Of a DNA stretch of 64,000 nucleotides, positions 1 to 64,000 are shown one piece after another (the first letter of the stretch is position 1; the number at the start of each line of letters is the position of its first letter). A program made the position numbers and the translations under genes. This DNA comes from Acidimicrobiales bacterium (GTDB lineage Bacteria; Actinomycetota; Acidimicrobiia; Acidimicrobiales; Palsa-688), in NCBI GenBank assembly GCA_036378675.1, contig DASUWA010000011.1, positions 1 to 64,000 on the forward strand. The letters run 5' to 3'. Under the pieces are notes generated by a model that worked only from the letters and a program-made list of their open reading frames with translations, searched no databases and was not told the DNA's origin.

Positions 1-237
1 GTCCCTCCCGGCGAGAGAAGGACCCAACCCTCTTCACAGCCCCAACAGCCATCCGACCCTCCCGACATCGGCGGCGGCTCAGCGCCCCAGCCGAACCATC
101 CCGCAAACAGCGGCGACCCGCTGCTTCATCGCATCACATCCCGTACGCGGGGATTCGTGTTGCGCTCTAGCTTGGCTGTGGACGCGAGTTAGTGCGGGGC
201 GCTCCAAGGCGCTGTCGGGTAGTCGCCTTGACGGAGG

Positions 238-801
238 TCAGTTTGTGGTTCTCGCGGCATTGATTGAACGACCGATGTCGAGCAGATGATGGTGCCCCTC
301 ATGGGCGACCTTACGGACGATAGCCAGAGTGGTCATATCAAGGTTGCCAAAGGTAACGGCTCGATCCCAGGCATCGCCTGCGATATTGGCCGCTTTCCTG
401 GCGATGCGGTCGGCGTTCGCCGATAGGTCCTCAACTACTTTCAAGAGGTCCTGGCTGTTGTATGAGCTTTCAGAAGCGGTCCGGTCGGGAAGATCCGGAT
501 CGGGGTCGGGTAGCTCTGGGTGCTCCTTGGTGAGCGCCTGGTGAAGCCCCCATCCCCAAAACGCGATGACGTCGCGCATGTGGGCGGCGCACTCGAGCGC
601 CGACCAGGTGCGAGCATCTGGGCGCCGACGCAAGACGATGTCGGGGTCTTCTCCCTCCTGCAGAGCAAGCGCTTCCTTATAACGAGGGCCTAGACCACGC
701 AGCGTTCTTTCGGCGTTCGTGGCCGTGATGGTGAGGCCATCGAAGCCGCATTCCGAGCACTTCTCGGCCTGGGCTGTAGGCCTTGCGGGCGGCTCTTCCA
801 T
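238..801 (-). CDS. DinB-family protein (putative thiol-dependent enzyme)
   Basis: The protein has a DinB four-helix-bundle layout. An N-terminal C-x-x-C-G-F-D segment is followed by a helix with an AAHMRD histidine and a C-terminal HEGHHHL cluster. Together these give the histidine triad that binds a metal in DinB/MDMPI enzymes. In actinobacteria such proteins are often mycothiol-dependent transferases, but no substrate can be inferred here. I chose the ATG at 801 because the conserved part begins about 12 residues later. The frame stays open upstream to a GTG-type start at 942, and that extension looks non-conserved. It is the last gene of a minus-strand run after recQ and a truncated HAD gene. 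Confidence 0.7.
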   Translation of the reverse strand: MEEPPARPTAQAEKCSECGFDGLTITATNAERTLRGLGPRYKEALALQEGEDPDIVLRRRPDARTWSALECAAHMRDVIAFWGWGLHQALTKEHPELPDPDPDLPDRTASESSYNSQDLLKVVEDLSANADRIARKAANIAGDAWDRAVTFGNLDMTTLAIVRKVAHEGHHHLLDIGRSINAARTTN

Positions 802-975
802 CGCCTGCAACGTAGTTCCCCTACCCCGGGTGGTAAAAGAGTGGGGATCTATGCCTGACCGATACCATTCGGAGATCCCGTCGGTGAGTTCCGACCCACC
901 TGGCATCACAGGCCACCTGTCGCCGATCTTTACTGTCACCAACCTGGACCGCAGTTCCTCAGACGTGATCCGCCG

Positions 976-1152
976 TTACAGGATTCCCTGATAAAGAAGC
1001 TGGACTGGCCGCGCGAAGTGGCTGCGGTACTCGTCGGAAGTGATTGAGCGGCCTAGAAAGTCCCGACAACTGGCGCTGGTTGCTTCGACCATGACCTCGA
1101 AGTCATCTAGCAGCGTGCCGTTCCAATCCCACACAAAGTGCGTGATCGCCAC
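976..1152 (-). pseudogene. HAD-superfamily hydrolase, N-terminal fragment
   Basis: About 58 codons survive. They begin with a classical HAD motif I (FVWDWNGTLLDD, nucleophile Asp first) followed by the start of a cap region (ASCRDFLGRSITSDEYRSHF). The frame then stops at TAA, whereas family members are usually around 200-230 residues and need motifs II-IV. The catalytic lysine and the second acidic pair are absent, so the product should be inactive. The frame can be extended to 1185, but GTG at 1152 puts the motif near the N terminus as in relatives. The DinB gene begins shortly downstream, so the missing part was probably removed by deletion. Confidence 0.6.
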
Positions 1153-1374
1153 GACGAACAAGACTATCTGGGCCCCACTATTCATGAATCACGCCGGGGA
1201 GCTACTCGGCCGGTACATGCGGAAACCACGTCGACCCGCGGCTGGTCTGGGTGCTAGACGATGTGACGATCGCCGCCCGCGTCAGTCCAGGTGGGCCTTT
1301 CGCTGCTGCGGGTACGGCGGCCTGGACGTGAGCCGGCTTGGTTTCGCGATCGAACTTGCGACCGGCGGTTCGGT

Positions 1375-2994
1375 CTAAAGGAGGCGTAGCAGACTTTTGT
1401 CACGCAGGATCGACACGAGGAGGTCCCGATATCCGTGGTCGTCGAAGAGAATGGTCACCTGATCTCGGTCGTACCTTTGAATCGTTCCCTCGCCCCAGCG
1501 GTCGGTGGCTACGCGGGCCCCGACCGGGAAGGGCTCCTGCCAGCGGGGGGGCGCAGAGTGCTGACGGTCGTTGTCACAGTTACCGCAGGGACCCGGGTAG
1601 TTCTGCCCGAAGTAGGTCAGGAGAAACGAACGGCGGCATCCGGTGTGCTCGGCGTAGCGGCGCATCATATCGAGGCGAGTGGCCTGGATCTCCTGCTCGC
1701 GAGTCGACTTCTCTGCAGATGCCTCAAGGGACGCAGGAACGCTCATCACATCGCTCCACCGCACTCCCCCGTCGGCAAGCCAGCTGGCGGCTCCGATATC
1801 AACTAGGCGGGCGAGAGCGAGAGTCACCGATCGAGCGCTACGAGTCGCATCGGCGAGATCGTGGGTGCTATTGCCGGCGAGCCCGTCGGCGAGGCGATAG
1901 GCGACTTCGGCGAGGGTTGTCTCAGAGACACGGCTTCTTACCGTGAGGTGTCGAACTACAGCCAGGTCGGGTTCGTGGTACACCAGGCGGGCCTGCGCGG
2001 GTAGTCCGTCCCGAGCGGCCCGTCCGATCTCTTGGTAGTAGGCGTCGATCGATCCGGGTGGATCGGCGTGCACTACCCAACGCACATCGGCCTTGTCGAT
2101 ACCCATCCCGAACGCCACCGTGGCGGCCATGATCCGCGTCGACCCATCGAGGAATGACTTCATGGCGTGGCGCCTGACGGCCATCGGAAGCCCTGCGTGG
2201 TAGAGCGCCACGCCGTGCCCGGCCGCGGCGAGAAGATCCTTGACGCTTTGGGCGCCCGAGCGCGTGGCGGCGTAGACGATCCCTGGTCCCTCGAACTCCG
2301 ATATCGCCCGTTCGATTTCCCGCTGCTTGCCCTCACGGGAGAAGACCCGATGGACGCTCAGGCTTATCTCCGGTCTGTCGAAGTCGCCGATCACCACCTC
2401 CGGGTCCCGGAGGCCTAGCCGCTTGATGATCTCCTCTCGTACCGGCGGTGCTGCCGTCGCAGTCAACGCCATGCGCACCTCGGCGCCAAGCGCATCGGCC
2501 TGAGTGCCGAGGCGCAGGTAGTCGGGCCGAAAATCTTGACCCCACTGGCTCACGAGATGGGCCTCATCGACCGCGAACAGACCCGGCTTGGCCGTAAGAA
2601 GCGCAATCCTGGTCTCCGGGTTGGTGAGCTGCTCGGGCGAGACAAACACAAACTCGTTGGCGTCACCAACGGTTGCTAGCGCCTCCGCTCGCGCCCGGCT
2701 CGACAGCTTGGAGTTCACCACGGTCGCCGAAAGGCCAGCGTCGCGAAGATGTGCGACTTGATCGTCTTCCAAGGCGATCAGCGGAGATACCACGACCGTC
2801 GGGCCGCTCCTCAACAGTCCGGCCAGCTCGTAGATGGCGGACTTGCCGGCGCCGGTTGGCAGCACCGCCACCACGTTGCGGCCTGCAGCAGCGGCCGTCA
2901 CCGCCTCGAGCTGGCCCTGGCGCAGTTCGTGAAACCCGAGCCGCTCCCGGGCTAGGCGCCGGATCGACTGGCCTGTCGGCAGCGTCGCCGCCAT
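1375..2994 (-). CDS. recQ: RecQ-type ATP-dependent DNA helicase
   Basis: This is a 3'-5' superfamily 2 helicase for recombination and repair. Visible motifs are Walker A LPTGAGKS (residues 45-52), the DEAH box (143-146) followed by SQWGQDFRPDY, motif III ALTATA (176-181), motif V FGMGIDKADVRWVVH (295-309) and motif VI YYQEIGRAARDG (319-330). The RecQ zinc-binding cysteines are C453, C470 and C473. A short C-terminal domain (about 490-539) of the DUF3553-like type replaces the HRDC domain of longer RecQ proteins. ATG at 2994 fits the family. The acidic protein gene ends 12 bases upstream, and a HAD fragment and a DinB gene lie downstream on the same strand. Confidence 0.93.
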   Translation of the reverse strand: MAATLPTGQSIRRLARERLGFHELRQGQLEAVTAAAAGRNVVAVLPTGAGKSAIYELAGLLRSGPTVVVSPLIALEDDQVAHLRDAGLSATVVNSKLSSRARAEALATVGDANEFVFVSPEQLTNPETRIALLTAKPGLFAVDEAHLVSQWGQDFRPDYLRLGTQADALGAEVRMALTATAAPPVREEIIKRLGLRDPEVVIGDFDRPEISLSVHRVFSREGKQREIERAISEFEGPGIVYAATRSGAQSVKDLLAAAGHGVALYHAGLPMAVRRHAMKSFLDGSTRIMAATVAFGMGIDKADVRWVVHADPPGSIDAYYQEIGRAARDGLPAQARLVYHEPDLAVVRHLTVRSRVSETTLAEVAYRLADGLAGNSTHDLADATRSARSVTLALARLVDIGAASWLADGGVRWSDVMSVPASLEASAEKSTREQEIQATRLDMMRRYAEHTGCRRSFLLTYFGQNYPGPCGNCDNDRQHSAPPRWQEPFPVGARVATDRWGEGTIQRYDRDQVTILFDDHGYRDLLVSILRDKSLLRLL

Positions 2995-3006
2995 CCTGCC
3001 GGCTCT

Positions 3007-3453
3007 TTACCAGCGGTCGGGGTCGGCTATCGGAGAGTCGTCAAGAACCTGCTCCATGTCGGCGGGATCAGTGTCGATCTCGTCCAACTCTTCGTCGTCC
3101 TCGATATCGGGGGCGTCGAGCGAGTCGTCCTCGGCGAGTGCAGCACCCTCGGCGCCCTCGTCGGGCTGCTCGCCACTACGGCGGTCGGCGGTCACGGGAT
3201 CGACGTCCCAGCCCGCTTCGATGTCCTCAGGATCTTCGGCACGTCCCCACCCGTCTGGGTCATCCATGCCCCGGTCAAGTATCGACATCTGGACTTCATC
3301 CTCGAGGTCGGCCCCGGCCTCCTCCAGCTCGGTCCGATCGGCCGCCACGTCCTCGATATCACGCTGACCAGAGCTGTCGCCGGATGCGTCTTGCTCGTCG
3401 AGAGCTAAATCCAAATTTTCGTCTTCGGGTGGCTGTTCCGGGATATAAGCCAT
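3007..3453 (-). CDS. Highly acidic, probably disordered protein
   Basis: The 148 residues are rich in Asp and Glu throughout, with almost no hydrophobic core, no cysteine and no membrane segment, so the protein is probably unstructured. A central ILDRGMDDPDGW segment faintly recalls small actinobacterial DUF5709-like acidic proteins, but I cannot assign it to a family. The ATG at 3453 is preceded by a GGGGGT ribosome-binding stretch. The gene lies 12 bases upstream of recQ on the same strand and may be cotranscribed with it. Function is unknown. Confidence 0.6.
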   Translation of the reverse strand: MAYIPEQPPEDENLDLALDEQDASGDSSGQRDIEDVAADRTELEEAGADLEDEVQMSILDRGMDDPDGWGRAEDPEDIEAGWDVDPVTADRRSGEQPDEGAEGAALAEDDSLDAPDIEDDEELDEIDTDPADMEQVLDDSPIADPDRW

Positions 3454-3624
3454 GGTGGTCGCGACCCCCTTTGATGAGCTACTTCACAGTGCCACGGATT
3501 CCGTTCTAATCGGAGCTCCGTCAAGCCGAGCACGAAGGTCGCCGAGGGCAGTTGACGAGACCGGGCGGCATGTCCAGACGATCTGGAAGCGAGTTGACAC
3601 AAGGTTCCGAGCTCCGGGCTAACG

Positions 3625-4005
3625 TCAGACCCTTTGGATTGTGACTCGATCAGCTTGATTGGCCAACGCGTTGAGGTCCCCTTCGTCACCGGTGAAAACA
3701 ATCCCACCCGGCTCCGCAGTAGCGACAAGTATCGAGTCGACTGCCGACCCCCGACGGGCCCGAAAGCGAAGCTCCCCTGCCCGCCGGGCTAACTCTTCGG
3801 GCAGTTCCTCAACAATGTCGCAGGTCTTAAGCAGCCGGTTCACATTCGCGTCATTCCGTTGACGCCCGGAGATCGACTCAGCCAGCACCACGGAGGGGAC
3901 CAACGGTGGCCAAAGACCGTCCCGAACGAAGGCCCGAATTGTGGCCACCGCGTCTTGATTGCGCTTAGCCAAAGAACTGAGCCCGCCCGAATCCAGGACG
4001 AGTAT
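3625..4005 (-). CDS. PIN-domain ribonuclease toxin (VapC-like) with no canonical start codon
   Basis: The PIN fold is complete if translation begins at ATA (4005-4003). The four acidic residues then fall at D5 (VLDSGG), E43 (LAES), D90 (VDSIL) and D107/D110 (TGDEGD), as expected for a Mg-dependent RNase toxin of about 126 residues. The antitoxin gene ends four bases upstream and an AAAGGCG ribosome-binding site sits about 10 bases before the ATA. No ATG, GTG or TTG exists between the in-frame upstream stop and TTG 3972, and starting at that TTG would remove the first catalytic Asp. Either a rare ATA start is used or the start codon has mutated and the toxin is silenced. Confidence 0.75.
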   Translation of the reverse strand: MLVLDSGGLSSLAKRNQDAVATIRAFVRDGLWPPLVPSVVLAESISGRQRNDANVNRLLKTCDIVEELPEELARRAGELRFRARRGSAVDSILVATAEPGGIVFTGDEGDLNALANQADRVTIQRV

Positions 4006-4009
4006 TGGT

Positions 4010-4261
4010 TCAGCTCGCCTTTGGAGAATGAGACTTGCCTCTTACGCGCTTCGACAGCGCCTCAGCTCGTGCAACCGCCGCGGCAGACGGCTCGCCCACC
4101 TCATCAACCAACTCGGCCAGGTAGCGCTCCGTCTCGGCGAGAAGCTCGCGGCGACGAAGCTCCGCCCTCACGGCCCCTTGTAGGAGCTCGGAGGCCGGAA
4201 GTCGACGTTCCTTCACCGCCCGATACAAGTCCTCTGGAAGATACACCTGGAGCCGAGGCAT
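4010..4261 (-). CDS. Antitoxin of a VapBC-like pair (ribbon-helix-helix type)
   Basis: The 83-residue protein starts with a ribbon-helix-helix-like strand and helix (PRLQVYLPEDLYRAVKERRLPASELLQ, shown here as two motifs: RLQVYLPEDLY and ASELLQGAV). This is how many VapB/CopG antitoxins bind their own operator. The C-terminal half is a charged helix that would wrap the toxin. ATG 4261 is preferred over the longer 4306 start because it precedes the conserved strand and lies 7 bases after a good -10 box. The toxin gene follows after 4 bases. Confidence 0.72.
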   Translation of the reverse strand: MPRLQVYLPEDLYRAVKERRLPASELLQGAVRAELRRRELLAETERYLAELVDEVGEPSAAAVARAEALSKRVRGKSHSPKAS

Positions 4262-4268
4262 GCGCCTA

Positions 4269-4274
4269 AGTATA
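4269..4274 (-). promoter_or_regulatory. -10 box TATACT, leaderless promoter for the antitoxin-toxin pair
   Basis: TATACT lies 7 bases upstream of the antitoxin ATG, so transcription would begin at or next to the start codon. This is the usual actinobacterial leaderless arrangement. No convincing -35 was found at the usual spacing. Confidence 0.45.
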
Positions 4275-4477
4275 CGCCTCTGCCCCGTCGGTACGCGTCG
4301 CTTCAACAGGCCCCGTTGACTGTCGAATCAGCGAACGAAATGACGACGATCTTGTCCTAGTCCTGTACTACAACTAGTCCAAAGATGCCCCGGAACAATC
4401 GTGCTGGACCGCACCGGCACCCCACCTGACCAGGGAGTTTCCATCTAGACCGGTCAGCAAAGAAGGCCCGGAGCATG

Positions 4478-4514
4478 TATGAGTCCCCCGCTCTAACCAC
4501 TGAGCTACAGGCCC
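4478..4514 (-). pseudogene. 5' half of a tRNA with CAT anticodon (Met/Ile2 type), truncated
   Basis: Read on the minus strand from 4514, the acceptor strand (GGGCCTG), a complete D arm (GCTC/GAGC around AGTGGTTA), the 5' anticodon strand and the loop CTCATA with anticodon CAT at 4481-4479 all match a normal tRNA. From 4477 onward the sequence neither pairs with the anticodon strand nor supplies a T arm or acceptor 3' strand. It is therefore a half-gene cut just after the anticodon, not a functional tRNA. Such halves often remain at the edges of integrated or deleted islands. Confidence 0.7.
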
Positions 4515-4589
4515 TTAGGTACTTCTACCAGCACTCTTGTTGCCCAACTTGGAAGACTAGTTCCCGACGCTTTCCGAGTTCAGAACGGC

Positions 4590-6848
4590 CTAAACACAAC
4601 GCTCCAGCCGGACAATGACGGACTTGGATGTAGGGGTGCCGCTCGTTTCTGCGGTGGACTCCAGGGGAACCAGCACGTTGGCCTCCGGAAAGTAGGTCGC
4701 CGCGCACCCCTTTGGCGTCGGGTATTCGACTACGCGAAACGCTTCTGCCCTTCTCTCTCGATCGGTCCAAATGCTCACGAGGTCCACTAGTTCTCCATCA
4801 CGCAAGCCGAGCACCTGAAGGTCTGACCGGTTCACAAACACCACTCTGCGTCCACCCTCGACGCCCCGATACCGATCGTTGACGTCATACACCGTTGTGT
4901 TGAACTGGTCATGCGAGCGAACTGTCTGGAGAATCAAGTGACCTTCGGGGGCTACAGGTGCGGAGAGCGGGTTCACCGTGAATCTCGCTCTACCCGACGG
5001 CGTGGGGAACGTCCGCGAATCGTGCGGGCCCCGCGGGAGGGTAAATCCCCCAGGCGCCGACACGCGACGTTCGAAATCCTCGAAACCGGGCACCACCCTC
5101 GCGATGTGCTCGCGTATCGTTCTGTAGTCCTCTTGCATCTTCCGCCATCCGACATCTTCACCGAACAACGCCTCACCGAGTGATGCAACGATCGCAACTT
5201 CACTCATGAGTAGAGGAGACGCGGGCTCCAAATGACCTCGGGACATGTGGACGACGCTCATAGAGTCCTCGACCGTCACGAACTGTTCTCCGGAGACCTG
5301 AAGGTCCCGCTCGGTTCGGCCAAGGCACGGCAGAATCATGGCTTCTCGACCATTGCAGAGGTGCGAGCGGTTCAATTTGGTCGCCACGTGGACCGTCAGA
5401 GCGCAGTTGGCCATGGCAGCCTCGGTGACTCCAGTGTCGGGGGAGGCAACCGCAAAGTTCCCGCCGAGCGCGAAGAAGACGTCAACGTGGCCGTCCCGCA
5501 TCGCCCGGATCGAATCGACAGTATCCCAGCCGGATCGACGAGGCGGTTCGAACCCGAATTCATCACCCAGCCGGTCGAGGAAATCGTCCGGCATCCGCTC
5601 CCACACGCCCATCGTCCGATCACCCTGCACGTTGCTATGACCTCGTATCGGCGAGGGACCGGCGCCCGGGCGACCGATGTTTCCTCGCAGGAGCAGAAAG
5701 TTGACGATCTCCCTGATGGTCGCTACCGAGTTGGCGTGCTGGGTGAGTCCCATGGCCCAGCAGACAACGACGCTCCCCGACTCAACGACGCAATCGGCGA
5801 GGGCCTCGATCTCCGCGCGGCTGACCCCGCTCATCGTCTCGAGGCGGTTCCAATCCAGGGACTTCCACGCCTCGACGGCGTCGGCCAGACCTTCGCAATG
5901 CCGAGCTATGAAATCACCATCAAAGACGGATCCCGGCGCGAGAGCTTCGCGGTGAGCTAGGACTCGATTGAGCCCGGAAAAGAGTGCTAAGTCGCCGTTT
6001 ACCCGGACCTGAAGCAGCTCGTCGGCGATAACCGTGCCGCGCCCAATCAGCCCCCGGACTGCTTGGGGGTTGCGGAATCGACCAAAGCCTGCCTCGGGAA
6101 GGGGGTTGATGGCGATGATACGCGCACCTCGTCTTTTCGCATGTTCGAGTGCCGTCAGCATGCGCGGGTGGTTGGTACCGGGATTCTGTCCCGCTATCAA
6201 GATCAGGTCGGCGTGATCGGTTATGTCAGCGAGCGACACGACCCCCTTGCCGACCCCGATCGTCTCGGTTAAAGCGGCCCCGCTCGACTCGTGACACATG
6301 TTCGAACAGTCAGGCAGATTGTTGGTGCCGAGCTTCCGGGCGAGAAGCTGGTACAAGAAGGCCGCTTCATTACTGGCACGACCGCTGGTATAAAACACTG
6401 CCCGGTCAGGGCTGCCAAGAGACTTCAGACGGCCTGCGACGAGCTGAATGGCATCAGCCCATGAGATCGGGCGGTAATGGGCCGCTCCAGGCGCGAGGTA
6501 AGCCGGGTGCGTCAACCGACCCGCACCTTCGAGGTGACGGTCATCCCAATTGCGAAGTTCTGAGACCGAATGGGCGGCAAAGAACTCCTGCCCGATCCGT
6601 TTCCGGGTGGCTTCCCATGCAACAGCTCGGGCGCCGTTCTCGCAGAACTCGGCATGGTTCCGTTCCTCGGGCGCGGGGTCCGGCCAGGCGCAGCTCGGGC
6701 AATCAAACCCATCGACTTGATTCAGTTTCGACAGCGACTTGATCGAACGTGTCGCTCCCATTTCGCGCAGCGATATCCGGACCGCTGACGTGACTGCCGT
6801 GGGGCCTGCCGACGTCTCGGCTGCACCGGTTCGTCGCCGGTTAGCCAT
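4590..6848 (-). CDS. Formate-dehydrogenase-like molybdopterin oxidoreductase (FdhF/YdeP family)
   Basis: This cytoplasmic bis-MGD oxidoreductase has about 752 residues. It keeps the YdeP-type N-terminal DCPSCAWPDP (C50 and C53 from this start) rather than a full 4Fe-4S ferredoxin motif. A molybdopterin-binding body follows (SNMCHESSG, INPLPEAGFGRF, GNIGRPGAGPSPIRGHSNVQGDRTMG) and a C-terminal dinucleotide-binding domain begins near TVRSHDQFNTTVY. Formate oxidation and acid-resistance roles are known for relatives, but the natural substrate is not shown. I chose ATG 6848 because it overlaps the fdhD stop by 8 bases (ATGGCTAA) and removes a non-conserved 27-residue extension reaching 6929. The gene follows fdhD and a decayed mobA. 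Confidence 0.88.
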   Translation of the reverse strand: MANRRRTGAAETSAGPTAVTSAVRISLREMGATRSIKSLSKLNQVDGFDCPSCAWPDPAPEERNHAEFCENGARAVAWEATRKRIGQEFFAAHSVSELRNWDDRHLEGAGRLTHPAYLAPGAAHYRPISWADAIQLVAGRLKSLGSPDRAVFYTSGRASNEAAFLYQLLARKLGTNNLPDCSNMCHESSGAALTETIGVGKGVVSLADITDHADLILIAGQNPGTNHPRMLTALEHAKRRGARIIAINPLPEAGFGRFRNPQAVRGLIGRGTVIADELLQVRVNGDLALFSGLNRVLAHREALAPGSVFDGDFIARHCEGLADAVEAWKSLDWNRLETMSGVSRAEIEALADCVVESGSVVVCWAMGLTQHANSVATIREIVNFLLLRGNIGRPGAGPSPIRGHSNVQGDRTMGVWERMPDDFLDRLGDEFGFEPPRRSGWDTVDSIRAMRDGHVDVFFALGGNFAVASPDTGVTEAAMANCALTVHVATKLNRSHLCNGREAMILPCLGRTERDLQVSGEQFVTVEDSMSVVHMSRGHLEPASPLLMSEVAIVASLGEALFGEDVGWRKMQEDYRTIREHIARVVPGFEDFERRVSAPGGFTLPRGPHDSRTFPTPSGRARFTVNPLSAPVAPEGHLILQTVRSHDQFNTTVYDVNDRYRGVEGGRRVVFVNRSDLQVLGLRDGELVDLVSIWTDRERRAEAFRVVEYPTPKGCAATYFPEANVLVPLESTAETSGTPTSKSVIVRLERCV

Positions 6849-7722
6849 CAAGATCGAATCTTTCCGAATGGGCATAGACATTGAAGGAGTCGCCCCGTAC
6901 GAAACCCGCCAAACCCAGACCGAGGGCATCGGCTGCTTCTACTGCAAGGCTCGTCGGGGCGGACACGGCACATATCGCGCCGATCCCCGCAATGGCAGCC
7001 TTCTGCACAATCTCGAAACTAACTCGTCCAGATACCATGAGCCCGTAGGAAGCGAGGGAGTCACACTGGTCGACGTGCTGACCTGCGCCATGAGATGCCC
7101 CGTTGAGAAGCCAGTTACCAATCACTTTGTCAACGGCGTTGTGACGCCCGACGTCCTCGCGGGCGCAGAACATCATCCCAGTCTGGTCGAACAATCCGGC
7201 AGCGTGGAGGCCCCCGGTCCGGTCGAACGATTTCTGGGACCGACGCAATTGATCTGGCATCGATACAACGACGGATCCTGGGAGACCCCGCGCCGAGCGC
7301 GGGAGAGGCGCGACCACGTCACCGGCGAGAAGGACATCCTCGATACTCGACTTACCGCAGACACCGCAACTGGCACTCGACACAAACGGCCGAGCCTTCC
7401 CGGAGCCGACCCGGGCGCTGCCGACCCGGACCGTCACGGTGTTGTAACGGCGGCGAGGATCCTCGCGGACCCCATCGCAATAGCTAACTGCCTCGATCTG
7501 ATTTGGAAGCACGAGGTTCTCCGTGAAGAGAAGGCCGACGGCGAGCTCGAAGTCGTTTCCGGGTGTCCGCATGGTGACGATCACAGGCTGGGACTGCCCT
7601 CCATGCTCGGCCAGGCGTATCTCGAGTGGCTCTTCTGTAACCACGTGTTCGGGAAGTTCGACACGGTGATCCCGCCGCACCTTGATCGCGCGCAGCGGAG
7701 TGACGGGGACGGGAATGGTCAC
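6841..7722 (-). CDS. fdhD: FdhD sulfur carrier for formate dehydrogenase maturation
   Basis: FdhD moves sulfur from the cysteine desulfurase IscS to the molybdenum cofactor so that formate-dehydrogenase-type enzymes become active. The catalytic pair lies in SASCGVCGKSS (C119 and C122 from this start). The conserved GGLHAAGLFD, REDVGRHNAVDKVIG and VSGRVSFEIVQKAAIAGI blocks are all present. GTG 7722 overlaps the stop of the upstream mobA-like frame in a GTGA, giving 293 residues, the normal family size. The in-frame extension to 7923 lies inside that gene and looks spurious. The downstream molybdoenzyme gene overlaps by 8 bases, so the two are translationally coupled. Confidence 0.93.
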   Translation of the reverse strand: MTIPVPVTPLRAIKVRRDHRVELPEHVVTEEPLEIRLAEHGGQSQPVIVTMRTPGNDFELAVGLLFTENLVLPNQIEAVSYCDGVREDPRRRYNTVTVRVGSARVGSGKARPFVSSASCGVCGKSSIEDVLLAGDVVAPLPRSARGLPGSVVVSMPDQLRRSQKSFDRTGGLHAAGLFDQTGMMFCAREDVGRHNAVDKVIGNWLLNGASHGAGQHVDQCDSLASYGLMVSGRVSFEIVQKAAIAGIGAICAVSAPTSLAVEAADALGLGLAGFVRGDSFNVYAHSERFDLDG

Positions 7723-8096
7723 TGGCGTGCTCGAAGCTCGGTGCGAAGCTGGTCTGGAGTGTCGATGTCGACGAGGCATCCCCGATCCCCAGAGAAGGCC
7801 GCCCACTCGTGCTCCGGAACGTATAACGGTTTGGCTGCGTCGAGCAGGTCGAAGATGGCCCGCCTTCCCGCTTCTGTGAGACCGATCGGCAGATCCATGT
7901 AGCGCGATTGGTACCTCGTGCACAGGTTCACCTCGCGCAAAAGCTGCACGGTACGTTCAGCCAAGTTGAGATCAATTGTCAAGCTTCCGTCGGGATCGGT
8001 CGGGGGCACGCGGATCGCCGCTTCGTCCCGTCCCATGCGCGAACTACGTCTCCCAGTCAGTAAGAGCCTGGCGCAAAGCACCTTCTGATTCTGCAC
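7719..8096 (-). pseudogene. mobA-like molybdenum cofactor guanylyltransferase, internally deleted
   Basis: The N terminus (LLLTGRRSSRMGRDEAAI) is clearly the MobA nucleotide-binding loop, whose consensus is LxGGxSxRMGxDKA. Two key positions are altered: the second glycine is Arg and the lysine is Glu. The C terminus (LPIGLTEAGRRAI...GCLVDIDTPDQL) is the normal MobA end. The middle, which carries the GTP and substrate-binding segments, is missing, so the frame has 125 residues instead of about 190-200. The frame itself is intact from GTG 8096 to the TGA that overlaps fdhD. The product is unlikely to attach GMP to molybdopterin, so another mobA should exist elsewhere if the neighbouring molybdoenzyme is active. 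Confidence 0.65.
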
Positions 8097-8389
8097 CTAG
8101 TGGTTGGACGGATACCAACTGACCGGAGTCCACCTGGTTAGTTAAGGCAACGGGTTCTGCCGTCTCACAGCTGTGACAGCTGCTCCTAAGCCGAAGCACA
8201 GGGCGCACGCGCGAATCGATCCACCCGACCCCCTATCGGCGTTCGGGTCGAAACCTAGGGGCGCTGTTCTCCCAACCCGGCAATGAGGGACAAGCGTTGC
8301 CCGGGTTATCGGGATGGTCGCAGACGATCCTTGGGCTTGAGACTCAGGTCTCCCTTCTGCACTCACCCGGATAGCCATATCATCCGGGG

Positions 8390-8851
8390 ATGCCTCGCAC
8401 AGACACCGCGTCTCGGGTGATCGCCGCCCAGCGCAAGCTCGTTTATGAGGCGCTGGTCGATCCCGATGCCCTCAGGACGTGGCTGCCTCCATCGGGAATG
8501 ACTGGCAGGTTCGAACACTTCGATATGCGTCCCGGGGGGTCGTATCGGATGGCGTTGACCTATGCCGACGGTGGCGTTGCGCCGGGGAAATCCACGCCCG
8601 ATTCCGACATCGTCGATGTCCGTATCATCGATATCGCCCCCGAGGCTCGGGTCGTGCAGTCGGTGAAGTTCGTCTCTGATGATCCTTCTTTTGCCGGCGT
8701 AATGACGTTGACGTGGGAGCTAACGGCGGTCGAGGGAGGAACCCGCGTAGAGGTGACTGCGGAAAACGTGCCCGACGGCATCTCCAAGCGCGACCACAGC
8801 AAGGGAATGGCATCTTCGTTGGTGAACCTTGCTGAGTATCTCAAAGCCTGA
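8390..8851 (+). CDS. AHSA1/START-like SRPBCC domain protein
   Basis: The 153 residues match the activator-of-Hsp90-ATPase homology family with a single SRPBCC hydrophobic-cavity domain. An N-terminal strand (TASRVIAAQRKLVYEALVDP) leads to LRTWLPPSGMTGRFEHFDMRPGG, and a typical C-terminal pair of strands (MTLTWELTAVEGGTRVEVTAENV) precedes a final long helix. Such proteins bind small hydrophobic ligands, and no partner is evident. A TATCAT -10-like box and GGGG lie just before the ATG. The gene converges with a VOC gene, and their stops share a short hairpin. Confidence 0.85.
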   Translation: MPRTDTASRVIAAQRKLVYEALVDPDALRTWLPPSGMTGRFEHFDMRPGGSYRMALTYADGGVAPGKSTPDSDIVDVRIIDIAPEARVVQSVKFVSDDPSFAGVMTLTWELTAVEGGTRVEVTAENVPDGISKRDHSKGMASSLVNLAEYLKA

Positions 8852-8864
8852 CGGTAGTCGTCAG
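8848..8864. terminator. Small hairpin between convergent genes
   Basis: CTGACG, the loop GTAGT and CGTCAG form a 6-base-pair stem covering the stop codons of the convergent AHSA1 and VOC genes. There is no clear U tract, so termination activity is only a guess. Confidence 0.3.
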
Positions 8865-9295
8865 ATGTCTTCGAGGGCCTGGTTCCACAGGACCTCCCAT
8901 AGATGCCCGTCTGGGTCTTGGAAGTAGCCGCTGTAGACACCGAAGGGTCGGTCGTAGGCTTTGACCGTCACAGTCGCCCCGGCGGTTTCCGCCGCGTCCA
9001 GGAGGGCGTCTACTTCTTCTCTACTTCCGACCGCATGCCCGATGCTGAAGGAACCTGAGTGCGTCCGAGTTGGAACAATTTTGGCGTCCTTGGCGAGTTC
9101 GCTGCGTGGAAAGATTGCCAGCAGAACTCCTCGGTCGAGCTGGAAGACGGCGATAGCACCTGCCGCGTTCTCTTCGTCACCCGGGAACTCTGTCGCGATG
9201 ATTCCGGGTGACTCCAGTCCGAGCCGCCGGTAGAACGAAAGAGACCTCTCAAGGTCATCGACGGCGAGGGTCAATACGTGGATGCGGGGCTTCAC
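8861..9295 (-). CDS. VOC-family (glyoxalase/bleomycin resistance fold) protein
   Basis: The 144-residue protein contains two beta-alpha-beta-beta-beta modules. The first is IHVLTLAVDDLERSLSFYRR with a hydrophobic barrel strand, and the second ends in FGVYSGYFQDPDGHLWEVLWN, where the terminal His and Glu are typical metal ligands. Members act as dioxygenases, isomerases or drug-binding proteins, and the substrate cannot be told from sequence. ATG 9295 directly precedes the first strand. The IS110 element lies upstream of its start, so its native promoter region may have been altered. Confidence 0.85.
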   Translation of the reverse strand: MKPRIHVLTLAVDDLERSLSFYRRLGLESPGIIATEFPGDEENAAGAIAVFQLDRGVLLAIFPRSELAKDAKIVPTRTHSGSFSIGHAVGSREEVDALLDAAETAGATVTVKAYDRPFGVYSGYFQDPDGHLWEVLWNQALEDI

Positions 9296-9429
9296 AACGT
9301 CTCCTCCCCGATTGGGCTACGTATATCGTGCCCAACCCTAAGACCCAGCTACCAGGTCGATCTCGTGGCGCTGAAATGGATTGCGGGCGGTACAAACATA
9401 CACACGAGAATCCGCAGCCCGAGGATCAC

Positions 9430-9719
9430 ATGCCGATACAGATCGGGCAGTGATGATGGTCCGCGTGGTTCGGTGTTGCCGATAGTAGGAAGGGTGGAGG
9501 GTTTCGCTCACTCGGTCTGACCCGCAGATCGGCCGACCCGTTGGGGTGTCCTTGAAGTGACCAGTCGGCCGGGTGATCGAAGTCCTTCAGAGATGTTGTG
9601 CACGCACCGGTCGGGCGTCCGTGACCGAAGAGGCGCCTGTGCAAGAGGCCCCATCACTGTCTTGTCCGCCCTCCCGGCGGTGCGTGCCACCTGCAACCCA
9701 CGTGAAAGGAACAGGCGAC
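9430..9719 (+). ncRNA. Candidate IS110 bridge-RNA region
   Basis: This 290-base stretch upstream of the transposase has no convincing gene. It sits where IS110-group elements encode the bridge RNA that pairs with donor and target DNA. Local hairpins are visible: CGGTC/GACCG at 9608-9612 and 9623-9627, and CCGCC/GGCGG at 9666-9670 and 9676-9680. The location and structure fit, but the RNA ends and guide loops are not resolved. Confidence 0.45.
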
Positions 9720-10805
9720 TTGACAACGATCGCGCACGACAGACCCGGTTCGGTGACGGGCGGGGTGGACACCCATAAAGACGTCCACGTAGTGGCAGTC
9801 CTTGACCCGGTTGGACAGCTAATGGGAACGAGATCGTTTCCGACCACCCGCCGTGGATATCGAGACACTTTGAAGTGGATGCAGTCCTTCGGGGATCTCA
9901 AGGCGGTCGGGGTCGAGGGGTGCGGGTCCTGGGGTGCTGGCCTGGCGCGGTTCTTAGTGGCCCGGGACGTCCGGGTGGTGGAGGTCAATCGTCCCAACCG
10001 CCAGAACCGGCGTCGGCGTGGGAAGTCCGACACAGTCGATGCTGAAGCGGCGGCTCGAGCGGTGCTCAGCGGCGATGCCACCGTCACCCCCAAAGCCGGC
10101 GACGGACCGGTCGAAGCGCTGCGGCAGCTACGTATCGCCAGGTCCGGGGCCATAAAGGCCCGCACCGCAGCAGCCAACCAGCTCCACAGTCTCTGCGACA
10201 CCGCACCAGACGCGATCCGATCCAAGCTGCGAGGTCTGACAGTCAAGAAGATGGTGTCCACCGCGGAGCGGTGGCGACCGAGCGGTGAGATCAACGCCGA
10301 GAATGCAGCCAAGCGGGCCCTGGCCACAGTCGCTCGGCGGTGGCGGACCCTCGACGCTGAGGCCCGTGAACTAGACGTGCACATCAAGGCCCTGCTCAAG
10401 CAGCTGGCGCCGGAGCTACTCGCTGTCTACGGCGTCGGTTACGACACCGCCGGGCAGCTCCTCGTCACCGCCGGCGACAATCCCAGCCGGCTCGGCCACG
10501 AGCGTTCTTTCGCAGCGCTGTGCGGATCATCGCCCGTGCAAGCATCGTCGGGAAGAACGAACCGTCACCGTCTCAACCGAGGCGGTGACCGCCAAGCCAA
10601 CTCGGCGCTGTGGACCATCGTCAGAGCCCGGATGGTCAGCCACCAACCGACACTCGCCTATGTCGAGCGGCGCACATCCGAAGGACTTTCCAAGACCGAG
10701 ATCATGCGCTGTCTTAAGCGCTACGTCGCACGCGAGCTCTACCCCCACGTACAAGCGCTCATCAACCACAACGAACCCGTCAACTCACCAGAAATCGCGG
10801 CTTGA
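9720..10805 (+). CDS. IS110-family transposase (DEDD recombinase)
   Basis: The protein has about 361 residues from TTG 9720, which is preceded by GAAAGGA. The RuvC-like catalytic DEDD set is visible: D17 in GGVDTHKDVH, E66 in GVEGCGSWG, and D104 and D107 in GKSDTVDAEAA. The C-terminal Tnp_2 domain carries the helix-hairpin-like YGVGYDTAGQLL and the serine-bearing ALCGSSPVQASSGRTNRHRL segment that joins the DEDD core at the active site. No frameshift is seen, so the element may still be active. The frame is open further upstream to 9573, but that part overlaps the non-coding left end. Confidence 0.93.
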   Translation: MTTIAHDRPGSVTGGVDTHKDVHVVAVLDPVGQLMGTRSFPTTRRGYRDTLKWMQSFGDLKAVGVEGCGSWGAGLARFLVARDVRVVEVNRPNRQNRRRRGKSDTVDAEAAARAVLSGDATVTPKAGDGPVEALRQLRIARSGAIKARTAAANQLHSLCDTAPDAIRSKLRGLTVKKMVSTAERWRPSGEINAENAAKRALATVARRWRTLDAEARELDVHIKALLKQLAPELLAVYGVGYDTAGQLLVTAGDNPSRLGHERSFAALCGSSPVQASSGRTNRHRLNRGGDRQANSALWTIVRARMVSHQPTLAYVERRTSEGLSKTEIMRCLKRYVARELYPHVQALINHNEPVNSPEIAA

Positions 10806-10943
10806 CATCAAGAGGCGCATCACGTCCCGCGTCTCACTCCGACCCGGCGATCAAGGATTGTCCAGGTCGGGCTTACGTCTGGATGTTCTGGGACACGCGT
10901 CGGACCGCGCGCAGCGCCTTACCAGCATTGTTAGGGTTTGCCC

Positions 10944-11438
10944 GTGTCTGCGACCGACCGGCTGGTGGCCAATAACACTGCCTTTGCCGGCCACTTTGAC
11001 CTGGGCCACCTCAAAGCGTCTCCCACCTCGCACCTGGCCGTTCTCATGTGCATGGACTCGCGGATTGACACTTTCAGAGCGTTCGGCCTAACGGCTGGTG
11101 AGGCCCACATCATCCGCAACGCGGGCGGGGTGGCGACCGATGACGCGATCCGCAGCCTGATGCTGTCCCAGCGGGTCCTTGCCACCGAGGAAATCGTGCT
11201 GATCCATCACACCGACTGCGGGCTCCTCGGCGCTAGCGAATACGAGCTCTACCAGCAGATCCACGCCGAAACAGGCGTGCGGCCTGGTTTCTCTCTGGAA
11301 GCGTTCACTGATGTCGAGGAGGACGTACGGCGCACAGCCCGCAAGATCAAGGCGACGCCGTTTCTCCGCCACGACCGCATGCGGGGATTTGTCTACCAGG
11401 TGGAAACGGGCAGAGCGCTTGAGGTCGAACTCTATTGA
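10944..11438 (+). CDS. Beta-class carbonic anhydrase
   Basis: The enzyme interconverts CO2 and bicarbonate in the cytoplasm. Zinc ligands and the catalytic dyad are visible from this start: C36-M-D38-S-R40, then H89-T-D-C92 in IHHTDCGLL, with the RNAGG loop between them. The C-terminal FVYQVETGRALEVE is typical. At 164 residues it matches the short actinobacterial group related to Rv1284. GTG 10944 follows TTAGGG, and TTG 10938 is possible. It lies directly after the IS110 element, which may have displaced its original upstream region. Confidence 0.92.
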   Translation: MSATDRLVANNTAFAGHFDLGHLKASPTSHLAVLMCMDSRIDTFRAFGLTAGEAHIIRNAGGVATDDAIRSLMLSQRVLATEEIVLIHHTDCGLLGASEYELYQQIHAETGVRPGFSLEAFTDVEEDVRRTARKIKATPFLRHDRMRGFVYQVETGRALEVELY

Positions 11439-11620
11439 CGCCGTAGGTTCTCGACCGCGGGAAGGTCGTTCGGGTCGAGCAAATCGATAAGCGCACTGCA
11501 GAACCGGCGATCAGAGGCGGTCGCGCTGGGAGGTGACTCCGCCAATATGAGGCACCCAATCCGGGCAACTCCTGCCGACCAGGCAGCGTCATAGCCGGCC
11601 CGTTCGCAGCGATTTTCCAC
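11432..11620 (-). CDS. Small hypothetical protein, uncertain
   Basis: A 62-codon frame from GTG 11620 overlaps the carbonic anhydrase stop by a few bases in convergent orientation. It encodes a plausible mixed alpha/beta segment (AWSAGVARIGCLILAE... FCSALIDLLDPNDLPAV) and might be the tail of a truncated gene. No family is recognised and no strong ribosome-binding site is seen. The alternative is a chance frame in the gap between two genes. Confidence 0.25.
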   Translation of the reverse strand: MENRCERAGYDAAWSAGVARIGCLILAESPPSATASDRRFCSALIDLLDPNDLPAVENLRRQ

Positions 11621-11649
11621 TCTCGGTCGACTTCCAGCAGGATTTCGCT

Positions 11650-12273
11650 ATGGCAGACAACAGGGCAACCATTCGCCAGGAGCGGGAAGCGCTCGCATCC
11701 GACATGGAGGCTATTGACGAGGCGGCTTGGACCAGTCCTTCACTGTGCCCAGGGTGGACCGTGCGCGACGTCCTCGCCCATATGACGGCCCTTGCGCGTA
11801 TGACTCCGGCACTGTTCTTCCGAAAGCTGGTCGCCAGCGGGTTCAACCCTTCTCGTCTCCAGGCCCGAGACATCACCTTGGAGAAGGGCGGCGACATCGA
11901 CGAGACCCTCGCCCGATTCCGCAGCGTCACCGCCGGCCACAACCGCCTGCGTGCCGTTCCGGCCAAGACGGCACTTGGCGAATCACTGGTACATGCCGAG
12001 GACATCCGCCGACCTCTCGGCATCGAGCATCACTATCCACTGGACGCGTTAGTCGTCGTCGCCGACGCATACAAAGGGTCCAACATCGTCGCCGGCACCA
12101 AACGGCGCATCACCGGTCTGGCATTGCGCGCCACCGACATTGACTGGAGCACCGGATCGGGACCGGTGGTGTCAGGCCCGATGCTCTCCTTGCTCATGAC
12201 CATGGCCGGTCGACACGCCGCTATCGAAGACCTCGACGGAGAAGGTGTGGAGACACTGAAGTCACGCGCCTGA
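11650..12273 (+). CDS. Maleylpyruvate isomerase family (MDMPI, mycothiol-dependent) protein
   Basis: The N-terminal half is the DinB-like MDMPI domain. It has CPGWTVRDVLAHM (first His of the metal site) and a later SLVHAEDIRRPLGI carrying His and Asp, which is diagnostic of the TIGR03083 group. The usual small C-terminal domain follows. Such proteins use mycothiol as a cofactor for isomerisation or detoxification, with substrate unknown here. ATG 11650 is preceded by CAGGA. At 207 residues it is near the typical length. A convergent P-loop gene follows. Confidence 0.85.
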   Translation: MADNRATIRQEREALASDMEAIDEAAWTSPSLCPGWTVRDVLAHMTALARMTPALFFRKLVASGFNPSRLQARDITLEKGGDIDETLARFRSVTAGHNRLRAVPAKTALGESLVHAEDIRRPLGIEHHYPLDALVVVADAYKGSNIVAGTKRRITGLALRATDIDWSTGSGPVVSGPMLSLLMTMAGRHAAIEDLDGEGVETLKSRA

Positions 12274-12426
12274 CTGGAAGCCCCCCCACGCCGACCTGGA
12301 ACTGCCGATCTCCATCTAGTCCTGCTGGTCGCCTCTCCGATCACAAAGAATCAGCCCGCCGCGGAACCGATCGGGTCCCACCCGCCGGCACTCCCAGTCC
12401 CGGCGGAGCGGGATGGGACTCGTCGG

Positions 12427-12972
12427 TCACCCCTGACGTCGTGTTCGGGTGGTCTTCACTGCGGCAGCGAGGACCGCGTCTGCGACCTCGGATGGGGGCT
12501 GCGTGCCGTCGATAAGCATCGCGCCGAAACATCTGTAGGTGGGCTCGGCACTCTTGTTCCACGCGAGCGCTGCCGCCAGCTGATCCGGGTGTTTGCCGAA
12601 GGCGTTCGTGGTGCGAATCTGGAGACGATCTCGAAGAATCTCGTTGTCAGCCACGAGACAGATCACGAGGTCGAACAGGTCCCACACGTCGACCTCGTTC
12701 TCGACCGATCCGAACAGGAACGCCGTCTTGTCGTGCGCCCGCGCTGCCAACGACTCGACCTCTGCACGGCTGATCCGCCAGGCGAAACGCTCAAGCCAGC
12801 CGGCCGGGACCGGATAGGGCGGATCGGCAACAACCTGTCCGCTCGTGCGGTCTACCCAATGGTTGTAGCCCTCCCAGTCGGCGTCGACCGCGAGTTCGCC
12901 TCGGCTCTTCAGCAGATCACAGACCGTTGACTTCCCCACCCCAGGCGAGCCAGTCACCCACAACAGCGTCAC
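12427..12972 (-). CDS. P-loop nucleoside-phosphate-kinase-like ATPase
   Basis: From GTG 12972 the protein has 181 residues and opens directly with a strand and a Walker A loop (LWVTGSPGVGKSTVCDLL). It keeps a Walker-B-like DLVICLVAD and a nucleotide-lid-like DRLQIRTTNAFGKHP region. The size and layout resemble shikimate- or adenylate-kinase-like AAA_18/AAA_33 proteins of unknown substrate. The frame can be read upstream to 13245, but that extension runs through the promoter region of the arr gene and lacks conservation. It is divergent from arr. Confidence 0.75.
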   Translation of the reverse strand: MTLLWVTGSPGVGKSTVCDLLKSRGELAVDADWEGYNHWVDRTSGQVVADPPYPVPAGWLERFAWRISRAEVESLAARAHDKTAFLFGSVENEVDVWDLFDLVICLVADNEILRDRLQIRTTNAFGKHPDQLAAALAWNKSAEPTYRCFGAMLIDGTQPPSEVADAVLAAAVKTTRTRRQG

Positions 12973-13129
12973 GAATAAAGCTTCGCATGGACAACCCCAA
13001 CCCATGGCCAGATATCGATCGGTGGCGGGCCCCTCACCAACAGTCGTGCCACACCGCGGGTAGTGGCGTGACGTGAGGACACCCGGTTCCCAGGTTGCGA
13101 GCGCATTGCCGCTTGTTAGCGTCGCAGTG

Positions 13130-13555
13130 ATGAGCAACAACCGTGAGCCCGTGCCCTTCGAGGTGTACGAGCCTGGCGTGTATTTGCACGGAACGAAGGC
13201 GGACCTTGTCGTGGGTGAGATGCTGGTCCCCGGCCGCCAGTCCAACTTCGAAGAGGGCCGGGTGATGAACTACGTCTACTTGACCGCGACGCTCGACGCC
13301 GCGACCTGGGGAGCCGAACTCGCCTCTGGTGAAGGCCGGCGGCGAATCTACGTCGTCGAGCCGACAGGCGAGTTCGAAGACGACCCCAATCTCACCGACA
13401 AGAAGTTCCCCGGCAATCCGACGCGGTCGTTCCGTAGCCGCGAGCCGCTGCGTGTTGTAGGTGAGCTGGTCGACTGGGTCGGTCATTCGCCGGAGAAGCT
13501 GTTGGCCATGCGCTCTGGCCTACAGCGGATCGGAACCAGGAAGATCGAGGACTGA
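13130..13555 (+). CDS. arr: NAD-dependent rifampin ADP-ribosyltransferase (Arr-type)
   Basis: Arr enzymes ADP-ribosylate the C23 hydroxyl of rifampin and inactivate it. The 141-residue product matches the family along its length. It has YLHGTKADL with the first active-site His, then MNYVYLTATLDAATWGAELA with the conserved Tyr, GRRRIYVVEPTG, the Asp-rich EDDPNLTDKKFPGNPT, and SFRSREPLRVVGELVDWVGH. ATG 13130 starts just before the first conserved strand. The frame reaches back to 13073, but there the sequence is not conserved. It is a single gene with no adjacent mobility genes. Confidence 0.93.
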   Translation: MSNNREPVPFEVYEPGVYLHGTKADLVVGEMLVPGRQSNFEEGRVMNYVYLTATLDAATWGAELASGEGRRRIYVVEPTGEFEDDPNLTDKKFPGNPTRSFRSREPLRVVGELVDWVGHSPEKLLAMRSGLQRIGTRKIED

Positions 13556-13647
13556 GCCGCGGCGCGTTGACTCCTGTGCGGGCCATCCACGGCGTGAAGA
13601 GTTTCGGTTCGCCACCGCCGAGGTGGTCTCGCATCGGGCTCGACGGC

Positions 13648-14292
13648 TCAAGCGTGGCGGTTCTTGTTCCAGAACTGATGAATGAGGCCACTCGGCGAGG
13701 AAACCGACTCGACGGTGAAGCGATCCTCGACGCCCTCCAGTCCTCCCCACAGGGATACGCCGCGCCCAAGAGTGATCGGCACCACCACCAGGTGCATGAA
13801 ATCGACCAGATCAGCCTCTAGGAACTGACGGACCGTCGAGGGGCCGCCGCCGATACGAACATCACGGCCGATCGCCGCCTCCTGGGCCAGGCGAAGGACC
13901 TCATGCGGCGGACCGTCCACGAACCGGAAGCTCGTACCGTTGGGGAAGTCAATCGTTGGATGGGGGTGGTGACTCAGGACGAATACCGGCGTCTGGAACG
14001 GCGGCTCGTCGCCCCACCAGCCCCGCCAACCATCATCGGGCCAAGGGCCCACCTGCGGCCCGAACTTGCGGCGTCCCATGATCTCGGCGCCGATGCCCTG
14101 GCCCCACATACTGGTCAGGGCGCGATCGAACGTGAAAGGGGCGTCCACCTTGTCGACCCCATGAATGGCCCGGCCGTCGAACCAGCCAAACAGCCGCTCG
14201 GCACCGCCGATCGGGGTATCGAACGTGACGTGCTCGCCGGCCCCGTAGCCGTCGATGGAGATGTTCAGGCCGTGGACACGGGTGCGGGGCAT
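13648..14292 (-). CDS. Dihydrofolate-reductase-like (RibD C-terminal domain) protein
   Basis: The 214-residue protein has the RibD_C/DHFR fold. It begins with a strand (RTRVHGLNISIDGYGAG), followed by an EIMGRRKFGPQVGPW segment that resembles the NADPH-binding MGRxTW motif of DHFR. A VFVLSHHPHPTIDF strand, a Rossmann-like RIGGGPSTVRQFLEADLVD and a final LGRGVSLWGGL follow. Members are uncharacterised NADPH-dependent reductases. ATG 14292 fits the family N terminus. It stands alone between arr and a broken hydrolase. Confidence 0.87.
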   Translation of the reverse strand: MPRTRVHGLNISIDGYGAGEHVTFDTPIGGAERLFGWFDGRAIHGVDKVDAPFTFDRALTSMWGQGIGAEIMGRRKFGPQVGPWPDDGWRGWWGDEPPFQTPVFVLSHHPHPTIDFPNGTSFRFVDGPPHEVLRLAQEAAIGRDVRIGGGPSTVRQFLEADLVDFMHLVVVPITLGRGVSLWGGLEGVEDRFTVESVSSPSGLIHQFWNKNRHA

Positions 14293-14356
14293 GCGACTCC
14301 CTCATTGATCGACTCGATGGCGTAACACAACGGCTGACGGACGGCGATGGTCGGAA

Positions 14357-15436
14357 TCATCGCTGACACCCCGCTTGGCGCGATGGACCGCCGGCGGGAC
14401 TCCAGCAAAACATAAGGGGAGCCTCGCCGGTCACGTTCCGAGGAGCCGCCCTATAACGATCCCGGTCCTGCTGTTGCACGGCGATCGCTGGGGCGACGAC
14501 AGGTGCTGCCATGGCATTGCCGAACCGCCACGCGCCGCTGTCCCATACTGGGCACGGGGCGGTCACGCCATGTACGGCGGCGGGGGCTCCGGGGCAAAAG
14601 TGGCCGCCATCGGGAGCGCGTACGACGTTGATTGGGGTGCCGTTGGCGTTGCGCCCTCCGGTGCAGGCTCTTCAGGCAGTCAGGGCAGGGTGTCGGTCCA
14701 GCGGCCTTGTGATAGAACCGACGCACCGCGTCGGTGTAGCGGCCGTAGGGTGAGTAGCCGGCCAGCGCTGCGTACATGGCGTGGAGGATCGCGTTGCTGA
14801 TGTCCCCCGAGCGGTCGGCCGTGCGGCTGATGGGCGCTCCCGCGAAGAAGACGATCGAGTGCGTGGGGGTGAAGATGTTGAGCACCGCTTGGGCATCAGC
14901 CGCGTACTTCTGGAAGTGCGCCGCGCCTATGAGAGAGAGCCCGTCGAGGTCTTTCATGCGAGGGGTGAGTGGTTTGCCGCTGAACTCGACGACTACCGCA
15001 TCTGGGTGGATTCCCGTGGCGTCGGCGCGCATTTGGCCCAGCCAGTCGCAGATTGCGGTCCCGCCGTATGTTCGGTGGTGACGTGGGTTATACCTGCCCG
15101 CGCCAGGTTCGCCATAAAGAATTGCTGCGACTGGGCCGCCAGCGAGTCGCCGTACAACACAACCCGCCGAGCTGCGAACGGTTCTGCGCCCAGGTGCACC
15201 ATGGATGCAGCCCTTCTGGCCTGGGCGGCTGCGATAGCGGGCGGCGCGGCGGGGGCCAGCATGATCGCGATCACGATCGTGAACGCCATGGCGGCGACAA
15301 GGCAACGAAGACTGCGGGAGGCCGAACGCTTTGGGATAACACAGTCGCCTATCGCCCAGAAGCGGGGCGGCTTGGTGGCGGAGGTCCCGTTCGTGGCCGT
15401 GTTTGTCCGTGGTGATGATGTTTTTGCGGCGCGCAT
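14357..15436 (-). pseudogene. SGNH-hydrolase-like secreted protein, several disabling mutations
   Basis: An N-terminal hydrophobic anchor (about 50 residues in) leads to block I VLYGDSLAAQSQ in one frame. The protein continues as YGGTAICDWLGQM ... VFFAGAPISRTA in a second frame, and as NANGTPINVVRAPDGGHFCPG (catalytic Asp-His) ... SGAWRFGNAMA in a third. The shifts lie near 15,065 (about 4 bases lost in an HTYGG-coding stretch), near 14,700, and near 14,665 (one C lost). A TGA at 14682-14680 replaces an expected cysteine codon. With at least three frameshifts and one nonsense codon, this is a true pseudogene rather than a single sequencing error. Confidence 0.75.
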
Positions 15437-15602
15437 GGCGAGCTTCTCTCGGTGGGAACGGGGCGATCAGGGTCCTGCGGCTTTGGTGCCGCACCGGCGC
15501 GGACCTCAGCGCTGGTGGCTGGTCCGGCCCTGATGCGGATTCGGGGGTGTCGCCAACCAGCCGGGCTCAGCGAAGAGCCCGGCTGGCAGTCCAAGCAGCT
15601 GG

Positions 15603-17885
15603 TTAGGCGGCGGACTCGGTGGCGAGTTCCGCGTACGCGACCGTCTGGAAGACAGGCGGAGTGTCAGCGGTTGGCCGGTGAGGCCGCTTCTGGGTGTCGT
15701 CCGCGACGGCTTTCGGCTCGTGGCCGATCTGGGGAATCCAGTTCAGCCAGGACGGCAGGTACCAGTTCCACTTCCCGAGCAGCTTCATGCTGGCCGGGAG
15801 GAGGAGGGTGCGTACGATGGTGGCGTCGAGGAGGACGGCGGTGGCGAGACCGATACCGGCTTCTTTCATCGACACCTGGGAGAGGGTGGCGAAGGTCAGG
15901 AACACCATGACCATGACCACCGCGGCGGCGGTGACGGTGCTGGCGCTGGACTTGATCCCGTCGCTGACAGCCTGACCGGTGCTGTGCCCGGCGAGGTGTC
16001 CTTCCCGGATCCGGTTGAGGATGAACACGTGGTAGTCCATCGACAGCCCGAACAGGAGCACGAACATGAAGATCGGAAGCCAGCTGGTTATGGCGTGGGT
16101 GGAGTGGAAACCGAGGAGGCCTTGACCGTGTCCTTCCTGGAAGATCCAGACCAGCACGCCGTAGGAGGCGCCGACTGACAGCAGGTTCAAGACGATCGCT
16201 TTTGCGGCGATCACGATCGAGCGAAACGAGACCAGCAGCAGGACGAAGGCGAGCAGGAGCACGAAGCCGAACACCATCGGGATGGCCTTGTGGAGCGAGC
16301 TGTTCCAGTCCTGGTTGGCGGCGGTCAGCCCGCCGACGTTGACGGTCGTGCCGGGGACGTGCCCGATGGTTTCCGGGATGACCTTGTCTCGCAGGGCGTG
16401 AAGCGCCCGATTCGAGGCGGTGTTCTCGCCGTCTCCGGCGAGGGGCATGGAGACGACCTCGACCGTGCGGTCGGGGCTGACGCGGGTGGTGAACGGCTGG
16501 TTCATCTGCCCGGTGGCGAGGGCGGTCCGCTCCATAGAGGCGATACCGGACTGGACGGCCGGGCTGGTCACGTCATGGGCTTGGACTACCACCATGGCGG
16601 GGACAGGCCCGCCGGGAAAGGCGGTTTCGATCTGGTTGTAGGTCTGGACCACGGGCAGGTTCTGGGGCAGGTCGCTGATCGTCGGCGCGGCGGTGTGCAT
16701 GCCCAGCACCGGTATGGCCAGGGCCAGAAGCGCTCCGCCCGAGATGACTGCGGAGGCGACGGGGCGGGCTAGAACCTTGTCGAGGATCCATCCCCAGGTG
16801 CGGCCATCGCTACCGTTGCGGCGACGCAGGCGGGACAGGCCGGGGATGCGGCCCCGCTCGACGCGGTCGCCGAGCAGTGACAGCAGGGCGGGCAGCACGG
16901 TGAGCGATCCGATGATGGCAAGGGCGACTACGAGCATCGATCCCCAGGCGATCCCGGCAAAGACCTTGTCGCCGGCCATGAACATGCCGGCCATGGCGAT
17001 CAGAACGGTGATGCCGGAGATGAGGACCGAATGGCCTGAGGTGGCGGCCGCGGCCCGCAAGGCGGCCTCTTTGCTGGCTCCCTTAGCGCGCTCTTCACGC
17101 TCGCGCTTGACGTAGAACATCGAGTAGTCGACCCCGACGGCGAGACCGACGAGGAGCAGCACCGAGCCGGCCGAGTTGTCGATGGGGTTGAGGTGGCTGG
17201 CGAAGGCGAGCAGCCCGGTTGCGGCGAACACCGCCGTCATGGCCAGCGCGACTGGGAGCAGAGCAGCGACCAGGGCTCCGAAGGCGAACAGAAGCACGAA
17301 CAAGGTGATCGGCAGCGACAGCCCTTCGGCTTTCTTGAAGTCCTTGGTCGTCTTGTCGCTGGTGGCCTTCATGATGCTGGCGTCACCCGCTTCGTGGATC
17401 GACAGTTGGGGATGGTCGGCTGCCGCGGCGGCTACCGCGGTCAGTACTGGACCGACCCGCTTGGCGGAACTGCTCATGCTGCCGGTCAGGTCGAACTGCA
17501 CCAAAGCGGAGTGGCCGTCCCGGCTGATCTGGCCGGCGTGGCCGGGGCTGTAGGGCGATTGCACGTTCGCAACCCATGCGGTTTCCGTCACCCGGTTGAC
17601 GACATCGTCGACGGAGGCGCGGAACGCCGGCATGCCGGCGGTCAGAGTCGAGCTTTGGATCAGCACCTGCTCTGTCGCCGCTTGCGGGAAGGCCCGACTG
17701 GCAGCGACGGCGGCCTCGCCCGAGCTGCCGTTGCCGGCAGCGGACTGGCCGAGTTTGACCGTGCCGATGGCCCGGCCGGCGAACACGGCAACCATTACGA
17801 GAAGCAGCCAGGCACCTATGGAACGCCACGGGTGGGTGCCGCTCCATCGTCCGATCCTGGCGGTGAGATTGGTAGGGGTTTTCAT
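15603..17885 (-). CDS. MMPL/RND-family transporter
   Basis: The 760-residue inner-membrane exporter has two MMPL repeats. Each has one N-terminal transmembrane helix, a large extracytoplasmic loop and a cluster of five helices. Proton-relay motifs of the family are visible (GLAVGVDYSMFYVKRERE in the first half, GLSMDYHVFILNRIREG in the second). Relatives export lipids, siderophores or drugs, and the cargo here is unknown. ATG 17885 precedes the arginine-rich start of helix 1. The gene is divergent from two micro-ORFs across a palindrome-bearing promoter region. Confidence 0.92.
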   Translation of the reverse strand: MKTPTNLTARIGRWSGTHPWRSIGAWLLLVMVAVFAGRAIGTVKLGQSAAGNGSSGEAAVAASRAFPQAATEQVLIQSSTLTAGMPAFRASVDDVVNRVTETAWVANVQSPYSPGHAGQISRDGHSALVQFDLTGSMSSSAKRVGPVLTAVAAAAADHPQLSIHEAGDASIMKATSDKTTKDFKKAEGLSLPITLFVLLFAFGALVAALLPVALAMTAVFAATGLLAFASHLNPIDNSAGSVLLLVGLAVGVDYSMFYVKREREERAKGASKEAALRAAAATSGHSVLISGITVLIAMAGMFMAGDKVFAGIAWGSMLVVALAIIGSLTVLPALLSLLGDRVERGRIPGLSRLRRRNGSDGRTWGWILDKVLARPVASAVISGGALLALAIPVLGMHTAAPTISDLPQNLPVVQTYNQIETAFPGGPVPAMVVVQAHDVTSPAVQSGIASMERTALATGQMNQPFTTRVSPDRTVEVVSMPLAGDGENTASNRALHALRDKVIPETIGHVPGTTVNVGGLTAANQDWNSSLHKAIPMVFGFVLLLAFVLLLVSFRSIVIAAKAIVLNLLSVGASYGVLVWIFQEGHGQGLLGFHSTHAITSWLPIFMFVLLFGLSMDYHVFILNRIREGHLAGHSTGQAVSDGIKSSASTVTAAAVVMVMVFLTFATLSQVSMKEAGIGLATAVLLDATIVRTLLLPASMKLLGKWNWYLPSWLNWIPQIGHEPKAVADDTQKRPHRPTADTPPVFQTVAYAELATESAA

Positions 17886-17992
17886 GGCGGTCCTCCTGGT
17901 GGTGGGTGGTGGACCGCATCGTCGATCGGCCGGCTGATTCAGCCCTGATCGACGGCTTGAAGCGAATCCGACCGATGAATTCAGCCGCGAAT

Positions 17993-18015
17993 AAGCGTCA
18001 GATCAGCAGACGCTT
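17993..18015. promoter_or_regulatory. Palindrome AAGCGTC-N9-GACGCTT, candidate operator
   Basis: A perfect 7-base inverted repeat with a 9-base spacer lies in the divergent region between the MMPL gene and the micro-ORFs. Its size suits a dimeric regulator. No candidate regulator gene is adjacent except the large BTAD regulator downstream. Confidence 0.35.
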
Positions 18016-18068
18016 CGATACTTAGCAGCGGGTCGAGATGGACGGCCCAAACGATCGGAGGTGACCCA

Positions 18069-18215
18069 ATGAACAGCACTAGGACTTCCCGAGTCGATCA
18101 GATCATCGCCCTCATCGACGCCTGCCTGGCGGACGTCGAAGGGTCACTGAGGCCCGCCGCGGCCACCTCCGGGTCGACCACTACCAGCCGTCTCGGGCCG
18201 AGCTTCCGGCCCTGA
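18069..18215 (+). CDS. Micro-ORF with a strong ribosome-binding site
   Basis: A 48-codon frame is preceded by a near-perfect GGAGGTGA (18057-18064) with good spacing to ATG 18069. The first half (NSTRTSRVDQIIALIDACLADVEG) can form an amphipathic helix, and the tail is Ser/Thr/Pro rich. I recognise no family. The quality of the ribosome-binding site and the following SD-led frame argue for real translation, perhaps of a short regulatory or leader peptide. Confidence 0.45.
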   Translation: MNSTRTSRVDQIIALIDACLADVEGSLRPAAATSGSTTTSRLGPSFRP

Positions 18216-18258
18216 CCACGCCACGCCAAGTCAAGATCAGCCGAAAGGACCCAATCCC

Positions 18259-18456
18259 GTGTACTCAGCACTGACCGAAATGCTCGCCACAGCCCACCGC
18301 GACGTACTCCAGCGCCAGGCATCCCGCCACGCGCTTTCGCGCCAGGTTCATTGCCACTCCGCTTCACACCGGTCCGCCGGATCTTCCCCGACCCCCCTGC
18401 TCAACTTCCGTCTCGCCCGAAGGCCGAGCCAGGTTCGTCCAGCCACGGCAGCCTGA
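18259..18456 (+). CDS. Second SD-led micro-ORF
   Basis: GTG 18259 is preceded by GAAAGGA. The start (MYSALTEMLATAHRDVLQRQASRHAL) is a helical segment resembling the short, arginine-rich actinobacterial small proteins that begin with Met-Tyr. The later part (PTPLLNFRLARRPSQVRP) looks like non-coding read-through, so the real gene may have lost its native stop. It follows the 18069 micro-ORF by 43 bases on the same strand. Function is unknown. Confidence 0.35.
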   Translation: MYSALTEMLATAHRDVLQRQASRHALSRQVHCHSASHRSAGSSPTPLLNFRLARRPSQVRPATAA

Positions 18457-18538
18457 CAGGACGCCACCCGCACCATCGGCTGGCGGCTCAATGGCGAGCC
18501 ACCAGCTGCGGGTCAGGTCCTCAAGTTGCTGCGGCTGA

Positions 18539-18593
18539 GGAAAAAGAGAGAGCACCCCGGCAGCTGACGGTTCAACGGCGAACCGTCAGCTGC
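18539..18593 (-). terminator. Rho-independent-like terminator of the BTAD regulator
   Basis: A perfect 14-base-pair stem (GCAGCTGACGGTTC, loop of 6, GAACCGTCAGCTGC; 18560-18593) is followed on the minus strand by a short GC stretch and CTCTCTCTTTTT. The regulator's TGA stop (18588-18586) lies within the stem. Confidence 0.65.
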
Positions 18594-21500
18594 TTCGCGT
18601 AAGGGCCTCGACATCGGCCTCTGCGCCGGCGGCGAAGGCCTCCTCGAACTCTTGATCTCCCAACCGCTTGCGTGCCTCGGCCTCGATCCGCTCCGCGTCG
18701 AAACGATCGTCGAGCATTCCGGAGCTGATCATAAGAAGCATGCCCGACAGCTCGGCCAGAGCGCCTGGAGGTACACCCGGGACGCTGCGAAGGTGGGAGG
18801 CAGCGCCGAGCAATGACGCACTACGGCGGGCGTCTTGCTCTAGTAGCGCGAGACCGGCGAGACCCTCTATGCACACCGCGTGACAGCTCGGGTCGCCGAG
18901 TTTCCGCGCCGCAACGAGAGCCTCCCTGTGGAGTTTGTCAGCCTGGGCCGCATGGCCTTGAATCTCGTTGATGTAGCCCAACACGCACAGAGAACCAATT
19001 ACGCCTGGATCGAAGCCCGCCGCCCGATAGAGCACCAAGGCCCTGCCGGCAGCGTCCTCCGCGAGTTCGAGCCGCCCCGAATGGCGGTGCCGTACAGTCA
19101 AGCCGGTCAGAGCCCGGGCCACTACAAGGCCGAACGCGTCGTCCTCCGCGACTCGATCCGCCTCGTCAAACAGGGCCGACGCCCGGTCCGAGTCACCCAT
19201 CAGCCCGGCGAGGTTGGCGAGACGAACCACGGATGTGACATCCCGGGCGTGAAATCCCATCTCGGCGGTCATCCGCATCGACGCCTGCAGCAGTTCGGTA
19301 GCGCGTTGGTAGTCGCCGCGGGACTCGGCGAAGTTGCTAAGCGCCACATTGGCCGCGGCCTCTGCTGTGATCGACCCGGTGCCCCGCGCTAGCGCTGCGA
19401 GCCGGGCCCAGTTCTGCTCAGAGGCCTCGTGGTCACCGGCGAGCAACGCCACGATCGCGTCGAGGAAGGCGACGTTCGCATCGCCTGAAGGGCGGTCCAG
19501 GGCAGCGAAGATGGCGCGTGCGGATTCGAACCACTCGGTCGTGCCTCCTACGTCTCCTCGACTCAGAGCCAGATTGGCCAGCAATACCTGCATCCAGCCG
19601 ACCCATTCTGGATCGTCGGACTCGGCGGCTACGGCAACCAGCTCATCGCCCGCGGGGCCGGGATCCGACAAACCGGCGTGACGACATAGGACCTTCCGCC
19701 ATCCAAGTGCCCAGCACCGTGCGGCCGCTGTCGCTGTGCCGCCGCATCCGAAGGCCTTGTCGAACCAGCGAACACCTTCCGACACATATCCGCTTTGCTG
19801 CCAATACCAACCCAGCCCGCCGGAGATGAGCAGGGCCGACTCGGCATCGTCGGAATCGACCGCGGACCCCAGGGCGCTGCGCAGGTTGTCCATCTCGGTC
19901 CCTACCGCCCGGACCCAGCCGAGATGATCCTTCCCGTTGTACGCCTCGAGCGACCGCCCAGCGACCCCAGCGAACCATTCCCGATGCCTTTCGCGCACTG
20001 CTCCGGCTTCACCGCTGGCCTCGAGGCGTTCCGAGCCGTACTCGGCCAATGTCTGCAGCATCGAGAACCGGGCCGTCAGCCCAGTACTGTCCGCGACCAG
20101 GACCGACTTGTCCACCAACCGGGCCAGCAGGTCCGGCACATCTGAGGCCGGAAGCTGGTCATCGGCGCACACGCCGACGGCGGCATCGACATCGCAGCCT
20201 CCGGCGAAAACCGACATCCGTTCGAAGAGGCGTCGTTCGTCCTCGAAAAGCAGGTCGTAGCTCCAGTCGACGACCGCTCGCAGGTTCTGCTGTCGCGCCA
20301 GTGCGGTCCGGGCTCCTCCACTCAATAACGCGAACCGGTCGTCGAGGCGCGCTGCTATCTGGGTCACCGGGAAGGCCCGAACCCGAGCCGCCGCCAGCTC
20401 GATGGCGAGTGGCAAGCCATCGACCCGTCCGCAGATATCTTCCACGGTGAGTTCGATGTCATCTGTCAAAGCGAAGCCGGGATTGGCCGCGCTTGCTCTT
20501 TGGGCAAAAAGAGCGACCGCGGCGTCGGTTGCGAGCGGTTGGGCCAGCCAAAGATGCTCCCCAGGTACCCCGAGGTGCTCCCTGCTGGTTGCGAGGATCT
20601 TCAAGTGATCGCACTCACGGAGAAGCTTCTCAGCCAAAGTCGCGGCTGATTCGATCACGTGCTCGCAGTTGTCCAGAACCAGTAGTGCGTCCTTGGACGA
20701 GAAGAACTCAGCTAATCGGCTAACGCCTCCGTCACGACTCGCCGCCCCGCCCGGCGGATCTGGAACACCCAACGTCGTGATCACCGCGGGTATCGCTGAC
20801 TCGCCGGGCGCGGTCCGGGCCAGCTCGACCAGCCACACGCCATGCTCGAAGCCGTCCCGCAACGACCGCGCCGCTTCGATCGCCAGCCGGGTCTTCCCGA
20901 CGCCTCCCGGCCCGACGACCGTCACCAATCGGTTGGCTCTTACGGCCCGGTCGAGGTCGACGAGATCGTCATCGCGTCCGATCGTCGGCGTGAGCGGCAC
21001 GGGGAGATCGCTTCCGCGACGGCGCGAAAGCATCAGCTGCACACTGGGCCGCGGGGGCGGATCCAGACTCGGGTCTTGGGCCAGCATGGCCGACTCCAAG
21101 CGACGCAACTCCGCTCCGGGATCGAGTCCGAGCTCTTCGCCCAGGACCTTGCGGGCGTCCTGGAACTGTCGCAGCGCGTCGGCCTGACGGCCTGACCGGT
21201 ACAGCGCCAGCATCAGCTGAGCTCTCCGCCGCTCCCGAAGCGGCTCGGCGCTCACCGCTTCTTCCAACTCACCAATGAGTTCGCTATGACGGCCACAAGC
21301 GAGGTCGGCGTCGACACGATCCTCAAGGACCGACTGCCGCTCCTCGGTCAGGCGCGCGATCTCCGCCAGAGCGAACTCGTCGTATACGAACTCCGCTAGT
21401 GCCTCGCCCCGCCACAACGCCAGAGCCTCACTGAACAGACTCGATGCCTTCTCGGCATCCCCCGCCAACAACGCGTCGCGACCCCTCGCCGTCAACCGCG

Positions 21501-21801
21501 CGAACCGCCCGAGGTCGACGGTCTCGGCATCCACGTCCAGCAGATAGCCCGGCGACTTGGTCCCCACCGCGCCAGCGGGCAGAACCTTCCGCAGCTTCGA
21601 CACCAGCACCTGCAGTGAGTTGACGGCCCCCGACGGTGGATCCTCCCCCCAGAGATCCTCCACGAGCCGATCGGTGGACACCACCTGTCCGGGACGCAAT
21701 GCAAGCAGTGCCAGGAGCCCCCGAAGCTTGGCACCGGACAGGGCGATGTCCGTCCCTGAATCATCGACCAACTCGAGGGAGCCCAGAAGGCGGATATCCA
21801 C
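18586..21801 (-). CDS. AfsR/SARP-type regulator: winged helix, BTAD, ATPase and TPR domains
   Basis: The 1071-residue regulator begins with an OmpR-like winged helix (residues 1-95: LRGLLALLALRPGQVVS, LWGEDPP, SLQVLVSKLRKVL, SPGYLL). A BTAD domain (about 97-245) follows, then an NB-ARC/STAND ATPase with Walker A GPGGVGKTR (297-305), Walker B ALLVLDNCEHV and sensor ATSREHLGVPGE. A long helical repeat region (TPR-like) runs to the C terminus. Such proteins switch secondary-metabolite or stress operons on in an ATP-dependent way. ATG 21801 begins the first strand. It is divergent from a small protein and an MFS exporter, its possible targets, though this is inference. Confidence 0.92.
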   Translation of the reverse strand: MDIRLLGSLELVDDSGTDIALSGAKLRGLLALLALRPGQVVSTDRLVEDLWGEDPPSGAVNSLQVLVSKLRKVLPAGAVGTKSPGYLLDVDAETVDLGRFARLTARGRDALLAGDAEKASSLFSEALALWRGEALAEFVYDEFALAEIARLTEERQSVLEDRVDADLACGRHSELIGELEEAVSAEPLRERRRAQLMLALYRSGRQADALRQFQDARKVLGEELGLDPGAELRRLESAMLAQDPSLDPPPRPSVQLMLSRRRGSDLPVPLTPTIGRDDDLVDLDRAVRANRLVTVVGPGGVGKTRLAIEAARSLRDGFEHGVWLVELARTAPGESAIPAVITTLGVPDPPGGAASRDGGVSRLAEFFSSKDALLVLDNCEHVIESAATLAEKLLRECDHLKILATSREHLGVPGEHLWLAQPLATDAAVALFAQRASAANPGFALTDDIELTVEDICGRVDGLPLAIELAAARVRAFPVTQIAARLDDRFALLSGGARTALARQQNLRAVVDWSYDLLFEDERRLFERMSVFAGGCDVDAAVGVCADDQLPASDVPDLLARLVDKSVLVADSTGLTARFSMLQTLAEYGSERLEASGEAGAVRERHREWFAGVAGRSLEAYNGKDHLGWVRAVGTEMDNLRSALGSAVDSDDAESALLISGGLGWYWQQSGYVSEGVRWFDKAFGCGGTATAAARCWALGWRKVLCRHAGLSDPGPAGDELVAVAAESDDPEWVGWMQVLLANLALSRGDVGGTTEWFESARAIFAALDRPSGDANVAFLDAIVALLAGDHEASEQNWARLAALARGTGSITAEAAANVALSNFAESRGDYQRATELLQASMRMTAEMGFHARDVTSVVRLANLAGLMGDSDRASALFDEADRVAEDDAFGLVVARALTGLTVRHRHSGRLELAEDAAGRALVLYRAAGFDPGVIGSLCVLGYINEIQGHAAQADKLHREALVAARKLGDPSCHAVCIEGLAGLALLEQDARRSASLLGAASHLRSVPGVPPGALAELSGMLLMISSGMLDDRFDAERIEAEARKRLGDQEFEEAFAAGAEADVEALTRSS

Positions 21802-21958
21802 GGCCGAAGGGTAGATCGACTATGCCAACGCCAGCCCGACTTCCGTCGCAGCGCCACCCCTAACGAGGCGGTCTGTGTCCTTTTCGAGCCGGCGGCGTCG
21901 CCCCGCCGCTTCAGTCGGAGGTCAGTTCCGGATCAGGACGGCAGGGCACGCTCGGGGT

Positions 21959-22237
21959 ATGACCAATATGCCCCCCGATTCGTCCGAGCGGCCCGCTGGA
22001 GCGACGCGTAGCGAGCGACAACACGCCGAGATTCTCCTCGCCATCCATAAAGGCCGGACAAGTCACGCGCTTGATCTCGCCTTCGAGCATCTCGACGAGT
22101 TCGGAGCCGATCAGTCGGTCGTTCTGGAGCTGGCGTCAGCGGTTGCCGATCAGGACGACTCGTCGTTGTCGATCGAGTTCGACGCGCTCCTTCGACGCAT
22201 CGGGGGCAAATCGGACAACCAGAACGGGCGGGGTTAG
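21959..22237 (+). CDS. Small helical protein of unknown function
   Basis: The 92-residue protein has a polar N terminus and a helical core (RSERQHAEILLAIHKGRTSHALDLAFEHLDEF, shown by its ends SERQHAEIL and LAFEHLDEF). A short second helix follows, so it resembles one TPR-like hairpin. No family is certain. GGGGT precedes the ATG. It lies in the divergent region opposite the BTAD regulator and ends a few bases before a possible start of the MFS gene, which suggests an operon with it. Confidence 0.55.
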   Translation: MTNMPPDSSERPAGATRSERQHAEILLAIHKGRTSHALDLAFEHLDEFGADQSVVLELASAVADQDDSSLSIEFDALLRRIGGKSDNQNGRG

Positions 22238-22412
22238 CGGGACCGTGACAGCACAGTCATGTCCTCTGGAGGTCGCCGATGACTCCGCCTCCCGATCTAC
22301 GGACGAAGTGACCTGGCCGTCGTTGGCCCCAGGCCCCACCGCTGCCGGTCACATCCAGCCGGACGTCGAGACCCAGAGGACACGGAGTCAGGGGCAGTAT
22401 TACGCTTCGACC

Positions 22413-23651
22413 GTGTCGCTCGCTGAGGCGGCTGATCAAGGGTGTTCGCGCCGCCGCGTCCGGCAGCTCGCCAGCGCTCGGGTTGTGTCCTCGAGTGGGT
22501 CCCAGGCGGCCCAGATCGCGCTGATCTACCAGATATACGCCATCACCCGATCCGGAGCATGGGTCGCGGCAGCCCTCTTCGGGTGCATCAGCCTGGCTGG
22601 TCTGCTCGGTCCCATCTCAGGTTGGATTGCGGACCGCTTCGACCGCCGCAGAGTCATGGTCTTCTCTGAGCTCACCGCCGGCGCCGCCTACCTAGGCCTG
22701 GTGTTCGCTCACGATCCCGCCGTGCTGCTCACCGGAGCGTTGGCTGCGACCATTGCCGGCTCACCATTCCGGGCGGCATCAGCGGCCGCTGTTCCGAACC
22801 TGGTGGAGGTCGGGGATCTGCCCTGGGCGAATGCCCAGCTCGAAGCGGCATTCAACGTCGCCCTCGTGGCAGGCCCTCTGCTCGGTGGCGCTTTGGTGGC
22901 CGCTTCCGGCGCCGGTCTGGTCTACGGTCTCAACGCCGCGAGTTTCGCGGGCTCCGGAATCCTGATAGCCCTCACGCGCGGTTCCTTCGGCGGAGGTCAC
23001 GCGAACGCATTAGCTCTAGAGCGCGCTGGGAAGCATCTCTTTGCCGGATACAGGTTTATCGCTACCAACAAGCGGCTCGCTCCCCTGGCGGCTGCCAGCG
23101 CCCTCGCATACGGGTCCTTCGGCGCTGCTCTGGTGATCGACCCTGCCCTGACGCGATACTTCCACGCCGGCTCCATCGGCTACGGCCTGCTTACTGCGCT
23201 TTGGGGTGCCGGCGCAGTGATCGGCGCCCTCCTCGCCGGCCGGTTGGTAACCGTCAGCAACGCCCACCGCGCCGTCGTGTGGGGAATCGCGGCCATGGGC
23301 ATCTCCCTCGGCAGCATCATCGTCCTGCCGGACTTTCCGCTTATCGTCGGGGCCGGAGCGATCGGGGGCGCCGGTAGCGGGTTCGTGTTCATCCCATGGC
23401 TGCTTCTACTCCAGCGCCACTCCAGCGAAGCCATACGAGGAAGAGTCGTCGCCGCCGCCGAAGGGTTCGATCAAGTCGCCTTCCTAATCGGCATGGTCAT
23501 AGCCGTGCCGATCATCTCCTGGGCCAACCCACACCACGCTTACGCCATCGCCGGTGTGCTGCTCGCAGCTGCAACCGCCATCACCGCCGTGTTCGGTTCG
23601 ACCCGGGAAGTCACAGAACCCACTCTCGAGCGAGCTGGAGCGGATGAGTGA
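22413..23651 (+). CDS. MFS transporter (EntS/MFS_3-like exporter)
   Basis: The integral membrane protein has about 412 residues and roughly 12 helices. Visible MFS motifs are the loop-2/3 GWIADRFDRRRVMV and a symmetric second half with GYGLLTALWGAGAVIGALLAGRL. The LASARVVSSSGSQAAQIAL start is typical of the MFS_3 group, which exports siderophores or macrolides. GTG 22413 gives the usual family length and has TATTAC about 12 bases upstream. GTG 22245, 7 bases after the preceding gene's stop, would add a 56-residue polar extension. The cargo is not indicated. Confidence 0.87.
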   Translation: MSLAEAADQGCSRRRVRQLASARVVSSSGSQAAQIALIYQIYAITRSGAWVAAALFGCISLAGLLGPISGWIADRFDRRRVMVFSELTAGAAYLGLVFAHDPAVLLTGALAATIAGSPFRAASAAAVPNLVEVGDLPWANAQLEAAFNVALVAGPLLGGALVAASGAGLVYGLNAASFAGSGILIALTRGSFGGGHANALALERAGKHLFAGYRFIATNKRLAPLAAASALAYGSFGAALVIDPALTRYFHAGSIGYGLLTALWGAGAVIGALLAGRLVTVSNAHRAVVWGIAAMGISLGSIIVLPDFPLIVGAGAIGGAGSGFVFIPWLLLLQRHSSEAIRGRVVAAAEGFDQVAFLIGMVIAVPIISWANPHHAYAIAGVLLAAATAITAVFGSTREVTEPTLERAGADE

Positions 23652-23851
23652 AGCGACCCACCTCGCGCGACCCGGACCGAGCGTGGGCGTCAAACAAGAG
23701 CGCTTTCACCTACTTCGTTCGCGCCTCGCGCTGAACATCGGTTGCCTCGCCCAATATCGGGCCCCGGCTTCGGCCACGACGCGCCCTCAATTTGCCGCTC
23801 GAGGGCAACGGCACCCTTACGAGCACAGGGCCTGTCGACGCTCTTCGCTCA

Positions 23852-24199
23852 TTAGCGCTCGGTCGGCGTGATCGTCTCTAGCAAACCAGTTGTGACGTCG
23901 TAGACATACCCAGACACGGAGATGCGCGAGGTTTCGGGAAATGCGTGTCGGAGGCGGTTTACGTCGGTGATGACGGTGGCGGTGGGATCGACTACGGCGC
24001 GGTCGAGGAGGGTAGATTCGTCTGCCCCGATTTGGTCGGCGTAGTGGTTCCGGAACGAGTTGTCCGCCAAGAAGCCGGTTCCGCACTGGGTGTGGTGAAT
24101 AACTGCGACTTCGAACAACCGCCCATCAGGCCGGAACATCTCGACGATTTGTTTGATGAAAGCGATGTCATCGACTACTTCGGGTCTGACTCGACCGCC
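23852..24199 (-). pseudogene. Beta-carbonic anhydrase, 5'-truncated
   Basis: The frame reads GGRVRPEVVDDIAFI, then VAVIHHTQCGTGFL (second His-Cys zinc pair), then ISVSGYVYDVTTGLLE to a normal stop. Everything before the RNAGG loop is missing, including the first zinc Cys and the catalytic Asp-Arg dyad. No start codon exists at the break, and the first ATG (24139) lies further inside. Homology ends at about 24,199, exactly where the opposite-strand TetR fragment begins. An intact, different carbonic anhydrase gene lies at 10,944-11,438. Confidence 0.75.
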
Positions 24200-24568
24200 G
24201 GCGACCCCGCCGCGGCGCTTCGTCGTCTAAACGCTATCGGGGTCGCATATCTCGAGTTCGCTCGCCAGGAACCGGGCCTGTTCGCAACCGCGTTTTCGGT
24301 ACCACAGCAACATTCTTACGGCGTCCCCGACGACGACACCGGTGCCCACCCCACTCCGCTAACCCAGCTCCGCACCGTGCTCGACGAGCTCGTCGAAGCA
24401 CACATCCTCGACCGCCGCCGCCGCGAGGGAATCGAGTACCCCATCTGGTCGGTCGTACACGGCCTAGCAGTCCTTACCGGACAAGGTCCCCTGCGAGACC
24501 TCCCCGACACCAGCCGGCGACACCTCGAGCAGCTCGCCTCAACGTTCATCGGCTTCGCTCTCGCCTGA
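24200..24568 (+). pseudogene. TetR-family regulator, C-terminal ligand domain only
   Basis: From GDPAAALRRLNAIGVAYLEF onward the frame matches a TetR_C WHG-type ligand-binding domain (EFARQEPGLFATAF, then EYPIWSVVHGLAVLTGQG) and ends at a normal stop. The N-terminal DNA-binding helix-turn-helix is absent. The frame stays open upstream to 23945, but there it is the reverse strand of the carbonic anhydrase fragment, not regulator sequence. The remnant cannot bind DNA in the normal way. Confidence 0.72.
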
Positions 24569-24815
24569 CCTCGCGCGCACCGAGGTGTACCCAGCCACGG
24601 AACCCTCCCCACCCCACCAAAAGGTATCCGGCTGACATCGTTGCGTTGATGTCTCGGCGATATCTGGATTCATCCCTGTCCGCATAGTTGGCCGTATCGG
24701 ACAACGACGCCGTTGGCGTCTAGCACCTGGCAACGGGACTTCTCGACAGTGTCCCCGTCCGGCGGTTGAAAAATACTGGCTGGGCGACGTTCGCAGGTCG
24801 CATTTGATCTAGCCC

Positions 24816-24821
24816 TAGATT
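24816..24821 (+). promoter_or_regulatory. -10 box TAGATT of a leaderless gene
   Basis: TAGATT ends 6 bases before the GTG start of the downstream MDMPI gene, which lacks a ribosome-binding site. This fits leaderless transcription. Confidence 0.4.
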
Positions 24822-24827
24822 CTTATC

Positions 24828-25565
24828 GTGAGCACTGATCTTTCCGTCGATCTCCAAACTGCCTTAGAGACAATCGCCTCTGCGGGCTCCGCTCTCACTA
24901 AGGCCGGGCGGGATGGTCCGAACGCGGTGGTGGCCTGGTGTCCAAACTGGACCGTCGGTTCGGTGCTGTCGCATGTTGGCTGCGTTCACGAATGGGTCAC
25001 CGGCATGGTCCGAAGTGCCGCGGTGGAGAGCCAGCCGTTCCCCCCGGTGCCCGAGTTCACCGATGCTGCGCTAGCAGACTGGGCGGACGAGCGTCGGCAC
25101 GAGTTGACCGGAGCGTTGGGCGAGGCCGACCCCGACCAACCGATGTGGGCCTTCGGGTTCCAGCTACCCACCCGCTTCTGGTTCCGACGGCAAGCGCACG
25201 AGACAGCGGTGCACGCGGTGGACGCGACGGCTGCAGCAGGCGCGGCCTGGCAAATACCTGGCGATGTAGCAGACGACGGGCTCGCGGAGTTTCTGACCGT
25301 GTTCCTGCCATTCCAGTGGCAGCGGCGCCCGCCCACTTGGGGAGCGGGGCGTTCCATACATTTCCATAGGACTGACGGGGACGGCGAGCGAGTCTTGACC
25401 ATCGGGCCTTCGCCAGAGGTCCGACCGGGACACGGCAAAGGTGATCTGGCGGTGCGAGGAACCGGCCATGACTTACTGCTGTGGGTCCTCAACCGTCCCG
25501 CGTCCGTCGAACTGATCGGCGACGAGGAGTTGGCCGCCGCATGGGCCCAGCACGTCCGGTTCTAA
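24828..25565 (+). CDS. Maleylpyruvate isomerase family (MDMPI) protein
   Basis: The 245-residue protein has the two-domain MDMPI layout. The DinB-like N-terminal domain contains WCPNWTVGSVLSHVGCVHEWV (first His). A later FRRQAHETAVHAVDATAAAG supplies the second His and a further His/Asp. The C-terminal domain (about 150-245) ends GHDLLLWVLNRPASVELIGDE, typical of the SCP2-like tail. It is presumably a mycothiol-dependent enzyme with unknown substrate. The GTG start directly follows a -10 box. It is the second intact member of this family in the window. Confidence 0.87.
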   Translation: MSTDLSVDLQTALETIASAGSALTKAGRDGPNAVVAWCPNWTVGSVLSHVGCVHEWVTGMVRSAAVESQPFPPVPEFTDAALADWADERRHELTGALGEADPDQPMWAFGFQLPTRFWFRRQAHETAVHAVDATAAAGAAWQIPGDVADDGLAEFLTVFLPFQWQRRPPTWGAGRSIHFHRTDGDGERVLTIGPSPEVRPGHGKGDLAVRGTGHDLLLWVLNRPASVELIGDEELAAAWAQHVRF

Positions 25566-25617
25566 CCGCGGCGTCCTTGGTCACGTGAACGCGAAGTTCA
25601 TCAATGCGACTTCAGAG

Positions 25618-26613
25618 CTATTTGCCTCGTCGGATCATCAATGTGCCGTTGCCGACTTCTTGAGCGACGGGATCGTCGGACGGTAGCCATGGCGGTACCT
25701 CGCCGGCTTCGAAGCTTCGCCATTCGTTGTTTGCTGCGGTTTCGTGAGCGATTTCGAGGAACTCGGCGGCTGCTTGGAAGAGCGGTCCGTCTCGCCAAGC
25801 GATCGACCACGGGTAATGGGGACGTAGTTCGGCTGGGTCGGACACCGGTAAGCCCTCCGAGGCGTAGAGCCGAGCGTAGCTGTCGAACTCAAGCAGGAAC
25901 GCCGATGCGGTTGACCTCTGGACGATTTTGAGGCAATGACTGAATGCGCCGGGAGTGCCCAGCCATTGCATGCGAATGCCCACTTCTTGTTCGAGGGCAG
26001 TTAGATAGTTGCCGTGGGCGTTGTAGAGGCCGGAGTCAGTATCGTCCCCGAAGACTTCCACAGGTCTTTCGAACAGTGATCTCGTGGTTCGTGACGCATC
26101 GCCCGTTCGTCCGACCAGTCGCATTGGTTCGAGCCGCAACAGCGTATGCGACCAGCCCTTGGGGTGGTTAGCCAGCATCTCGGGAGTGACGCGGAGGATC
26201 GCGACATCTAGGCGGTCGCAGAGGAGAGCGTTCAGTTGGGACATGCTGTCCATGGCCCTCTCGACCAGTTCTACATCGGGTCTCGCCTTGCAGTAGGCGT
26301 CGACGACCATTCGGCTCGTTGACAACTCGAATATGTGGGCGACGCGAACCCGGTTGGCCTCCCCTGGCTGTCGCATCCGGTCCGCCACGCGGAGCAGTTC
26401 ACGAGCATCTGCAAGGAACTTCTCCCCTCGACCGGTCAGGGTTACGTGACGGGAATCCCGCTCCAGGAGCCGGTACCCGAGCTGGTCCTCAAGCTTGCGG
26501 ATCTGCCTTGAGAGAGCCGGCTGAGCCAGGTGGAGCCTGGCTGCCGCCCGTCCGAAATGCAGCTCATCAGCCACGGCCACGAAGTAGCGCACCAGCCGCA
26601 GGTCAAGCTCCAT
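25618..26613 (-). CDS. LysR-family transcriptional regulator
   Basis: An N-terminal winged helix-turn-helix (residues 1-60: LRLVRYFVAVADELHFGRAA, LAQPALSRQIRKLEDQLG, LLERDSRHVTLTGRGEKF) is followed by a periplasmic-binding-like effector domain to the end. ATG 26613 is preferred because AGGAG lies 6 bases before it, whereas the upstream ATG 26619 touches the same AGGAG. It is divergent from an alpha/beta hydrolase-SDR pair across about 170 bases holding an inverted repeat. This is the classic LysR arrangement, so the pair is the likely target (inference). Confidence 0.92.
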   Translation of the reverse strand: MELDLRLVRYFVAVADELHFGRAAARLHLAQPALSRQIRKLEDQLGYRLLERDSRHVTLTGRGEKFLADARELLRVADRMRQPGEANRVRVAHIFELSTSRMVVDAYCKARPDVELVERAMDSMSQLNALLCDRLDVAILRVTPEMLANHPKGWSHTLLRLEPMRLVGRTGDASRTTRSLFERPVEVFGDDTDSGLYNAHGNYLTALEQEVGIRMQWLGTPGAFSHCLKIVQRSTASAFLLEFDSYARLYASEGLPVSDPAELRPHYPWSIAWRDGPLFQAAAEFLEIAHETAANNEWRSFEAGEVPPWLPSDDPVAQEVGNGTLMIRRGK

Positions 26614-26674
26614 ATCCATCTCCTAGCGCCCGAGCCGGGAGGTGACGAGCGCGTGCGCGGATACTAGTTGGGTC

Positions 26675-26692
26675 TCGGGAAACCATTCCCGA
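26675..26692. promoter_or_regulatory. Inverted repeat TCGGGAA-ACCA-TTCCCGA, candidate LysR operator
   Basis: A perfect 7-base inverted repeat with a 4-base spacer lies between the lysR gene and the divergent hydrolase gene. Position and symmetry suit a LysR-type recognition site. The strict T-N11-A form is not exact. Confidence 0.4.
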
Positions 26693-26781
26693 CCGGTCAT
26701 CGATCCGTGTCGAATAGGTATTGGACGACACCTGCAAACCGGTGTTGGCTTGCCGGGACACCCACTCGGGAAAGGTTCGCC

Positions 26782-27582
26782 ATGGCCGTCAATCGCAGGC
26801 CCGTAGTTTTCATCCACGGATTGTGGCTGCACTCAACCAGCTGGACCCCATGGGTCGAGCTCTTCGCTGACTCCGGATACGACCCAATCGCCCCAGGCTG
26901 GCCCAACGAACCGGCAACCGTCGTGGAAGCCCGAAAGCAGCCTGACCTTGTCGCCAATATCGGGATCGACGAGATCACCGACCACATGGCCGGGATCATC
27001 GAATCACTCGACGAATCACCGATCGTCATAGGCCACTCCTTTGGAGGCCTTATCGCCGAGAAGCTCTTAGGCGAAGATCACGGCGCCGCCGCGGTAGCGA
27101 TCGACCCTGCCCAGATCAAGGGAGTCCTTCCCTTGCCACTGGCCCAACTACGAGCCGGCTTGCCAGCGTTGGGAAACCCCGCGAACCTTCACAAATCGGT
27201 GTCTCTCACCGAGAAGGAGTTCCGATTCGGTTTCGGGAACGCGCTCTCCGAGGAAGAATCGAGTGAGCTGTTCGAGAAATGGACGATCCCGTCCCCGGCG
27301 AAGCCGTTGTTCCAGGCCGCGGTTGCGAACTTCTCGCTGCACTCCCCGGCCAAAGTCAATACCGCTAACGAGGGACGAGGCCCGCTCCTGTTGATCTCCG
27401 GGACCGCTGACCACACCGTCCCTGACGTTGTCACGCGATCCACGCTCAAGCAGTACAGAGAATCGGCCGCCGTGACCGAACTTAGGCAGTTCGAAGGGCG
27501 GGGCCACTCGCTAACCATCGACAGTGGCTGGAAGGACGTCGCCGGGGCGATCCTCGAGTGGCTCAACAGCAAGGGACTCTGA
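26782..27582 (+). CDS. Alpha/beta hydrolase
   Basis: The 266-residue protein keeps the hydrolase core: VVFIHGLWLHSTSW (oxyanion loop HG), the nucleophile elbow VIGHSFGGLIAEKL, a late acidic residue in ISGTADHTVPD, and the catalytic His in FEGRGHSLTID. No signal peptide is present, so it acts in the cytoplasm. ATG 26782 follows GGGAAAGG. The frame extends to 26668, but that part is in the promoter. An SDR gene follows after 29 bases, so the two probably act on the same compound under LysR control. Confidence 0.9.
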   Translation: MAVNRRPVVFIHGLWLHSTSWTPWVELFADSGYDPIAPGWPNEPATVVEARKQPDLVANIGIDEITDHMAGIIESLDESPIVIGHSFGGLIAEKLLGEDHGAAAVAIDPAQIKGVLPLPLAQLRAGLPALGNPANLHKSVSLTEKEFRFGFGNALSEEESSELFEKWTIPSPAKPLFQAAVANFSLHSPAKVNTANEGRGPLLLISGTADHTVPDVVTRSTLKQYRESAAVTELRQFEGRGHSLTIDSGWKDVAGAILEWLNSKGL

Positions 27583-27611
27583 GACAGGCGGCTGCCTGAA
27601 GGGATATCACA

Positions 27612-28397
27612 GTGGACATGGGCATGGCCGGAAAACGAGCCCTAGTTACAGGAGCCAGCAAAGGTATCGGCTTAACAGTGGCACGCACTCTTGCCGCCGA
27701 GGGGGTTTACGTCGTCGCCGGATCGCGCGAAACCTCGCCCGAACTCAAGGAACTCGTCGGAAATGGGCAGGCGATAGACATTCAGGTTGACCTGGCCTCG
27801 GAGACGGGTCCCGGCAACCTCGTCGAAGCCGCGCTCGATGCAGGGCCGATCGACATTGTCATTAACAACGCCGGAGCCGTGACGCCCAGGACTGGGGGAT
27901 CGGGATCAGTGACCGACGAAGAATGGTTGTACTCGCTCAACCTCACACTCATGGCAGCCGTTCGTGTCTCTCGCGCAGCGGTGCCCCACCTGATCGAAAG
28001 GGGCCGTGGGACAATCGTAAACACCGCATCGGTGAACGCGTCCCTCCCGGACCCTCTCGTCATCGACTACAGCGCTGCGAAAGCCGCTCTAGTCAACTAC
28101 TCCAAAGCACTCTCAAAGGAACTCGGTCCACACGGCATACGTGTCAACACCGTAAGCCCCGGCCCGGTCACGACAGATCTATGGCTAGGTAACGAGGGCG
28201 TCGCCGCATCATTGTCAACTTCCCGAGGGGGGAAGCCCTCGGTCTACGAAGACAACGCCGTCCGCGACACAGCCACCCACAGGTTCACCAGCGCACAGGA
28301 AGTAGCCGACCTCATCGTGTTCCTGGCAAGCGACCGAAGCGGCAACATCACAGGAGCCGACTACATAATCGACGGAGGCCTGACCCAGAGCCTTTGA
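27612..28397 (+). CDS. Short-chain dehydrogenase/reductase (SDR)
   Basis: This is a 261-residue classical SDR. It has the cofactor loop TGASKGIG near the N terminus, NNAG, a catalytic serine in NTASVNAS, and the YxxxK pair in YSAAKAAL. The C terminus ends with a typical GADYIIDGGLTQ. The cofactor loop and the following GSRETS suggest NADP(H), but this is not decisive. The GTG start at 27612 lies 29 bases after the hydrolase stop. The substrate is unknown. Confidence 0.92.
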   Translation: MDMGMAGKRALVTGASKGIGLTVARTLAAEGVYVVAGSRETSPELKELVGNGQAIDIQVDLASETGPGNLVEAALDAGPIDIVINNAGAVTPRTGGSGSVTDEEWLYSLNLTLMAAVRVSRAAVPHLIERGRGTIVNTASVNASLPDPLVIDYSAAKAALVNYSKALSKELGPHGIRVNTVSPGPVTTDLWLGNEGVAASLSTSRGGKPSVYEDNAVRDTATHRFTSAQEVADLIVFLASDRSGNITGADYIIDGGLTQSL

Positions 28398-28432
28398 AGC
28401 CTTACCGAGCAACACCGTGGTTCCACACTGCC

Positions 28433-28897
28433 TCACATCGAGGCGAAGTCCGGGGTGCCGGTCATGCATTCGATTCTCACGCCGTCAGGATCGGTGAGGT
28501 AGATGTTCTCGACGGAACCGCGATCGATCCCCAGGCCCTTCACGGTGCTGAGCGTTTCCGGCCAGACGTCACCTCCGGCCCGCCGAGCGATCTCGTTTAA
28601 CTCGTCGATCGTGTCGACTCTGAAGGCAAGGTGCGTAAGACCGATCGCATTCATCGGCCGGCGAGCACCGTCTCCGATCGTTTGTCCATCTGCCCACCGC
28701 AGCAACTCAATGCGCAGGTCGTCGCGGCGCAGGATTCGCGACGTGAATCTCCCGGACCGTTCCATGGTCGCGACGTATTCATCGTCGAAGTCGACCGTGA
28801 AGAGTTCCTGGAAGCCAAGCACTTCGGTGTAGAAGCGGGTCGACAGGTCGAGATCGCGGACGCAGATGCCGATGTGCGAGAAGCCCTTCAGTCCCAT
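28433..28897 (-). CDS. VOC-family protein
   Basis: The 154-residue protein has paired VOC modules. FSHIGICVRDLDLSTRFYTEVLGFQ carries the first metal-site His (shown by its core SHIGICVRDLDLS), GLTHLAFRVDTIDELN carries the second, and ENIYLTDPDGVRIECM ends in the terminal Glu. It resembles glyoxalase I-like dioxygenases. ATG 28897 is preferred because AGGAGG lies 9 bases upstream, while ATG 28906 directly abuts it. It converges with the SDR gene. Confidence 0.87.
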   Translation of the reverse strand: MGLKGFSHIGICVRDLDLSTRFYTEVLGFQELFTVDFDDEYVATMERSGRFTSRILRRDDLRIELLRWADGQTIGDGARRPMNAIGLTHLAFRVDTIDELNEIARRAGGDVWPETLSTVKGLGIDRGSVENIYLTDPDGVRIECMTGTPDFASM

Positions 28898-29039
28898 CTT
28901 CTCCATCCTCCTGTACGTCCGGCAGCCACCTTGTTACCAAAGAATCGTGCGACGCCGAGGAGTCAACGTCCCTTCACCCGGCAGCACCAAGAGACGCTAT
29001 CTGCTAACAGCTCGGGCTGCTTGAGTCGCGAAAAACATT

Positions 29040-29975
29040 GTGCCTACCGAGTGCTGTCAGTCGCATACTTCCCTGGTGGACCGTTCCCCCGCACAGGAAT
29101 GGATGGAGAGATACGTCAGGCCCGCTCGCTCTGTCGAACTGACTCACGAGCGCCCATGGTCGACTGTGCTGCGAATCCCACTCGCTGAAGGGGTGGCGTG
29201 GTTCAAGGAGTGCGGGAAGCTGCAGGCATTCGAGCCCCGGCTGACCTCTGACCTTTTCTCCAGGTGGCCTGATCGGGTCCCCGAGGTGCTGGCCGTTGAC
29301 GAAACACGTGGCTGGCTGCTGCTCGCTGACGCCGGCACTCGGATCGGTGACCTCGGAAATCTGCCCGAGTATTGGCTGAAAATCCTTCCCCTTTACGCCG
29401 AACTTCAGCGAGGCGAGGCGACCCGTATCTCCGATCACCTTGCGCACGGCGTTCCGGACCTTCGGGTCGAGAGCCTGCCCGCCCGGATCGACGAGCTATT
29501 GAAACGCGACCTGCCCTTAAGCAGCCAAGATCGACAAAGACTGCGGGCCTTCTCGCCCCGCTTCGAGCAACTCTGCGGCGAGCTGTCATCGCAGTCGATC
29601 CCCGACACGGTCCAGCATGACGATCTGCACATGAACAACGTGTACGTCAACGGTGACCGCCTACGAGTTCTTGATTGGGGTGACTCGTCGATCTCCCATC
29701 CCTTCGCATCACTTGTGGCGACGTTCCGATTCCTGGAGGAACGGAACGGGATCACGGCTGACGACCCCTGGTACACCCGGATTCGGGACGCCTACCTCGA
29801 GCCATGGGGTATAGGTCTCACCGACGTACTCGATCTGGCTCTACGGGTCGGCACCATCGCCCACGCCATAGCAGCTATCCGCCAGCGAACCGGGTTGCGA
29901 GGAGCGGCTAGAGCGCGCTTCGACCAAGACCTCGCGATCCGACTTAAGCGGGCCGCAACCTCTGCCACCCGGTGA
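29040..29975 (+). CDS. Aminoglycoside-phosphotransferase-like kinase
   Basis: The APH/choline-kinase fold is shown by the catalytic loop QHDDLHMNNVYVNGDRL (catalytic Asp and Asn) and the metal-binding RVLDWGDSSISHPFAS. The N-lobe is short, with WLLLADAGTRIGDL at the hinge. Relatives phosphorylate antibiotics, sugars or amino alcohols, and no substrate is indicated. The GTG start at 29040 gives 311 residues, and an internal ATG at 29103 is possible. It ends about 10 bases before the SIMPL gene. Confidence 0.82.
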   Translation: MPTECCQSHTSLVDRSPAQEWMERYVRPARSVELTHERPWSTVLRIPLAEGVAWFKECGKLQAFEPRLTSDLFSRWPDRVPEVLAVDETRGWLLLADAGTRIGDLGNLPEYWLKILPLYAELQRGEATRISDHLAHGVPDLRVESLPARIDELLKRDLPLSSQDRQRLRAFSPRFEQLCGELSSQSIPDTVQHDDLHMNNVYVNGDRLRVLDWGDSSISHPFASLVATFRFLEERNGITADDPWYTRIRDAYLEPWGIGLTDVLDLALRVGTIAHAIAAIRQRTGLRGAARARFDQDLAIRLKRAATSATR

Positions 29976-29984
29976 GACCGACGG

Positions 29985-30671
29985 ATGCCCTCAGCGATGG
30001 GGTCGGGGAAGCGCTATGTTCACGGTGAAGTGGCGCAGAACGACATTCCGCAGAACGTCATCGTGGTTGAAGGCCGTGGCACGGTCGAGATTTCTCCCGA
30101 CCTAGCGGTTCTTCACGTGAATCTGGAGGCGGACGCGGACAGCGCCGGCGAGGCACTGAGCATTGTCTCGGACAGATCAACATCAGTTCTGTCGGCCGTC
30201 CGACAGCATGAGATCGACGATACGGACATGACCACAACCGGCTTGAATGTGTTCCCTCAGATGGACCATGGTGGCCTGCGTATCCACCATTACAGAGCTT
30301 CCTACGGGTTCCGAATTCGTATTCGTGACATCAGCCAGGGTCCCGGACTGATCGAGTCGATCAGCTCCGCTGCCGGAGACGCCCTTCGATTGGGTGGCTT
30401 CCACCTGACGGCGTCAGATCCCGAAGCGGCTCGAACAGAGGCCGCTGTACTTGCCGTAGGAGACGCGAGGCAGCGGGCGGCCCGGATCGCCGAAGCGGCC
30501 AGCGTCCGCCTCGGTCGGGTTCTCTCAATCACTGAGGGCCAGGGGTTGGTTTTTTCCCGCCCGAGGGCGATGATGGCTCATGCGGCGCCGATGCCAGGGG
30601 GACCGCCTTTAGAAGCCGGGTCGGAAGCAGTGACCGTACAGGCGACTGTCACATTCGAGATTGCGCAGTAG
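29985..30671 (+). CDS. SIMPL (DUF541) domain protein, cytoplasmic form
   Basis: The 228 residues carry one SIMPL domain: NVIVVEGRGTVEISPDLAVLHV (N-terminal strand pair), a central segment rich in Ser/Asp, TTGLNVFPQ, YRASYGFRIRIRD, and a final AVTVQATVTFEI. Most SIMPL proteins are secreted and trimeric, but no signal peptide is visible here. An internal GTG could shorten the polar N terminus. It is followed closely by an Rrf2 gene, with which it may be cotranscribed. Confidence 0.82.
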   Translation: MPSAMGSGKRYVHGEVAQNDIPQNVIVVEGRGTVEISPDLAVLHVNLEADADSAGEALSIVSDRSTSVLSAVRQHEIDDTDMTTTGLNVFPQMDHGGLRIHHYRASYGFRIRIRDISQGPGLIESISSAAGDALRLGGFHLTASDPEAARTEAAVLAVGDARQRAARIAEAASVRLGRVLSITEGQGLVFSRPRAMMAHAAPMPGGPPLEAGSEAVTVQATVTFEIAQ

Positions 30672-30685
30672 GCGAGAATGACAAG

Positions 30686-31150
30686 GTGCACATCCCTGCG
30701 AAGGTTGATTACGCGATGCGCGCCCTCCTCGAGCTCGCGATCCGCGACCAGCCGACCAGCGCGGAGTCGCTGGCCGAAGCCCAGGAGCTCCCGACCAAGT
30801 TCTTGTCGGCGATTCTCAATGACCTCCGCCGGGCGGGACTCATCAGCAGCCGGCGTGGGCTCGACGGCGGCTACAGGCTGGCGAGACCAGCCCGTGAGAT
30901 CTCTGTCGCGGACGTTATGCGGGCCATAGACGGGCCTCTGGCTGAGGTGCGCGGGTTGCGCCCAGAGATGACCAAATATGAAGGAGCGGCGACCCACCTC
31001 CAGGACGTCTGGATCGCCACCCGAGCAAGCCTGCGTACAGTACTCGAGCCGATAACCCTGGACCACATAGCCAAGGGGCACCTTCCGAAACCCGCGGCAA
31101 AGTTCCTCTCGGACCCCACCGCCTGGCTACCAAGAGCCCGGACGCCATAA
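30686..31150 (+). CDS. Rrf2-family transcriptional regulator
   Basis: The 154-residue protein begins with the Rrf2 winged helix (AKVDYAMRALLELAIRDQ, LAEAQELPTKFLSAILNDLRRAGLISS) and the wing SRRGLDGGYRLARPAREISV, then a dimerisation helix. No cysteines are present, so it lacks the 2Fe-2S sensing site of IscR/NsrR. The effector is unknown. GTG 30686 follows the SIMPL stop by 14 bases and no strong ribosome-binding site is seen. It converges with the pyruvate kinase gene. Confidence 0.9.
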   Translation: MHIPAKVDYAMRALLELAIRDQPTSAESLAEAQELPTKFLSAILNDLRRAGLISSRRGLDGGYRLARPAREISVADVMRAIDGPLAEVRGLRPEMTKYEGAATHLQDVWIATRASLRTVLEPITLDHIAKGHLPKPAAKFLSDPTAWLPRARTP

Positions 31151-31178
31151 ATCCTTTGTTGCTCCCCTAGGACACTGG

Positions 31179-32612
31179 TCAGTGAATACGCACCAGTCTC
31201 ATGGTGTCTGTCGCCGGTTCCGGCTCGAGAGGAGAACCCGCGAGGACTACCACAACATCTCCCGGCCGGGCGTGTCCCGCCTCAACGACGGCTTGGACCG
31301 CGAACCACACGATCTCATCCGTACTAGAAGCCTCGCCGATAATCAGGGTTCGCACGCCCCACGAGAGACTGAGCTGGCGTGCGGTCCGATTAGACGGAGT
31401 GCATGCGACTATCGGCATCGGCGGACGGAAACGGGAAATCGAGCGCGCCGTCGTTCCAGACCGGGTGCACGCGATGATGCAGGAGGCGCCCTGCTCCACT
31501 GCTGCCCGCCAGCCCGCCGCCGTCGTGGCCGCGGTCAGGCGGGCGACGCTGACCGAGTCACCCGCAATCTGTTGAGGGCTTAGCGAACTAGCCCATCCGA
31601 GGCTGTCGAAGTCCTGTTCGGCACGGCGGGTAATCCTGGCCATGGTGGCGACGACGCCGACTGGGTCAATGCCGATCGCCGTTTCGCCGGAGAGCATAAC
31701 CGCACTCGTTCCGTCCAGTACTGCGTTCGCCACGTCGGCAACCTCCGCGCGGGTCGGAACCGGAGCCGAGATCATCGATTCGAGCATCTGGGTGGCTGTG
31801 ATCACCGGCCGGCCGTAGCGCACCCCGCTTCGGATGATCATCTTCTGTATGTGGGGTACGTCCTCCAGCGCCATCCGTACGCCGAGATCACCCCTCGCGA
31901 CCATGACTGCGTCGGATTCAGCGACAATCTCGTCGAGATTCGCCACCGCCTCTGGCGTCTCGATCTTCGCGATCAGCATCGGACAGCTGGGCCCCGCAGC
32001 CTTACGTACCTTGTCGATGTCGTCGGCGGATCGCACGAAAGAAATCGCGACTGCGTCAACACCTTGAGCGACCACGGCGTCGAGCCGCTCGAGATCCTCG
32101 GCCGTCGGTGTCTCGAGTTCAACGGTTCCAGATGGGACCGTCACTCCAGGGCGCCCTTGCAGCCGCCCACCGTTGCGGACGGCAGCCACCACGCCGTTTG
32201 ACGTCGCCTGGCCAACAGTAAGGACGACTCCCCCATCGCCGAGAGCGACCCGATCCCCGGCTTTCAGTCCTCGCACGACTGCCGGGTGGCAAACACCGAT
32301 GCGGTTCGAATCGCTGCCTTGCCCGTCGTCGGTTGTTACCAGAACAACTTCGTGCCCTGACTCGAGCTGAACGCCTCCGGGAGGAAACGCGGCCGCTCGG
32401 ATCTTGGGGCCCGGGAGGTCCGGCATGATCCCGATGTCGGGAACCGTCTCACGGATAAGTCGGATCCGGGCCAGCGCGTCGGCGAGCGTGCCGTGAGCGA
32501 GAGGTACCCGGGCGACGTCCATTCCTTCCGACGCCATCGCCCTCAGCAGGTCAACGGAGTCGGAGGCGGGGCCGACGGTGGCCACGATCTTGGTTCGTCT
32601 GGCGTCCTGCAC
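31179..32612 (-). CDS. pyk: Pyruvate kinase, atypical active-site strand
   Basis: The enzyme converts phosphoenolpyruvate and ADP to pyruvate and ATP. The 477 residues from GTG 32612 (preceded by AAGGATGGGCGG) cover the full A/B/C domain layout: RTKIVATVGPASDS, DLPGPKIR, LIAKIETPEA (catalytic Lys), VMVARGDLGV, PVITATQMLESMI and PTRAEVADVANAVLDGTSAVMLSGETA. The usual RxNxSHG strand is RVPLAHG, so the Asn and Ser that bind K+ are lost. Lys in GPKIR is the residue linked to K+ independence. It may be a second isozyme. The frame extends to 32732 but is not conserved there. Confidence 0.9.
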   Translation of the reverse strand: MQDARRTKIVATVGPASDSVDLLRAMASEGMDVARVPLAHGTLADALARIRLIRETVPDIGIMPDLPGPKIRAAAFPPGGVQLESGHEVVLVTTDDGQGSDSNRIGVCHPAVVRGLKAGDRVALGDGGVVLTVGQATSNGVVAAVRNGGRLQGRPGVTVPSGTVELETPTAEDLERLDAVVAQGVDAVAISFVRSADDIDKVRKAAGPSCPMLIAKIETPEAVANLDEIVAESDAVMVARGDLGVRMALEDVPHIQKMIIRSGVRYGRPVITATQMLESMISAPVPTRAEVADVANAVLDGTSAVMLSGETAIGIDPVGVVATMARITRRAEQDFDSLGWASSLSPQQIAGDSVSVARLTAATTAAGWRAAVEQGASCIIACTRSGTTARSISRFRPPMPIVACTPSNRTARQLSLSWGVRTLIIGEASSTDEIVWFAVQAVVEAGHARPGDVVVVLAGSPLEPEPATDTMRLVRIH

Positions 32613-32665
32613 CCGCCCATCCTTCCTTATGGTCGCCGCGCCCCGAAGCCAACGGAATGACCCAC

Positions 32666-32702
32666 CCCGCCCCAGGCCTCGGGGGGACAGGCCCGGGGCG
32701 GG
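32666..32702. promoter_or_regulatory. Long GC-rich hairpin upstream of pyruvate kinase
   Basis: CCCGCCCC and GGGGCGGG (32695-32702) pair perfectly, and 5 further pairs form inside after one mismatch, making a stem of about 14 pairs around a 9-base loop. It lies 54-90 bases before the pyruvate kinase start and within the divergent region with the phosphoesterase gene. It could act in the leader mRNA or as a terminator. The rest of the 326-base gap shows nothing clear. Confidence 0.3.
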
Positions 32703-32938
32703 TGTGGCCGTGGAGAACAAACGGTGACCCACACCGTCCTACCTGACGCTGAAGCGAACGGGAACGCCTGGACTCCAATTTCATCCAGCCGTCACGGGAA
32801 GATCATCAGAAGTTCGACGTTTGCCCGCAGTTAACCACCCGGTTGTCCGCGGCTTACCGGCAATTTGTCCTGATATGTTCTGCTTTCCGGGAACCGAATG
32901 AGCACCGGAATCAGTTTTTTTGCCCGCTGGAGGGACTG

Positions 32939-34159
32939 ATGCTTGAACACCTGGCCGGCCGCGCGCGGATGATCCTCGCGTTGACAGCCGCGACCGTCTT
33001 GGCGCTGGTCTTCCTGCCTACCTTGGGCTCGAGGGCGGGAGCCAGCAACACCGGCGGCCCGATACGCACCGTCTTCCAGATCCTCCTGGAGAACGAATCA
33101 GAATCGTCGGCGTTCCCGGGCACCGGAACCGAGCTCGACAAGCTCGCCCAGCAAGGGGTGTTCTTCACCAACTACTTCTCCACCGGCCACGCCAGCCTCG
33201 ACAACTACATAGCTCTGGTGTCGGGCCAAGCGCAGTACACGTCGACGAGCCAGGACTGCCCCTACTACCACGACGGCGGCGGAAGCGTCGACGGCAAGGG
33301 CTTCTACCAACCACTCACTCCACAGGACGTGGGATGCGTCTATCCGGCGTCAGTGAAGACGCTCGCCGATCAACTCGGCGCGGCGGGGATCTCGTGGCGC
33401 GGATACATGCAGGACATGGGCAACACCCCCACCCGCGAGACCAACCCTTGTGGCCAACCCGCGATCGGTGGAGTTGCAATCGACCCGACCGTTGGCGGTC
33501 TCGACCAAACCCAGCTGGCTACGTCGACAGACCAGTACGCGGCGCGGCACAACCCGTTCCCTTACTTCCACTCCCTTGTCGACCATTCGCTCTTCGGCTC
33601 GACTTCGCCGTGCCAGCAGAACGTCCTGCCTTTGTCAAGCCTGGCGGCAGACCTCGCCTCCGGACACGTCGGAGCTTTCAACTTCATCACGCCCAACCTC
33701 TGCAACGACGGGCACGACTCGCCTTGCAGGGGACCCGGTGCCGACGGTAACCCCGGAGCGGGCGGGCTGATCAGCGCCAATGCGTTCCTTTCACAAATCG
33801 TTCCGCAGATCGAAGCCTCGGACGTCTTCAAGAAGGGCGGCATGATCGTGATCACCATCGACGAGGGTTCGGGTAACGCGTCGTGCTGCGGCGAGTCGGG
33901 GCAGCCGGGTATCCAAGGCAGTGGCGGAGGCGGCAAGGTCGGTCTGGTGGCGTTGAGCCCGAGGCTCATTCCCCACACTTCGTCGTGCCAGTACAACCAT
34001 TACTCCCTGCTTCGTACCTGGGAGACGGTCTTCGGGCTCACACCTCAGCTAACCGGCATCCCCGGAAGCGACGGTGCGGGGCACCTTGCCCACGCCGGGG
34101 ACACTGGCGTGAACTCGATGCTCGCGGACGTTCTCGCCGGGTCCAACACGTGCCCCTAA
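32939..34159 (+). CDS. Secreted phosphoesterase (phospholipase C/acid phosphatase-like, PF04185 type)
   Basis: The 406-residue protein starts with a signal peptide (ARMILALTAATVLALVFLP, then GSRAGAS). The mature part matches the phosphoesterase family: an N-terminal VFQILLENESES, YFSTGHASLDNYIALVSGQ, FNFITPNLCNDGHDSPC and MIVITIDEGSG, with metal-binding Asp/Glu/His residues. Relatives hydrolyse phosphate esters or phospholipids outside the cell, so phosphate scavenging is a plausible role. ATG 32939 follows GGAGGG. The frame is open to 32843 without conservation. It is divergent from pyruvate kinase. Confidence 0.88.
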   Translation: MLEHLAGRARMILALTAATVLALVFLPTLGSRAGASNTGGPIRTVFQILLENESESSAFPGTGTELDKLAQQGVFFTNYFSTGHASLDNYIALVSGQAQYTSTSQDCPYYHDGGGSVDGKGFYQPLTPQDVGCVYPASVKTLADQLGAAGISWRGYMQDMGNTPTRETNPCGQPAIGGVAIDPTVGGLDQTQLATSTDQYAARHNPFPYFHSLVDHSLFGSTSPCQQNVLPLSSLAADLASGHVGAFNFITPNLCNDGHDSPCRGPGADGNPGAGGLISANAFLSQIVPQIEASDVFKKGGMIVITIDEGSGNASCCGESGQPGIQGSGGGGKVGLVALSPRLIPHTSSCQYNHYSLLRTWETVFGLTPQLTGIPGSDGAGHLAHAGDTGVNSMLADVLAGSNTCP

Positions 34160-34165
34160 CGACAG

Positions 34166-34522
34166 TTAGTTACGGCTGATCGAAGCAACTCCCGGCAGGT
34201 CGGCCTCGACGAGGTTGGCGACTCGGGCGACGACCGGCTGCATCCCGCGGATACTCGTGTGAACACCCTGAGACGAGAGCCGTCTACACACCTCGGTGAG
34301 CACGCACATCGTCCTCACACACGCGAAAGTGAGCCCGGTCAGGTCGAACACAACCTCGGACACCGCGGTTGAATCGTTGGTCAACGTGTCTGTCATCGCG
34401 TTGAGCGCTCGCCAGCCGCAGATGTCTGCTTCGCCGCTCATGCTCACGTACGCGGTGGGTCCCACTCTCCTGAGCCGCACGTCCAATGCGGCGATCTCGT
34501 CTGCCCAGCGCAGTTCGTTCAT
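34166..34522 (-). CDS. STAS-domain protein without the phosphoacceptor serine
   Basis: The 118 residues show the STAS fold: AYVSMSGEADICGWRALNAM, a central strand VVFDLTGLTF, and LSSQGVHTSIRGMQPVVARV. In anti-sigma-factor antagonists the strand ends in a DS pair whose Ser is phosphorylated, but here the position reads TFACVRTM. It may be an unphosphorylated partner or a divergent family member. ATG 34522 gives a full domain. It converges tightly with the phosphoesterase gene (6 bases) and no anti-sigma kinase is adjacent. Confidence 0.75.
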   Translation of the reverse strand: MNELRWADEIAALDVRLRRVGPTAYVSMSGEADICGWRALNAMTDTLTNDSTAVSEVVFDLTGLTFACVRTMCVLTEVCRRLSSQGVHTSIRGMQPVVARVANLVEADLPGVASISRN

Positions 34523-34688
34523 CTAAGCCCCCAGGCAACCGGCTTGGAGTGAGGCTGGAAGGTCAACCTCTGCTCGCCGTCTACTTCCCGGCCCCCACTT
34601 ATAGGCGCGCCGGGCGGACCCGTCAATGGCTGGGGCCGTTTGGCTACTCATTTCATTTTGTTCGACGAAGAAGTTACCCGTCGGTCAC

Positions 34689-36368
34689 TTATCCGATCGG
34701 CTCGTCCAACTCCCCCAGAGCGTTGGTGAGCTGGAGGTTCGCCGAATAATCGACCGGGCAGGCGACGACGGAAACCGTGTCTTCAGCCATCGCGTTCCGA
34801 AGTACGGGAAGTAGCTCCCCGGCCTCCTCGATCCGGTAGCCGCGGGCTCCGAAGCTCTCCGCGTAGGTCACGAAGTCAGGATTGTTGAACGAGGTATCTG
34901 TATCACTGCCGAGCTCAAGGTCCATCTTCCACTTGATCAGGCCATATTCGCCGTCGACCCAGATGAGTATCGTGAACGGAATTCCAAGGCGAAGTGCTGT
35001 CTCGATCTCCTGCGAGTTCATCATGAAGCCCCCGTCCCCCGTGGCGACGAGAACACCCGCCGCCGGACGGGCGATCTTGGCTCCGATCGCGCCCGGCACC
35101 GTCCACGCCATCGTCGACAGCCCATTCGATATCAAGCAAGTGTTCGGCTCGTACGTCGGGTACAAGCGCGCCATCCACATCTTCAGCGCGCCAGTGTCAA
35201 CCAGGACGATGTCGTCGCGACGGAGAGCTGCCCTGGTGTCGGCCACCACCCGGGCAGGCGAGACCGGGAAGCGGTCGTCGCTCCGCCCTCGGGCAAGCTC
35301 GCTTTCGAGGAGTGAACGGCAAGCCCGTCCGCCGGCTGCCGAATTGAATCGCCGCTCTACTCCGCTGGTCAGCGCGTCGAGAGTGTGGCTGATATCTCCT
35401 TGCAACCCCACGTCCACGTCGTAATGCCGGTCGACCTCTGCCGGAAAGCGATGCACGTGCAGTATCGCCTTGTCCCCGGCGGGGTTGATCCTTACCGGGT
35501 CGAATTCCTGCAGCTCGTATCCCACCGCGATGATGAGGTCAGCTCGGTCGAAGCCGAAATTGACATAGTCGTGACGCATGAAACCGACGGTGCCCAACGC
35601 GTTCGGGTGGTCGTCGGGGAACACGCCCTTCCCGTGGAAGGTCGTCGCTACCGCGAGTCCTAATTCCTCCGAGAAACGCCGCAGCGCCGCCGATGCGCCC
35701 GCCCTCGCCGCGCCGTGGCCCGCCAGGACCACCGGGTTCTCGGCCGTCTGAAGCAGGTTCATCGCTCGGTGCAGCTGCGACGGCGACGGCTCCTCCGCCC
35801 TGGGCACGTTCACTGGAAGAGGAGCGAGTCCGGGCGGAAGGCGCTCCTGTTCGATGTCTTCCGGCACTGCCAGGTAAACGGCTCCGGGTCGCTCTGTTTG
35901 GGCGAGCTTGAATGCCTTGCGGATCATCTCGGGAACCGCTTCGGCGGTCGGAACCGCAGCCGCCCACTTCGTAGCCGGGGCGTACATCGACACCAGGTCG
36001 ATGTTCTGGTGCGACTCTTTGAAGCTTCGTGACCGGGCGACTTGAGCTGAGATTGCGACTACCGGTGTGGAATCGGTCGTCGCGTCGGCGACGCCGAGCA
36101 GCATGTTGATAGCGCCCGGACCGAGCGTCGACGAGCACACCCCCGCCTTTCCGGTGATGCGGCCGTAAACCTCCGCCATGAAAGCAGCAGCCTGCTCGTG
36201 ACGAACCAGCACGTATTCGATGTCGGAAAAAGAGAGAGCCTGGACGAACCGCAGATTCTCCTCGCCGGGAATCCCGAAGACGTGGGTGACGCCCTCCTCT
36301 TCGAGGCAGCGCACCATCAACTCGGCGACGTTGTTGGGTTCCACCTCGCTGGGACCTCTCTGGCTCAC
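34689..36368 (-). CDS. Acetolactate synthase large-subunit-like thiamine-diphosphate enzyme
   Basis: The 559-residue enzyme has all three TPP-family domains. The catalytic glutamate is E58 in VRHEQAAAFMAEVYGR. The middle domain carries PVVLAGHGAARAG, and the TPP-binding motif is VATGDGGFMMNSQEIETA...N in the C-terminal domain. It resembles the AlsS/IlvB group, which condenses two pyruvates to acetolactate, or a related decarboxylase. No small regulatory subunit lies next to it, which favours the catabolic form. It follows the dksA-like gene by 2 bases and is probably cotranscribed with it and htrA. Confidence 0.87.
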   Translation of the reverse strand: MSQRGPSEVEPNNVAELMVRCLEEEGVTHVFGIPGEENLRFVQALSFSDIEYVLVRHEQAAAFMAEVYGRITGKAGVCSSTLGPGAINMLLGVADATTDSTPVVAISAQVARSRSFKESHQNIDLVSMYAPATKWAAAVPTAEAVPEMIRKAFKLAQTERPGAVYLAVPEDIEQERLPPGLAPLPVNVPRAEEPSPSQLHRAMNLLQTAENPVVLAGHGAARAGASAALRRFSEELGLAVATTFHGKGVFPDDHPNALGTVGFMRHDYVNFGFDRADLIIAVGYELQEFDPVRINPAGDKAILHVHRFPAEVDRHYDVDVGLQGDISHTLDALTSGVERRFNSAAGGRACRSLLESELARGRSDDRFPVSPARVVADTRAALRRDDIVLVDTGALKMWMARLYPTYEPNTCLISNGLSTMAWTVPGAIGAKIARPAAGVLVATGDGGFMMNSQEIETALRLGIPFTILIWVDGEYGLIKWKMDLELGSDTDTSFNNPDFVTYAESFGARGYRIEEAGELLPVLRNAMAEDTVSVVACPVDYSANLQLTNALGELDEPIG

Positions 36369-36370
36369 AG

Positions 36371-36706
36371 CTATGCGCTGGCCTCCTCGACGGTCAACTC
36401 GGCGGCCGGGTCGGCTTCCAGCCTCTCATCCGGTATCGGGAGCCCGCTGCGGACCGACCTTCCGTAGGTTCCGTTCGCCAACCGTTGCTCGGCGCGCTCG
36501 ATCGCCCGCAACCTTTCCCGCAGCGACTCGGCGACGGCATCATCGGTCCCTTCGGAGGTGATCGACTGAGCCGGGTCCGACCAGTCAGTCCCCTGGTCGT
36601 CGACCGCGGCTCGATCATCGCTGCGGTCGGTATCCAACCCCGACAGCAATCCCTCGACCCGGTCACGTTCCGCTTTCAGAAGGGCGCGCGCTTGCTCATC
36701 GTCCAC
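36371..36706 (-). CDS. DksA/TraR-like protein lacking zinc-finger cysteines
   Basis: A coiled-coil N-terminal half (LLKAERDRVEGLLSGL, then SLRERLRAIERAEQRL) leads to NGTYGRSVRSGLPIPDERLEADPAAEL. This is the DksA/TraR zinc-finger segment, but every cysteine of the C4 site is replaced (two by Ser and the rest by other residues). Cysteine-free DksA-like proteins are known and may still bind RNA polymerase through the secondary channel. The gene lies 94 bases after htrA and 2 bases before the acetolactate-synthase-like gene. Confidence 0.85.
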   Translation of the reverse strand: MDDEQARALLKAERDRVEGLLSGLDTDRSDDRAAVDDQGTDWSDPAQSITSEGTDDAVAESLRERLRAIERAEQRLANGTYGRSVRSGLPIPDERLEADPAAELTVEEASA

Positions 36707-36800
36707 TGGTGTTTCTCCGATCGCTACAAGTGCGGGTGGTCCTCACCCGAGGCTACGGGCTCGAAGACGTTACCGGAGGGAGAAACCGCCCCCCGGCCGG

Positions 36801-37808
36801 TCAGTCTGCCGCCGTCAGCTCCACCGGCACGGCGATCACGTCCACAAGCGCGTCCTGGCGAAGGGCCGTCAACGCGAGCGGCTTTCCGATCGCTCCTGCG
36901 AGCATCAGCTTCTGCAGACCCTGAGCGCTCGTCACGGCAGAGTCGCCCGCGCTGAGAAGCAGGTCGCCCGCATGAAGGCCGGCCTTGGCGGCCGGCCCGC
37001 CGGGGACGACTTGAGCGATCCGCAACCCGGTCTTCTGGTCGCGCTGCGCGGCCAGTGCCGGAGGCAGCGGCGCCGGTGTCCCGGCGAGGCCGAGGTATGC
37101 CCGGCGCACCCTTCCTTCGGACATCAGAGTGGCAATTATCTGCCGAGTCGTCGCGTTGATCGGGATGGCGAGCCCGACCCCCATACCGGCGACCGCCGTG
37201 TTGATCCCGACGACCGCACCCGAGGAGATCGCGAGCGCACCTCCCGAGTTCCCCGGGTTCAGGGCGGCGTCCGTCTGGATCACGTCGTCGATGACGCGGA
37301 CGTTGGATCCGGCCCGGGTCGGCAGGGACCTTCCGAGTGCGCTGACCACGCCGGCGGTGACGCTGCCGGCAAGTCCGAGCGGGTTTCCGACCGCGACAAC
37401 CAGCTGCCCAACCTTCAGGTCGGCGGCCTCGCCGAGCCGGGCTGGAGAGGGAACCGGACCGTCGGCGCGGACGACAGCCAGGTCCGAGAGGGGGTCCGTT
37501 CCCACGACGTGGAAGCCGACGACGGTGCCGTCCGAGAACGAAGCTTTGCCGGCCTCGGCGTTGCCGACCACGTGGGCGTTGGTGAGGAGAAACCCGTCGT
37601 TGGTGAACACCACCGCCGATCCGGCGCCGGCGGCGAACCTCCCGTCAGACCGGCGCCGCGGCACTTCCAACGCGGCGACGCGCGGGGTCAAATCGGCGGC
37701 GACCGACGTCACTACCTGGGAATATGCGTCGAGAGCCGCGCCGTCGGAGGGTGCCCCGGGCGCTGTCGCCCGAGACGCTGTTGATAGCTCAGAAGTTTCA
37801 AAGGCCAT
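36801..37808 (-). CDS. HtrA-like serine protease with PDZ domain, no signal peptide
   Basis: The trypsin-like domain shows the complete triad: His in LLTNAHVVG, Asp in DPLSDLAVVRA, and Ser in LNPGNSGGAL. A C-terminal PDZ domain follows (residues about 240-330: AYLGLAG, GLRIAQVVPGGPAAKAGLHAGDLLL). Most HtrA proteins are periplasmic or membrane anchored, but this 335-residue form starts with a polar, Ala/Ser-rich segment and no hydrophobic signal. It should therefore be cytoplasmic unless the true start lies elsewhere. It heads a minus-strand run with the dksA-like and acetolactate-synthase-like genes. Confidence 0.88.
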   Translation of the reverse strand: MAFETSELSTASRATAPGAPSDGAALDAYSQVVTSVAADLTPRVAALEVPRRRSDGRFAAGAGSAVVFTNDGFLLTNAHVVGNAEAGKASFSDGTVVGFHVVGTDPLSDLAVVRADGPVPSPARLGEAADLKVGQLVVAVGNPLGLAGSVTAGVVSALGRSLPTRAGSNVRVIDDVIQTDAALNPGNSGGALAISSGAVVGINTAVAGMGVGLAIPINATTRQIIATLMSEGRVRRAYLGLAGTPAPLPPALAAQRDQKTGLRIAQVVPGGPAAKAGLHAGDLLLSAGDSAVTSAQGLQKLMLAGAIGKPLALTALRQDALVDVIAVPVELTAAD

Positions 37809-38054
37809 GATCCAACCTCGTGATTACAGGATTACACACTCAACGGGGAACGGCCACGGAACATTCCGGGCACCCCTGCACGCTGTCTCAGTGGGCGGCT
37901 GCCGGCGATCGAGCCAACCCGCGCTCCCCGCTCACGTCGCGTGTGGTCTCGCGGGCTGGAATCGGACGAGTCCCGGGATGCCGGCGGAGTATCAGAGTAC
38001 CGTTACCTGATCCGCCCGGCCGCCCGTCCGCTCCGCCGGAGCGATCTCACGCCG

Positions 38055-39596
38055 ATGAAAACGCCTGCTCAGCGCTTCAAGATGCCCTTCCGGGTGTCCG
38101 ACCGTTCGGTCGTCGAGACCCTGCGCGACCGCTGGTCGGTCAGGTTGCTCGACGCGAGCAAAGCCAGGAGGACCTACCTCGATACTGCTGACTCCCGGGT
38201 TCTGCGCGCCGGCTGGGCGCTGGGTTTTCGGCCGGGCGACTCGGGGTCACTCGTGCTCGAGCTTTCATCGGCAGCAGACGACAACGTTCTCGCCAGATGC
38301 GCCGCCGACGACCCACCTCAGTGGGCTCGCGATCTACCTGACGGCGAGCCCTGGAAACGACTGGCCGACGCGATCGGCGAAAGGCGCCTCCTCTGTCGCC
38401 TGGTCGTCGAGAGCAGCACGAAGCGTTACGCAATTCTGGACGAAGAGATGAAGACCACGGTCAGGGTCCTCTTCGAAAGGCACCTGAGACCGGCCGACGG
38501 CAACAGTGCCGCGCAGCGGCTGCGCTTGGTGGCGCTGTCACCGGTGCGGGGATACGAGGATTGGTCGCGACGGGTTTCGAAAGCCCTCTTGAGCGCGGGT
38601 CTAGCCGAACATGACGGTTGCCTGATCACCCATCTGGCCGGATCGACCGTGACCGCCCCCGGCAGCAGCCCGTCGCAGATCAACGTGATGAGACGGTCCA
38701 TGCCGGTAGGACTCGCGGTGTCTCAGGTTCTCGCGTCTCTCCGGAATGAGATGGTCGGCAACGAGCAGGGCGTGCGGGAACAGACGGACATCGAGTTCCT
38801 TCACGACTACCGAGTCGCGTCGAGGCGGGCTCGCTCGGTGCTCAATCAAGTAAAGGCCCTCCTTCCATTGGAAACCGACGAGCTCCTTTCGGCCGAGTTG
38901 CGGTGGTTGGGCACCCTGACCGGACCGGCGCGGGACCTCGATGTGCAGATCGCCGATGCCCACGGGGGGGTCGAGAATCTCGAAGGAATGGTCAGGCTGC
39001 TGGAGAGAAGGCGGGCCCAGGCGCAGGTCGACCTCGTGGCAGCACTCGACTCGCCACGGTACAAACTTCTCCTCGAGACGTGGCAGATGGTTGAAGAGGC
39101 AGCGGCTGCGTCGTCTACTTCATGGCCTGGCTCCGAACCGGCCGGGCCGATCCTCGACCGGCATATAGACCGAGCACATCGTCGCGTGCTTCGAAGAGGA
39201 AAGGTGATCGACGACGAATCGCCGGCGGAAATGCTGCATGATCTCCGGAAAAAGACCAAGGCCTTCCGCTACATGCTCGAAATGTTCGCACCCCTCTATA
39301 CGGGTTCGGACTTGAAGACTGCGATACGCGAACTGAAGGCGCTTCAAGACAACTTGGGCGAGTTCCAGGACAGCCAGGTTCAGGCCGGTGCGATCCGTCA
39401 TCTCGCTGAAGAGATGCTCGAAGAGAAGTCGGGGTCGGCTTCTGAACTAATGGCTATGGGGAGGATCGCCGATTCCTTGGAAACTCGGCAGCTCCGAGCG
39501 AGAGCAGAGTTCGCCAATCGCTTTGCTCGCTTTGCGTCTCCGGAGGTAACCAAGCGGTACCGCCGAATGTTCGGTTCTTCGCGAGGAGTTCGTTGA
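38055..39596 (+). CDS. CHAD-domain protein with a degenerate CYTH-like N terminus
   Basis: The N-terminal part (KMPFRVSDRSVVETLRD, ARRTYLDTADSRVLRAGWALGFR, SLVLELSS) resembles a CYTH domain without its ExExK catalytic motif. From about residue 215 a CHAD domain follows. It has two helical halves with positively charged His/Arg helices (FLHDYRVASRRARSVLNQVK and MLHDLRKKTKAFRYMLEMF). CHAD domains bind polyphosphate and localise to its granules. ATG 38055 is chosen, but the frame is open to GTG 37941 and the real start is uncertain. Its TGA overlaps the start of the downstream ParA gene (TTGA), so the two are tightly coupled. Confidence 0.85.
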   Translation: MKTPAQRFKMPFRVSDRSVVETLRDRWSVRLLDASKARRTYLDTADSRVLRAGWALGFRPGDSGSLVLELSSAADDNVLARCAADDPPQWARDLPDGEPWKRLADAIGERRLLCRLVVESSTKRYAILDEEMKTTVRVLFERHLRPADGNSAAQRLRLVALSPVRGYEDWSRRVSKALLSAGLAEHDGCLITHLAGSTVTAPGSSPSQINVMRRSMPVGLAVSQVLASLRNEMVGNEQGVREQTDIEFLHDYRVASRRARSVLNQVKALLPLETDELLSAELRWLGTLTGPARDLDVQIADAHGGVENLEGMVRLLERRRAQAQVDLVAALDSPRYKLLLETWQMVEEAAAASSTSWPGSEPAGPILDRHIDRAHRRVLRRGKVIDDESPAEMLHDLRKKTKAFRYMLEMFAPLYTGSDLKTAIRELKALQDNLGEFQDSQVQAGAIRHLAEEMLEEKSGSASELMAMGRIADSLETRQLRARAEFANRFARFASPEVTKRYRRMFGSSRGVR

Positions 39597-40375
39597 CCCG
39601 CATCCTTGCGACCTACAGCATCAAAGGAGGGGTCGGGAAGACCACGACGGCGGTCAACCTGGCCTACCTCAGCGCCAAGGAGGGATCGCGCACTCTCTTG
39701 TGGGACCTCGACCCCCAAGCCGCGGCGACCTACCTGTTCAGGGTCAAGCCAAAGGTCAAGGGTGGTGGAAAGTCGCTGATCCGAGGACGAAGCGAGCTCG
39801 ATCGTCTCATCCGGGGGTCTGACTTCGACGGGCTCGACCTCCTGCCGGCCGACACGTCGTACCGACACATGGACCTACACCTTGCGGGCACCAAACGACC
39901 GACACAACGCCTTGCAAGAGTCCTGGCTCCGCTCCGGCACGACTACGACGTGATCATCCTCGATTGCCCTCCCAGCCTTTCGCTTGTATCGGAGAGCGTG
40001 TTCGTCGCGGCGGCAACACTCCTCGTGCCGATGATCCCCGCGCCGCTTCCCGCCCGGACCCTCGACCAACTTCGGCAGTTCCTGGCCAAGCAGCAGCCTA
40101 AGAAGTCTTCCCGTGATGCGCGTTCAAGCAAACTGCATGCTCCTCCCCAATCGCTGGCGTTCTTCACCATGGTTGATATGCGCCGGCGACTGCACCGAGA
40201 CATCATCGACGAGTTGGTGAGGTCGCGGCCGGAGGTCCTGTCGACAGTGATCCCGGCTACTACCACGTTCGAGATGATGGGGGTGAGGCGCTCACCCGTT
40301 GAGGAATTCCAACCCAGAAGCGCCGCGGCCGAGGCTTACCGGGATCTCTGGCGAGAGATCTCGCTCAAGTTGTAG
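39593..40375 (+). CDS. ParA/MinD-type positioning ATPase
   Basis: The 260-residue protein starts directly with a deviant Walker A loop (IKGGVGKTTTAVNLA, with the signature extra lysine). It continues with Walker A' LWDLDPQAAAT and Walker B YDVIILDCPPSLSL. It lacks the N-terminal helix-turn-helix of plasmid ParA, as in chromosomal Soj or cargo-positioning types (McdA, PpfA). TTG 39593 overlaps the CHAD stop by 4 bases. No parB gene is nearby, so the neighbouring CHAD protein is the best partner candidate (inference). Confidence 0.9.
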   Translation: MTRILATYSIKGGVGKTTTAVNLAYLSAKEGSRTLLWDLDPQAAATYLFRVKPKVKGGGKSLIRGRSELDRLIRGSDFDGLDLLPADTSYRHMDLHLAGTKRPTQRLARVLAPLRHDYDVIILDCPPSLSLVSESVFVAAATLLVPMIPAPLPARTLDQLRQFLAKQQPKKSSRDARSSKLHAPPQSLAFFTMVDMRRRLHRDIIDELVRSRPEVLSTVIPATTTFEMMGVRRSPVEEFQPRSAAAEAYRDLWREISLKL

Positions 40376-40557
40376 ACGAGAGCTGCGCCCGAACCTCCCA
40401 AACGATGAATGTCACGGAGGTTAACTCCGGACGAACGTCGTGTGGACAGTCGGATATCCCCAGGTAAGCCCCAGCTTGTCCTCTTCCCAGCTGCGCGCTC
40501 CTGGACGACAATTCCGCCGGTTCACCCCAACTTCAAATCGAGCAGCCGCCCCGGGCG

Positions 40558-40710
40558 AGGAGCCTGGTCTCACAGATGGGAGCCATAGGATTCGAAATGT
40601 GGCAGATGGCTGCCGACGCGTATGCCAGCAGCGACTACAACGCAGCCGCTTTGCTCAGGGCCCGCGACGACGAAATTGACGACCTCCACGTCGGCAGACA
40701 GGGCGCCTAG
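40558..40710 (+). pseudogene. PhoU-like remnant
   Basis: From about 40,558 the frame reads RSLVSQMGAIGFEMWQMAADAY and then NAAALLRARDDEIDDLHV before a stop. This is the classic PhoU helix pair (acidic D-D-E-x-D-x-L with a preceding Met/Ala-rich helix). Only about 50 residues are present out of some 220, and there is no clear start codon upstream (ATG 40576 lies inside). It is the only coding-like trace in the 380-base gap between the ParA and SixA genes. PhoU controls phosphate uptake and polyphosphate, so the context fits. Confidence 0.5.
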
Positions 40711-40754
40711 ACGGCGCACGACCGCCGCGGCGACTGGTTGAAAGGGGGCGTCTC

Positions 40755-41228
40755 ATGCGGTTGGTGCTGGTGCGACACGGCCATGCCGAACCCAAGCAGA
40801 CATGGTCGGGACAAGATGCCGACCGGCCGCTCGTCTCCCGCGGCCGCAGACAGGCCGAGCTACTGGCTAGGAACCTGGCCAAGCTGAGACCGACCAGGAT
40901 CATCTCCAGCCCGTCTCTCCGATGCCTGCAAACGGTCCAACCGTTGGGGCGACGGGCGGGACGTGACGTCGAAGTCCTGAGCTGGTTGGGCACCGATGCC
41001 GGGGAAGGCGCCCGCGAGGGGATATTGGCATTGGCGAGGAACGAGCCGTCGTCGGCATGCGTGGTGCTGTGCACCCACCGGGAGGTCCTCGTCGACGTGC
41101 TGCCCTTCCTCGAAGAGACCTTCCAGGTCAAGCTGGGTCACCGACTTCCCGGAGCCAAGGGTGGCACCTGGGTGCTCGAGTTCCGAAAAAGGAAGCTGGT
41201 TCGGGTCACCTACCGCCCCACCGGTTGA
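40755..41228 (+). CDS. sixA: SixA-type phosphohistidine phosphatase
   Basis: The 157-residue histidine-phosphatase-fold protein begins MRLVLVRHGHAEP with the catalytic RHG. It has DADRPLVSRGRRQAELLARNL, IISSPSLRCLQTVQPL and CVVLCTHREVLVDVL (second active-site His), typical of SixA. SixA removes phosphate from histidine phosphotransfer proteins, and some homologues sit beside CHAD genes. ATG 40755 follows a GAAAGGGGG sequence. It is the last member of the CHAD-ParA-PhoU remnant run. Confidence 0.87.
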   Translation: MRLVLVRHGHAEPKQTWSGQDADRPLVSRGRRQAELLARNLAKLRPTRIISSPSLRCLQTVQPLGRRAGRDVEVLSWLGTDAGEGAREGILALARNEPSSACVVLCTHREVLVDVLPFLEETFQVKLGHRLPGAKGGTWVLEFRKRKLVRVTYRPTG

Positions 41229-41263
41229 GAAGCGCGAGAGACAATCGTTGTACCGTCGATGGC

Positions 41264-42178
41264 ATGGTCGACAAGGTTCCCTACGACGAGTTCGGCATGT
41301 TCCACGAGAACGCTGCCGAATACGGAATTCCCTACGCGAGCCCTCCAGCGGTCAAGCGGCAGTCGGTGGCGACAAAGGACGGCCGCCAGATCAGCTCGCT
41401 CGTGTGGGGAAAGTCCGACCCGGAACTGGTCTTCTTGCACGGTGGCGCCCAGAACGCGCACACGTGGGACACCGTGCTCCTCGCCCTCGACCGGCCGGCC
41501 ATAGCCATCGATCTTCCCGGGCACGGCCACTCGGATGGCCCACGATCGGGACACCTCGACCTGTGGGACAACGCGAACGATGTAGCCGAAGTCATCCGCG
41601 AACTCGCTCCTAGTGCACGCGCGGTTGTCGGCATGTCGCTGGGCGGCATCACCGCTCTGGGTCTGGCCGATTCACACCCTGAGCTTGTGCCTGCGCTGGT
41701 GCTGGTGGACATCACACCGAGCGTCAACGCGGAGAAGTCGGGAGCGATCACCGCGTTCGTCAACGGGCCGGAGAGCTTTCCCGACTTCGACGCCCTTGTT
41801 GCTCGGACGATCGAGCACAATCCGACCCGCAGCGTCTCGTCTCTACGGAGGGGAATCCTGCACAACGCCCAGCAGCGCGACGACGGCTCGTGGGTGTGGC
41901 GCTACGCGAGGCACCGGGCGCTGGAACCTGACACCGGGGAGCGGCCGTACCGCGAGTTCGGCTCTTTATGGGACGCCGTCTCGCGCTTGAAGGTTCCCGT
42001 CATGCTGGTGCGCGGAATGCGCCCGCAATCGGTGGTCGACGACTCAGACGAGGCAGAGCTGCTGAAGCGATTGCCGGCCGCGCGGGTCGAACATGTTGCA
42101 GACGCCGGTCACAGCGTTCAGGGGGACGCTCCCCTTGAGCTCGCCAGGCTGATCGGTGGGTTCATCGACTCCCCCTGA
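41264..42178 (+). CDS. Alpha/beta hydrolase
   Basis: The 304-residue cytoplasmic protein has LVFLHGGAQNAHTWDTVL (oxyanion loop), IAIDLPGHGHSDG, the nucleophile elbow VVGMSLGGITALGLA, and a C-terminal VEHVADAGHSVQGD with the catalytic His. It resembles lactonase/esterase-type enzymes. ATG 41264 is preferred since the frame upstream (to 41057) overlaps the SixA gene. It is followed by a divergent gap before the quinone oxidoreductase. Confidence 0.88.
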   Translation: MVDKVPYDEFGMFHENAAEYGIPYASPPAVKRQSVATKDGRQISSLVWGKSDPELVFLHGGAQNAHTWDTVLLALDRPAIAIDLPGHGHSDGPRSGHLDLWDNANDVAEVIRELAPSARAVVGMSLGGITALGLADSHPELVPALVLVDITPSVNAEKSGAITAFVNGPESFPDFDALVARTIEHNPTRSVSSLRRGILHNAQQRDDGSWVWRYARHRALEPDTGERPYREFGSLWDAVSRLKVPVMLVRGMRPQSVVDDSDEAELLKRLPAARVEHVADAGHSVQGDAPLELARLIGGFIDSP

Positions 42179-42211
42179 CGGCAAACCCGCCGTTCGTCGG
42201 CACCTCGGCGC

Positions 42212-43189
42212 TTACGGGGTAACCACGACCTTCCCGATGGCACGCCGTGCCTCCACGTCCCGCAAGGCGTCTGCGGCTCGCTCCAACGGGTAGGCCTCGG
42301 ACACGTACGGCCGCATCAGGCCCTGTTGCCACCAGCCCATCAACTCAGCCACGTAGCGGCGATGGACCTCCGGTTCGCGCAGGACGAACGACCCCCAGAA
42401 CACGCCGACGATGCTGCACCCCCGGAGCAGGACGAGATTGAGCGGAACCTTCGGGATGTCGCCGGCCGCGAACCCGATCACCAGGTAGCGGCCGTTCCAA
42501 GCGGTGGACCGAACCGCCGGATCGGCGTATTTCCCGCCCACTGGGTCGTACACGACGTCCGCTCCTTGGCCGTCGGTCAGTTCCCGGGTCCTCGACTTGA
42601 GGTCCTCGGTCTCGTAGTTGATGGTCTCGTCAGCGCCGTGTTTGCGGCACAGGGCAAGTTTCTCCTCGCTCGATGCCGCGGCGATCACCCGGGCTCCCAT
42701 CGCCCGGCCGATCTCGACCGACGACAACCCCACCGCCCCCGCAGCGCCCAGCACCAGAAGCGTCTCGCCAGGCTTGAGATCCGCTCGGTCTCGAAGCGCG
42801 TAGTGAGAGGTGCCGTACGCGTAGAGGATGCCGGCCGCTTCCGCGAAAGAGGATCCCTCCGGTATCCCGTGGACGGTGTCGGCTCGAAGGAGAGCCTGTT
42901 CCGCCAACCCCCCGGTGAGCACGGACGACCCGCTCACCCGGTCCCCCGGTTCGAAATCCGTGACTCCTTCGCCAACGCGGCGAACAATTCCCGCGACCTC
43001 CGATCCGACCACAAAAGGAAGCTGCGCGTGGTACTGGTACTGATCGCGGGTCATCAGCAGGTCAGGGACGGTTATGGCGCACGCCTTGACGTCAACCACA
43101 AGATGCCCTGGCGCGGGTGCCGGCTCGTCGACTTCTGCGACCTCCAGCGCCTCTGGCCCGCTGAACTCCCTGCATACGATCGCTCTCAC
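42212..43189 (-). CDS. Zinc-independent NADPH:quinone-oxidoreductase-like MDR enzyme
   Basis: The 325-residue medium-chain reductase has VVGSEVAGIVRRVGEGV, FEPGDRVSGSS and the nucleotide-binding LLVLGAAGAVGLSSVEIG. The late VVYDPVGGKYADPAVRS and a quinone-reductase-type tail (DALRDVEARRAIGKVVV) are also present. The structural zinc cysteines of alcohol dehydrogenases are absent. It probably reduces alkenals or quinones with NADPH. ATG 43189 is the family start. It is divergent from the enoyl-CoA hydratase-like gene. Confidence 0.9.
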   Translation of the reverse strand: MRAIVCREFSGPEALEVAEVDEPAPAPGHLVVDVKACAITVPDLLMTRDQYQYHAQLPFVVGSEVAGIVRRVGEGVTDFEPGDRVSGSSVLTGGLAEQALLRADTVHGIPEGSSFAEAAGILYAYGTSHYALRDRADLKPGETLLVLGAAGAVGLSSVEIGRAMGARVIAAASSEEKLALCRKHGADETINYETEDLKSRTRELTDGQGADVVYDPVGGKYADPAVRSTAWNGRYLVIGFAAGDIPKVPLNLVLLRGCSIVGVFWGSFVLREPEVHRRYVAELMGWWQQGLMRPYVSEAYPLERAADALRDVEARRAIGKVVVTP

Positions 43190-43230
43190 GGGCCCCGACC
43201 ATACCGCCGGATCCCCATACGCTCTGTCCT

Positions 43231-44052
43231 ATGGAGAACGCCGCCCAACTGGTCATCGTGTCGGTGGAAGATGGAGTTGCGACCGTCACCCTGAACCGCC
43301 CCAGCGCCCGCAACGCCCTCAGCGCGGCCGTTCTCAGGCAGCTGCGCAGCGAGTTCAGCGCTCTGGCTAATAATGATTCCGTCGGAGCTGTAATCCTCAC
43401 CGGAACCGATCCGGCCTTCTGCGCCGGCCTCGACTTGAAGGAGCTCAGCAGCGGGGCACGGCTCGCCGAACCCGCGAGCGGCGACGGACCGCCTTGGCTC
43501 CCGTGGCCGCCGTTGGGCAAGCCCATCATCGGCGCCGTCAACGGCGCCGCGATCACGGGTGGGTTCGAGCTGGCCCTGAACTGCGACTTTCTCATCGCGT
43601 CCGAGCGGGCCGTGTTCGCGGACACCCACGCCCGGGTCGGGGTGCTCCCGGCATGGGGTCTGAGCGTGCTCCTGCCCCAAAGAGTCGGGTTCGCCATGGC
43701 GCGGCGGATGAGTCTCACCGGCGATTTCGTGGACGCTCGAACCGCCCTGCGAACCGGCCTGGTAACCGAGGTGGTGGCTCACGATCAGCTTCTCCCGGCG
43801 GCACAGAAAGTTGCCAAGACGATCGTCGCGAACAACCGGCCGGCCGTGCTCGAGTTGCACGAGTCCTACAGGAAGATCGAGGCCGAAGTCGTCGCCAACG
43901 GCTGGGACGTCGAACAGGAGACGGCCCGTCGCTGGCGCGAGGCCGGAGGGATGTCCGGGCTGGCCGAGCGGGTACCAGGAGTGTTCTCCCGCGGGCGCCA
44001 GCAAGCCGGTGCTCTATCAGCTGAAACAGACCGCGGCTCCGGCTCAGAGTGA
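43231..44052 (+). CDS. Enoyl-CoA hydratase/isomerase family protein
   Basis: The 273-residue crotonase-fold protein has TLNRPSARNALS at the N terminus, the first oxyanion-hole loop FCAGLDLKELS and the second GAAITGGFELALNCDF. In the place of the catalytic Glu of true hydratases the sequence reads DTHARVGVLPAWGLSVLLPQ, so that acid is missing. The enzyme may therefore be an isomerase, a thioesterase-like member, or simply divergent. ATG 43231 is typical. It ends 15 bases before the CYTH-CHAD gene. Confidence 0.85.
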   Translation: MENAAQLVIVSVEDGVATVTLNRPSARNALSAAVLRQLRSEFSALANNDSVGAVILTGTDPAFCAGLDLKELSSGARLAEPASGDGPPWLPWPPLGKPIIGAVNGAAITGGFELALNCDFLIASERAVFADTHARVGVLPAWGLSVLLPQRVGFAMARRMSLTGDFVDARTALRTGLVTEVVAHDQLLPAAQKVAKTIVANNRPAVLELHESYRKIEAEVVANGWDVEQETARRWREAGGMSGLAERVPGVFSRGRQQAGALSAETDRGSGSE

Positions 44053-44067
44053 TGTAAACCGGTTCCG

Positions 44068-45594
44068 GTGGAAAGCGAACGGGAGGTCAAGTTCGAGGTA
44101 GCCGAGGATTTTCGCCTAACGGCCCTGGAACAAATCGCCGACGTAGAGGTCCGGCCCGCCGGCGAACAGGTCTTGAAGGCCACCTACTACGACACGGCCG
44201 CTCTCGACCTGGCCCGCTGGGGGGTTACCCTCCGTTTCAGGACCACCGGCACGACCTCGGGCGGGCCGCCGTCCGACGGCGCGTCGGAAGGCAAGTGGAC
44301 GCTGAAGCTCCCTGACCCGACGGGTGCGGTAGAGCACTTGATGTCCCGCACCGAGGTGGACTTCCACGCAGGCCCCGGAAGCGTCCCCCGGGACGCCGAG
44401 GACCTCGTAGGTGCTTATCGCAGGGGCCGCCGCCTTCACCCTGTATGCGACCTGACAACCACCCGGGTCAAGCACCTTCTTCTTCCTTCCGATTCGCCGG
44501 ACCCGGCTGCGGAAGTCGACGACGACACCGTAGAGTTCACGACCTCGAAGGGACGCTCAGGGCGGTTCCGTGAGATCGAGGTGGAGCTGAAGAGCGAACG
44601 TGGCGCCGGTCTACTTCCGACAGTCGCGCAAGCCATGCAGGACGCAGGCGCGCAGAGCGATAGTGGCGAGCCGAAGGTTCTCAGGGCGCTCGAATGGAAG
44701 CCGCCGCGCTTTCCTCCTCAGTCGCTCAGCAAGAAATCATCGGTCGAATCGCTCGTCTCCTACGCCGTCGCCGGATCAGTGCGCCGATTGCTCAGCAATG
44801 ATCCGATGGTACGGATCACGGATGACTCGGAGGCGGTGCACCAGGCGCGGGTTGCGACCAGACGTTTGCGCAGCGACCTCTCGACCCTGAAGCCCCTTTT
44901 GAAGGCCAAGACTCTTCACCAGCTCCGCGGAGATCTCAAAGAGGCGGGAGCGCGCTTGGGCACACTCCGAGACACCGATGTCATGCTCGAGCGGCTCCGC
45001 AAGTCCGTGTCGAAGCTTTCACCCCGTGAGCGGGAGGAAGCCGAGGTGTATGTCGCGCATCTGGTCCAAGAACGTGGGGATGCAAGATCACACGTCCTGG
45101 ATTATTTGTCCTCGGATACTTACGTCATCACGGTTGACCATCTCGTCGACGCGATCGATCGACCGCCGGTTCGAACGGCAGATTTGAGAGCTGCGGACGT
45201 CCTGCCTGACCTCACTGCGCGGAGATGGAAAGCTCTCAAGCGCCGTGTGAAGCGGTTGGGTTCGAAGCCGGCAGACCAAGATCTCCATCAGGTGCGAATT
45301 GCCGCCAAGCGATGCCGGTATGCCGCCGAACTGGCAGCGCCGGTAGTCGGCGAGCAAGCCGCCCTGATGGCGAAAACTCTCGCCGATCTGCAGTCGGTGC
45401 TCGGCAAGCTTCAGGATGCCGTCGTCCTCGAGCAATGGATCCGCACCACGTCTGCACATCTGCCCGAGTATCGGGACTCTGTCGCGGACGAGCTCATCCG
45501 TCGAGAACGGAAGCAAGCAGCCAAGGCGCGCAAGACCTGGCACAAGCCCTGGGACCGCATCAGCAACAAGGGACTGGCGGACTGGCTGGGCTAG
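44068..45594 (+). CDS. CYTH-CHAD protein
   Basis: The 508-residue protein opens with a good CYTH motif (EREVKFEV, i.e. ExExK, residues 3-9) and continues with the YYDTAALDLARWGVTLRFRTT and RFREIEVELKSE strands of the triphosphate tunnel. A CHAD domain fills the C-terminal half (EAVHQARVATRRLRSDLSTLK and QDLHQVRIAAKRCRYAAELA repeat the positively charged helices). It may be an inorganic triphosphatase tethered to polyphosphate. GTG 44068 lies 15 bases after the preceding gene's stop. It is a second CHAD protein within 6 kb of the first. Confidence 0.9.
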   Translation: MESEREVKFEVAEDFRLTALEQIADVEVRPAGEQVLKATYYDTAALDLARWGVTLRFRTTGTTSGGPPSDGASEGKWTLKLPDPTGAVEHLMSRTEVDFHAGPGSVPRDAEDLVGAYRRGRRLHPVCDLTTTRVKHLLLPSDSPDPAAEVDDDTVEFTTSKGRSGRFREIEVELKSERGAGLLPTVAQAMQDAGAQSDSGEPKVLRALEWKPPRFPPQSLSKKSSVESLVSYAVAGSVRRLLSNDPMVRITDDSEAVHQARVATRRLRSDLSTLKPLLKAKTLHQLRGDLKEAGARLGTLRDTDVMLERLRKSVSKLSPREREEAEVYVAHLVQERGDARSHVLDYLSSDTYVITVDHLVDAIDRPPVRTADLRAADVLPDLTARRWKALKRRVKRLGSKPADQDLHQVRIAAKRCRYAAELAAPVVGEQAALMAKTLADLQSVLGKLQDAVVLEQWIRTTSAHLPEYRDSVADELIRRERKQAAKARKTWHKPWDRISNKGLADWLG

Positions 45595-45683
45595 ACCTGC
45601 GGAACTACGGAAACTCTCGTCACGCTGTCCTGCCGGCCCCTCTCCGTTCGTCGTACTGGCGTTACCATCACCGAGGAGGACCA

Positions 45684-46025
45684 ATGAAGTACATGTTTTT
45701 GCTGACCAGAGGCAGCTGGCAGGAGAACGGCAGTGAGGAAGAGATAGCCCAGGTGTTCGCCAAGCTCGAGCCCTGGTTCGCAGCGAAGTTCGCCAACGGC
45801 ACCTTCGTCGAAGGTCACCAACTTCAATCCCCTGGTACCGCAACCACGGTCGTGTTGGAGGCCGGAGACTCGACACTCGTGGACAGGCCCCTGCTGGAAG
45901 CGAAGGAGGCGATCGGCGGATACGTGATCGTCGATGTCGCCGACCTGGACGCGGCGCTGGCCGTTGTCCGCAGCCTGCCGGTACCCGACGGAAAGGTCGA
46001 GGTGCGGCCTGTCCTCGAACGGTAA
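45684..46025 (+). CDS. YCII-related (DGPF) protein
   Basis: The 113-residue protein has one YCII domain: KYMFLLTRGSWQENGSEEEI, FVEGHQLQSPGTATTVVLEAG, and a final GGYVIVDVADLDAALAVV...VEVRPV. These dimeric ferredoxin-like proteins lie beside ECF42 sigma factors and may be their co-regulated partners. ATG 45684 follows GAGGAGGAC. Its end overlaps the possible starts of the sigma gene. Confidence 0.88.
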   Translation: MKYMFLLTRGSWQENGSEEEIAQVFAKLEPWFAAKFANGTFVEGHQLQSPGTATTVVLEAGDSTLVDRPLLEAKEAIGGYVIVDVADLDAALAVVRSLPVPDGKVEVRPVLER

Positions 46026-47232
46026 GGCCGTAACCGACGCTCGATCGGCTCTCGACCGGGCGTTCAGGGAGGAGGCGGCCAGGCTCACTGCAAGCCTGGT
46101 TCGCCTTCTCGGCGACTTCGATCTCGCCGAAGAGATGGTCTCCGACGCGGTGCTGGAAGCTTTGTCGAACTGGCCGACTCACGGAGTCCCGGAGCGTCCC
46201 GGAGCTTGGCTGCTCACGACCGCACGGCGGAAAGCCATCGACCGGCTTCGCCGTGATGCGCGTTACCGGGAGAAGCTCGCCCTGCTCGCGGCGCTGCCCG
46301 AGACGGCCATTCGCGAGCCCGACGACCGTCTCCGGCTGATTTTCACCTGTTGCCACCCGGCTCTCGATCCGGATGCACAAGTCGCCCTGACGCTTCGAGC
46401 GGTCGCCGGGTTGACTACCTCCGAGATAGCCCGGGCCTTCCTGCTGCCCGAGCCGACGCTCGCCAAACGGCTCACCCGGGCCAAGCACAAGATCGCCGTC
46501 GCGGGCATCCCCTACCGAAGCCCGGAACCGGAGGAGATGGCGTCCCGTCTGCACCAGGTGCTCCGGGTCATCTACCTGATCTTCAACGAGGGCTACTTCG
46601 CGACAGCCGGCGACCAGGCCGTGCGGTTCGAGCTGGCTCACGACGCCGCGTGGTTGGCGACGTTGCTCACCCGGTGGCTTCCAGACGAACCCGAGCCGCT
46701 GGGCCTACTCGCGCTGATAATGCTCCACCTGGCCCGCTGGAGCTCGCGACTCGACACGACCGGAAACCTCGTGCTGCTCGAGGACCAGGACCGCTCCCTC
46801 TGGGATCGTTCCCGGATCGAGGCCGCCGGCCGTCTGATCGAGCGTGCCGCATCGATGGGGCGAGTCGGGCCGTACCAGATAGAAGCGGCGATTGCAGCCG
46901 TTCACTGCGAGTCGCCGTGTTGGTCCTCGACAGATTGGCGTCAGCTGCTTGCTCTTTACTCCTTGTTACTGAGTGTCGATCCGTCACCGGTTGTTCGTCT
47001 CAACCGGGCGATCGTGATCGCGCAGGTGCAGGGACCTGAGGAAGCGCTGCTCGAGGTCGACGCGCTCCGCGATGTCCTCGACCGGTACCACCTGTTCCAC
47101 GCCACCCGCGCCGCTCTTCTGTCGAGGTTGGGCAGGACGGCTGAGGCGAGAGAGTCGGACGCCCATGCGCTCAGGCTCGCGACCAACCCCGCAGAACGGG
47201 CGCTCCTCGAGCACCGCCTGACCGACGCTTAG
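45964..47232 (+). CDS. ECF42-type RNA polymerase sigma factor with C-terminal TPR-like extension
   Basis: Region 2 (LVRLLGDFDLAEEMVSDAVLEAL, GAWLLTTARRKAIDRLRRD) and region 4 (TLRAVAGLTTSEIARAFLLPEPTLAKRLTRAKHKI) are clear, followed by the long helical SNTG/TPR extension that defines ECF42. Presence of a YCII gene directly upstream is the known ECF42 context. The expected start is around codon GTA 46030 (just after the YCII stop), where no ATG, GTG or TTG exists. TTG 45964 or ATG 45934 would add residues overlapping YCII. The true start may be a mutated codon or TTG 45964. Confidence 0.85.
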   Translation: MSAACRYPTERSRCGLSSNGKAVTDARSALDRAFREEAARLTASLVRLLGDFDLAEEMVSDAVLEALSNWPTHGVPERPGAWLLTTARRKAIDRLRRDARYREKLALLAALPETAIREPDDRLRLIFTCCHPALDPDAQVALTLRAVAGLTTSEIARAFLLPEPTLAKRLTRAKHKIAVAGIPYRSPEPEEMASRLHQVLRVIYLIFNEGYFATAGDQAVRFELAHDAAWLATLLTRWLPDEPEPLGLLALIMLHLARWSSRLDTTGNLVLLEDQDRSLWDRSRIEAAGRLIERAASMGRVGPYQIEAAIAAVHCESPCWSSTDWRQLLALYSLLLSVDPSPVVRLNRAIVIAQVQGPEEALLEVDALRDVLDRYHLFHATRAALLSRLGRTAEARESDAHALRLATNPAERALLEHRLTDA

Positions 47233-47267
47233 CCGAAGCTCAGCGCCGGCTATACGGTAGATCGTGC

Positions 47268-48584
47268 ATGCTGCGATGCTCGGGTTGCGCTGAGATTGTC
47301 TCCGAGTACGCAGCCCGCTGCCCCAACTGCCGGCGCAGCGTGGACGACGCCCTGGAGATTACGGACTCGCGGGATGCAAGCGCGGCTGCATCAGATATCG
47401 CCTACGCGGGGATCGAGATGGGGGCGCCCGTCCGGGACTTACCAGGCGGCTCGAAGGCGTATTCACCAAGCCGCGCGGTATTAGCCGCCTTGTGGGCGGC
47501 GATACTGACGGTGGGTGCTCTCGGCGCCTTCTTGTCGACCAGCCCCGCGGGAAGCGCCGCGGCCCCCGCGCTGAAGGATCTTGACGGTCGCATAGTGGCG
47601 CAGTCGCCCGGTGGTTCGATTGTCCGAGTTGATCCCGCCGCCGGGAGCACTGTGCCATACGAGACCCAAGGGGCGGAGGGACAGGTCGTTTTCCTGGCGA
47701 GTTCACCCGACGGAACAGCCTGGATCGATTCGGCGGGCAGGGCGGTCACGTTCAGCGGGACAAAGATCACCGCTATCCCGACGTCTGTCACTGGTCAACT
47801 CGTGAGCAGCCGTTCGCTCGCGCCCTCTGAGTCCTTCGCCGACAAGGGACAAGCGCTGGTCCTTCTCACCCGTCAGGCGCTACGGCCGGCTTTTGCGGAC
47901 GTGGTCATGCTCGGCAGCGGGGAGGATGCCGCTCTAGGGGCGGTGGACAGCGCCGGAGGGGATCCGCAGACCTTTGGTGCGTTCGTCTCGACGCCTGCCC
48001 AGCAACGAAGGTCGCACTCCCGTGGTTTCGCACCCGCAGACTTGGACGTGGAGCTTCGCCAGGCCGGCCAGCCGCCCCTTGTCCTGGCCACCGCCGCTCA
48101 GCTGAACCTGGATGTGGGTTGGCTGCCAACGACACCGGTCGAATTAGGCGTTTATCCCAGCCCAACCGGGGACGCGGTCGCGGTGGTGGTAACTCCGCTC
48201 AATCCGGTCGACAGCGACGCCCCGATGGTCGTGTTGAGCCGGGACGGAAGCGTGCTGAGCGTTCTCAGCGATTGGCGTGGCCCGATGTTCGGCAGCGAGC
48301 CGGTGTGGTCGCCCGGCGGCCGAGAGCTCGCCTACCCGACTCAGACGGCCACCGGAGCCGCCCTCGCCATCACGACCGAAACGGGAACGGTTGAGGCTCT
48401 CGCCGCCCCGACCACCTCCACGACCTTCGGCAACTGCGTTTGGGCGCCATCGTCGAACGGGACTGTTTGCGAGGCTCGAGTACGCAATCGCGAAGTCTGG
48501 CTTTACAACACGCGGGCCGCGAAACGCCTCATCGTCGAGCCCGCTCGAGGAAGGCCACTCGCCTGGATCTCGAGCTCGCTCTGA
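47268..48584 (+). CDS. Membrane protein with N-terminal zinc ribbon and beta-propeller-like sensor domain
   Basis: A zinc ribbon (CSGCAEIVSEYAARCPNC) opens the protein. A single transmembrane segment follows (about 70-92: VLAALWAAILTVGALGAFL), and then an outside domain with PD40-like beta-propeller strands (GRIVAQSPGGSIVRVDPA, VFLASSPDGTAWIDS, SEPVWSPGGRELAY, NCVWAPSSN). The layout, with a ribbon in the cytoplasm and a propeller outside, suggests signal sensing, but no partner is visible. ATG 47268 lies just after TATACGGTAGATC (possible -10 region). It is the next gene after the sigma factor, on the same strand. Confidence 0.7.
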   Translation: MLRCSGCAEIVSEYAARCPNCRRSVDDALEITDSRDASAAASDIAYAGIEMGAPVRDLPGGSKAYSPSRAVLAALWAAILTVGALGAFLSTSPAGSAAAPALKDLDGRIVAQSPGGSIVRVDPAAGSTVPYETQGAEGQVVFLASSPDGTAWIDSAGRAVTFSGTKITAIPTSVTGQLVSSRSLAPSESFADKGQALVLLTRQALRPAFADVVMLGSGEDAALGAVDSAGGDPQTFGAFVSTPAQQRRSHSRGFAPADLDVELRQAGQPPLVLATAAQLNLDVGWLPTTPVELGVYPSPTGDAVAVVVTPLNPVDSDAPMVVLSRDGSVLSVLSDWRGPMFGSEPVWSPGGRELAYPTQTATGAALAITTETGTVEALAAPTTSTTFGNCVWAPSSNGTVCEARVRNREVWLYNTRAAKRLIVEPARGRPLAWISSSL

Positions 48585-48599
48585 AAACCGAGGAGGCAT

Positions 48600-48995
48600 T
48601 TACTGGCGATCGCGCCGGCTTCGAGAGCCGCGGAAATGCCCGACCTTGTAGCCGACCCAACCCGCTCCAGCGCCAACGGCAATCAACTCGAGAAGGTGGA
48701 GCAAAGTGAAGACCACACCGGCCAGGATCCACGCGGCCGCGCCCAACGCGACCAGCGCTGCGACTACGAGCATCACCGATCCCCCAAGACTGCGGCGGTG
48801 CCGCGGAGTCGAGGTTGGCGACGGGTGAACGACCTCGGCTCCGGTCGCGAACCGACGGACGTCTGGCGGCGACTGCTGAATCTGCCGGGGAACCTCGACG
48901 GATCGGGCGCCCGCTGCGGGTTGCGGGCTCGTTCCCAGCGTGCGGCATATCAGGCAATCGGGCGGGTTGAATCCGTGAATGCATGTCGTTGCCAT
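48600..48995 (-). CDS. Small membrane protein with Cys-His motif
   Basis: The 131-residue protein begins CIHGFNPPDCLICRTLG (C-x-H-G...C-x-x-C), a presumed zinc-binding motif, then a polar linker, and ends with two closely spaced hydrophobic helices (about 80-120: VMLVVAALVALGAAAWILA and LLHLLELIAVGAGAGWVGY). The motif and layout are seen in small actinobacterial proteins of unknown function. ATG 48995 starts the motif. The frame reaches 49130 without conservation. It converges with the zinc-ribbon gene. Confidence 0.65.
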   Translation of the reverse strand: MATTCIHGFNPPDCLICRTLGTSPQPAAGARSVEVPRQIQQSPPDVRRFATGAEVVHPSPTSTPRHRRSLGGSVMLVVAALVALGAAAWILAGVVFTLLHLLELIAVGAGAGWVGYKVGHFRGSRSRRDRQ

Positions 48996-49160
48996 AGTCC
49001 GATTCCCATCCTGGCGCGTCGGCGGGGGCCCCGGCGACTGTACGGTAAGTAGCAGCTTACCGACCTCAGGCCTGGCCAACAGACGCACCGGGCCGCGGCT
49101 CAACGACGGAGGGAGCCGAGCCGATATCACCGCTACCTACGTTTGAAGCGGGGTTCTCGG

Positions 49161-50351
49161 ATGGCACCGGTGCGTTCGCATCCATCGACCCAAGTCGTCG
49201 CCGCAGCGGCCGCTGCGGTCTTGTTCATCGCGGCCTGCAGTGCCGGCGCGCCGTCGGCGGCCCGGCACGGGCGCGGGGTCTCCGCACCGACGAGCTCGTC
49301 GACCGAGTCCACGCTCGGAACGACTACCACGTCGAGCAGCACGACCGCCACGACCGGACCACCGCAACCATCGTCAACCGTCGGATCGCGGACGACTCTG
49401 GCCCGGGGCTCAACGTTGCCGGCGCCTCGTCCGGCGCCGGCGCCAACCCCGCCACCGCCTGTGGTCGCGGCAGTCGGTCCCACCATCGCCGGATGCCCTG
49501 TCTTCCCTTCGGACAACGCTTGGAACACCGACGTGTCCAACCTGCCGGTCGACACCCACAGCGCGGCGTGGATTGCCAACAGCGGCGGACCGGCCCTGCA
49601 CATCCACCCCGACTTCGGTGATTCCGGCACTTCGGTGCCGTACGGAATCCCGTTCATCGTCACCAATTCCTCTCACCCGAAGGTGAACATAACTTTCGAC
49701 TACGCGGACGAGAGCGATCCCGGTCCCTACCCCTTCGGACCGGACACGCCGATCGAGGGAGGAGCGGGGAGCGGAGGCGACCAGCACGCGATCATGCTCG
49801 ACTCGACGACCTGCAGCTTGTACGAGCTGTACAACGCCAACTACTCGCCACAGGGATCGACGGCCGGCTCGGGCGCCATCTGGAACCTGAGATCGGACGC
49901 CCTGCGTCCGAGCGGCTGGACTTCGGCGGATGCGGCCGGGCTGCCCATCCTTGCCGGCCTGCTACGCCAGGACGAGGTGGCAGCCGGGATTGTGCGGCAC
50001 GCGATCAGGATGACCGTGCAAACCACCGACAAGCTGTTCGTGTGGCCGGCGCGTCACGAGGCGAGTTCCGTTAGCGACCCGAGCTACCCGCCGATGGGCG
50101 CGCGCTTCCGGATGCAGGCCTCGGTCGACATATCCCACTTCAGTCACGACACCCAGGTCGTGCTCACCGCGATGAAGCACTACGGGCTGATCGTCGCCGA
50201 CAACGGATCCAACTGGTACTTCCAGGGCGCCGCGCAGCCGGGTTGGGACAACACCATGCTCGACGAGCTGAAGACCATCCCCGCGGGAGACTTCGAGGCG
50301 GTCGACACCTCTTCGTTGATCATCGATCCGAACTCCGGGGCGGCCCGCTAG
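49161..50351 (+). CDS. Putative lipoprotein with Ser/Thr/Pro-rich linker
   Basis: A lipobox ends LFIAAC after a hydrophobic signal stretch (VVAAAAAAV), so the mature N terminus is probably lipidated. Residues about 35-110 form a Ser/Thr/Pro-rich tether. The rest is a conserved globular domain of unknown function (CPVFPSDNAWNTDVSNLPVD, HIHPDFGDSGTSVPYGIPF, YPFGPDTPIEGG, QHAIMLDSTTCSLYELYN, WNLRSDALRPSGWTSADAAGL). Similar secreted proteins are widespread in Acidimicrobiia and related groups. ATG 49161 is chosen, with TTG 49143 possible. No partner gene is apparent. Confidence 0.7.
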   Translation: MAPVRSHPSTQVVAAAAAAVLFIAACSAGAPSAARHGRGVSAPTSSSTESTLGTTTTSSSTTATTGPPQPSSTVGSRTTLARGSTLPAPRPAPAPTPPPPVVAAVGPTIAGCPVFPSDNAWNTDVSNLPVDTHSAAWIANSGGPALHIHPDFGDSGTSVPYGIPFIVTNSSHPKVNITFDYADESDPGPYPFGPDTPIEGGAGSGGDQHAIMLDSTTCSLYELYNANYSPQGSTAGSGAIWNLRSDALRPSGWTSADAAGLPILAGLLRQDEVAAGIVRHAIRMTVQTTDKLFVWPARHEASSVSDPSYPPMGARFRMQASVDISHFSHDTQVVLTAMKHYGLIVADNGSNWYFQGAAQPGWDNTMLDELKTIPAGDFEAVDTSSLIIDPNSGAAR

Positions 50352-50416
50352 CAGGGAAGCTTTCTGGACCGGCTGTCGTTGTGAAGTCGAGAACCCAATT
50401 CCTGTGGAGGGACGCC

Positions 50417-50839
50417 ATGCCGGAAGTGCAGGACTTCAACGCCAAGATCATCGAGGAGTTCAGGAGCAACGCCGGCAAGCTCGGTGGCGGTTTCGAAGGC
50501 GCGCCGGTACTGCTGCTGCACCACACCGGAGCGAAGAGCGGCCGTGCACGAGTGAACCCGCTCGCGTACCAGCCGGTTGGAGACGATTTCGCCATCTTCG
50601 CGTCAAGGGGTGGCGCCCCGCAGAACCCGGACTGGTACTACAACGTGCTGGCGCATCCCGATACGGAAATAGAAGTCGGGACCGACACCATCGCGGTGAC
50701 CGCCCGCGAACTGCACGGCGCCGAGCGATCCGAGATCTGGGAACGCCAGAAGACACTCATGCCGGGCTTCGCCGACTACGACCGCAAGACCGAGGGCATC
50801 CGCCAGATCCCTGTGCTGCTTCTCTCGCGGCGAAGCTGA
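50417..50839 (+). CDS. Deazaflavin (F420)-dependent nitroreductase-like protein (DDN/FDOR-A family)
   Basis: The 140-residue protein matches the split beta-barrel FDOR-A family of actinobacteria: APVLLLHHTGAKSGRARVNPLAY (F420-binding loop), FAIFASRGGAPQNPDWYYNVLAHP, IEVGTDTIAVTAREL and QIPVLLLSRR. Members use reduced F420 to reduce quinones or nitro compounds. ATG 50417 follows GTGGAGGG. It lies upstream of a dihydrodipicolinate-reductase-like gene on the same strand, with a 71-base gap. Confidence 0.9.
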   Translation: MPEVQDFNAKIIEEFRSNAGKLGGGFEGAPVLLLHHTGAKSGRARVNPLAYQPVGDDFAIFASRGGAPQNPDWYYNVLAHPDTEIEVGTDTIAVTARELHGAERSEIWERQKTLMPGFADYDRKTEGIRQIPVLLLSRRS

Positions 50840-50910
50840 GCTACACGAGACTGGGCCCGGAGCCCGTTCAGCTTGTGGAGGAAGCACCGCAAGCATTAGA
50901 GATCCGGTCC

Positions 50911-51978
50911 ATGACATTCCGAGTTATCCAGTGGGCGACCGGCGGCGTTGGTCAGGCCGCCATCCAGGGAGTCGTGCGGCATCCCGACCTGAACCTCGTG
51001 GGGTGCTGGGTGCACAGCCCGGCGAAGGCGGGCAGGGACGCTGGAGAGCTCGCCGGAATCGGCGCGATCGGCGTGCCCGCCACGAACGATGTCGACGCGA
51101 TCCTCGATATGGAAGCCGACTGCGTCGTCTACGCGCCGCTGGTGCCGGACGACGCAGAGGTTGCCAAGATCCTGCGATCCGGCAAGAACGTGGTCACTTC
51201 GGTTGGATGGGTCTACCCCGATCCGAGCCGCGTCGGTCAGTTGATTGAGGCTTGCGAGGCTGGTCGGGCGACTCTCCACGGCACCGGAATCCACCCCGGA
51301 GGGATAACGGAACGTTTCCCACTCATGGTCTCCGCTCTTTCGAACGCCGTCACGTTCGTGCGGGCCGAGGAGTTCTCAGACATCCGCACCTACAACGCCC
51401 CAGAGGTTGTCCGCCACATCATGGGCTTCGGCGGCACGCCAGCCGAGGCCCTGGACAGCCCCATGGCGGGTCTGCTTGGAGGCGGGTTCAAGCAGTCGGT
51501 GCGGATGGTTCTCAAGGAGATGGGATTCGCCGACGCGGATGAGGTAAGGACGGTCCAGGAGGTCGCGGTTGCGTCCGCCCCGATTGACTCTCCCATCGGG
51601 ACGATCGGACCCGGCCTGGTGGCGGCCCGCCGGTTCAGATGGGAAGGCGTCGTCCGCGGGCAAGTGGTAGTGGCCGCGGTGGTCAACTGGCTCATGGGCG
51701 AAAAAGACCTCGATCCGGCGTGGAACTTCGGTCCGGAAGGTGAACGGTTCGAAGTCGAGATCGTCGGCGACCCGCCGGCGCTGGTCACCTTCAAGGGCTG
51801 GCAGCCGGAAACGGTTGAGGAGGGGCTTCTGCGCAACCCGGGTGTGGTGGCGACGGCGATGCATTGTGTCAACGCGATCCCATACGTGTGCCGTGCCGAG
51901 CCGGGGATAAAGACCTACCTCGACCTTCCCTTGATCGCAGGGCGGGCCGCACCCGACCTGGCGCGCGCCGGCGCCTGA
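50911..51978 (+). CDS. Dihydrodipicolinate-reductase-like (DapB-fold) oxidoreductase
   Basis: The 355-residue protein has an N-terminal Rossmann fold (FRVIQWATGGVGQAAIQGVV, CVVYAPLVPDDAEVAKILRSGKNVVT) and a C-terminal domain beginning around GIHPGGITERFPL. This is the actinobacterial family often annotated as dihydrodipicolinate reductase or 2,4-diaminopentanoate dehydrogenase-like. True lysine biosynthesis is unlikely since the usual dapB partners are absent. ATG 50911 fits. Its 3' end overlaps that of the fused transporter gene by 64 bases in convergent orientation. Confidence 0.82.
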   Translation: MTFRVIQWATGGVGQAAIQGVVRHPDLNLVGCWVHSPAKAGRDAGELAGIGAIGVPATNDVDAILDMEADCVVYAPLVPDDAEVAKILRSGKNVVTSVGWVYPDPSRVGQLIEACEAGRATLHGTGIHPGGITERFPLMVSALSNAVTFVRAEEFSDIRTYNAPEVVRHIMGFGGTPAEALDSPMAGLLGGGFKQSVRMVLKEMGFADADEVRTVQEVAVASAPIDSPIGTIGPGLVAARRFRWEGVVRGQVVVAAVVNWLMGEKDLDPAWNFGPEGERFEVEIVGDPPALVTFKGWQPETVEEGLLRNPGVVATAMHCVNAIPYVCRAEPGIKTYLDLPLIAGRAAPDLARAGA

Positions 51979-54900
51979 CGGCGTCCCGAGCGGGCTACCG
52001 CGTCTGCGTCGGTCCCGAGATACGAAGCGATCACGTCGGGGTGCGAAAGAACCTCGTCTGGCGACCCTTCCGCGATGATGCGCCCGAGCTCCAGCGCGAT
52101 AAGCCGATCGCAGAGAGACGAGATCAACGTCATGTCGTGCTCGATAACAACGATCGAGCAACCGGTGTCGGACACAACCCGGCGCAACAATGGCGCCAGA
52201 GCCTCGGTCTCCGCCTGAGCCACACCTCCGGACGGCTCGTCAAGAAGCAGAACGTCGGGACGCTGCGCCATCACACAGGCAAGCTCGAGGATCCGACGCG
52301 TGCCGGTGGAAAGCAAGCCCGCCGGCCGGTCGCGGAAAGCCGTCAGCCCTAGCTCCTCGACCAGGTCGTCGACTCGCTCGGCGACCGCCGCCTCCGAGTC
52401 CGTTGACGCCGGCATTCTGAACGCCGCCGCGAAGGGGTCACGGTTGGCGACGTGCCGCTCGAGGGCGACCGCGATGGTTTCGGCGACTGTCAGGCTCGGA
52501 AACAAGCGGGCTTCCTGAAAGGACCTGCCGAGACCGGCCCATGCGCGTTCGTGAGGCGCCCAATCGGTGACATCCTCGCCGAATATCCGGACCCTCCCCT
52601 CGTCTGACGCGAGAAACCCGCACATGACGTCGAACAGGGTCGTCTTTCCGGCGCCGTTGTGGCCGATGAGCCCGACGACCTCTCCCCGCCGGATACTCAA
52701 GTCGACGTGGTCGACGGCAGTGATGCCACCGAACCGCTTCACCAGGTCGGCACACTCGAGAACCGAAACCGAAGTCGCCAGCTCCTCGACTTGCCCGCCG
52801 TTCGTAGTAACGGTGACCGGTCGTTGTTGATGGGCCGTCTCGCAACCGATGAACACCGCCCTCAGGAGGTCGGGCCGGTCGAGTAGATCCGCGGCCGGTC
52901 CGCTGAAACGAACCTGCCCTTTTTCCAAGAAGGTCGCGCGCTCCGCCAGAAGGAGCGCGACGTTCACCGATTGCTCGACGATCAAAACCGTGGTGCCCTG
53001 CCGGTGGATCTCCCGCACCGCGTCGAGCAGCGTCGACACAACCGTCGGCGCAAGCCCTAGTGACAATTCGTCGATGCAAAGCAGCCTTGGGCGCACCAGG
53101 AAAGCCATCGCGAGCGACAGCATCTGCTGCTCGCCCCCGGACAAGTTTCCGGCGGTCTGGGCCGAACGTTCGGAGAGAACGGGAAAAAGGTCGGTCACTC
53201 GCCGCCGAGCCTCCGTGGCGGCAGAACGATCGGCGCGCAGCGGCCAAGAAGCAACTCTGAGGTTCTCCGCGACGGTCAACGACGGGAACACGCCTCGCCC
53301 GCCCGGCATCATGGTGAGCCCCATCCGGGCTATCGCCTCGGTCGGGTGACCGGTCACGTCCGCAGTACCGAAGGCAACCCGCCCCTCGTTGGATGGGAGG
53401 AGACCGGTGACTGCACGGAGGAGGCTGGACTTTCCGGCTCCGTTGGTGCCGAGCAGGGCGACGATCTCACCCTCGCGGACGGTCAGGTCCACACCGAACA
53501 GCACCTGCATCTGGCCGTACGAAGCGCACACGTTGCGGCACTCCAGCAGCACGCGCGGATCCAGCAAATCGTCGTCGCTGGAGACCGCCAGTAGCTCCCG
53601 CGTCGCCTCGTCGGCATCCCCGCCGGTCTCGTCGACGGTGGCCCATGCGCTCGTGTCGAGCCCGCGACGGCGGGCCACCGCGACGACGAGCCGGTCGCGT
53701 GCTCGCTCGTAGAGTCCGGCGAGCCCGGAAGGCAGAACCATCAACACCACCAGCAGCCCGACTCCAGTCAAGAGCAGTTGTGCCTTGGGGAACTCGATGC
53801 CGATCCACTGGATCAGCGCGACGCCGGCGAGCGATCCACCGATCGACGACAGTCCTCCGATCACGACCATCGAGAAGACCGTGATGCTGTCAACCGGCTG
53901 GAAGGTTTGGTAGCCGACGCCGCCGAGTATCACGACGTAGAGGGCACCGGCCGCACCCGCGATCACTCCTGCAACCGTGAAGGCCATCAGTCGGGTTCGG
54001 GCTGTCGGGATGGCAGCAGCCTCGGCGGCGCGGATGTTGTCGCGGGTGGCGAGAATCACCCGTCCCGAACGCGCTGCACGGATGCCTCGCGCCAGAACGA
54101 TCGACAGTGCAAGGACGCCGAGGCACAACAGGTAGACGTCGCCCTCACCGTGTAGCGGAAACCGCTTCCAGAGCACCGGCCTGACCACCGACGACGGCAG
54201 TTGTTTGGCGAAGTTGGTCGGATTGAAGAAGAAATCGTTCGCTGCGACTGCGAACGCGAGAGTGGTCACCGCCAGGTAGAGCCCCCGGACGCGAAGTGCG
54301 GGGAGGCCGAGCACCACGGCAACGACAGCGGCGGCCACGCAGGCAGCGGCCATCGAGAGAAAGAAGTCAAGATCGAAGTGCATCATCAGATCGCCCGCCA
54401 CGACGGCGCCGACTCCGACGAGGGCGAACTGCCCGAGGCTTATGGTGCCGGTCCACCCCGATAACACCACGAGAGACAGCGCGGCCAGGGCGAAGACCAA
54501 CCCGATGCTGACCTGGTCGAGGCGACCGGGCGATACAAACGCCGGAAGCGTGAGCAGAACCGCCGCTAATGCCATGAGCGCTATGCCTTTTGCGGCCCTC
54601 ACTTCCGGAAGGGTCCGAAGGTAAGACGCTATGGGCCGAAGATCCCCGATCGCCGACCACGACGAGTCGTCGGATGTTTCCGCGCGGTTCTCGGAGCGAT
54701 GCTGAAGCAGCAGGGCTATGAGGATCACGCCGAGGAACAGGGGCGTCTCGACGGACTGCTTCGACACGTCGAGCCGGACGACCGATTCCATGACGCCAAG
54801 GACGACAGCTGCGACGAACGCGACAACGAGCGAATCCATTCTCGCGACCACAGCCGCAGCCAGGGGCGGCAGCAGGATCGCGGGTCCCGCAGCTGCGTCC

Positions 54901-55688
54901 AGAGGCACTCCCGCCCGGGGCGCTTGCAGAATCACCGCGAGCGCGGCCACCACCCCACCAAGCGTCCACACTCCGAGAAGCAGGCGCCTCGCGGGAATCG
55001 CGAGAAGTCGCGCCCGGTCCGGGTTGTCGGCGATCGCGCGCACCGCCCTGCCAGCGTCGGTGGCGAGCAGCCACCACGAGACGGCGACGACCACCAGCGG
55101 CACAACAGCCACGACGACGAGGTCGTTGCCGTTGAACAGGACCGGCTTGATCTCGGTGTGCACGGCCGACAGGCCCGTCTGGAAAGAGGCAATCAACGCC
55201 GGCCCGTGGAACCACCGAGGGACGTACAGCCCGATCCCGCCGAGCAGTTGCGCCAGCCCGATGCTCGCAACCGTCAACACCAGTCTCGGCGACTTCGAAA
55301 AGCGCCAGTTGATCAACGCGCCGACACCGAACCCGACCACCGCGCCGATCAGCAGCGAGAAGAGTACGACGACGGACCACGGCCAGCGGTGCGAGAGATA
55401 GATCGACGCACCGATTCCAGCCGGCAGCCCGCCCATCGCGCCGTAGGAGAAGTTGATCGCCCGGGTGACCTTGAAGGTCAGAACCAGGCCGAGGGCGAGG
55501 AGACCATTGAGGCTCCCGTACAGCACCCCGTATAGGACGGTGCCCAGGGGAACCTCGTGAGGAACGACCCGGGTCAGAATCAGCAGGCCGCCCACGCCCG
55601 CCGCTGCGAGGATCCGCCAGTCAGTTATGCGGTCAGCGAGCCGGTCGACGTTGCGGTCCTTTGTCAGCCGTGCGGTCATGCGGTTCAT
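51915..55688 (-). CDS. Fused four-domain branched-chain-amino-acid-type ABC transporter (LivH-LivM-LivF-LivG)
   Basis: One open frame of 1257 residues carries every membrane and ATPase part of a Liv-type importer in order: a LivH permease (about 25-335), a LivM permease (about 365-665), an ATPase resembling LivF (about 715-945; Walker A GTNGAGKS 747-754, signature LSGGE 849-853, Walker B LLCIDE 869-874) and an ATPase resembling LivG (about 975-1230; Walker A GHNGAGKT 1009-1016, signature LSTGT 1126-1130, Walker B VLLLDE 1146-1151). In most bacteria these are four genes. ATG 55688 overlaps the binding-protein stop in ATGA. The frame is open upstream to 57026, but that part is the antisense of the binding-protein gene. 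Confidence 0.93.
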   Translation of the reverse strand: MNRMTARLTKDRNVDRLADRITDWRILAAAGVGGLLILTRVVPHEVPLGTVLYGVLYGSLNGLLALGLVLTFKVTRAINFSYGAMGGLPAGIGASIYLSHRWPWSVVVLFSLLIGAVVGFGVGALINWRFSKSPRLVLTVASIGLAQLLGGIGLYVPRWFHGPALIASFQTGLSAVHTEIKPVLFNGNDLVVVAVVPLVVVAVSWWLLATDAGRAVRAIADNPDRARLLAIPARRLLLGVWTLGGVVAALAVILQAPRAGVPLDAAAGPAILLPPLAAAVVARMDSLVVAFVAAVVLGVMESVVRLDVSKQSVETPLFLGVILIALLLQHRSENRAETSDDSSWSAIGDLRPIASYLRTLPEVRAAKGIALMALAAVLLTLPAFVSPGRLDQVSIGLVFALAALSLVVLSGWTGTISLGQFALVGVGAVVAGDLMMHFDLDFFLSMAAACVAAAVVAVVLGLPALRVRGLYLAVTTLAFAVAANDFFFNPTNFAKQLPSSVVRPVLWKRFPLHGEGDVYLLCLGVLALSIVLARGIRAARSGRVILATRDNIRAAEAAAIPTARTRLMAFTVAGVIAGAAGALYVVILGGVGYQTFQPVDSITVFSMVVIGGLSSIGGSLAGVALIQWIGIEFPKAQLLLTGVGLLVVLMVLPSGLAGLYERARDRLVVAVARRRGLDTSAWATVDETGGDADEATRELLAVSSDDDLLDPRVLLECRNVCASYGQMQVLFGVDLTVREGEIVALLGTNGAGKSSLLRAVTGLLPSNEGRVAFGTADVTGHPTEAIARMGLTMMPGGRGVFPSLTVAENLRVASWPLRADRSAATEARRRVTDLFPVLSERSAQTAGNLSGGEQQMLSLAMAFLVRPRLLCIDELSLGLAPTVVSTLLDAVREIHRQGTTVLIVEQSVNVALLLAERATFLEKGQVRFSGPAADLLDRPDLLRAVFIGCETAHQQRPVTVTTNGGQVEELATSVSVLECADLVKRFGGITAVDHVDLSIRRGEVVGLIGHNGAGKTTLFDVMCGFLASDEGRVRIFGEDVTDWAPHERAWAGLGRSFQEARLFPSLTVAETIAVALERHVANRDPFAAAFRMPASTDSEAAVAERVDDLVEELGLTAFRDRPAGLLSTGTRRILELACVMAQRPDVLLLDEPSGGVAQAETEALAPLLRRVVSDTGCSIVVIEHDMTLISSLCDRLIALELGRIIAEGSPDEVLSHPDVIASYLGTDADAVARSGRRQAPARARSGAARPAIKGRSR

Positions 55689-57403
55689 TGGGGGCCGTTG
55701 GGGAACACCGGCGGCGGTCCGGTGGGAGTGGTGGCCGGCGTGTAGTAGGTCGAGCCGAGCACCCACGAACCCTGCTCCTGATCGAAGCTCGACATCGCCT
55801 TCGGGTTCCACCATTCGAACCGGTATGAATGCTGCGGCGTCCAGTACGCGGCGCCGTTGATGTTGAAGGTCCAGGGCCCGTATTCGCCGTTCCCGCCGCC
55901 GTAGTTCCACAGCCCCTTCTCGAAGTTGAGCGGCGTGAGGTTCGGACCGGCTTCTTGGATCCCCAGCGCGAGGATGTAGAGATCCTCGTACAGGATGTCC
56001 ACGATGTGTGCCGGGGGGTTGCCCGGGTCGACCGACTTCGCGGCGAAGTATCCGAGCGATCCACCGTAGGGGGGAACGTCGCCGTTGTTGGAGACCCCCA
56101 TGGCGTGGGACCAGACCGCCTGGTTGAAGAGCTGGGCGACCAGGTCGATGTCCGTGAACGCAGCGCCGATGTTCAGCCACTCGGGCTCGTAGTGTGCGTT
56201 TTCGAGGTCGCCCGTGAGATATACGAGGGTGATCGGATCGCAACCGCATCCGATGGTCGTGATGCCATCGTTGACGATCTGCTGCTCGAGGCTCGCAGCC
56301 TCCTGGGACAGCTGCGAAAGATCGAGCGTGTAGGTGAGATTGGCGGCTGCCGGATGTCCGGCAGCAGCCATAGCGTCGAGCACCCGGTGCGCGCACTGCT
56401 GGTAGGCGGGGTTGTCGGGGGCGATGATGGCCGACTTTCGCGGTTGCCCGTTGCGGACCCCGGTGCCTGCCCACGTGACGTTCTGCGTGGCCATGTCGCG
56501 AACCGAGATCGCAGCGCCCTCGTCGGAGAGGTCGGTGCAGCTCGGGAAAAAGCTCCATCCGTATGGAGCGTGCTGCTGAAACCACTCCTGCGACATGTAA
56601 GGAACTCCGATGTTGACGACGCGCTGGGCGGAGAGCGCTTCCGCGTACGGTTGCGACAGGGCGCTGATGTCGCCGAACGCATGCATGGTGTCTGCAACGT
56701 GGATCGCGTCCGACTGCGCCGCGGCTTGGCCGCCGCCTGTGATCTCCTGGCCGAGCTGGCCCTGCCCGTTGTACTGCTGCAGAACCATCTTGCGGCCGTA
56801 GAACTGGAAGTGCAGGTTGAAGTAGGCCACCAGATCCGACAGCGTCCTCTCGACCGACTGGGGTGAGTCGGCGAACCGGCTGGCGTTGTACTTCCCCGCG
56901 ATCTGCTGGATCGCTTGTTGCGCGCTCGACACGTTGTCCGCAGGTATCCGGTAACTGACGGTGATGGTGCTGGCAGTGACTCCCAGGCTGGTCGCTCCCC
57001 CGTTCCCTCCCGAGAACTGCACGCACGGCGGAGCGTAAGGATCACCTTGCACCTGCCGGCCGGCACACGCGGTCACAACCGGCGGGGCGTTCCCGCTTAC
57101 TCCAGCATGGGCGGTTATGGCTGACCCAGAGGTGCCGGAGCCGCCGGCGGTGCTGCCGCCAACGGTCGCTGCCCCCTGCGACGACCCTGACACCGGAAGC
57201 CCGGTTGCCGCTCCGGGACCCTGTCCGCTACCGGAACCGGCTCCGGCGCTGACGTTCTGCTCGGGCGCCACCGTGGGGACGAGCAACGCCATCAGAAGGA
57301 ATGCCGCTCCGATGACCAGGGCGGGTCCGTAGCCAAGAAGGAGCCTCCTGTCCGAAGGACGCAGGACGCGGGGCTGCCGATCGGTCGTGTCGCCGTCGGT
57401 CAT
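55685..57403 (-). CDS. Membrane-anchored periplasmic-binding protein (LivJ-like, Peripla_BP_6)
   Basis: The 572-residue protein has one N-terminal transmembrane anchor (about 23-45: LLLGYGPALVIGAAFLLMALLVP) and a Gly/Ser-rich linker. A long binding domain starts near ITVSYRIPADNVSSA and includes NIGVPYMSQEWF, TDLSDEGAAISVRDMA and ITTIGCGCDPITLVYLTG. The branched-chain amino-acid binding fold is recognised, but the extra N-terminal anchor and size (typical members have about 400 residues) are unusual. It overlaps the secreted-protein stop by ATGA at 57403-57400 and the transporter start by ATGA at 55688-55685, so it is the middle gene of a three-gene unit. Confidence 0.88.
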   Translation of the reverse strand: MTDGDTTDRQPRVLRPSDRRLLLGYGPALVIGAAFLLMALLVPTVAPEQNVSAGAGSGSGQGPGAATGLPVSGSSQGAATVGGSTAGGSGTSGSAITAHAGVSGNAPPVVTACAGRQVQGDPYAPPCVQFSGGNGGATSLGVTASTITVSYRIPADNVSSAQQAIQQIAGKYNASRFADSPQSVERTLSDLVAYFNLHFQFYGRKMVLQQYNGQGQLGQEITGGGQAAAQSDAIHVADTMHAFGDISALSQPYAEALSAQRVVNIGVPYMSQEWFQQHAPYGWSFFPSCTDLSDEGAAISVRDMATQNVTWAGTGVRNGQPRKSAIIAPDNPAYQQCAHRVLDAMAAAGHPAAANLTYTLDLSQLSQEAASLEQQIVNDGITTIGCGCDPITLVYLTGDLENAHYEPEWLNIGAAFTDIDLVAQLFNQAVWSHAMGVSNNGDVPPYGGSLGYFAAKSVDPGNPPAHIVDILYEDLYILALGIQEAGPNLTPLNFEKGLWNYGGGNGEYGPWTFNINGAAYWTPQHSYRFEWWNPKAMSSFDQEQGSWVLGSTYYTPATTPTGPPPVFPNGPQ

Positions 57404-58917
57404 GCCCGAAGCCTCCTGCGGCGCCGGCGAGGGCGCGGTTGGCGATGGCCGTAGACCGCGTCAGCTGCGAGCAACCCGCTTCCCAGGAGGACCACCGCGA
57501 CCGCAGCAACGGAAGCCAGGCCGCGCCAGCAGCCCGAGCCACCCCGGGGGCTGATGGTGACGCACTTGACCAAGCCGACCGTTCGGACGGATTGTTGAGA
57601 TCCCCCGCTGCGCGGAGCTGCTGCGGAGGACCCTGTCGCCGGCGTGGCGGCCTGGTAGCTCGGCAAGTTCGGCATGCTCGGCGGCGAAGGCCCCGAGCCG
57701 GGGGCGGTGAGGGGAAGGCCAGAGAACCCGGATGGTGGAAGAGGCGTCGCTGAGGGCGAACCGGCGAAGTCGAAGGGGTTCGTAAACGATGGCGCTGCCA
57801 ATGTGTCCGCGCTCGCCCCTCCGAAGAACAGGTCCACCGCGCCTGCCCCCTCGAGGCTGGACATGAGAAGCGTGAGACCCGTTTCTGGAACTGTCGAGAG
57901 CTGCCCGAGAAGATTCTTCAATTGCGAGCAGTCGGCGCCGTGGGTCACTTGCCCGTTCAAGGCGTTGATGACCTGAGTGAGGGGCCCGACTGCGGGGCTG
58001 GCGAGTTGGTTGTCGAGTGCCGACCCGCTGAAGTGGACCTGGAGTGGACTCATCGACACCGCTCCTGTTCCTGGATCGACCGACTCGGCCGGGAGCGAAA
58101 TCGTCACTCCCAGCATCGCGAGAAGTCCGTTCACCCCGGCCAGAGCGGTCCCGATCGGAACGGTTCCGGGGATGGTTATCGGGATCCCCCCAAGCCCTAC
58201 GACCGTGATCGACGAGTAGCCGAAGGTGGCCTTGTTGGTGGGTTCGGAATTGCCGCGCTGTTGCGAGGCGCTCCACTTCAGCCCGTCGATGACTACCTTG
58301 CCGCCCAGAAGGCCCACGTCCTCGGCTACGGACGCGCTCGCGTTTTGCGCCTGTCCGTCCACGTAGTGAACCTCCGACTGCGCAATACCTTCGACGTGCA
58401 CGACGCCGGGGACGTCCTGAGTCACCGGGTACGTGCGTGCTTCTGCCGACTCCGGCTTGACGGACACGCTTACATGCTCCGTGCCGGAGCCCGGCGGCGT
58501 CTTGACCCCCGGGAACAACTGAGCCTGAGTCGTGGCGCTGGACGGACCGTTCGCCGAGTCGGCGCTGAGCGGCTGCGGCTGCTGCTTCAGCGTGATGGCC
58601 TGGCCGCAGATAGGGCTCGACGCGACGGCGTAGCCGAGGCCGCCGAGATTGACCAGTGCTGAGGTGGCCTGCGTTTCTGACTGGTCGTACGCGGAGTAGG
58701 CCTGGCCGATCGTGCTGGTCAGGTACACGCCGCTCGAGGACGGCGAGGTGCCCACCACCGCGGAGTTGGCGGACGCCTCCCAGGCTTGGACGCTTCCTTC
58801 TGCCTGAGCGCCGGGAATGGCGACCTGAGACAGGACCAGTCCTGCGACACCGGCCAAAACGACGCCCACTGCCCTGCGCCGTCCCCCCATCGCGTTGGTG
58901 CCGATCTCCACGCTCAT
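57400..58917 (-). CDS. Secreted surface protein with C-terminal membrane anchor
   Basis: The 505-residue protein has an N-terminal signal peptide (RRRAVGVVLAGVAGLVL, cleaving near GAQAEG; the twin-arginine look could suggest Tat export). The middle is Ser/Thr/Gly rich with repeating strands (SVQAWEASANSAVVG, GGIPITIPGTVPIG) and a Pro-rich stretch. The C terminus is a hydrophobic helix followed by a very basic tail (LASVAAVAVVLLGSGLLAA, then arginine-rich), like a surface anchor that stops in the membrane. No LPXTG is seen. ATG 58917 follows GGGGGG. The frame extends to 59001 but is not convincing there. It heads the operon before the binding protein and fused transporter. Confidence 0.72.
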   Translation of the reverse strand: MSVEIGTNAMGGRRRAVGVVLAGVAGLVLSQVAIPGAQAEGSVQAWEASANSAVVGTSPSSSGVYLTSTIGQAYSAYDQSETQATSALVNLGGLGYAVASSPICGQAITLKQQPQPLSADSANGPSSATTQAQLFPGVKTPPGSGTEHVSVSVKPESAEARTYPVTQDVPGVVHVEGIAQSEVHYVDGQAQNASASVAEDVGLLGGKVVIDGLKWSASQQRGNSEPTNKATFGYSSITVVGLGGIPITIPGTVPIGTALAGVNGLLAMLGVTISLPAESVDPGTGAVSMSPLQVHFSGSALDNQLASPAVGPLTQVINALNGQVTHGADCSQLKNLLGQLSTVPETGLTLLMSSLEGAGAVDLFFGGASADTLAAPSFTNPFDFAGSPSATPLPPSGFSGLPLTAPGSGPSPPSMPNLPSYQAATPATGSSAAAPRSGGSQQSVRTVGLVKCVTISPRGGSGCWRGLASVAAVAVVLLGSGLLAADAVYGHRQPRPRRRRRRLRA

Positions 58918-59042
58918 CCCCCCAGCGGCCGAACCAGAACACCGCCGGGCCGGATCGACACCGACGGAATACAGGCTTCGGGAAAAGGTTAGCCGGGCCA
59001 AATCTGACCTATCCCGTCACACCGCCTCCATACCGTGGAACC

Positions 59043-59789
59043 ATGGGATACCGCGGAAAGCTGTCTGAGCAGGCAAGGGCGCGCGAACTGCGCACGCAGG
59101 CCTGGACGCTCGCGGACATCGCCTCCGAGCTAGGAGTCGCGAAGTCTTCGGTGTCCCTTTGGGTTCGGGATGTGGAGTTCACGCCGGAACCTCGACGCGC
59201 TGCTCGCCGGCGTGGGCCGAACATCCTCCAGCGGCGCAAGGCGGACGAGATCGAGCGGCTGAAGATCGAGGGGCTCCTGCGGCTCGGGAGCTTGAGTGAG
59301 CAGGCGTTTCTGGCTGCCGGGGCGGCGCTCTATGCCGGCGAGGGAGCCAAGAAGGATGGGAACGTCCTTTTCGCCAACAGCGATCCACGAATCGTTGCCT
59401 TCCACTGTGAATGGCTGCGGTGTTTCTTTGCCGTCGATGAGCGGCGCCTAACAGCCCGTGTCTACCTTCACGAAGGTCTCGACCTAGCCGCCGCTCAAGT
59501 GTTCTGGTCGAACATAACCGGAATACCTTTGGCGCAGTTCCGGAAGCCATACCGAGCCCGTGCCGACGCAACAATCCGTCGCAACAAGCACGAACACGGT
59601 TGTGTCTATGTCCGTTATTGCAGCAGCGAGATGCATCGGGCGATAATGGGGCTGATCGACGCTCTGCTATCGTCGAATGGACATTCCGGGGTAGCTCAAT
59701 CGGCAGAGCGACGGCCTGTTAAGCCGCTGGTTGTGGGTCCGAGTCCCACCCCCGGAGCACCGGTGGACCAGCGACTATTCGTCGTGTAA
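59043..59789 (+). CDS. HTH protein with LAGLIDADG-like core; frame runs through tRNA-Asn
   Basis: The 248-residue frame has a helix-turn-helix ([20 protein letters not shown]) and a core ([57 protein letters not shown]) that distantly resembles LAGLIDADG homing-endonuclease folds. After about residue 212 the frame continues into the tRNA-Asn gene and reads [20 protein letters not shown], the usual translated tRNA signature. It ends only at 59789, inside the 3' end of rpoD. Its natural end was probably lost at the tRNA. ATG 59043 is the start, and the frame to 58656 is a shadow of the secreted-protein gene. I am unsure of the exact function. Confidence 0.62.
59685..59757 (+). tRNA. tRNA-Asn (GTT)
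   Basis: The acceptor strand TCCGGGG pairs with CCCCGGA (59750-59756). The D arm GCTC/GAGC, anticodon loop CTGTTAA (anticodon GTT at positions 34-36) and T arm GTGGG/TCCGAGT/CCCAC are all present. CCA is not encoded. The gene lies within the 3' part of the overlapping HTH protein frame and upstream of the convergent rpoD gene. Confidence 0.95.
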
Positions 59790-61109
59790 GTAGTCCCGAA
59801 GATGCCCGCTGTGCATGGGGTGGCGAAGCTTGGCGAGCGTCTTCGACTCGATCTGACGGATCCGCTCACGCGTCACGCCGAACTCGCGTCCGACCTCCTC
59901 CAAAGTCCGCATCTGCCCGTCATCGAGCCCGAACCGAAGACGCACAACGCGCCGCTCCCTCTCGGACAACTCGGAGAGAGCCTCGTTGACCGCTTCGTTC
60001 AACATCGCCCGGGCGGCGGCTTCTGACGGTGCGATAGCCCCCTCGTCCTCGATCAGGTCGGAAAGGCTGAAGTCGTCGTCGCCCATCGGCTGTTCGAGAG
60101 AGACAGTTTCCTGGCTGACCCGCAGGATCTCGCGGACTTTCTCCGGAGTCATCTCCGCTCGGTCGGCAACCTCCTCCACGGAAGGCTCACGACCCAGGTC
60201 CTGCAACAGCTGACGCTGCGCGCGCATCACCTTGTTGATGATGTCGACCATGTGAACCGGGATGCGGATGGTTCTCGCCTGATCCGCGATCGCGCGCGTG
60301 ATCGCTTGCCGGATCCACCACGTTGCATAGGTCGAGAACTTGAAGCCCTTCGTGTAGTCGAACTTCTCGACCGCTCTCATCAAACCGAGGTTGCCCTCCT
60401 GGATGAGATCAAGGAACGCCATTCCACGGTTGCGGTAGCGCTTCGCTATCGAGACCACCAGTCGAAGGTTGGCCTCAACCAGGATCCGCTTGGCGACCAT
60501 GCCCTCCCGGCGGAGCCGTTCGTCGTGGGCGATCCCCTCTCGATTGCCCAGGAGGACGGTCTCCTCCTCGCAGTCGGCGAGTCGATCAGCCGCGGCGATC
60601 CCCTGCTCGACGCAACGGGCGAGCACGACTTCTTCGGTCGCGGTAAGGAGAGGAACCTTTCCGATCTCCTTCAGATACATGCGCACCGGGTCGGAGGTGC
60701 TGCCTCCAGGCGAGAGATCGAAATCGAAGCGAGGCTCCCCGCCGGCGCCTGAACGCGCCCGTAAACGTTGCCCCGCGGGACCCGAAAAACGCGCGAGCGC
60801 GAGCGCGGACTCCTTGGCGGCAAGGTCGTCGATGATCACGTTGTTGATCACCGGCTTGGCCACCTCTTCGAGATCGGCATCTTCGCCTTCGGCAACAAGC
60901 AGAGTGTCGTCGCGCCATTCGATCCCCGCGGCCTTGACCCGACCGATTGCTGCGTTGATCAGCGTTGGCGTCAACTCAACCGACTCCATGACTTCCATCA
61001 GGTCGTCAGGAGTCAGGTAGCCGCGTTCACGACCGACGAGCAACAGAGCGACGAAGTGCCCCGTCATCTCGCCTTCGGGCGTGAACGGTATCGACCCCCC
61101 TTCAGTCAC
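59775..61109 (-). CDS. rpoD: Primary RNA polymerase sigma factor RpoD/SigA
   Basis: The 444-residue housekeeping sigma factor shows region 1.2 ([19 protein letters not shown]), region 2 ([60 protein letters not shown]), region 3 ([18 protein letters not shown]) and region 4 ([31 protein letters not shown]). GTG 61109 overlaps the dnaG stop in a GTGACTGA, so the two are coupled. It is the last gene of the ppdK-dnaG-rpoD run. Confidence 0.96.
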
Positions 61110-62967
61110 TGTGTGTCGCCTCCGGTTGGCGCGCCTTCTCGTTGCGGGCCACCAGCCAGCGTATCAACCGTTCCTGGGCTGCGGCCGCTGAGTTCTCAGA
61201 TGACTGTTCTTCCGAGCGTATTTCCTCGAGAGTCAGTTTCAACCAGGCGATAGTCGGAGGGTAGGACGTCTGCTCGGCAGCCGCGGCCTGGCGCATGTCC
61301 GACTGCAGATCGCGAAGTGCACGGTGTCCTGCACGTTCAAGCAACCGGGTCATGACGTCGTCTGCCGGGCTGACCGTGTCCTCCGCTGCAAGACGTTGCA
61401 GCAGGTCACCTGTCTGAGGGTCCGCCGCCTCGACTGCCTCGTGAAACGTGGTTGCCTCGGAAAGGACATCGAACGCGGCGCGCCCCAATGGATGGTCGAA
61501 AAGGACCGACTCCAGGCGGGCGGCGACGTCCTCTGGCCGGTGAACCGCAAGGCGAAGCGCCTCGAGCTCAGGCCCGCTCAGGGGAATCGGTGCAGGTCGC
61601 TCGGCGGTGCTGACGCGAGGACGGGCCCCGTTTCGTGTTTCGCTGTTTCGGTCGACTTTTGCGGCCAGGCGTTCACCCGGCTCTTCGATGCTCCGCAGCT
61701 CCATGGTCCGCAATCGGCCTGGGTCGACCCGGCAGCGGTCGGCGACCTGCATCACGTACTGGTCTCTCACCAGTTCGTTGGGATGCTCGCGAATCATGGT
61801 CATCGCCTCGCCCGCCGCGCGGGCTCGCGTTTCCGGGCTGGAAAGGTCCGAGCGAGCGAACAGGCGTTCCAGACGGAAACCGAGAAACGGTTGGGCCTCC
61901 TCCACCGCCTTCGACAGGGTCCCGGGGTCGGTGCGCGCCAAATCCGCGGGATCGGCGCCCGCAGGAATGCTCGCCACTCGGATGTCGACCTGAAAACGGT
62001 CCTCCCATTCGTAGAACCGCTCTGCCGCTGCCTGGCCGGCGCTGTCGGCGTCGTAGGCGAGGACGATCCGGCGGGCGAAGTTGGTCAACAACCGAATGTG
62101 GCCGTCCGCGAGGGCCGTCCCGCACGTCGCCACCGCCTCGTTGACTCCCGCCTGTTGAAGCCCGATGACATCGGTGTATCCCTCGCACACGACGACGCGA
62201 CCTTTGTCCACCACCGCCTTCTTTGCCCAGTTGAGACCGTAGAGCACCCGGCTCTTGTCATATACCGCGGTCGCGGCGGTGTTCTTGTACTTCGGAGGTC
62301 TTCCCCCGGGAAGGGCACGACCTCCAGCTCCAACCGGGCGGCCGCCGGCTTCGAAGATCGGGAACATGATCCGGGCGCGGAAAAAATCGGTATGGCGGCC
62401 GGTCTTGTCGAGTGTCGCCAGCCCGGCGTCCACCAGGTCCTTCACCGGAACCCCCAGGCTGCGAACGAGGGTGTCCCACCCGTCGGGAGCCCACCCGAGC
62501 CTGTACGCGCGGACAATCTCGCTGTCGTATCCCCTTTCCCGCCGAAGGTACGCCCTCGCCGCTGAGCTGTCCGGCCCCGATAGCAGGCGCTGGTGATACC
62601 ACTCGATCGCCTTCTCGAGCGTCTCGTGAATCCGGGTACGCCGCTGGTGGTCGCGCCCACCGGTGCCCTGGTCGTCATAGCGCAGCGCAATGCCGGCCTT
62701 GCCGGCGAGCCGCTCGACCGCCTCCACGAAATCGAGATGTTCGATTTCCCGAACGAATGTGATCACGTCGCCCTTCGCGCCACAGCCGAAGCAGTAGTAG
62801 AACCCGAGCTCCGCGTTCAGCGAAAACGATGGCGACTTCTCCGCGTGAAACGGGCACAGCCCAACCCAACGGTTGCCGGTCTTCTTCAGAGCGAGGTGCT
62901 CGCTCGCCAACGCGACGAAGTCAGTAGCCGCTCGAACTCGGGCTATGTCTTCGTCGACGATTCCCAC
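61102..62967 (-). CDS. dnaG: DNA primase DnaG
   Basis: The 621-residue primase synthesises RNA primers at the replication fork. The N-terminal CHC2 zinc finger ([26 protein letters not shown]) precedes the TOPRIM catalytic region ([16 protein letters not shown] with the Glu, [10 protein letters not shown] with the DxD). The C-terminal helicase-binding domain is shorter than in E. coli. GTG 62967 begins [11 protein letters not shown], the standard start. ppdK ends 28 bases upstream and rpoD overlaps its stop downstream. Confidence 0.96.
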
Positions 62968-62995
62968 GCCCCGACCTTACGGCCCTAGGAGGACG

Positions 62996-64000
62996 TTACC
63001 CGTTACGGATGACGGCCTGGGCCGAAGCCAGGCGCGCGATCGGGATCCGGTAGGGAGAGCAGGACACGTAATCCAAGCCGGCGCGGTAGAAGAAGTCGAT
63101 CGACTCGGGGTCGCCTCCGTGCTCACCGCAGATACCCAGCTTCAGATCGGGACGAGTGGCCCTTCCCAACTCGACTGCCTCACTGACAAGTTGACCCACT
63201 CCAACCTGGTCGATCGTCTCGAAGGGGTTCCTCTTCAACAGACCCGCCTCGAGGTACGCGGACATCATCCGGCCCTCCACGTCGTCGCGCGAGAAGCCGA
63301 AGGTCATTTGGGTCAGGTCGTTGGTGCCGAAGCTGAAGAAGTCCGCCTCCTCGGCGATCTCGTCGGCCGTGAGCGCGGCTCGTGGCGTCTCGACCATCGT
63401 CCCGATGATTACGTCCGGCTTCTTCCGGAGGTGCTTGGTTTCCTCCGAAATGGCCTCGACCACCCATGAACGAGCCAGCCCGAGCTCCTCGCGTGTGACG
63501 GTCAGCGGGATCATCACTTCGACCTTCGGCTTGCCACCGGCGGCGACTCGCTCCGCCGCTGCCTGCATCAGGGCCCGGACCTGCATCGCGTAGAGGCCCG
63601 GCTTTACGACCCCGAGCCTGACGCCCCGAGTGCCGAGCATCGGGTTGAACTCGTGCCAAGCCTTGGCGGCCTCGTAGAGCTTCTCCTCTTCGGGGGTGAG
63701 CCCCTGAGTGACCTTTTTGATTTCGAGTTCCTCTGTCGAAGGAAGGAACTCGTGCAGCGGTGGGTCGAGCAGCCGCACGGTGACCGGCAATCCATCCATC
63801 GCCTCGAGGATCGACACGAAGTCCTGCTTCTGCGCCTCACGCAGCTCCTCGAGCGCGGAGGCTTCTTCATCCGGGTTCGACGCGAGGATCATCCGCCTGA
63901 CGATCGGCAGGCGATCCTCAGCGAGGAACATGTGCTCGGTCCTGCACAGGCCGATCCCCTCGGCTCCGAAGTGGCGACCGTTCGCGGCGTCTGGTCCGTT
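62996..64000 (-). CDS. ppdK: Pyruvate, phosphate dikinase, C-terminal part (cut by window edge)
   Basis: The visible part is the C-terminal TIM-barrel PEP-binding domain of PPDK: GIGLCRTEHMFLA, MLGTRGVRLGVVKPGLYAMQ, VEVMIPLTVTREELGLARS, FFSFGTNDLTQMTFGFSRDD and GICGEHGGDPESIDFF (catalytic Cys), then SCSPYRIPIARLASAQA. The frame is open at 64,000, so the N-terminal ATP-grasp and phosphohistidine domains lie beyond the window. PPDK reversibly converts pyruvate, ATP and phosphate to PEP, AMP and PPi. With the pyruvate kinase gene in the same window it sets the PEP/pyruvate balance. Confidence 0.95.
   Translation of the reverse strand, partial: NGPDAANGRHFGAEGIGLCRTEHMFLAEDRLPIVRRMILASNPDEEASALEELREAQKQDFVSILEAMDGLPVTVRLLDPPLHEFLPSTEELEIKKVTQGLTPEEEKLYEAAKAWHEFNPMLGTRGVRLGVVKPGLYAMQVRALMQAAAERVAAGGKPKVEVMIPLTVTREELGLARSWVVEAISEETKHLRKKPDVIIGTMVETPRAALTADEIAEEADFFSFGTNDLTQMTFGFSRDDVEGRMMSAYLEAGLLKRNPFETIDQVGVGQLVSEAVELGRATRPDLKLGICGEHGGDPESIDFFYRAGLDYVSCSPYRIPIARLASAQAVIRNG

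Follow-up and report, generated by a model that had tools for sequence, protein, structure and literature searches.

The window, that is, the whole 64,000-nucleotide stretch of DNA that was analysed, contains a three-gene operon that we lean towards reading as a Liv-type importer with a tethered binding protein and an anchored surface protein (SURF) that probably captures or relays substrate. The fused core of this importer belongs to the Liv kind; what appears to be new is a complete core in one chain and a family-wide link of anchored, beta-rich surface proteins with Liv-type importers. A search of the open-access literature, with subscription papers outside its range, found no report of a one-chain Liv core and none that links a SURF-type protein to a Liv importer.

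Operon layout and surroundings

Three minus-strand frames span the operon from 58917 to 51915: SURF (57403-58917, 505 aa), the binding protein (55688-57403, 572 aa) and the fused core (51918-55688, 1257 aa, with its stop at 51915). The start of SURF is uncertain and could be the ATG at 58917 or a second ATG, at residue 10. Because the genes of the operon overlap, their arrangement points to coupled translation. Most of the anatomy had been described in an earlier note on this DNA and is recovered here (Table 1): four Liv core domains (types LivH, LivM, LivF and LivG) in one 1257-residue frame, intact Walker A and B motifs in both ATPases, two ATGA overlaps, a binding protein with a membrane anchor of its own, and a surface protein with a signal peptide, a C-terminal helix and a basic tail.

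The operon ends convergently: the fused gene shares its last 64 bases (51915-51978) with the end of a plus-strand frame that stops at 51978 and resembles a dihydrodipicolinate-reductase-like protein. Directly upstream lies a divergent frame (59039-59680, plus strand) with a helix-turn-helix-like start, adjoined by a tRNA-Asn (59685-59758) and, after it, a gene that we take, by its sequence, to encode a primary sigma factor.

Table 1. Positions of the operon features in the window and of related surface proteins elsewhere in the source genome (contigs C10, C46 and C54)
Feature	Position	Strand	Basis
Four-domain importer core, order LivH-LivM-LivF-LivG, 1257 aa	51915..55688	-	ORF, Pfam, conserved fusion
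LivH-type permease domain, about residues 46-340	54669..55553	-	BPD_transp_2 stretch, hydropathy
LivM-type permease domain, about residues 363-690	53619..54602	-	BPD_transp_2, best stretch 396-629
LivF-type ATPase domain, about residues 712-955	52824..53555	-	Pfam/NCBIfam, motifs
LivG-type ATPase domain, about residues 972-1245	51954..52775	-	Pfam/NCBIfam, motifs
Stop/start overlap (ATGA) between the binding-protein gene and the fused core	55685..55688	-	Coding-strand reading
Binding protein, 572 aa: N-terminal membrane anchor, Gly/Ser linker, predicted type-1 periplasmic-binding-protein domain	55685..57403	-	
Hydrophobic N-terminal anchor (residues 28-46) of the binding protein, lacking a lipobox cysteine	57266..57322	-	Hydropathy
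Stop/start overlap (ATGA) between the SURF and binding-protein genes	57400..57403	-	Coding-strand reading
SURF, 505 aa: signal peptide, beta-rich ectodomain, Pro/Ser-rich linker, C-terminal membrane helix, basic tail	57400..58917	-	
Beta-rich SURF ectodomain, residues 44-297 (confident model part)	58027..58788	-	Predicted model
SURF C-terminal membrane helix (467-485) and basic tail (486-505)	57403..57519	-	Model, hydropathy
Anchored surface protein, choice-of-anchor-P-like, immediately after LivF (L280)	C46:29283-30620		
Anchored surface protein, choice-of-anchor-P-like, immediately after LivF (L281)	C54:139488-140897		
Anchored surface protein, choice-of-anchor-P-like, immediately after LivF (L338)	C10:58676-60064		

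Four domains in one chain

Pfam divides the fused frame into two BPD_transp_2 stretches (E 9.8e-50), as found in Liv/HAAT permeases, two ABC_tran stretches and a BCA_ABC_TP_C tail; hydropathy places about 17 hydrophobic segments N-terminal of residue 690. The LivF-type domain combines Walker A GTNGAGKSS, signature LSGGEQQ and Walker B LLCIDE with a Gln at the H-loop position (VEQS), and the LivG-type domain combines GHNGAGKTT, LSTGTRR and VLLLDE with an H-loop His (IEHDM). Across 59 aligned related systems all three kinds of motif are kept, as in ATPases of the Liv/HAAT type. GTNGAGKS and LSGGE persist in the LivF-type half, where Gln takes the place of the H-loop His in 58 of the 59; the LivG-type half retains this His in 57 and has a non-consensus signature, LSTG(T/S)RR. 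Together, the LivF-type Gln and the LivG-type signature make the ATPase pair (51954-53555) asymmetric and predict that one ATP site is consensus and the other degenerate. The urea-transporter models UrtD (309.0, cut-off 304.1) and UrtE (308.8, cut-off 285.8) give scores narrowly above their cut-offs that are inflated, each being summed over both ATPases; an assignment to urea was dropped because the whole-protein score spans two ATPase stretches.

Could the four-domain frame be an artefact of assembly? The genome, from a soil-type actinobacterium, is a draft in 75 contigs, which leaves some room for the idea; but the two nearest relatives (L065 and L071/G012), MAGs from separate records at 73-75% identity, have the same unbroken frame and already refute it. 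Among 395 genomes surveyed in the class, at least 19 have the same fusion (near-full-query matches in one frame, domain mapping), a lower bound because the fused cases L261 and L263 surfaced only via SURF. We regard the probability of an artefact as vanishingly small. The earlier note had raised both the chance that the fusion is confined to one assembly, which these genomes dispel, and its conservation elsewhere with the same partners, which the genome search bears out: relatives were found, with the tethered binding protein and SURF kept.

A second full fusion lies in the same genome (C56:3208-6861). Outside the class, one genome (G458) among 396 of the phylum has a full fusion (L258) and SURF (L259), which belong to separate systems; a search of plasmids returned neither a four-domain match nor a SURF match.

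The other related systems consist of two half-fusions (LivH-LivM plus LivF-LivG) or of LivF plus a LivH-LivM-LivG fusion. In a tree of 59 systems the starred branches require six or more switches between the one-gene form and the two half-fusions, a count that does not tell gain of the fusion from its loss; since so many changes of state are needed, the fusion is evidently labile and has switched repeatedly. It was therefore rejected as the defining trait of the operon, because the same operon often has two half-fusions and many four-domain fusions come without SURF, and the tree also rules out that fusion and SURF go together: about half of its four-domain fusions lack SURF. By these comparisons SURF is the more stable novelty. 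The earlier note had also proposed a fixed stoichiometry, which would apply to the four core domains and, where these are fused in two relatives, to SURF and the binding protein, and no further. A separate LivF adjoining a LivH-LivM-LivG fusion is another conserved arrangement in the order (L026, L017, L019, L020, L336, L337).

The tethered binding protein

Hydropathy reveals a single hydrophobic segment in the binding protein, the N-terminal anchor; relatives with a complete start in general have such a segment and a Gly/Ser-rich linker. Pfam gives no match for the window protein, and Peripla_BP_6 matches 10 of 30 relatives. An AlphaFold model (pLDDT 82) resembles leucine-type binding proteins, both in Foldseek (E 7.8e-14) and in a VIA-align superposition on leucine-binding protein 4n0q (Z 24.1, 331 residues, rmsd 4.2), so that a type-1 periplasmic-binding-protein fold, as in Liv/HAAT systems, is predicted. 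C113 and C127 are invariant. Proteins matched through this fold also bind aromatic acids, urea and others.

SURF and its probable partnership with the binding protein

SURF has hydrophobic segments at residues 16-34 and 467-485, the latter followed by DAVYGHRQPRPRRRRRRLRA, and a weaker one at 253-271, which in the predicted model is an amphipathic helix belonging to the ectodomain. The model is of moderate quality (mean pLDDT 63), and fold searches with it gave no convincing match (best Foldseek hit E 5e-4, probability 0.30, TM about 0.1; VIA Z 6.5) and no direct sign of ligand binding; a likeness to outer-membrane beta barrels was set aside as low-probability matches that reflect a generic beta-meander resemblance. 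Sequence searches of Pfam, NCBIfam and PDB assign the window protein to no family. The C-terminal hydrophobic helix is present in all 35 unfused copies of SURF and a net-basic tail in 32 of them; the ectodomain is poorly conserved (mean column identity 34% in alignment A1), with G206, W215, F232, P250, G270, P276, G366 and G367 invariant.

A profile search finds SURF in 15 of 395 genomes of the class. At every one of 37 loci the order is SURF, binding protein, permease/ATPase, with the binding-protein gene directly 3' of SURF and, at two loci, in one frame with it; the two genes typically overlap by 4 bases (ATGA/GTGA) or stand a few bases apart, some distances being uncertain through the choice of start. 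With the fusion in many independent assemblies and a binding-protein gene next to SURF at 37 of 37 loci, the arrangement exceeds what chance would be expected to produce. The SURF-bearing systems form essentially one starred clade (34 of the 59 systems in the tree). L067 and L074, one lineage inside this clade, are truly without SURF, and L068 and L161 lack it merely because their contigs end. In L074, a fused system, a small secreted protein (L074:7640-8260) instead stands just upstream of the binding-protein gene; it looks unrelated to SURF and has no Pfam match. Because L067, L074 and about half of the fusions in the tree do without SURF, it is apparently not required for transport as such.

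The single-frame fusions of SURF and binding protein come from two MAGs of one genus (L275:1969-5541, 1190 aa; L276:1607-4099). Their order is ectodomain, helix, a loop beginning RRRTVG, helix, Gly-rich linker and binding domain; the joint, a transmembrane helix, a short cytoplasmic loop and another transmembrane helix, is thus a membrane hairpin. Since both proteins are joined through this hairpin, which fits the expected topology, the fusions argue for a physical partnership of SURF and the binding protein.

A wider family beside Liv-type importers

NCBIfam NF040603 (choice-of-anchor P) does not match the window SURF and matches 3 of the 15 SURF members weakly, the best scoring 23.2 against a 27-bit cut-off. 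L272 and L273, distant relatives reached with the SURF profile, lie in Liv operons and score 30-31 bits, above this cut-off; both NF040603 matches of the source genome stand directly after LivF. In a survey of 198 phylum genomes, strong NF040603 matches were found away from Liv genes and weak ones mostly beside them. That all choice-of-anchor P proteins are Liv-associated is thereby ruled out, and because the strong members do not adjoin Liv genes, the Liv-associated choice-of-anchor-P-like set is best placed on a separate branch from them.

An alignment of 12 weak NF040603 matches that adjoin Liv genes gave a profile, A5, with which SURF is homologous by hhalign (98.2%, E 4.9e-14); 12 shuffled controls and one reversed control gave nothing. 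Searched against the source genome, A5 has three matches, all right after LivF, including one on C10 that NF040603 missed. The held-out set holds 21 places, 14 of them with E below 1e-14; all 11 of these with readable neighbours are beside Liv genes, on the same strand and within about 0.8 kb, bearing in mind that A5 was built from Liv-adjacent members and that most held-out matches share its genomes or families and are not lineage-independent. The remaining three strong matches sit at contig ends, and the seven weaker ones are mixed (two Liv-adjacent). By rough arithmetic, about 16 Liv-type systems in a 4.1-Mb genome leave about 2-4% of the genome that close to one, and for this reason chance does not plausibly explain the adjacency. 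SURF is thus, by profile comparison, part of a wider family that accompanies Liv-type importers across several bacterial families.

Proposed mechanism and alternatives

How might the parts work together? SURF and the binding protein would be neighbours on the outer side of the membrane, their short tails lying inside; SURF would capture or concentrate the substrate in the wall zone and hand it to the tethered binding protein, which would dock on the LivHM pair. ATP hydrolysis would drive import, chiefly at the consensus site, to which LivG contributes its Walker motifs and LivF its signature. Fusion of the core would fix a 1:1:1:1 ratio, as an optional evolutionary step atop the LivH-LivM and LivF-LivG half-fusions. 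More broadly, and tentatively, since we hold it a little less probable than not, SURF and its choice-of-anchor-P-like relatives would be a hitherto unrecognised, dedicated fifth component of many Actinomycetota Liv-type importers, namely membrane-anchored, substrate-capturing surface receptors that hand their load on to a tethered binding protein; their genes would lie either ahead of the binding-protein gene or behind LivF, with the two proteins fused in some cases. Neighbouring genes were rejected as a guide to the substrate, their pointers being weak and mixed: relatives frequently have AMP-binding, P450, enoyl-CoA hydratase, acyl-CoA dehydrogenase or flavin monooxygenase genes close by, and others, the window included, are near housekeeping genes.

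SURF could also be a structural partner, a spacer or docking scaffold that keeps the tethered binding protein in position within the cell wall or stabilises it there. Its Pro/Ser-rich stalk and C-terminal anchor would suit such a role, as would the hairpin fusions in L275 and L276 and the weak conservation of the ectodomain; yet a binding protein with its own anchor and a long linker should need no scaffold, and the invariant residues in the core of the beta domain suggest more than a stalk, which makes this alternative unlikely, if still a serious one. That the pair is a sensor, gating or reporting on the importer rather than feeding it, would be in keeping with the AmiC receptor, which has the same fold as the binding protein, and with TetR regulators or cyclase-domain proteins among some neighbours. 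We consider this improbable, given that neither protein has a signalling domain, that their inside tails are short and that no regulator gene is conserved across loci.

Might SURF be an unrelated wall protein whose gene just happens to lie in this operon? Sister-clade transporters that do without it would allow this; the gene order kept at all 37 loci, the two fusions with the binding protein and the distant relatives that occupy another position, after LivF, in other Liv operons speak against it and make it highly improbable. A SURF that captures or relays substrate is the reading towards which we lean. Liv-type importers are numerous in this group, and the SURF family offers a testable surface partner for the passage of substrate across the wall zone; the link would also give a functional label to proteins annotated as 'hypothetical' or 'choice-of-anchor', and the one-chain core lends itself to structural studies of the asymmetric Liv ATPase pair.

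Comparison with known systems

Liv systems usually comprise four separate core genes and a free or lipid-linked binding protein; Liv/HAAT-type ABC importers (LivJK-HMGF) form family TC 3.A.1.4. The window system resembles them in its two BPD_transp_2 permeases, its LivF/LivG-type ATPases with BCA_ABC_TP_C and its binding protein of predicted type-1 fold; it differs in that the core is one H-M-F-G chain, the binding protein is held by a membrane anchor and the operon encodes an extra surface protein.

Precedents for a surface protein that serves an ABC importer come from other classes. In Corynebacterium diphtheriae, HtaA starts a chain that passes haem to HmuT and then to HmuUV (PMC8977872). 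HtaA/HtaB with HmuTUV share with the window the encoding of an anchored surface protein together with an ABC importer; the importer class is different here, the substrate is not haem as far as known, and Pfam finds no HtaA (CR) domain in the window SURF or in 15 SURF members. Wall proteins of znu clusters in actinobacteria bind zinc, and these and 'anchored repeat-type' systems likewise place secreted proteins with a C-terminal helix and a charged tail beside an ABC importer (PMC12445094, PMC6711530); unlike the operon described here, they have zinc-type transporters, zinc-binding motifs and, in some, sortase signals. The HtaA and znu precedents are best taken as analogies of mechanism, not of descent. 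Finally, in OpuA- and GlnPQ-type importers the binding domain is described as fused to the permease (PMC11065425, PMC8025302); these importers share with the window a membrane-tethered binding domain and domain fusion within the importer, whereas here the fusion joins the four core domains and leaves the binding protein as a chain of its own, except in two relatives that have it fused to SURF.
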